In this document: positions 1-20,456 of the stretch, in pieces
Position numbering within the stretch: the stretch's first letter is position 1
Layout: every line of letters starts with the position of its first letter
Virus record (IMG/VR): IMGVR_UViG_3300046411_001096
Location: 1-20,456 of that record
Length of the DNA stretch: 20,456 nt
Direction: 5' to 3' (one strand)
Source: a virus
Program-made: the position numbers and the translations under genes
Notes under the pieces: model-generated
What the model was told of the DNA's origin: nothing
The model's input: only the letters and a program-made list of their open reading frames with translations
The model's database searches: none

Positions 1-289
1 CTGCATCATGCTCAAATATAGTAACTTCTTCTTTTATTTCTGTACAATGCTTCCATAACGACCAATGCGAGTGAAAAGCAGCCATGCAGTTATCTAAACG
101 CGAATATTTTTCTTTAAATCCTTCTGGTTCAATACCTGCATCAAAAAGAAATCCATATAGAAGTTCATTAGGAGTTGTAGCTTCCCAATTTTGTATTTCA
201 AAGCCATATCTTTTTCCAGATGTAATACACCGTGCCGCCGCCTCAACAGACTTTGGCATTTGGGACATAGTAATAACATAATTTTTCAT
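1..289 (-). CDS. GT25-like glycosyltransferase, partial (C-terminus beyond left edge)
   Basis: An open frame runs from ATG at 289 to the left edge, giving 96 residues of an unfinished protein. It starts MKNYVITMSQ. A histidine/tryptophan-rich helix around residues 67-80 (AAFHSHWSLW) leads to an acidic motif, FEHDA (92-96). This is the spacing seen in family 25 (LPS-type) glycosyltransferases, where a 'SH.sLW' segment precedes an E-D-D/E-H-D motif at the sugar-nucleotide/metal site. The gene immediately upstream (start 978) has the same two motifs, so the two look like diverged paralogues. The start overlaps the upstream stop as ATGA, indicating translational coupling in the glycan operon. The acceptor and sugar are unknown, and the missing C-terminus prevents a firmer call. 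Confidence 0.7.
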   Translation of the reverse strand, partial: MKNYVITMSQMPKSVEAAARCITSGKRYGFEIQNWEATTPNELLYGFLFDAGIEPEGFKEKYSRLDNCMAAFHSHWSLWKHCTEIKEEVTIFEHDA

Positions 290-978
290 TGAGTCGTGGT
301 ACTCTTTAAATTTTGAATAGTAGTATAGAATTTACGGGTGACATATAAGTCAGGAAATAATTGTCTGCACATTATGGCATCGTTTGGCCAAAGGCCAAAT
401 TCCTCTACAAGCTTAAGCATTCTAATTGCGCCGCTTGGTTTAATTATATATGCACTATTTCCAGCTAACCCCTGTGGAACATTTTCATTATCTACCTTAG
501 GAGCTAATTGAAACATGTTTTGGCTGTCAATTACTTTCTGATAAAACACTCTAGCCTTACGTGTACAGCCAAGTGGATTATTAATTCCAATAATATTTCC
601 TTTACATTCACTTGGATTAATATTTAGTTTATAAGTAAAACAGGCATCGTGTTCTAATATTAATATTGTTTCGTTGCTTGTGGCGGCTTCAAGCCACAGT
701 GAATAGTGACTCAGCGCGGCTGCAACCCTAGCCTTAGGTCTTGCCGTTACATACGCGCGTTTAATTAAGCCTGACGCAAAATCAGTAACTTCTCCGGTCC
801 ATGGATAATTCCATTGTAACTTAAATTTTGAAAGAAGTACATCAGTATTTTCAGGTACTATAGCATTGAATCGATTTATTTCAAAATCGTTCTTGACCCT
901 AAAAGAACTAGTCACCAGGTTTTTATACCCGTGCTCAGATATATCGTGGTCTCTAATTACTATAGCATAGGCTTTCAT
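286..978 (-). CDS. GT25-like glycosyltransferase
   Basis: A 230-residue protein, similar in length to family 25 (LPS-type) glycosyltransferases. It has the order expected of that family: an N-terminal beta strand (KAYAIVIRD), a helix with ALSHYSLW near residues 88-95, then ILILEHDA at 105-112, the likely metal/sugar-nucleotide site. A later segment with NSAYIIKPSGA resembles the region that ends the catalytic domain. Most characterised members have ED[DE] where this has EHD, and the partial gene downstream shares that change. No signal peptide or membrane segment is visible, so it should act in the cytoplasm. Both ends overlap neighbours by 4 nt (ATGA). The target could be host surface glycan, a phage structural protein or another acceptor; the sequence does not decide. 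Confidence 0.72.
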   Translation of the reverse strand: MKAYAIVIRDHDISEHGYKNLVTSSFRVKNDFEINRFNAIVPENTDVLLSKFKLQWNYPWTGEVTDFASGLIKRAYVTARPKARVAAALSHYSLWLEAATSNETILILEHDACFTYKLNINPSECKGNIIGINNPLGCTRKARVFYQKVIDSQNMFQLAPKVDNENVPQGLAGNSAYIIKPSGAIRMLKLVEEFGLWPNDAIMCRQLFPDLYVTRKFYTTIQNLKSTTTQ

Positions 979-1556
979 GATACTCTTTCTAGTAAAGTAT
1001 ATCCTTCTGCGACTTCATTACGTTCAATGACTTTAAACGGATACTGATCACAAAACCTAACTAAAGTTTCATACAAAGAACTATTCTGACGACCATTAAT
1101 AATACTAGTGTCGTGTGCCAAAATATATTTTTTAATATTAACTTGATGTGTCATAAGTTCTCTTGACATGTGTTGAGGATGATGATAGCTATCAATTAAA
1201 AGAAAATCCACAGGGCCACCAGAAGATTTTAGATGTGTAGAATCTTGTTCAATTTCTTTTAAAATGATTTTATGTTTCAAGCAAAACTCTTCTGCAATAG
1301 GCTGTAAGAATTTTCTATATCTTGACATATCGTTATCGACTAATACGATTTTCTTTGGTTTAGTAAGTAGGGCCGCAGAAGCCGTACCACCTTGGTGTGT
1401 ACCTAGCTCCATATAAGAATCGCACTCTTTCATTCTTTCTTTAATAACCTCATGGTGATCACAATAATGTTCGCCATGTGCTTCTGTCTGCTGTCTTACA
1501 ATTTCCTTATGAAACTGCTTTAGAGTTTTTACGTGCCCTAGTTCAGAATTTATCAT
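975..1556 (-). CDS. Class I SAM-dependent methyltransferase (Methyltransf_24/CmcI-like)
   Basis: A 193-residue protein with a Rossmann-type methyltransferase core. Motif I is MELGTHQGG (49-57), the strand-2 acidic residue is in VLVDND (71-76), and a LLIDSYH motif (119-125) is followed later by ILAHDTS (145-151). The 'ELGTxxGGT ... IDxxH ... HD' order is that of the rhamnosyl O-methyltransferase / cephalosporin hydroxylase-type family, in which the acidic and histidine residues bind a metal. It lies between an epimerase and a GT25-like enzyme, so O-methylation of a sugar residue or glycan end is the best inference. It starts 1 nt after the upstream stop and overlaps the next gene by 4 nt. The substrate is unknown. 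Confidence 0.72.
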   Translation of the reverse strand: MINSELGHVKTLKQFHKEIVRQQTEAHGEHYCDHHEVIKERMKECDSYMELGTHQGGTASAALLTKPKKIVLVDNDMSRYRKFLQPIAEEFCLKHKIILKEIEQDSTHLKSSGGPVDFLLIDSYHHPQHMSRELMTHQVNIKKYILAHDTSIINGRQNSSLYETLVRFCDQYPFKVIERNEVAEGYTLLERVS

Positions 1557-1557
1557 T

Positions 1558-2415
1558 TTATACCTCGTATTTTATAGCGTCAATGCACATATCTTCTAAT
1601 GATTTATTTTGTTTAAAATATTTAGATTTGGTAGGAACAGTTGATATGGCAATATCACCGGCTCTGCGAGGCCCTTCAACTACTTCAAAATTAACTCTCG
1701 AAACATTGGCCATTGCATCTACAACTTCTTTTACTGAATGCCCTTCAGGAGAACCTAAACAATCGATTTCATTTGTAGGTTCGTTCTCGGTTATTCTCAT
1801 TAAGGAATCGACTATATCTTTGACATGCGTATAGTTTCTGACACACGTACCGTCTCTTGTTTCAAAGTCAGTTCCATGAATATACAGCTTATCAAATTTA
1901 CCATTAACTACAGCAGCTGCTCTTCTAATGAGATGGCTATATTCATCATCATATTTTGCCATACCATCATTGCCACTTACATTATAGAATCTCACAATAC
2001 TGCATTTGGGTTTAAATTGGTTTGCTATTAATTCACCTGCGTGTTTTGATCCTGCATATGGATTACTTTGTGGTTCGAAAGCACTGCCAGTTGAACAATA
2101 AACAAAATGATCGCATGCTGCAGCATCGATTACATTCTTAGTTCCGATGACATTAGTCATATAATAGTTATAAGGATCTTTTACTGAATTAGGAACTTTT
2201 GTTTGCGCAGCAATATGAATTACTTTATCATATGTATCATTATTATTCAGCAGTTTATTTCGAATATCCCAAGGATAAAATTTGTGACAGTACTTAAAAA
2301 TATCATTCTGTTTAGTATTAAAATCTGCAGCTGAAATTGTATGTCCAGCCTCTGCAGCGGTTTTTACAAAATGAGCACCTATATAACCCGTGGCGCCTGT
2401 CACAAATAATCTCAT
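1558..2415 (-). CDS. NAD-dependent sugar epimerase/dehydratase, UDP-glucose 4-epimerase-like
   Basis: A 285-residue extended short-chain dehydrogenase. The N-terminus MRLFVTGATGYIGAHF holds the GxxGxxG NAD-binding turn. D31 follows strand 2. The catalytic set is visible as YCSTGSAF (S108/T109) and the Y-x3-K pair Y120/K124 in NPYAGSKHAGE. The order matches GalE-type epimerases, although the protein is shorter than the roughly 340 residues of bacterial GalE, mostly through a compact C-terminal substrate domain. With a UDP-galactopyranose mutase two genes upstream, conversion of UDP-glucose to UDP-galactose is the simplest role. Another UDP-sugar epimerase or a 4,6-dehydratase relative cannot be excluded. 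The start is 3 nt after the upstream stop, inside the glycan operon. Confidence 0.8.
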   Translation of the reverse strand: MRLFVTGATGYIGAHFVKTAAEAGHTISAADFNTKQNDIFKYCHKFYPWDIRNKLLNNNDTYDKVIHIAAQTKVPNSVKDPYNYYMTNVIGTKNVIDAAACDHFVYCSTGSAFEPQSNPYAGSKHAGELIANQFKPKCSIVRFYNVSGNDGMAKYDDEYSHLIRRAAAVVNGKFDKLYIHGTDFETRDGTCVRNYTHVKDIVDSLMRITENEPTNEIDCLGSPEGHSVKEVVDAMANVSRVNFEVVEGPRRAGDIAISTVPTKSKYFKQNKSLEDMCIDAIKYEV

Positions 2416-2418
2416 AGT

Positions 2419-3237
2419 TTATCCTTCATTAGGCCAGTTTTTATTTACTGGCAAATTCCATTCATTAACAGGACTATTAGTAATCTGCCATAGAGCTTCT
2501 TCTGGCCAGTCATCGGCTGTGCGGAACATAATATGTACTAGCTTTGCATTATCTGGCCTGTTATCACCAATTTTGGCCACAGGATGAGACCCTACTTTGT
2601 GCATATAACAATTCCATTCGTTAGGCATACGCATTAACTTAAAATTAGGAAGATGAATAAAGGCTGAAAAGTAATCTTGAAAGAGCCTATAGAACCTAGG
2701 AAATTGACCCATTTTATCTACGTAGTCTTGAAATGACGGCCAATCCTTTTTCATCTTTTGCAATCCAGCTTTTGATATTACTACTACGCCAGTATTAAAT
2801 ACTTCTGGTCTACCTTCTTTATCATAAGAATATTTTATGCCCCAAGTGTCTTCGCAGGTTCTAGCCCATACTTTATCTACTGCGCTTGTAATTCCACCAG
2901 AATTATAAATTGTTCTAAAGAAAGGTTGCTTAGGTTCAGTGCAAATACCCGCGTCTTCGCCATTAAGCATAAACAAATTATCTGATAATCCTTCTACAGG
3001 AAACACATCAATATCTATTAATGCCACATTATCATACTGATCAAATTCAGCGCTCACTAATGGATTAGCAGGTTCATAATATATTGGTACATTTACTACT
3101 TTACTGGCGATAGTAACATTATGGTCAAACTTATATGCAGCTCCAATTTTATCTGCATATGCTTTCATTAGTTTAGTACTAGCTAATACCCCAGGTTTTA
3201 AAGGTCCTTGCCAATATTGGTAAATCATGTTTTTCAT
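2419..3237 (-). CDS. DxD-motif glycosyltransferase (paralogue 1 of 3)
   Basis: A 272-residue protein with an N-terminal segment (MIYQYWQG, then KAYADKIGAAYKF around 25-37) and a DxD motif in VALIDIDVFP (71-80; D75 and D77). In retaining GT-A glycosyltransferases this aspartate pair binds Mn2+ and the sugar nucleotide. The genes at 4238-4909 and 5510-6298 show the same plan ('YA..iGADY' then 'D[IG]D[IVM]F'), so all three are probably diverged copies of one family. Tryptophans near the C-terminus (WPEEALW, NEWNLP) resemble acceptor-binding regions but were not assigned. No signal peptide is visible. It overlaps the upstream mutase gene by 4 nt. A start at the second methionine (3228) is also possible. 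Confidence 0.72.
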   Translation of the reverse strand: MKNMIYQYWQGPLKPGVLASTKLMKAYADKIGAAYKFDHNVTIASKVVNVPIYYEPANPLVSAEFDQYDNVALIDIDVFPVEGLSDNLFMLNGEDAGICTEPKQPFFRTIYNSGGITSAVDKVWARTCEDTWGIKYSYDKEGRPEVFNTGVVVISKAGLQKMKKDWPSFQDYVDKMGQFPRFYRLFQDYFSAFIHLPNFKLMRMPNEWNCYMHKVGSHPVAKIGDNRPDNAKLVHIMFRTADDWPEEALWQITNSPVNEWNLPVNKNWPNEG

Positions 3238-4241
3238 TTTTTATCCTTAAATCGTTTTGCTATAGCCAATGAAGAATTTATAGCTTGATGCATATCTAAG
3301 TATGCATATAATCCACAGCGACCTATAAATGTCATATTCTTAGATTGAAGTTTTTTATATTTTTCGTAAATCTTTTTATTTTTATTATCAGCATCTTTTA
3401 CTGGATAATATCTTTCTAAATTATTTTCAAGATAATCACATGGCTCTTCAAACGTAAGCGTTGTCATATATTTATTGTCACCATGACATGGTATATTTTT
3501 CCATTCTGTAACTCTGGTCTTAGGTCCGTGATGAGTAAAATTGACAACTGCAGTTGGTAATGCTTTTGGTATAGGTAGACTTATTGTCTCAAATTTAATA
3601 GAACGATAAGGTAGCTTTCCATATTTAAATTCATAATACTCATCTATGGGCATAGAGTTAAACACATGATCATATTCTTTCTCTAATGATTTATTAAAAT
3701 GCACTTTAAGATCAACTGTGATATTATGGTGATAAAGAATATTATTAACCATTTCTGTATAGCCAAGCCGAGGCATATACTGTATTTTATCATCTGGAAA
3801 GTATAATTCGTTGTCGTCATCTCTTATAGGTACACGATTAATAATATCCGGATTAAGTTTATCTAACTCTACTCCCCACATCTTTTTAGTATAAGGTCTG
3901 AAGAATACATCTAAGACGTTTTCTTCACCTACTATATCTTTTGTTTCTTTATTAACAGGCAACGTTACGTATTGGCCGTCTGCTAATTGGGCCTTTACTT
4001 TGTGTCTATATTCAACCCAATCGGTAAATCTAGACAGCCATTCAAAAACTGTTTTATTATTAGTATGAAATAGGTGTGGACCGTACTTATGAACTCTTAT
4101 ACCGTGTTCGTTATTGTAATCATAGGCGTTGCCGGCAACGTGATCACGGCGGTCAATTACGTGAACACTGTGGCCGCTATCAGCCAGTTCTCTAGCTATA
4201 GTAACTCCAGATAATCCAGCACCTACCACTAATATTTTCAT
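3234..4241 (-). CDS. glf: UDP-galactopyranose mutase
   Basis: This 335-residue flavoenzyme should interconvert UDP-galactopyranose and UDP-galactofuranose, the donor for galactofuranose-containing glycans. Visible hallmarks are the FAD-binding dinucleotide fold at the N-terminus (KILVVGAGLSG; G7, G9, G12), an acidic residue in HVIDRRDHVAGN, the mutase signature HKYGPHLFHT (51-60), FFRPYTKKMWG (113-123), the arginine in TRVTEW (243), and the C-terminal GRCGLYAYLDMHQAI (308-321), which closes the flavin and UDP site. It is slightly shorter than bacterial enzymes (about 370-390 residues) but has all the end motifs, so it looks intact. It overlaps both neighbours by 4 nt. The epimerase at 1558-2415 could supply its substrate. 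Confidence 0.93.
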   Translation of the reverse strand: MKILVVGAGLSGVTIARELADSGHSVHVIDRRDHVAGNAYDYNNEHGIRVHKYGPHLFHTNNKTVFEWLSRFTDWVEYRHKVKAQLADGQYVTLPVNKETKDIVGEENVLDVFFRPYTKKMWGVELDKLNPDIINRVPIRDDDNELYFPDDKIQYMPRLGYTEMVNNILYHHNITVDLKVHFNKSLEKEYDHVFNSMPIDEYYEFKYGKLPYRSIKFETISLPIPKALPTAVVNFTHHGPKTRVTEWKNIPCHGDNKYMTTLTFEEPCDYLENNLERYYPVKDADNKNKKIYEKYKKLQSKNMTFIGRCGLYAYLDMHQAINSSLAIAKRFKDKK

Positions 4242-4909
4242 AATATACCTTTGTCAACCAGTGCCTGATAGTTTTCTATTTTCTCGCGTTTTGGCCCCTG
4301 GGGTGTAATCTTAGTTCTTACATGAATAAACCCTGCGGTTTGAGGGCTAGGAAGGAAACTGCACTGACACCATCTTCTGTGAAGATAAGGTTTCTTTGGA
4401 GTAAAGCCAGACTTAACGGCTAAAGTGTGAATGATGCCTTCATCTTCATAATTATAAAGTTTATTATATGGATGCATCCAAGCTTCATTGCCGCCTAATT
4501 CAGATCTAAGCTTAACTCTCATATCCTTTGAAAATTTGTAAATAGCTCCACCCCAATAAGGATATAAAAGACTAGCGTACATGGGATATGAAGCAGCCAG
4601 TCTATGGTGTAGCCTATGCTGCACCTCTTCATATAGGCCAATACCAGATTCTTCAAATATATTAGTAGTCATATTCTTCGGGGCAAACATATCAATGTCA
4701 AGCATTAGCACATCATCATAGTCATCAAACTCTTCATGAAGCATATGAACTTTTTGACAAGGTGATGTAAGATGCTTTCGAAAAGGTTTACCTGTGATTA
4801 GTTTATAATCTGCATTTACTAGCTTAGCATATTCCTGAATATTAGCCATAGACAGTTTATCGAGCTCTCTTAACTCACCGTCAAAATGCTGTAGAATAAT
4901 ATTTACCAT
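4238..4909 (-). CDS. DxD-motif glycosyltransferase (paralogue 2 of 3)
   Basis: A 223-residue protein beginning MVNIILQHFDG, with QEYAKLVNADYKLI (26-39) and a DxD motif in VLMLDIDMFAP (67-77; D71 and D73). This is the same architecture as the genes at 2419-3237 and 5510-6298. It is the shortest of the three and has a histidine/arginine-rich middle (YEEVQHRLHHRLAAS) absent from the others, and a tail with histidine/tryptophan residues (LHRRWCQC). The DxD pair would bind metal and nucleotide sugar. It is cytoplasmic by absence of a signal peptide. It overlaps the upstream methyltransferase by 7 nt and the downstream mutase by 4 nt, so the genes are co-translated. Sugar and acceptor are unknown. 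Confidence 0.7.
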   Translation of the reverse strand: MVNIILQHFDGELRELDKLSMANIQEYAKLVNADYKLITGKPFRKHLTSPCQKVHMLHEEFDDYDDVLMLDIDMFAPKNMTTNIFEESGIGLYEEVQHRLHHRLAASYPMYASLLYPYWGGAIYKFSKDMRVKLRSELGGNEAWMHPYNKLYNYEDEGIIHTLAVKSGFTPKKPYLHRRWCQCSFLPSPQTAGFIHVRTKITPQGPKREKIENYQALVDKGIL

Positions 4910-5508
4910 GGTTTTGAAGCTTCTACTACTGCAGAATGAAATGCTCTAACTGTACCAGGCGTGTCGATATTATTAAATGGAGCTAATCCACTTTTTTGAT
5001 ATAGACATTCCTTAACGTTAATGTATCCTAGTTCTTTTAAAGATTCAATAAGTTCGGTCTTACGCCAAATGTGTTTATGTTCACCATTTTGCCACATAAT
5101 ACCTTCTGCGCACTGATCTTGTATGCGCATGCTCCGTGTATTTTTAGGTGCAAAGTTATGTTTGACAACATAGAAGTTATAATAGTGTTGAACCCAAGAA
5201 TGATTTTCTAAACTATTTTCTTGTCTTAGCCATTCTACAAATTCCATAGGTGGCCAGATAGATCTAATAATTCCACCTGGTTTCATTATACGAAACATTT
5301 CTTTGAAGTAATTTATGCCTTCTTCTTTTGTGAGATGTTCAATAAAGTGTTCGCTATAAACGCCATTATATGTATTATCTGAAATACCTCTCATAGGCAG
5401 ATCTGTTAGATCATATTTTTCTACACCATTAGCAGGATCTGCAACGTCTCTAACTGCATCCCAATTTAAATCACGTTTACGACTAGCAGCAATTTCTAAA
5501 AATCTCAT
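4903..5508 (-). CDS. SAM-dependent methyltransferase-like protein
   Basis: A 201-residue protein related to the predicted methyltransferases found in glycan clusters (Methyltransf_11/COG4627 type). The recognisable part is YSEHFIEHLTKEEG (51-64), followed by FKEMFRIMKPGGIIR (68-82), the post-motif segment that precedes strand 5, and a conserved WPP. The N-terminus reads MRFLEIAASRKRDLNWD, where relatives usually have a glycine-rich 'LNLGCG' motif I. SAM binding may therefore be altered, or the protein may have lost methyltransferase activity. No start upstream in the frame was seen that would add a missing motif. It sits 1 nt before the next gene upstream (stop at 5510) and overlaps the downstream glycosyltransferase by 7 nt. 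Confidence 0.65.
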   Translation of the reverse strand: MRFLEIAASRKRDLNWDAVRDVADPANGVEKYDLTDLPMRGISDNTYNGVYSEHFIEHLTKEEGINYFKEMFRIMKPGGIIRSIWPPMEFVEWLRQENSLENHSWVQHYYNFYVVKHNFAPKNTRSMRIQDQCAEGIMWQNGEHKHIWRKTELIESLKELGYINVKECLYQKSGLAPFNNIDTPGTVRAFHSAVVEASKPW

Positions 5509-5509
5509 A

Positions 5510-6298
5510 CTATATCCCTACTAATTTTGCTAGTTCTTCAATGTTCTCGCCTTCCATAGGCAGAACAGTTTTATGAAAGAAGTGAATAAAGTGCGCTTCA
5601 TGGAGTTTATCGTTAGGAACAGCATTATACAGTCCGTTCCATTTCCAATCTAAATTCTTAGTACGCATTTTTTCTTCTTTAATCCATGTATTAAGAAGAG
5701 TCTGGTCTGTTGACCATTTCCATGCGCCGATTCCATCGATGAACGGCTTAAATCGTGGTCGTCTTAAAAACTGTGCAGGTGTTTCTCCGTTTAGATATTT
5801 ACCCATAGATTTATTCATGAGCATCATTCCCATATTGTAGAATTCAGCACCTTTGTTATTCCATTTCCAATCTACGTTTTTAATATTACCATACTGCATA
5901 CGAGAATAATTAGTTATTTTAGAAACATAACGATCATTAAGAGGCATTTCTCTTTCAACAACGCCGGCAAAATCATAGTCATTATTAATTTCATTAAAAA
6001 TATCAGGCGCTGAATCCCTAATAAAAATATCGCCATCAATTAATGCTATTTTGTCATACGATTTAAAATATGCAAATGCGTTTTCTTTCTCATAAATGGG
6101 AAGAAAGCCGCCATATTTCATATATGATTCATTTGATCTATTTGTTTGAAAAACATCTGGCTTAATCATGAGTATAGGTTGCCGCTGCACAATATAATCA
6201 GCGCCAATTCTATCAGCATATTTTTTTACTGAAGCAGTACAAAAATCATATAATTTTTTACGTTTGCCGGTATACACCTGGTAAATTAGTTTTTTCAT
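5510..6298 (-). CDS. DxD-motif glycosyltransferase (paralogue 3 of 3)
   Basis: A 262-residue protein from ATG at 6298 (MKKLIYQVYTG). An ATG two codons earlier, at 6304, would give 264 residues. The later start is preferred because the AGAGAG Shine-Dalgarno sequence lies 8 nt before it but only 2 nt before 6304. It contains KKYADRIGADYIV and the DxD-type motif IALIDGDIF (D88 and D90 from this start), as in the genes at 4238 and 2419. A GAEFYNMGMMLMNKSMG segment resembles the donor-site loop of such enzymes, and HFIHFFHKTVLP near the C-terminus supplies possible catalytic or metal-binding histidines. It overlaps the preceding small gene by 41 nt. The acceptor is unknown. Confidence 0.72.
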   Translation of the reverse strand: MKKLIYQVYTGKRKKLYDFCTASVKKYADRIGADYIVQRQPILMIKPDVFQTNRSNESYMKYGGFLPIYEKENAFAYFKSYDKIALIDGDIFIRDSAPDIFNEINNDYDFAGVVEREMPLNDRYVSKITNYSRMQYGNIKNVDWKWNNKGAEFYNMGMMLMNKSMGKYLNGETPAQFLRRPRFKPFIDGIGAWKWSTDQTLLNTWIKEEKMRTKNLDWKWNGLYNAVPNDKLHEAHFIHFFHKTVLPMEGENIEELAKLVGI

Positions 6299-6506
6299 TT
6301 TCATAACTCTCTAAAATCTTTTTAGCTAGATCCATAGCTTCATCAAATCGTTTTCTAAATCGATTCTTTTTAGCACTATGATTCACAAAATAATATAAAC
6401 TATCTATATCACCAGTATATGTGGGTAAATCATAGGTCTTCCTAAAACCTACTATTTCTTCATACTGGTATCGATTGGAAAGAAGTTCAGCCAACGATGT
6501 ATTCAT
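6258..6506 (-). CDS. Small conserved-looking protein of unknown function
   Basis: An 82-residue protein, not recognised. The ATG at 6506 (MNTSLAELLSNRYQYEE) is preferred over a GTG three codons upstream because GGAG lies 8 nt before the ATG, whereas the GTG abuts it. It is charged and probably helical. Its C-terminal half (KKNRFRKRFDEAMDLAKKI) is basic and amphipathic. It overlaps the end of the HAD-type gene by 20 nt and the glycosyltransferase start by 41 nt. That is more overlap than elsewhere in the operon and lowers confidence. In its favour are the good ribosome site, and that dropping it would leave a gap of about 190 nt between two tightly packed genes. Confidence 0.6.
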   Translation of the reverse strand: MNTSLAELLSNRYQYEEIVGFRKTYDLPTYTGDIDSLYYFVNHSAKKNRFRKRFDEAMDLAKKILESYENEKTNLPGVYRQT

Positions 6507-7074
6507 ATAGATCACTCCAGCTAGTCATTAAAGGGAATTTATCATTTAACATGTTATGACCGTGTTCGATTAAAACACTTTCTAAACCAAGTATATCGCC
6601 GAGTTCAGCGTTTTCAACTTTATCTTCTATCCACAGAAGACCAGAAGCTCTATAAGGTTCTAGTACTTCATCTTTATCGGCACCTGTATCACAGAAGATA
6701 AACTTTTCAAATGCTGTTTCACCGAATAGCTTTTTAGTATTTTGAATACGAAGAGCCTGAGCATTATGATCAAGCGATAGAGAGGTAATCATATGAAAGA
6801 CATAGCCATGCTTACGATGTAATAAGTCAACATAATACATAGCATCACGTAAAGGAGGAAGAAATCCGATAGCAGCCGATTCATTAAAAAACTTAACTAA
6901 TTCTTTCTTTTTATCGTTAGTTAACCCATAACGATCGCCCATGTCATAATGACCTGGGCCGCTAGCTAGCATTTCATAGCCATGAGCTTGCATCCACGTA
7001 TTAAATGCATATTCCCAATTCATAAGTACTCCGTCACAATCAGTGAGGATTACTTTATTCAAATTATCAATCAT
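6487..7074 (-). CDS. HAD-superfamily phosphatase, possible 5'-nucleotidase-like
   Basis: A 195-residue protein with HAD catalytic motif I, VILTDCDGVLMNW (8-20): D12 would be the nucleophile and D14 the acid/base. Motif II is probably MITSLS, and a late LLWIEDKVENAE provides the acidic metal residues of motif IV. Phosphatases of this size in phages resemble 5'(3')-deoxyribonucleotidases or sugar phosphatases, and the sequence alone does not decide. It is the first gene of the left-hand block, so it may serve either nucleotide turnover or the glycan pathway. AAGGAG lies 6 nt before the ATG, but the AAGGA part falls inside a perfect inverted repeat (7082-7119) that could mask it. Confidence 0.7.
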   Translation of the reverse strand: MIDNLNKVILTDCDGVLMNWEYAFNTWMQAHGYEMLASGPGHYDMGDRYGLTNDKKKELVKFFNESAAIGFLPPLRDAMYYVDLLHRKHGYVFHMITSLSLDHNAQALRIQNTKKLFGETAFEKFIFCDTGADKDEVLEPYRASGLLWIEDKVENAELGDILGLESVLIEHGHNMLNDKFPLMTSWSDLYEYIVG

Positions 7075-7081
7075 ATATTTC

Positions 7082-7119
7082 TCCTTAATTATAGTATTAT
7101 TCTACACTATAATTAAGGA
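7082..7119 (-). promoter_or_regulatory. Perfect 14-bp inverted repeat masking the SD of the HAD gene
   Basis: Two exact 14-nt arms (7082-7095 and 7106-7119) are separated by a 10-nt loop. Read on the coding (minus) strand, the downstream arm contains AAGGA of the Shine-Dalgarno AAGGAG that serves the start at 7074, so a folded transcript would hide the ribosome site. No U-run follows, so it does not look like a simple terminator. The role is inference: translational control, an RNase processing site or transcript 5'-end protection are all possible. Confidence 0.7.
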
Positions 7120-7155
7120 AATGTACATCTTTTTGTTTGCAATAAAAACAATAAC

Positions 7156-7338
7156 TTAGCCATTTAATTGTTGAGGCTCGTCATCAATATAATCGTCTTC
7201 ATATAAAACTTCGCGCAATAGTACTTGCGAATCGTCCATTTGATCAGTTTCACGGATTCTGTTATCTTTATTAAGCGAATGCTTTTTATTACGATCTTTC
7301 TTTTTATTGCGAGGATCGTATCTCCCAAATTTAGCCAT
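7156..7338 (-). CDS. Small basic/acidic two-part protein, unknown function
   Basis: A 60-residue protein beginning MAKFGRYDPRNKKKDRNKK. The N-terminal third is strongly basic, while the C-terminal half is acidic (VLYEDDYIDDEPQQ). I recall short proteins with the same 'KFG+YDPRNKK' opening in marine T4-like phages, but no function is known to me. A strong Shine-Dalgarno (AAGGAGG, 6 nt spacing) precedes the ATG, and the start shares one base with the glutaredoxin stop (TAATG). The charge pattern suggests a nucleic-acid or protein contact role, which is speculative. An 81-nt gap containing an inverted repeat follows its stop. Confidence 0.75.
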   Translation of the reverse strand: MAKFGRYDPRNKKKDRNKKHSLNKDNRIRETDQMDDSQVLLREVLYEDDYIDDEPQQLNG

Positions 7339-7613
7339 TAGAAACCTCCTTGGCCATATTCTCTACTGTTTTCAATTGCAGTGATTAAATCACTATAACC
7401 ACCAATGTGTTTACCATTCCACCAAATTTGAGGAACAGTCTTAATAGCAACATTATCTTTTATTGCTAATTCTTGTAATTCTGCATAGGCATCCTGGCCA
7501 GAAAATCTATCGTCAAGGCTTTTGTAAATATACGCTAATTCATACTGAGTGCATACTTCTACAGCTCTGTCGCACCAGTTGCAAAATTCTTTTCCATATA
7601 TTACTACGCTCAT
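7338..7613 (-). CDS. Glutaredoxin
   Basis: A 91-residue dithiol glutaredoxin. The active site is CNWC (C11 and C14) after the first strand (VVIYGKEF). The cis-proline is in the TVP motif (P61), and the glutathione-binding GGYSD lies at 71-75. The length is typical of phage glutaredoxins (T4 NrdC is 87 residues). It should reduce the C-terminal cysteines of the phage ribonucleotide reductase using glutathione, and the NrdA here has such a CxxC tail. It acts in the cytoplasm. The start follows directly after the stop of the PhoH-like gene (TAA ATG) with AGGA 6 nt upstream, so translation is coupled. Confidence 0.92.
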   Translation of the reverse strand: MSVVIYGKEFCNWCDRAVEVCTQYELAYIYKSLDDRFSGQDAYAELQELAIKDNVAIKTVPQIWWNGKHIGGYSDLITAIENSREYGQGGF

Positions 7614-8312
7614 TTAATATCCTAACATTTCTTTTGTCATTATATAGTCTCGCACAAAGTCACTTCTGACAATGTCTTCCCAGCCAAAGTTTACCATAGT
7701 AAAATTTTTGAGTTGTTCTACAATATTTAAAAAACTCATGATGCCATCACGCTCATCTTGAAATTTAAAGTCCGATTGTTTATAATCACCGCAAAATATA
7801 ATCTTGCTATTTTTTCCAACTCTAGTTATGATAGAGTCTAATTCATGAAAAGTCAAGTTTTGCATTTCATCCACAAGCATAATACAATTATCAAACGTTG
7901 AGCCTCTAATAAACGAGGTTGACATAAATTCTATTTGTTTACCTGTAACCATTTTGTTATATGATGCCACATCACCAAAGAACTCATTTGCGATTGCTTT
8001 ATATGGTAGTATGTATGATTGTTCTTTTTCCTCTTTAGACCCCGGTAGAAATCCCATGTCTCTGGTCGGCACCATAGATCTTATAATAAACAATTTATCG
8101 TATTCTGTTTCTTTATCTAACACATCTTCTAGAGCCAGATACATTCCAATAAAAGTTTTACCGGTACCGGCAGATCCAGATAATACTAAATTATCCCCTT
8201 CATCCCACGCCTGATATGCGATTTCTTGGTTCTTGGTTACCGGCTCAAATTGGAGAAGATCGTCCAAGCGAACCGTCATGGAATTATTTCCAGATTTGCT
8301 GCGAGCTCTCAT
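7614..8312 (-). CDS. phoH: PhoH-like P-loop ATPase
   Basis: A 232-residue P-loop NTPase of the PhoH type. Walker A is GSAGTGKT (46-53) and Walker B is IMLVDEMQNLT (144-154; D148 and E149). A later FCGDYKQSD provides the sensor-like segment characteristic of PhoH proteins. PhoH-like genes are common in marine T4-like phages; their role is unsettled, with proposals involving RNA metabolism or phosphate stress. The protein is shorter than the roughly 350 residues of E. coli PhoH and consists essentially of the ATPase core. Its ATG overlaps the upstream stop (TAATG) and no separate Shine-Dalgarno sequence is seen, so it probably depends on translation of the preceding gene. Confidence 0.88.
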   Translation of the reverse strand: MRARSKSGNNSMTVRLDDLLQFEPVTKNQEIAYQAWDEGDNLVLSGSAGTGKTFIGMYLALEDVLDKETEYDKLFIIRSMVPTRDMGFLPGSKEEKEQSYILPYKAIANEFFGDVASYNKMVTGKQIEFMSTSFIRGSTFDNCIMLVDEMQNLTFHELDSIITRVGKNSKIIFCGDYKQSDFKFQDERDGIMSFLNIVEQLKNFTMVNFGWEDIVRSDFVRDYIMTKEMLGY

Positions 8313-8542
8313 TATACGTTAATAGTATTACTTTTTGCAGACCCGGCTTTAACCCTCCTAAGAGTATCTTTCCAGCCGTCGTCCGTTTTACTCAACGTAC
8401 TTCCTGACTGTGATACAATTCTTGGAGTAATAAGTTTTTGTTTATGTTTACCGTCTTTAAGAAATTCATCTCTTTCAGACAGGCTCATAACAGAAGTAGT
8501 TTCTTCTTCTGTTTCTACATTAATAAAGGTATATGTTGGCAT
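8312..8542 (-). CDS. Conserved small phage protein (MPTYTF type), unknown function
   Basis: A 76-residue protein opening MPTYTFINVETEEETTSVMS, then SERDEFLKDGKH. I recall similar 'MPTYTFxNxET' proteins next to phoH in marine T4-like phages; their role is not known. The opening resembles FmdB-type zinc ribbons but there are no cysteines, so it is not a zinc protein. The C-terminal part is basic and probably disordered. There is no Shine-Dalgarno sequence in the usual window before the ATG. The nearest (AAAGGA) is 30 nt upstream, separated by a GC-rich hairpin that could bring it closer. Its stop overlaps the phoH start. Confidence 0.78.
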   Translation of the reverse strand: MPTYTFINVETEEETTSVMSLSERDEFLKDGKHKQKLITPRIVSQSGSTLSKTDDGWKDTLRRVKAGSAKSNTINV

Positions 8543-8552
8543 GGTATATTTA

Positions 8553-8578
8553 GGGGGACACAGTCCCCCCGATCCTTT
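8553..8578 (-). promoter_or_regulatory. Hairpin between a distant SD and its start codon
   Basis: On the coding strand, AAAGGA (8573-8578) is followed by a perfect 7-bp stem GGGGGAC/GTCCCCC (8553-8569) with a 3-nt loop, then TAAATATACC and the ATG at 8542. No other Shine-Dalgarno sequence is near. Folding removes 17 nt and shortens the SD-to-ATG spacing from 30 to 13 nt. From memory, T4 genes 25 and 38 use this arrangement. The stem is not followed by a U-run, so it is not a standard terminator. The functional reading is inference. Confidence 0.6.
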
Positions 8579-8731
8579 CTACGAAGCTGCTTGTAATCTT
8601 GATTCTAAAAATTGTTGTTTACGTTTGAGTTTTGATACGAGGTCTATATTACCCTTTTTTTTAACTTTATTAATATAATTTGTCAGTTCTGCCAAATCGT
8701 TACGAAGTCTATCAAATTGGATTTTACTCAA
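8579..8731 (-). CDS. Small charged coiled-coil protein with TTG start
   Basis: A 50-residue frame starting at TTG (8729-8731), reading SKIQFDRLRNDLAEL after the initiator and ending LESRLQAAS. AAGGAG lies 6 nt upstream, an ideal ribosome site. The frame has no ATG or GTG between that site and the preceding in-frame stop, so TTG is the only credible start. Leucines at heptad-like spacing in a highly charged, lysine-rich sequence predict one or two helices or a short coiled coil. It fills the gap between the gene ending at 8749 and the gene starting at 8542. The product is not recognised; small helical proteins in this position are plausible DNA- or protein-binding adaptors. Confidence 0.72.
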   Translation of the reverse strand: MSKIQFDRLRNDLAELTNYINKVKKKGNIDLVSKLKRKQQFLESRLQAAS

Positions 8732-8748
8732 ATCGTTCTCCTTATATT

Positions 8749-9183
8749 TTATTTACTCACAATCAAATCAGGAAATGCCGCCTCCACTGTTTTCTTGGTG
8801 ACACCCTTAATGCTTGTCTTGTTAATCATTCCAAGCATTAACTCTGCATCTTTTGGATGCACGGTTTCTATAATATCTAAAAAGATTTTTTCTCGTTTAA
8901 CTGCAGGTAATTGATCTCCTTGAAGACCTTTTACAAAGTACATAAACTTTTTATTGTGCTGGGTTAAACTGGTTGGATGTGTTTCTTCATCTGCAGGATC
9001 ATAAGGAGGTTTTCCTTTTGGTAAATTCCATTGTATGACGTCATCATAGGTACCTCTTAAAATATCTCTAAGAGCCCAGTTGTTTTTATGCTGCTTGAGA
9101 ATTTGTACCTTCTCATTTTGTTTTTTGGCTGCAGCAGTCTTTTCAATGATTTCATACACCATTAACGTAACTTGGTTTACCAT
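8749..9183 (-). CDS. Conserved T4-like marine phage protein (DUF6433-like)
   Basis: A 144-residue protein. Its core, WALRDILRGTYDDVIQWNLP (36-55) then GKPPY, and a distal TVEAAFPDLI, match a family I recall from marine T4-like phages and annotated as DUF6433; the name is from memory. It is predicted mostly helical with no membrane segment. Function is unknown. It lies directly after the RNase H gene (1 nt gap), which fits a replication-linked role by context only. A Shine-Dalgarno-like AGGA is about 13 nt before the ATG, longer than usual. A second methionine (residue 8) has no better site, so 9183 is kept. Confidence 0.8.
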   Translation of the reverse strand: MVNQVTLMVYEIIEKTAAAKKQNEKVQILKQHKNNWALRDILRGTYDDVIQWNLPKGKPPYDPADEETHPTSLTQHNKKFMYFVKGLQGDQLPAVKREKIFLDIIETVHPKDAELMLGMINKTSIKGVTKKTVEAAFPDLIVSK

Positions 9184-9184
9184 A

Positions 9185-10027
9185 TTAAATAAAATCCTTT
9201 ACATCTTCTAATAATCTACGACAGCGTTTGTCGACAAGATATGGAAATACTTTTCCTTTATTGCCTGCTTTATTTTGGCCGTCATAACTATATATAATTT
9301 TTTCTCTTAGAGCTGCCGGAGTTGACTCAAGATCTATAAGTTTTCTATTACGTTGTATATTACGTAACACTGTTTCTCCCTGCGATGAGGGGTCATGCAT
9401 TAACGCTTCAATAATAGGCTTACGTAATGGAGTCTGCCGTCCGCCATTCACAAAAACATTATCATCGCTTAGAACATTAGGTACTCCATCAGCGGTATCG
9501 CCTTTTAGTACAAGTTCTAATAGCTGCTTTCGTGGATGATCTTCTTTAATAAACTTTTTAGTCATAGGAGAAAACTGAGAAACATTTTTGTATTTCTGAA
9601 GCTGTGCAAAATCTTTGTCCGCAGAAATAATTATTACTGGCTCATGCTGGCCAAATTCTTGTGTTTGTTCTACAAGAACACCGATGACATCGTCTGCTTC
9701 ACAGCCATCAATTTTAATAGTCTTATAAGGAAAGTGTTCGCCTAGTTCTTCCCATACTAAATTAATAATACGGAATGCTTCTTTCCAATCCATCTTAGAC
9801 TCCTTGCGAGTCTTTTTACGAGCAGCCTTATATTGAGGAAATTCATTATAACGCCAGTTGTTACCAGCATCACCTGCCATAACGACCTCACCAAACTTAT
9901 CTCTAAACCTAGAACGGTACATACGAATAGAATTAAGAATCATATGTCTGATCATATCCTCTTGTATGTCAAGTCTTTGTGTCACGATATTGCTAACTGC
10001 GATTGCCGAATAGTCAATAATAATCAT
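9185..10027 (-). CDS. rnh: T4-type RNase H (FEN-1 family 5'-3' exonuclease)
   Basis: A 280-residue nuclease of the T4 RNase H / flap endonuclease family, close to the 305 residues of T4 Rnh. Acidic metal-binding residues are visible in order: D5 (MIIIDYSA), D53 (AGDAGN), the cluster GCEADDVIG (E110, D112, D113), ISADKDF (D136, D139), and KGDTADGVPN (D177, D180), the last in the helix-hairpin-helix-like DNA-binding region. The enzyme would remove RNA primers and short flaps from lagging-strand fragments at the phage fork. TAGGAG lies 6 nt before the ATG, partly inside a short hairpin at 10036-10048. It neighbours replication and dNTP synthesis genes, as in T4-like phages. Confidence 0.9.
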   Translation of the reverse strand: MIIIDYSAIAVSNIVTQRLDIQEDMIRHMILNSIRMYRSRFRDKFGEVVMAGDAGNNWRYNEFPQYKAARKKTRKESKMDWKEAFRIINLVWEELGEHFPYKTIKIDGCEADDVIGVLVEQTQEFGQHEPVIIISADKDFAQLQKYKNVSQFSPMTKKFIKEDHPRKQLLELVLKGDTADGVPNVLSDDNVFVNGGRQTPLRKPIIEALMHDPSSQGETVLRNIQRNRKLIDLESTPAALREKIIYSYDGQNKAGNKGKVFPYLVDKRCRRLLEDVKDFI

Positions 10028-10035
10028 AATAATCT

Positions 10036-10048
10036 CCTAATTGTTAGG
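10036..10048 (-). promoter_or_regulatory. Small hairpin overlapping the SD of the RNase H gene
   Basis: CCTAA and TTAGG arms (5 bp) flank a 3-nt loop. On the coding strand the second arm includes the TAGG of TAGGAG that serves the start at 10027. The stem is short and AT-rich, so any effect on translation would be mild. It is listed because two stronger SD-masking repeats occur nearby (7082-7119 and 10482-10521). Confidence 0.35.
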
Positions 10049-10049
10049 T

Positions 10050-10481
10050 TTATTCTAACACACTTTCATCATCATGTACACCTAAAATATGCTTTCTATG
10101 TATTTTTCCGCCAATAAAAGCATTATAATATTCTTCAGGCTTTAGCAGTACATCATACTCAAATTGAAATTTCATTTCATAATATGAGCATTGCCCTTTG
10201 GTTTTACATAATTTTAAGATTTCTCTATAGTAATTATCTTCACCCTTTTCTTCAACTAGCTGTTGCACTTCTTTACTAGATCCAAAATAAGTACGCCAGT
10301 CAGAATCCACTCTTGTTCTGACCCGGCGCTTTCTTTTTGAGTTTTTTGGTAGGACCTTAGGCTTCCAGAAAAATTTCTTGCCAATGTATTTCATACCCGT
10401 ATCTTTTTCGGTTATGCGATATACAAATCCTTGATATTCTTCTGGTGTCTCATCAAATTCATTTTTGTTATAATACCACAT
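10050..10481 (-). CDS. GIY-YIG-family endonuclease
   Basis: A 143-residue protein with the GIY-YIG nuclease order: GFVYRI (18-23) supplies the first tyrosine strand, then KYIGKK (31-36), RTYFGSS (63-69) with the likely catalytic arginine, YYEMKFQ (100-106; E102 as metal ligand), and EEYYNAFIGG (116-125; N120). The stretch between the two strand motifs and RTYFGSS is very basic (NSKRKRRVRTRV). It may be a free-standing homing endonuclease or a repair/recombination nuclease; such genes often lie near nrd genes in T4-like phages. There is no separate DNA-recognition domain of the NUMOD type. Its ATG abuts a long hairpin (10482-10521) with only a weak AAAGAAG ribosome site. Confidence 0.75.
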   Translation of the reverse strand: MWYYNKNEFDETPEEYQGFVYRITEKDTGMKYIGKKFFWKPKVLPKNSKRKRRVRTRVDSDWRTYFGSSKEVQQLVEEKGEDNYYREILKLCKTKGQCSYYEMKFQFEYDVLLKPEEYYNAFIGGKIHRKHILGVHDDESVLE

Positions 10482-10521
10482 AATAAACAGCTTCTTTATG
10501 ATTAATAAAAAGCTATTTATT
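10482..10521 (-). promoter_or_regulatory. Long imperfect hairpin ending at the GIY-YIG start codon
   Basis: The arms 10482-10499 and 10505-10521 pair over 17 positions with one bulged base and one G-U wobble around a 5-nt loop. On the coding strand the fold begins within the stop codon of the zinc-ribbon gene and ends directly before the ATG at 10481, burying the weak AAAGAAG ribosome site. It could repress translation, end or process the nrd transcript, or both. Confidence 0.65.
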
Positions 10522-10657
10522 AATCGTCTTCAAGCGCCTCGAATTCCATAGGAGAACCACACATAGGGCAGTACTGGGGAGTTTCCTCACTATCGACTAC
10601 CATTACTTGTGATTCAGTATCACACGCTACACACTCTGTCCAGTATTCTTCTTCCAT
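10520..10657 (-). CDS. Small zinc-ribbon protein
   Basis: A 45-residue protein with two CxxC knuckles: CVAC (C9 and C12) and CPMC (C30 and C33). The 17-residue spacing is typical of a rubredoxin-like or zinc-ribbon fold. The rest is very acidic (MEEEYWTE at the start, FEALEDD at the end). The ATG follows the nrdA stop with no gap (TAA ATG), and GAGG lies 5 nt before it inside nrdA, so translation is coupled to the reductase. A structural zinc protein acting on RNA polymerase, DNA or the reductase complex is possible; the sequence does not say which. The position directly after nrdA is the main clue. Confidence 0.78.
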   Translation of the reverse strand: MEEEYWTECVACDTESQVMVVDSEETPQYCPMCGSPMEFEALEDD

Positions 10658-12316
10658 TTATGCCTCGCACGATGCACAAGACATAATATCTCTTACGAGC
10701 TCTTGTGCTGGGTTTGCTGATCGTTGATAATAAAATGTTTTGACACCTAATCTCCAGCCTTCAATTAATAATGCATTCACATCCTTTGTAGATACTTCTG
10801 GATGAATCATAAGGTTAAGAGACTGTGCCTGATCTATATATTTCTGTCTTGAAGCCGCTTGTTGCACAATAGACAGCGGAGTTATTTCACTGAACGTTTT
10901 AAATACTGATTTTTCTTCATCAGACAAAAAGTCTAAATGCTGCACTGAGCCACCACGAATAAGAATAGTCTCCCATGTTTCAAAGTCATCTTTGCCTTTA
11001 TCAGCTAATAGCTGCTTTAAGAATGGATTTTTATACGTAAACTTACCTTTGGCTAAATCCTTTGTAAAGTAGTTAGAGGCAAGAGGTTCAATTGATGGAG
11101 ACACTTGACCGAGAATAAATGACGATGATGTAGTCGGAGCAACAGCAGAACGAGTAAGATTACGCTCTCCATATCCTAACATTCCGACTGGTTCACCATA
11201 TTCTTCTGCCAGTTCTTTTGTAGCAGCAAGTGACTTATCATCAATAAATTTAGCAAGCTTAATTGTTTCCATCTGAGCCTGTAGACCCTCGAACGGAATC
11301 ATTTTAGATTGTAGATATGAATGCCAACCAAGAATACCAAGACCAAGAGCTCTCCACGTCTTAGCAAAATTATGTGATGATTCCATAAATTGGATTCCAG
11401 ATGTTTTGTCAATGTACTCTTCCATGACAGCATCTAAGAAATAAATCATAGTTTCTACTGCATCAGTATGCTGCCATTCATCAAATGTTAGTGCATTCAT
11501 CGATGCAAGATTGCACACAAATGATTCGTCTGATGATGACGGAAGGGCGATTTCAGAACACAGATTTGATGCCCAGATGCGTTTGCCAGTCTCGCGCAGA
11601 GCGCGTGGTGCATTGTTATTTACAGTATCACTAAAAAAGATATACGGGTAACCAGACTCGCGCCTCTTGCGCAAAACCCTGGCCCATACTTCTCTTTTTG
11701 CTGTATCACCTTCAATCATTTCCGACATAAATTTATCTGAGACACAGACGCCCAATGATAAATTATGAATAGAAGATCCTTCTTCACGGCATTCTAAGAA
11801 TTCCATAACATCAGGTGATTCAATATCCAAGTAGACCGCCATTGATCCGCGACGTACGTTGCCCTGTGATATGATATCAACGGTTGTTTCAAACATATTG
11901 GCATAGTGCACAGGGCCGTCAGCAGATCCGCCTGATTTAATTTCGGTTCCACGTGGGCGTATGGATCCAAGATAAGCAGATGTACCAGCGCCCATCTTAG
12001 TTTGCATTCCTACTTCACCAACTTTAGTGAGAATAGAATTAATTGAGTCTTCAATATAAACTCCATTACAAGAAATTGGCAAACCTTTTTTTGTACCAAA
12101 GTTTGACCAAACAGGTGAAGACAATGAATAATATCCTCGACTCATATAGCCATAAAACTTATCAGAGAACCCTTCAATGTCAAGAATATTTTCTGCAGAT
12201 TTTGCAATCTCACGTACTCTTTCTTCAAGAGTCATATTGCCATCAATATATCCGCGGCTTAAAAATAAGCGCGAGTCTTCATTTGCCCACCACCAGTTCT
12301 GTGTTGTATCAATCAT
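10658..12316 (-). CDS. nrdA: Ribonucleotide reductase class I, large (alpha) subunit, compact form
   Basis: A 552-residue alpha subunit that, with NrdB, reduces ribonucleoside diphosphates to deoxyribonucleotides. Catalytic residues can be placed: C83 in LPISCNG and C268 in FVCNLASMN as the redox pair, the radical-relay cysteine and partners in NLCSEI (N251, C253, E255), the radical-transfer tyrosines Y529-Y530, and a C-terminal CASC (C547, C550) that glutaredoxin would re-reduce. It is about 200 residues shorter than T4 or E. coli NrdA. The N-terminus goes straight into the barrel region, so the ATP-cone allosteric domain is absent and dATP feedback through it is not expected. AGGAGG lies 7 nt before the ATG and overlaps the nrdB stop region. 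Confidence 0.95.
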   Translation of the reverse strand: MIDTTQNWWWANEDSRLFLSRGYIDGNMTLEERVREIAKSAENILDIEGFSDKFYGYMSRGYYSLSSPVWSNFGTKKGLPISCNGVYIEDSINSILTKVGEVGMQTKMGAGTSAYLGSIRPRGTEIKSGGSADGPVHYANMFETTVDIISQGNVRRGSMAVYLDIESPDVMEFLECREEGSSIHNLSLGVCVSDKFMSEMIEGDTAKREVWARVLRKRRESGYPYIFFSDTVNNNAPRALRETGKRIWASNLCSEIALPSSSDESFVCNLASMNALTFDEWQHTDAVETMIYFLDAVMEEYIDKTSGIQFMESSHNFAKTWRALGLGILGWHSYLQSKMIPFEGLQAQMETIKLAKFIDDKSLAATKELAEEYGEPVGMLGYGERNLTRSAVAPTTSSSFILGQVSPSIEPLASNYFTKDLAKGKFTYKNPFLKQLLADKGKDDFETWETILIRGGSVQHLDFLSDEEKSVFKTFSEITPLSIVQQAASRQKYIDQAQSLNLMIHPEVSTKDVNALLIEGWRLGVKTFYYQRSANPAQELVRDIMSCASCEA

Positions 12317-12327
12317 TCTTTATCCTC

Positions 12328-13299
12328 CTAAAACAAATCGTCAGCTGTAATACCTTTTCCTTTTGCGTATTCAACTGGCCGCTTTTGGAAGAAGTCTGTC
12401 ATGTTAGCACCAAGTAGTTCTTCATCAAACCAATAAGTTTGATCGATGTGGTGCTGGTTATAGTAGATCTCGCTTGAATCAAATCCTATTTGATCAAGTG
12501 AGTCTTTCATGCGTTTCGCGATAAACGATTTAAGGATATTAGCGTCCAATCCTTCAACGGAATATTCGCCCATGATCCAATCAATCACGGCGCTTTCAGC
12601 TTTTAATGAGTCTACACATTCTTCACGAATACGAGATTCCATTTCATCGTCAAATAAATCTGGATATTCTTCACGCATTGTGTTAATAAGCTTGATGCCA
12701 ACTTGTGCATGCAGCATTTCTTCGTTGCGTGTATACTGCACTTGCTGAGCACAATCTTTAAGTACAGCTTTATTACGGTTAAAATGCATAATAATATAGA
12801 ACTGGCTGAATAAGCTTACATTCTCTACGAAGAGCGTGAACAAGATAATAGAATAAATGTACTGTTTCTTTTCATCTTTATATTCACGCTTTAAATATTT
12901 ACGTAGATAGTCCACACGGCCTTTGATTACCTTCTCTTCAAGGTTCTTTTCAAAGACGTCAGTCAAATGTAAAATATCCAGTAGTTTTTCGTATGCCAAA
13001 TTATGAATGACTTCTGAATTAGCCATAGCATATCCAAGATCACGAATAGATGGGTGTGGCATCTTGTCGCCAATGTTTGCCCAGAACGTTTTCACTGCAA
13101 CCTCAATTTGGCCAATAGCCGAAAGTGCACGGACAACTACTTCTTGTTCCTCTTCTGTTAAATCGCTTTTAAACTGCGAATAGTCTGATCTAAAATTAAA
13201 TTCATCAGGCGTCCAGAAGCCTTGCCAAATGGCGTCGACAAACTGTTTTGTCCATGGGTATAAATCGGGTTTACGTGAGATTTGTTCTTCGAATAGCAT
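12328..13299 (-). CDS. nrdB: Ribonucleotide reductase class I, small (beta) subunit
   Basis: A 323-residue radical-generating subunit. The di-metal ligands can be aligned: E66 (GQIEVAVKTF, a glutamate where E. coli has an aspartate), E96 and H99 in SEVIHNLAY, E159 in LFVENVS, and E194 and H197 in NEEMLHAQ. The radical tyrosine is Y103, four residues after H99, so it should be a tyrosyl-radical enzyme. The C-terminal acidic tail (GITADDLF) would dock onto NrdA. GGAG lies 6 nt before the ATG. A sigma70-like promoter at 13391-13419 and a leader hairpin precede it, and it heads the nrdB-nrdA-zinc-ribbon transcription unit. Confidence 0.95.
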   Translation of the reverse strand: MLFEEQISRKPDLYPWTKQFVDAIWQGFWTPDEFNFRSDYSQFKSDLTEEEQEVVVRALSAIGQIEVAVKTFWANIGDKMPHPSIRDLGYAMANSEVIHNLAYEKLLDILHLTDVFEKNLEEKVIKGRVDYLRKYLKREYKDEKKQYIYSIILFTLFVENVSLFSQFYIIMHFNRNKAVLKDCAQQVQYTRNEEMLHAQVGIKLINTMREEYPDLFDDEMESRIREECVDSLKAESAVIDWIMGEYSVEGLDANILKSFIAKRMKDSLDQIGFDSSEIYYNQHHIDQTYWFDEELLGANMTDFFQKRPVEYAKGKGITADDLF

Positions 13300-13330
13300 G
13301 CATTACTCCATATGCGTATAAAAGGCATAG

Positions 13331-13352
13331 CTCTAAATCGGATTATTTAGAG
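13331..13352 (-). promoter_or_regulatory. Leader hairpin upstream of nrdB
   Basis: CTCTAAAT and ATTTAGAG form a perfect 8-bp stem with a 6-nt loop, between the predicted transcript start (near 13384) and the nrdB ribosome site. It does not include the Shine-Dalgarno sequence. A role in message stability is possible but unproven. Confidence 0.5.
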
Positions 13353-13390
13353 ACTAGATTTTAGGTTGTTGTGATTGTTTAGTTGGTGCT

Positions 13391-13419
13391 ATTATATATC
13401 AAATACACGAAATTGAAAA
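13391..13419 (-). promoter_or_regulatory. Sigma70-like promoter for nrdB
   Basis: On the minus strand a perfect TATAAT (-10, 13391-13396) is preceded after 17 nt by TTTTCA (-35, 13414-13419; four of six consensus bases). The predicted start near 13384 leaves an 85-nt leader to the nrdB ATG. It lies in the only sizeable non-coding gap, directly upstream of the nrd genes, which supports function by host RNA polymerase early in infection. Confidence 0.55.
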
Positions 13420-13463
13420 CAGTTAAATGCGCTGTTTTAAAAATAATATTTTGTTTTTAGGGG

Positions 13464-13492
13464 TTTACAAATATTAAATATCGATGTATAAT
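13464..13492 (+). promoter_or_regulatory. Early-type promoter on the strand opposite to all genes
   Basis: Plus-strand TTTACA (-35, 13464-13469), exactly 17 nt, then a perfect TATAAT (-10, 13487-13492). With flanking bases it reads GTTTACAA and TATAATA, close to the T4 early-promoter consensus as I recall it (GTTTACTT and TATAATA), and upstream DNA is AT-rich like an UP element. It points away from nrdB into the antisense of the outer-membrane spanin and later genes. No plus-strand gene with a credible start was found downstream. Confidence 0.55.
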
Positions 13493-13500
13493 AAGAAGAG

Positions 13501-13935
13501 CTATTCTGAGGGAGGTGATACATCTGTAGGAGTTAAAGCTTCTTCATAATATCCTATGATAGCCTGTGTATCTTTTATGTACCTACGCATCTCAGCAATA
13601 CCTAACGCTAGATTTTCATATCCTTTTGGAGTAATTGCAAAGAATACTACGTTACCAGTTTTAGCTTCGAGTTCTGCAATCTTTTCATCTAGATTTTCTT
13701 CAGTTACTACATACCAATCGACAGGAGGAAATTGTACTGCCTTAGGTCTCTCTTGAAGAGGAACATTTTGTTTAGCGTATTCGGTTGAAACAACTACTTC
13801 TGTTTCGGGCGCTCTATTGCCCAGACACGCTGTCAGTAGAAGCAGGCTCATCACTGGGAGGAGTAGTTTCGGCTTCAATTTTTTGGAGTAATTTGCCAAC
13901 GGCGTTGTCAACCCTATCTTCAAGTCCTTGTGCAT
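13501..13935 (-). CDS. Outer-membrane lipoprotein, probable o-spanin (Rz1-like)
   Basis: A 144-residue protein with a lipoprotein signal: a basic N-region (KKLKPK), a hydrophobic stretch (LLLPVMSLLLL) and a lipobox LTAC, with lipidated Cys at 37. The mature part starts LGNRAPETEV and contains FPPVDWYVVTEENL and a helical segment (LALGIAEMRRYIKDTQAII). I recall this type as the outer-membrane partner encoded after a Rz-like gene in marine T4-like phages. It would join the inner-membrane spanin across the periplasm to fuse membranes in the last step of lysis. The ATG at 13935 has GGAGG 9 nt upstream, and lies 122 nt inside the upstream spanin gene, an overlap typical of Rz/Rz1 pairs. A start at Met29 (13851) would give a shorter signal but lacks a ribosome site. 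Confidence 0.72.
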   Translation of the reverse strand: MHKDLKIGLTTPLANYSKKLKPKLLLPVMSLLLLTACLGNRAPETEVVVSTEYAKQNVPLQERPKAVQFPPVDWYVVTEENLDEKIAELEAKTGNVVFFAITPKGYENLALGIAEMRRYIKDTQAIIGYYEEALTPTDVSPPSE

Positions 13936-14233
13936 TTGTTAATGCCTCCATAGTCAAATCTATCTTAGCAAATACACCTCTAAGCTTGTCAAGGTGTTGC
14001 TGTGATTGTTGCAATCTTTTTGTTAAATCTTTATTCAGCTGTTCATTCTTTTTTTGATCAGCTTGAATCTGTTCAATAGTAGCCTGTAAAGTTTCGGCTG
14101 TAGTTTTAAGCTTTACGTTATTTTCTCTAAGAGTATTTATAGTAGCTTCAGACCAGATATAATACTGGTATCCGCCATACCCCACTCCACTGAGTAAGCT
14201 TACTACGATTAATATTAAATATAATTTAGCCAT
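13814..14233 (-). CDS. Inner-membrane spanin (Rz-like)
   Basis: A 139-residue type II membrane protein: one N-terminal transmembrane helix (residues 4-22, LYLILIVVSLLSGVGYG), then a long polar coiled coil (30-90, with many Q, N, K and E), then a conserved-looking segment LRGVFAKIDL ... GLEDRVDNAVGKLLQKIE (84-120), and a proline/serine-rich end. This is the i-spanin plan: an anchor in the inner membrane and a periplasmic rod that binds the lipoprotein spanin, whose gene overlaps its 3' end by 122 nt. The start overlaps the upstream gene by 8 nt. A T4-type late promoter sequence lies inside the gene at 14134-14141 and could boost the downstream partner. Confidence 0.75.
   Translation of the reverse strand: MAKLYLILIVVSLLSGVGYGGYQYYIWSEATINTLRENNVKLKTTAETLQATIEQIQADQKKNEQLNKDLTKRLQQSQQHLDKLRGVFAKIDLTMEALTNAQGLEDRVDNAVGKLLQKIEAETTPPSDEPASTDSVSGQ
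14134..14141 (-). promoter_or_regulatory. T4-type late promoter sequence inside the i-spanin gene
   Basis: Minus strand TATAAATA followed by CTCTT (14134-14141 for the core), matching the T4 late consensus TATAAATACTCCT at nearly all positions. Initiation would be near 14128, upstream of the o-spanin start at 13935. It lies within coding sequence, so chance is possible, but it is one of only two exact cores noticed on this strand. Confidence 0.4.
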
Positions 14234-14666
14234 TATCTTCCATATGCCTTCTAAATCTTTTTAGCAAAACAGGCAGTTTATTTTTTTTACGTCTACGGTC
14301 TGTTACATGTATTTCTTTAGCTCTTGGGCCCATGTTAGCAGTATCTTGAGGAATTCCGGCGTCAGCAGTAGTAGTCACTTCTTCTAGTGATTCAAACTGA
14401 AATGTTTTAGAATAATCTGCCACTTTCTTACCTCTCTTATCATATTGACCAGCATCCATGGCCTGTTGTTTAGCATAAGCTTTAGGGCTGTAAGTATCAC
14501 CCCATTCCCAATCTTTATATCGTGGATCCCATTCTAAAACTTTCCACTCACTGTTTTTGTGCCGCTCGTATTCATCTAGCTGCTTCTCAATCTTAAACCG
14601 TCGGCCAGTAGGAAACTTAATTTCTAACTCGCCACTAGGGCCAGCTTTTTTCCATCTAGGTATCAT
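14226..14666 (-). CDS. Conserved phage protein of unknown function
   Basis: A 146-residue protein beginning MIPRWKKAGPSGELEIKFPT, with a tryptophan-rich middle (EWKVLEWDPRYKDWEWGDTY, about 40-59) and a very basic C-terminus (DRRRKKNKLPVLLKRFRRH). I recall similar 'FPTGRRFKIEKQ' proteins in marine T4-like phages but not a function. No membrane segment or signal is seen. The basic tail suggests nucleic-acid or capsid interior contact, which is inference. It overlaps the upstream gene by 4 nt (ATGA) and the inner-membrane spanin by 8 nt, so all are expressed together, presumably late. Confidence 0.72.
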   Translation of the reverse strand: MIPRWKKAGPSGELEIKFPTGRRFKIEKQLDEYERHKNSEWKVLEWDPRYKDWEWGDTYSPKAYAKQQAMDAGQYDKRGKKVADYSKTFQFESLEEVTTTADAGIPQDTANMGPRAKEIHVTDRRRKKNKLPVLLKRFRRHMEDNG

Positions 14667-15253
14667 CTAGACAGCTCGCTTATTGCAACGTAAATATTTT
14701 TATTTGTTTTGCTATGGGTTACTTCATAAATGTTTAATCCAAATATTTCACCGATTGGGTAACAATCTTCTGAAACTATAACTTTATCTCTTGGTTTAAC
14801 AACCTCGTCGAATGTGTCATTAATAAGTTTTTCACTTAATACCTTATATGATCCTGGAGATAATTTATTATTTTCTAATACAAACCATTCTGTTTGTTCA
14901 GACATAAAATCAAGCGGATCAATATTAAGTGATTTTTTTATTTCTTTATCGCTGACACCAAACTTTTCTTTTAGTAAGAATAGCGCTGCAGCGTAAGAAG
15001 CTATTCTAGACCCACCACCAGGCACCTTTGCCATAATTTTTTTGATATTAAATACCAGCCTATGAAAAGGGGTATAATAATTTTTATACGTATCCCTATT
15101 ATCCATAGTATTAAGATCAAATGTTTTTAATTTTTTACCGTCTTTATCGATGATACCTTTTTTGTAGGCTTCGGTATCTTCAAAACTTGTAGTAAGAAGC
15201 CTTAAGAATCTAAACGTATAGACAAGATCACCAGCTCGTTTGACCAATCCCAT
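14663..15253 (-). CDS. Conserved T4-like phage protein, possibly virion-related
   Basis: A 196-residue protein. The N-terminal half has the recognisable segments FRFLRLLTTSFEDTEAYKKG (14-33) and FHRLVFNIKKIM (64-75), then GGGSRIASYAAALFLL, a pattern I remember from a family conserved in marine T4-like phages but never assigned a firm role. The C-terminal domain is mixed beta (DKVIVSEDCYPIGEIFGLNI), possibly a small barrel. No signal peptide is seen. Its ATG shares one base with the upstream stop (TAATG) and its end overlaps the next gene by 4 nt, so the three genes at 14226-15621 form one translationally coupled set. A structural or assembly role is inferred from context only. Confidence 0.72.
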   Translation of the reverse strand: MGLVKRAGDLVYTFRFLRLLTTSFEDTEAYKKGIIDKDGKKLKTFDLNTMDNRDTYKNYYTPFHRLVFNIKKIMAKVPGGGSRIASYAAALFLLKEKFGVSDKEIKKSLNIDPLDFMSEQTEWFVLENNKLSPGSYKVLSEKLINDTFDEVVKPRDKVIVSEDCYPIGEIFGLNIYEVTHSKTNKNIYVAISELSR

Positions 15254-15621
15254 TATATTTTCCTTAATTTGTCTACTACATTCTGATCCATTGTTATATC
15301 AGTATACTGATCATTTTTAATATAATTTAAGAAGATAAGAAACGGTTTTAAAGCTGACCAATATCTATCTTCTATTTGATACTCTAGCATTCTCAATGTC
15401 GGTTGTACATCAAATACGTTAAACAATACTATAAGATGATTAAGTATTAATCTTTCAGGCACACTACCATTATTAGCATAACGAAAAAATAAACGTTTAA
15501 GATACATAAATCTTTTCATGTCATTATAAAATTCTTCAGCATCTATACAATTAGGCTTATAGTATTGCTGCATTGCATAAAGCATAAAGTTATCTTCTGA
15601 CAACTTATCAAATAATTTCAT
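15253..15621 (-). CDS. Conserved helical phage protein of unknown function
   Basis: A 122-residue, predicted all-helical protein. It starts MKLFDKLSEDNFMLYAMQQY. The middle (ERLILNHLIVLFNVFDVQP, about 56-74) followed by YWSALKPFLIFLNYI resembles a family I recall adjacent to the 'FRFLRLLTT' protein in marine T4-like genomes. The hydrophobic stretches alternate with charges, so soluble helices are more likely than membrane spans. An AGGTG ribosome site lies 4 nt before the ATG. It is the first gene after a 41-nt AT-rich gap that contains a weak late-promoter-like sequence. The function is not recognised. Confidence 0.72.
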   Translation of the reverse strand: MKLFDKLSEDNFMLYAMQQYYKPNCIDAEEFYNDMKRFMYLKRLFFRYANNGSVPERLILNHLIVLFNVFDVQPTLRMLEYQIEDRYWSALKPFLIFLNYIKNDQYTDITMDQNVVDKLRKI

Positions 15622-15636
15622 AACACACCTAATTAG

Positions 15637-15644
15637 TTTTTATA
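15637..15644 (-). promoter_or_regulatory. Degenerate late-promoter-like sequence
   Basis: Minus strand TATAAAAA followed by CTAATT, one mismatch to the T4 late core TATAAATA. It sits in a 41-nt gap upstream of the gene starting at 15621. The leader would be very short (about 10-15 nt), and AT-rich DNA makes chance matches likely. Confidence 0.25.
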
Positions 15645-15662
15645 TACTAAATTATATATAAA

Positions 15663-16019
15663 CTATTTACTAAGTACTGTTTTCATTGCTTGTACTAAAG
15701 ACTTTTTAGACTTTCTACGGTCAAGCTCAACGCCATTTTCACGCCCGAGCTCTTCAAGTTCAACTTTAGACATGTCTTCTAGTTCCATGTCCATCATAGC
15801 AGACTGAATCTTGCCTTCAGTAATCATATCTTGTACATCTTCTTGTGTTGCTTCTTGCACTATAGGAGCCGCCGCAGGAGTCACGTTGCCATGAAATGCA
15901 TCGACTTCTGCTTGAGTAAATCTAGAAGACTTATATAATTCCCCAGACTTAGGATCTACCCAACCTTTATTTTTATCTGGAACTGCGTGTGCACACCACG
16001 CCGGTGGTTTAATTGCCAT
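15663..16019 (-). CDS. Small protein with C-terminal HeH/SAP-like domain
   Basis: A 118-residue protein from ATG at 16019 (MAIKPPAWCAHAVPD). This start has AAAGG 9 nt upstream and lies 4 nt after the previous stop. A longer frame from 16157 exists but would run 134 nt through the upstream gene in another frame. The N-terminal segment reads KGWVDPKSGELYKSSRFT. The C-terminal 40 residues (from MELEDMSKVELEELGRENG) look like a helix-extended loop-helix (HeH/LEM/SAP-like) fold, which in phage proteins often binds DNA or protein. I recall both segments from marine T4-like phage proteins near head genes. No catalytic motif is seen. Confidence 0.75.
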   Translation of the reverse strand: MAIKPPAWCAHAVPDKNKGWVDPKSGELYKSSRFTQAEVDAFHGNVTPAAAPIVQEATQEDVQDMITEGKIQSAMMDMELEDMSKVELEELGRENGVELDRRKSKKSLVQAMKTVLSK

Positions 16020-16023
16020 AATA

Positions 16024-16968
16024 TTATGCCTTTGTTGCTGATGGAATAACTTTACTGTCGCCTGCCTTATTGTCGTTGGTTCTAGCTTTTTTACTGGGTC
16101 CAGCATTAGCTGCCTTTTTAACATCATCACCTGAAGCTTCAGGGTTATCTTTAACATCCTTTGTAGTATTTAACATATCCTGAGCACCTTTAGATGATTT
16201 AGATGCATCATTAGGTTCTTGTGCGGCTGCAGCACTTTTGTAATGCTCTCCACGCTTTTCCATGATCCGCGTATATACTGGCCATACAGTTGATTCAATT
16301 GCAGAAACCTCGTTATCACCCATTTTAGCTTTCTTGGTTTCTTTTTTAGGATTAACTACTACTTCGTCCTCTTCGTTCTTAGACGCCTTAGGAATATCAA
16401 AAGGAGCTTTCTTCAAAGTAACGGCTTTCTTACCCTTTTCTGACGAGGCTGAAGCCTTTGCTAACTTTTTAGCTAGTGCCATGTTTTTACTCTCTTCAAC
16501 TTCTTCTTTCATAGATTTTTTATATAGATCCAATGCCTTTGCGTACTTTGGATTCTTCATCATACGTTTTGATTCACCGTGATCTGGATCATCGTGAGCC
16601 ATACGAACAGTAGGTTCATCTAAGTTATGAGTTTTCATATGCTTTTTATATGCATCAAACTTTTTAGGATCAACAGTTTTGCCAAAACTTTTACTCATAG
16701 GTCTCATGCTGCGAGAAATTTCATCCAAACTTGCTTCTTTTACGTCATCAGCAATTGCCTTAGCGGTATCTTTTTTCATAGTAACAGGATATTTTTTACC
16801 TGCAAAATTAAAGTGTGATTTACCAGCTTTATGTGCTCCAGCCGCTGCGCCGTGGAACGCGGTGCGCTCTGCTGCTTGAATAGTTTCTGGGATCTCAAAT
16901 TCGTTGAGTTTATTTTCTGCGACCTGTTGCAGTGCGGCCGCCATTTTACTAATTGATTCTTGATTCAT
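16024..16968 (-). CDS. Lysine-rich probable capsid-interior/structural protein
   Basis: A 314-residue, strongly lysine/alanine/serine-rich protein with low-complexity linkers and little hydrophobic core. Recognisable pieces are GKSHFNFAGKKYPVTMKKDT (49-68), EASLDEISRSMRPMSKSFGK (78-97), a central acidic/basic linker, and a late STVWPVYTRIMEKRGEHYK. Segments like 'LDEISxxM' and 'WPVYxRIxEK' recur in head-associated proteins of marine T4-like phages as I recall them. The composition fits a prohead core or packaged internal protein, possibly cut by the head protease, but that is inference. AAGGAA lies 5 nt before the ATG. It follows the coiled-coil membrane protein gene by 9 nt. Confidence 0.65.
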   Translation of the reverse strand: MNQESISKMAAALQQVAENKLNEFEIPETIQAAERTAFHGAAAGAHKAGKSHFNFAGKKYPVTMKKDTAKAIADDVKEASLDEISRSMRPMSKSFGKTVDPKKFDAYKKHMKTHNLDEPTVRMAHDDPDHGESKRMMKNPKYAKALDLYKKSMKEEVEESKNMALAKKLAKASASSEKGKKAVTLKKAPFDIPKASKNEEDEVVVNPKKETKKAKMGDNEVSAIESTVWPVYTRIMEKRGEHYKSAAAAQEPNDASKSSKGAQDMLNTTKDVKDNPEASGDDVKKAANAGPSKKARTNDNKAGDSKVIPSATKA

Positions 16969-16977
16969 TTTATTTCC

Positions 16978-17259
16978 TTACATCCAAATTTGGGCTGCGA
17001 TTGCACTGGCGCCAACAGCAATGGCAATCCAGAATAATTTATTGATGACGTTAACGGTATGGGCGTTTTCATCACATTTTTTTTCGATGATATCAAGTTT
17101 TTCTGAAAACTTGTTCATTCTAGTCCAGGAGTCATCCCTATACTTATTGTATGAATCCATCTTCTCTTCAAATCTTGCAAGTGTGACTAATGCGTCTGCC
17201 ATTTTGTCCATCTTATCTTCGATCCGGTCGAGTCGGGCTTCCCAGTTAACTTCTACCAT
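16978..17259 (-). CDS. Coiled-coil protein with C-terminal membrane anchor (XhlA-like)
   Basis: A 93-residue protein from ATG at 17259 (MVEVNWEARLDRIEDKMDKM). A TTG one codon earlier (17262) is possible but less likely, since GGAA has suitable spacing to the ATG. Residues 6-68 form a heptad-like coiled coil rich in M, D, E and K. Residues 75-92 (LFWIAIAVGASAIAAQIW) are one transmembrane helix at the extreme C-terminus. This plan resembles XhlA-type holin partners and other tail-anchored phage proteins. A lysis or membrane role is plausible, but no experimental family member was recognised. A clean late promoter (17288-17295) is directly upstream, so it starts a late transcript. Confidence 0.75.
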   Translation of the reverse strand: MVEVNWEARLDRIEDKMDKMADALVTLARFEEKMDSYNKYRDDSWTRMNKFSEKLDIIEKKCDENAHTVNVINKLFWIAIAVGASAIAAQIWM

Positions 17260-17287
17260 CAATAGTTTCCATTTAATTTATTAGTGT

Positions 17288-17295
17288 TATTTATA
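17288..17295 (-). promoter_or_regulatory. T4-type late promoter
   Basis: Minus strand TATAAATA followed by ACACT lies in the 57-nt gap between genes, the expected place. The core matches the T4 late -10 element exactly, and initiation near 17282 would leave a leader of about 23 nt before the ATG at 17259. This supports late, sliding-clamp-dependent expression of the genes to its left. Confidence 0.65.
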
Positions 17296-17316
17296 ATATA
17301 AATTATTTACTGACAT

Positions 17317-17580
17317 CTAACAATTCCAGCGCCTACGTGCTGCTTTACCTCTTTCACCAGTCCAACTTTTTGATCTTGCACAAAACGATTTCCTACGACC
17401 AGCCGCCTTAGATCCTTTTTTTAGTTTACTGGGTTTAGTTGTAACTGCAGTTTGTAGTTTACTACCTGGATTCGCCCGTTTAAATGCATCGACGCCTTTC
17501 TGAGTCATACCAGCACCCTTGTCGGCTGAACGAAAGTGTCCTTTAGAATCTTTTTCTAAAAATGTTTTAAACTTATCCAC
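17317..17580 (-). CDS. Very basic small protein with internal-protein-like leader
   Basis: An 87-residue protein starting at GTG (17580), which overlaps the upstream stop by 8 nt. No ATG is available in the frame nearby. The first residues MDKFKTFLEKD match the leader of three other genes in this block. The body is arginine/lysine-rich and ends GRRKSFCARSKSW ... ARRRWNC. I recall this 'SFCARxK ... RRWNC' tail, and 'GVDAFKRANPGSKLQ', from small basic proteins of marine T4-like phages. The high positive charge fits DNA binding inside the head. The paired cysteines could bind metal or crosslink, but the role is unknown. Confidence 0.75.
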   Translation of the reverse strand: MDKFKTFLEKDSKGHFRSADKGAGMTQKGVDAFKRANPGSKLQTAVTTKPSKLKKGSKAAGRRKSFCARSKSWTGERGKAARRRWNC

Positions 17581-17806
17581 CGAACTCGTGCCCCGCTACC
17601 CTACGCATTTGCTTGTTAAATTCAGATTGTGATGGCTTAGATTTATATAGTTTAATAGAAATCTCAGGGCGTTCTTTACCTTTGATTCTCCAGTTATGGC
17701 CTTTTTCTTTATGATCAGCACTAGTAGTTTTAACAACACGACGTTTGTATCCGGCCTCCCAGGACTCAGACTTTTTTTCTACCATAAACTGCTTAAAACT
17801 AATCAT
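17573..17806 (-). CDS. Small basic protein with internal-protein-like leader
   Basis: A 77-residue protein. The leader MISFKQFMVEK lines up with the capsid-targeting peptide of T4 internal proteins (aromatic at 4 and 7, hydrophobic at 8, Glu at 10). The body has AGYKRRVVKTTSADHKEKGH (18-37), a PEISIKLYKSKPS strand and QMRRVAGHEFGG at the end, segments I recall from conserved marine T4-like phage proteins. It is basic with no membrane segment. The ATG overlaps the upstream stop by 8 nt (ATGATTAG), and its own stop overlaps the next gene by 8 nt. Packaging into the head is inferred from the leader and the block, not shown. Confidence 0.75.
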   Translation of the reverse strand: MISFKQFMVEKKSESWEAGYKRRVVKTTSADHKEKGHNWRIKGKERPEISIKLYKSKPSQSEFNKQMRRVAGHEFGG

Positions 17807-19043
17807 TTGTTTTCTCTTTATTCAGCATTTTACGCAGCTTAAGAAGCTTCTCTTTATTGCTATCTGATACCTTTGCTACTTTAGTTGTAGCTTCTGATTT
17901 CATAGCATTTTTTACATGCCGCAGTTTTTGTTGATACTTAGCAATCTCTTGGTCAATAGACGGATTTTTTGCACCTTTTAATTTTTTAGTTTGAAGATCA
18001 CCGATTTGTCTGCTAAAACTAGCATGCTTATCTTTTAATTTATTTGCCGGATGTTTAAGATAAGGATTCATGTCTTCTTCAACTGCCTCACCATAAGGTT
18101 TTTTAGTAACTGCTTTGCGAAACTGCTTGGCTCTCACGTTTGTAGCCATGTCCATACCTTTTTCGCGCCGGCGAATAACATCTTTTTCTTTTGAGATGTC
18201 TTTATTGCCTCTTACAATCTTTGCAGTTGCAGAGTTACGCGCACGATCACTTTGTGCTTTAGCTTTATTATGATACCTATCCATTGCTCCTGGAGTATCT
18301 AATACTTCATCAACTGATTCTTTTTTTCTTTTTATTCCTACAGCGTGTATAGCACCCTTTAAACGGTTATTTGCTTTTCTTGTACCGCTGAAAGCATCAT
18401 CACCCTTTGTTTTATCTAAATAAGATTGGGCGGTTTTTTTAGAAATTTCGTTAACTTCTTCTTTCATATCTTTAACTTTACCATTCTTTAAATGGCGCTT
18501 AATAGTTTTACCAGCTTTTGTTTGCATAGTTACAATATGACCACCATCTGGGTGAGGCTTACTATTGATGATTTTCATTTTGTCACGCTGCCCGGCATAA
18601 GTATTAGCTTCATTTTTCTTTTGAGCCGCAATATATTCTTTTCTGCTGCACCAATTTTCTCCGGCCATGTCATAAGCGTCGTACATGCAGCTTTCGTTTG
18701 TGGGCTTACCATACGTATCACCGCATGATTTACACACTTTTTCTTTCATAGAATAAGATTCATTCTTTGGAACACAATTAGGTACCATTTTGTTTCCCTT
18801 TTTCTTCATTCCAACTTGCTTATGGCTATCCCAACAAGCTTCATCTGTTTTTTTCTTAAAGGTTTCAAGACCTTTTTTACTACCAGCAGCCATTCTGTCA
18901 GCTTTATTAGCCTGAGTAGTTGCAATGCGCTTCATACCGCCTTCGTTCTTAACTACTTCTTTATCTACAGGAACCATACGAATTTTAGGTTTTCCATCAG
19001 GTCCTACATATTTTTCAGGTTTTCTGTCTGCTGATTTTGTCAT
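17799..19043 (-). CDS. Large lysine-rich modular protein with cysteine cluster, probable head-associated
   Basis: A 414-residue, highly basic protein without a conventional domain. It reads as modules joined by linkers: a DEACWDSHKQVGMKKKGNKM ... VPNCVPKNE segment (68-95); a cysteine-rich stretch C104, C107 (CKSC), C119 and C132 that could bind zinc; a PHPDGGHIVTMQTKAGK segment (163-179); a VNEISKKTAQSYLDKTKG segment (198-214); VDEVLDTPGAMDRYHNK (244-260); and a C-terminal helical region. I recall the 'CW..H..VGMK ... VPNCVP' and '[VL]xEISKKT..SYL' modules from several cyanophage and other marine T4-like phage head-region proteins. Motif E-x repeats may be protease sites. It lacks the leader found in its neighbours. 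The role is inferred as virion core or packaged. Confidence 0.68.
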   Translation of the reverse strand: MTKSADRKPEKYVGPDGKPKIRMVPVDKEVVKNEGGMKRIATTQANKADRMAAGSKKGLETFKKKTDEACWDSHKQVGMKKKGNKMVPNCVPKNESYSMKEKVCKSCGDTYGKPTNESCMYDAYDMAGENWCSRKEYIAAQKKNEANTYAGQRDKMKIINSKPHPDGGHIVTMQTKAGKTIKRHLKNGKVKDMKEEVNEISKKTAQSYLDKTKGDDAFSGTRKANNRLKGAIHAVGIKRKKESVDEVLDTPGAMDRYHNKAKAQSDRARNSATAKIVRGNKDISKEKDVIRRREKGMDMATNVRAKQFRKAVTKKPYGEAVEEDMNPYLKHPANKLKDKHASFSRQIGDLQTKKLKGAKNPSIDQEIAKYQQKLRHVKNAMKSEATTKVAKVSDSNKEKLLKLRKMLNKEKTND

Positions 19044-19044
19044 T

Positions 19045-19296
19045 TTAGCCTCTTACTTTCGCTGCCAGATCTTTGTCTGCTTTTCCCCATGTACCAGATG
19101 ATTTGGTAACAAATGAATTTACTCTTGCATGTCCCCATTGTGATGGAGTAGTACCCGGCCGATGACCGGTTTTCCATGCGGCTACACCTCTATTATAAAC
19201 CTGACGAAGAACGCCTAATGGCATGCCAGTTTTTTCTGCTTTCTTTTTTAAAGAAGCTGTCGCATCTTCTGCAATATATGCTTTAAAATTAATCAT
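19045..19296 (-). CDS. Small DUF5824-like protein with internal-protein-like leader
   Basis: An 83-residue protein from ATG at 19296 (MINFKAYIAEDATASLKKKA). An ATG at 19302 would add MA. The later start is preferred because it makes the 8-nt ATGATTAA overlap used at other junctions here and puts the leader in register with T4 internal proteins (F4, Y7, I8, A9, E10). The body, MPLGVLRQVYNRGVAAWKTG then HRPGTTPSQWGHARVNSF, matches a phage family I remember as DUF5824, usually of unknown role. It is basic and compact. The gene ends 1 nt before the start of the 414-residue protein. Confidence 0.78.
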   Translation of the reverse strand: MINFKAYIAEDATASLKKKAEKTGMPLGVLRQVYNRGVAAWKTGHRPGTTPSQWGHARVNSFVTKSSGTWGKADKDLAAKVRG

Positions 19297-20440
19297 CGCC
19301 ATACATCTTTCTATATTTTATGGTGTGTTTAGATAATCTTGTTTTTGCTTTTGCATCACCAGGCGCAGGCTTATATGCCTTTGGATCACTATCAGACATT
19401 TTTGCCTGTTTTTTAAACTGCCTATCTCTTGCAATTTTCTGTGCTTTCTTTAGGCCTCTATGATAATTAGCCGGCTGAGAACCTGGCCTATCTTTAATGT
19501 CACTATCTTGTGCTTCTGTTGTTTCACCTGGAGTTATTTTCTTAGCTTTTCTAGTTGATTCGGGCGTACCCCAATCAGGTTTATCCGCATACATTGATGC
19601 TTCATTAGTAATATCTGAATCTATCTTAGACACATCATCAAGCCAGCATCTCCACGTTTCATTTTTTGACTCTACTATAAGATAGTTTGTGCCAAGGTAT
19701 TTTATATTGCCTACAATACCCTTTTTAGTTAGTACAACTTTTTCACCTTCTTCAAAAATATTATCTCTAAGATAAGCTTCACGTAAATCAGAGACGGGCT
19801 CTAATTGAATATGATTTTTAAATTGTTTTTCTTCTTTTAGTCCTAGCCCAGACCTTACGTCATTAAATAAGCGTTTGGCATTAGCATTTGACATATTAGA
19901 TGGAAGGCTTCTGGTAAACGCTGTAAAATCATTGGCTACTGCGTATTCTCTTTGTTTAGTTCCGGAAGCACCTTCTGCTCCATCAGCATCGGGGTCTCTT
20001 TCACCTGCAGATATAATTTTTATACCACCTTCAAAATTATAAAATCCGTGATCACCTTTTTTTCCATTATACTTGTTTAAACGTATATCATATTGCGTAA
20101 TGCGATCTGAACCTGCAATCATAACTACCTTTTTATAACCTTGATCATATAAAAATGACAAAGCATGAAAGGGCGTTTTAACCTTATTATTTAAAATAAT
20201 AGACCGGGCGTGCTTCGGAAACATTTTTCTAACGTGTTTTACTTTATCTTTATATTGCAACGGATTTTTTTTCTTGTCATTAGATTGTGACAAAAATATT
20301 CTATAAGGATATCTCCGTGCTTTATTAGCTAAAGTATCTAGTAACTTACCATGACCAATAGTAGGTGGATTCATTCTACCAAAGGTAAAATAAACTACAT
20401 TTTCTTCTTCAACAAGAAACTGACTAAAACGATTTATCAT
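19289..20440 (-). CDS. Nucleotidyltransferase (NMNAT/cytidylyltransferase-like) with leader and basic tail
   Basis: A 383-residue fusion-like protein. After a leader MINRFSQFLVEE (1-12) comes a Rossmann nucleotidyltransferase domain with YFTFGRMNPPTIGHGKLL (17-34; T-x-G-H at 27-30), IAGSDR (108-113) and ASGTKQREYA (158-167), equivalent to the 'SSTKxR' ATP site. The relatives are NMN adenylyltransferases and NadR-type enzymes. A second part (229-272, EGEKVVLTKKGIVGNIKYLG) resembles a small SH3/KOW-like barrel. The C-terminus (319-383, PGSQPANYHRGLKK ... AYKPAPGD ... KYRKMYGDD) is basic and matches a tail I recall from marine phage proteins. The substrate is unknown; NAD-related or nucleotidyl transfer to RNA, lipid or sugar is possible. 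An L-R-E|A site at 219-222 fits the T4 head-protease consensus. Confidence 0.85.
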   Translation of the reverse strand: MINRFSQFLVEEENVVYFTFGRMNPPTIGHGKLLDTLANKARRYPYRIFLSQSNDKKKNPLQYKDKVKHVRKMFPKHARSIILNNKVKTPFHALSFLYDQGYKKVVMIAGSDRITQYDIRLNKYNGKKGDHGFYNFEGGIKIISAGERDPDADGAEGASGTKQREYAVANDFTAFTRSLPSNMSNANAKRLFNDVRSGLGLKEEKQFKNHIQLEPVSDLREAYLRDNIFEEGEKVVLTKKGIVGNIKYLGTNYLIVESKNETWRCWLDDVSKIDSDITNEASMYADKPDWGTPESTRKAKKITPGETTEAQDSDIKDRPGSQPANYHRGLKKAQKIARDRQFKKQAKMSDSDPKAYKPAPGDAKAKTRLSKHTIKYRKMYGDD

Positions 20441-20441
20441 A

Positions 20442-20456
20442 TTACCCGCGTTTTCT
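20442..20456 (-). CDS. Possible C-terminal end of an upstream gene (partial)
   Basis: From the right edge, the minus strand reads AGA AAA CGC GGG TAA, which could be the end (RKRG, stop) of a gene running off the window, one base before the start at 20440. Fifteen bases are far too few to prove it; the spacing simply fits the compact layout of this genome. Confidence 0.3.
   Translation of the reverse strand, partial: RKRG

Follow-up and report, generated by a model that had tools for sequence, protein, structure and literature searches.

The internal proteins IPI, IPII and IPIII of phage T4 carry an N-terminal capsid-targeting sequence of about 10 residues, with aromatics at positions 4 and 7, a hydrophobic residue at 8 and Glu at 10; several such proteins occur in one phage, and their mature bodies are unrelated. 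T4 also packs into its head Alt, an injected ADP-ribosyltransferase with a 7-residue propeptide that is released by gp21 cleavage. Genetic analysis of IPIII assigned targeting to residues 4 and 7 and processing to residues 8 and 10, with the cut made after L/I-x-E, and IPIII also influences head morphogenesis (PMC9026906), while IPI-III are injected restriction inhibitors (PMC12373910). The ip genes of the T-even phages are polymorphic, combining a conserved leader with exchangeable bodies (Repoila et al. 1994, as described in PMC12373910).

The stretch of viral DNA analysed here (the window, 20,456 nucleotides) contains four clustered genes whose products begin with leaders of this type, and the arrangement described for the T-even coliphages is found here in Kyanoviridae-type marine phages. 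We read the leaders, as the earlier note on this DNA had proposed, as T4-type capsid-targeting sequences, with a probability of about 0.83. The N-terminal pattern M-x-x-F-K-x-[FY]-[IL]-x-E would carry otherwise unrelated proteins into the prohead core at head assembly, the gp21-type protease of the phage would then cleave after the Glu, and the mature cargo would remain in the head beside the DNA and would probably follow it into the host. Delivery is inferred from T4, and what each cargo does is likewise an inference. This reading is supported by the match to the T4 positions, by the recovery of IPII and IPIII, by homologues detected in virions and by the confinement of the leader to T4-like loci. 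On this reading the T4-type capsid-targeting system reaches marine phages, with enzymes and possibly protease-cut polyproteins as cargo; the tag is present on many more proteins than the four of the window.

The marine leaders differ from those of T4 in their consensus, F-K-x-[YF]-[IL]-x-E as opposed to Y-Q-E-F-I-A-E in IPII and IPIII, and unlike IPI-III the marine set includes enzymes and multi-module proteins among its cargo, is clustered in the gp41-gp61/nrd region, and has leaders that were lost or retained as a relic within fused ORFs. Placing an enzyme in the head and releasing it by gp21-type cleavage would be common to Alt and the marine proteins, although propeptide and enzyme differ. 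T4-like phages abound in the ocean, and enzymes turn up repeatedly in their virions, where authors could explain them only as possible contaminants or passengers. A tag that can be recognised supplies a mechanism for their presence and lets part of what a phage packages be read off its genome. It also predicts further internal proteins, including one in T4 itself (gp61.1). Among the openly accessible journal papers searched, 'capsid targeting' and 'cyanophage' were mentioned together only in the T4 head review PMC9026906.

The four leaders and their bodies

The N-termini listed in the earlier note for the proteins starting at 20440, 19296, 17806 and 17580 were all recovered at these positions on the minus strand. 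Leader 1 (MINRFSQFLVE, 20408-20440), from the N-terminus read as MINRFSQFLVEE, has its aromatics at 5 and 8, L9 and E11, with a predicted cut after E11. Leader 2 (MINFKAYIAE, 19267-19296) has F4, Y7, I8 and E10; its protein begins MINFKAYIAED, the ORF itself opening 6 bases earlier with M-A-M at 19302. Leader 3 (MISFKQFMVE, 17777-17806), from the N-terminus MISFKQFMVEK, has F4, F7, M8 and E10, and leader 4 (MDKFKTFLE, 17554-17580), which follows a GTG start and belongs to the N-terminus MDKFKTFLEKD, has F4, F7 and E9. Each is a short, propeptide-like stretch at the extreme N-terminus, with its first aromatic at residue 4 or 5; the aromatics stand exactly at 4 and 7 in three leaders and are shifted by one in the 20440 protein. 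The combination of these aromatics with a hydrophobic residue at 8 and a Glu at 10 is exact in the 19296 and 17806 proteins and comes one residue later in the 20440 protein. In leader 4, where Glu is residue 9 and Lys residue 10, the targeting positions are retained and the canonical L/I-x-E register is missing, with F-L-E as a possible site. The processing motifs are LVE (20440), IAE (19296), MVE with Met in place of L/I (17806) and FLE/LEK (17580); distinct relatives of leader 4 read MDKFKTFMEK, MIKFKVFLEK, MESFKRYMAE and MLNFKKFISE. Among 20 orthologues of leader 1, F5 and E11 are invariant and L9 is present in at least 90%, and in 21 relatives of leader 2, F4 and E10 are nearly invariant. 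In AF2 models, residues 1-10 of leader 1 have pLDDT below 50 and the body is folded; leader 2 is likewise below 50.

The body behind leader 1 (19289-20440, minus strand) is an adenylyl/cytidylyltransferase of the HIGH superfamily with an NMNAT/PPAT-like fold, matching Pfam CTP_transf_like (E 6e-4) and the PHROG cytidyltransferase family (E 5e-69), with PPAT, NadD and NMNAT as best Foldseek matches (E about 1e-4); a PDB sequence search gave no match. Its C-terminus (19298-19474) corresponds to the N-half of DUF5824 (PF19141, profile positions 1-54), and the small basic all-helical protein behind leader 2 (19045-19296, minus strand) to the C-half (positions 59-125, E 1.7e-18), for which a PDB fold search returned nothing at E <= 0.001. 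In Melnitz and HTVC008M the C-half is joined behind the nucleotidyltransferase. The proposal that the bodies behind the leaders are unrelated consequently holds only in part, as the 20440 and 19296 proteins divide one domain between them. Behind leader 3 lies a small basic protein (17573-17806, minus strand) that is also a module of longer ORFs and had no match in Pfam or a phage-collection search, and behind leader 4 a small basic DUF6321 protein (17317-17580, minus strand; PF19846, E 1.9e-9); a DUF6321-related module forms the C-terminus of the virion-detected S-CREM2 ORF137. The cluster sits among replication and nucleotide-metabolism genes.

With three of the four window proteins small and basic, and with IPIII of T4 affecting head morphogenesis too (PMC9026906), the proteins loaded by the leader might act within the head, as part of its internal core or in condensing DNA, and would then not be delivered effectors. 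We consider this unlikely, because the bodies found behind leaders include a HIGH-family adenylyltransferase, SAM lyase, protein kinase, HD hydrolase and RimK ATP-grasp protein, enzymes that have no obvious task inside the head, and because IPI-III of T4 are themselves injected (PMC12373910).

Leader frequency among relatives

The frequency of the strict motif, F-x-x-[FY]-[LIVM]-x-E directly after the start codon, was determined in 150 related marine contigs (1,934 ORFs), and since these were retrieved via two cluster genes, it is not a genome-wide frequency. The motif begins 267 of the 1,934 ORFs, against about 1.5 expected from its density inside proteins (61 in 309,775 internal positions), and the N-terminal pattern is enriched over chance in relatives, a check that the earlier note had proposed. 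The start matches fall on 27-35 unrelated bodies, and across 204 distinct marine leader segments the first aromatic is F in 203, the second is F or Y in all, and I or L precedes x-E in 182. Because the strict motif misses degenerate leaders of the MIKFKQFNEN and MDKFKTFLEK types and gave no match in HTVC008M or S-PM2, a PSSM was used. In the window the four leaders have the four best start scores (17.7, 17.6, 17.5 and 11.2 for leaders 1 to 4; next 1.0), a ranking that taken alone is partly circular since relatives of the window genes are in the training set. In the complete genome of phage C48C1, which was not selected, 6 gene starts of 203 ORFs score at least 12; HTVC008M and S-PM2 have no start match at this score. 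The leader occurs in Stenotrophomonas phage DLP_6 too. Left uncounted were a few leader-like matches at start codons that fall within longer proteins resembling, on visual inspection, helicases and clamp loaders. The earlier note had named clearly cytoplasmic phage enzymes with the same N-terminus as evidence against its proposal; among start matches of at least 12 in 12 named genomes there was no clearly cytoplasmic enzyme, some of the matches being proteins without known function.

A PSSM built from marine sequences only ranks IPII and IPIII within the top four of 275 T4 ORFs. The top score in T4 belongs to gp61.1 (54 aa), which begins MKTFKEFIKED and is encoded between genes 61 and 41, so that it resembles the marine cluster both in its leader-type start and in its gene neighbourhood.

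Predicted prohead protease sites, T4-type heads and virion proteomes

Homologues of the gp21 protease were found in the genomes of 11 relatives; the window phage is represented only by a 20-kb fragment, from which head genes are absent. The major capsid proteins of those relatives in which the N-terminus was read carry a cleavage motif of the same kind as the leaders, with propeptide sites (cut marked by a slash) FLSE/A, FLTE/T, LLTE/A, ILTE/A and FLGE/I, compared to FLTE/A in T4. Stand-alone DUF5824 and DUF6321 ORFs have the leader in 68 of 74 cases at T4-like loci and in none of 8 in podo- and siphophages (Fisher p 8e-8, on sequences that are not independent).

These data bear on two further explanations. 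Short aromatic and hydrophobic motifs are frequent as docking peptides, and the genes surrounding the cluster would suit a shared N-terminus that docks onto another phage or host complex, the head being uninvolved; this is very improbable given that the leader residues coincide exactly with those used for targeting and processing in T4, that capsid propeptides have a cleavage motif of the same kind, that homologues are detected in virions and that phages without T4-type heads lack the leader. There is still less to expect from an exchanged 5' DNA segment or translation-start region without protein function: the identity of the IPII and IPIII leaders in T-even phages would agree with it, but the four leader DNAs of the window all differ while the key residues are constant, these residues belong to the small number of N-terminal positions that orthologues conserve, and the podo- and siphophage copies lack the leader.

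The virion evidence for capsid targeting concerns homologues in cyanophages and comes from mass spectrometry (MS) by other groups. Leader-bearing adenylyltransferase homologues are present in the published virion proteomes of S-CREM2, S-SZBM1, S-SCSM1 and S-SM1. The four highest-scoring of 219 S-CREM2 ORFs were all virion-detected, namely the adenylyltransferase (MKNFSSFLTEA), a SAM lyase (MKDFDSFLEE), an APH-like kinase (VKRFDAFLTEE) and ORF136 (MQTFSMFFSED). Also detected were ORF13 (MKDLHSFLTEQ) and a protein annotated as Cas9, in which LRFASFMAEA occupies residues 17-26. Virion-detected proteins with a leader elsewhere are S-SZBM1_140 (MRFRQFIIEA), S-SCSM1 gp91 (MKSFLQFLKEA) and S-SM1 GC190 (MKKFSAFLNEA). 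S-SCSM1 gp30 and S-SZBM1_191, high-scoring and apparently orthologous small proteins, are absent from the MS lists, and in S-SCSM1 score and detection are weakly associated (3/6 at threshold 6, p 0.045; 1/2 at threshold 10, p 0.28). Cluster proteins without a leader were also detected (S-SCSM1 gp89, 90, 92 and 93; S-CREM2 ORF155, 156 and 160), hence the leader is not the sole way in. The S-CREM2 authors caution that non-structural virion proteins are possibly carry-over, a possibility also raised for S-SCSM1, but a chance link between the leader and abundant cytoplasmic proteins has very little probability, as the same enzyme was found repeatedly in several independent phages and a leader model built with no sequences from these phages places the detected S-CREM2 proteins at the top.

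Possible polyproteins and a probable second propeptide class

Between the genes with leaders 2 and 3 lies that of a 414-aa modular basic protein without leader (17799-19043, minus strand), which has several phi-x-E sites between its modules and shares a CWxxxKQVG module with the virion-detected S-SZBM1_139. In 9 distinct contig ORFs the 17806-type module occurs as a fusion, and 8 of these have a phi-x-E site within the 20 residues upstream of it. Possibly, several cargo modules are made as one polyprotein with a single N-terminus, and the prohead protease could cut it at phi-x-E sites lying between them. Head maturation would then double as cargo processing. In cyanophage transferases with long N-terminal extensions, phi-x-E was not enriched at the junctions (0/4), so that this does not apply to every module, and at DUF5824 junctions phi-x-E may belong to the N-terminal end of the domain itself. 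We tentatively suggest, with somewhat less than even confidence, that marine T4-like phages have a general head-loading system in which one short tag, together with polyproteins cut by the prohead protease, fills the head with a mixed cargo of enzymes and small basic proteins to be delivered along with the DNA. The cargo of such a system would include the NAD/CoA-type adenylyltransferase, SAM lyase, kinases, HD hydrolases and the Cas9-annotated protein.

A neighbouring 314-aa protein (16024-16968) begins with MNQESISKMAAALQQVAE (16915-16968, minus strand), which is probably a propeptide of a second class. The MNQESISKMAAALQQVAE-type pattern begins 22 of the 1,934 contig ORFs, compared to 0.12 expected.

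Leader in front of unrelated bodies

Five tightly packed genes occupy 17317-20440 on the minus strand of the viral record (20,456 bases) and encode a nucleotidyltransferase of 383 aa (19289-20440), which is the first protein of the cluster, a DUF5824 protein of 83 aa, a leaderless modular protein of 414 aa, a basic protein of 77 aa (17573-17806) and a DUF6321 protein of 87 aa. The N-termini that the earlier note had given for four of them were read from the window sequence as stated; in the fourth leader, L/I-x-E does not stand in the canonical register. Among named phages, the transferase has its closest relatives in C48C1, HTVC008M and Melnitz and in Kyanoviridae cyanophages. DUF5824 is split in the window: the transferase ends with its first half, and the second makes up the body of the following protein. 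Melnitz and HTVC008M have this second half and the transferase in one protein.

In 150 marine sequences, comprising the window and contigs fetched via the transferase and the DUF5824 protein, the pattern F-x-x-[FY]-[LIVM]-x-E was found at the very start of 267 of 1,934 exact-unique ORFs against 1.5 expected, which is not a genome-wide rate since the contigs are selected and related, the internal density being a fair control. In C48C1 it occurs at six gene starts versus five matches in 40,312 internal positions. The leaders are conserved beyond what the search pattern demands, with Phe at the first aromatic position in 203/204 leaders, Tyr or Phe at the second, Ile or Leu before x-E in 182/204 and Lys after the first Phe in 112. 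The bodies behind the leaders fall into 27 groups (any 25-residue match) or 35 (coverage). For the C48C1 transferase, an in-frame upstream GTG (L002:12001-12066) gives the leader MIKNFSQYLLEEE, and the annotated start is probably too late. A RimK-type ATP-grasp enzyme of Melnitz (L216:82-1131) uses TTG as its start codon and has the leader MTQKFSQFITEE.

The window protein at 16024-16968 (leader at 16915-16968) and relatives, many with a DNDGD module, open with another and longer pattern, I-x-x-M-x-x-A-[LY]-x-x-[VM]-x-E; it starts 22/1,934 ORFs versus 0.12 expected. By eye, the genes at 286-6304 of the window resemble a sugar-nucleotide and glycosyltransferase cluster, including epimerase-like (1558-2415) and galactopyranose-mutase-like (3234-4241) genes.

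Comparison with T4 and distribution among phages

Genetics of the T4 IPIII leader assigned capsid targeting to residues 4 and 7 and processing to residues 8 and 10, and gp21, the prohead protease, cuts after L/I-x-E (PMC9026906). A family-weighted leader score (PSSM), trained on the marine set including the window and without T4, placed IPII and IPIII within the top four of 275 T4 ORFs, and a gp21 homologue was found in all 11 genomes examined; the likeness to T4 capsid targeting, as proposed in the earlier note, is supported. Where the major capsid protein could be read, its propeptide likewise ends in a site of the L/I-x-E kind. The highest T4 score belongs to gp61.1, between genes 61 and 41, the neighbourhood in which the marine cluster of Syn9, S-SM1 and S-SCSM1 also lies. 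Its N-terminus is MKTFKEFIKED (NC_000866 18966-19130; L273:467-631), making it a candidate extra internal protein of T4.

DUF6321 and DUF5824 also occur in small-genome pelagiphages, a siphophage and a T7-like cyanophage. The leader appears to track phage type and not body, because it is present on 68/74 stand-alone copies in T4-like genomes and presumably T4-like contigs, and on none of the eight copies read in those other phages (scores -8 to -15). Outside Kyanoviridae, Stenotrophomonas phage DLP_6 has MMKFTQFLAES on a DUF6267-like protein. In the vibriophage KVP40, of the Straboviridae, two adjacent genes (37733-39834) start MLGNFDSFLSEN and MKQFCNFLAEV and may form a second cargo locus.

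Virion proteomes

S-CREM2 virions contain 52 proteins (PMC10665884). The top four PSSM starts of its 219 ORFs, an adenylyltransferase, a SAM hydrolase/lyase, the ORF14 kinase and ORF136, were all virion-detected, as was ORF13, and at a threshold of 6 the count was 5/7 (Fisher, 0.008). One leader-bearing transferase each was detected in S-SZBM1 and S-SCSM1, and S-SM1 virions hold the same transferase, T4-GC190 (PMC3037559). The S-CREM2 authors suggested that such proteins might be carry-over (PMC10665884); the leader offers a mechanism for their presence in its place. It is not necessary for virion presence, because several detected cluster proteins lack it, and it is not always accompanied by detection: small proteins of S-SCSM1 (44203-44535, MKTFKQFMSESVNISGDFNGNLY) and S-SZBM1 (122311-122640, MKSFKSFLSESVNISGDFNGNLY), which have very high leader scores, adjoin structural genes and resemble each other by eye, are absent from the virion MS lists. 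In the S-SCSM1 syntenic block, gp89-93, 95 and 97 carry virion-protein annotation. The virion-detected, Cas9-annotated S-CREM2 ORF12 (L240:7704-10313), with no match in Pfam, has the leader motif at residues 17-26.

Module junctions and predicted structures

As a separate ORF, the DUF5824 half usually has the leader directly in front; when fused, the leader-bearing start codon is mostly absent, a relic being kept in five fused ORFs. A hydrophobic-x-Glu tripeptide, a candidate cut site, lies within 18 residues before the domain at 18/19 distinct fused junctions (background 0.29). Other modules are similar, with the tripeptide at junctions of the 17573-17806 body (8/9), a basic module (12/15), a P-loop module (4/4) and DUF6321 (5/7); it was found in 0/4 transferases with long extensions. 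A predicted polyprotein of 1,156 aa on one marine contig (L108:7493-10963) combines at least four modules that are elsewhere separate genes, among them transferase, basic, P-loop and DUF5824 modules, joined by AFETYLDEA, AFENMLNEE and the like. We infer, short of proof, that the prohead protease may cut such multi-module proteins; alternatively, the tripeptide may belong to each domain itself and not be a protease site.

In AlphaFold models, residues 1-9 or 1-10 have low confidence and the bodies are folded, consistent with a removable peptide. The fold search returned no match for the DUF5824 half. The transferase model matches phosphopantetheine and nicotinate/nicotinamide mononucleotide adenylyltransferases, so NMNAT/PPAT-like would be a better label than cytidyltransferase.
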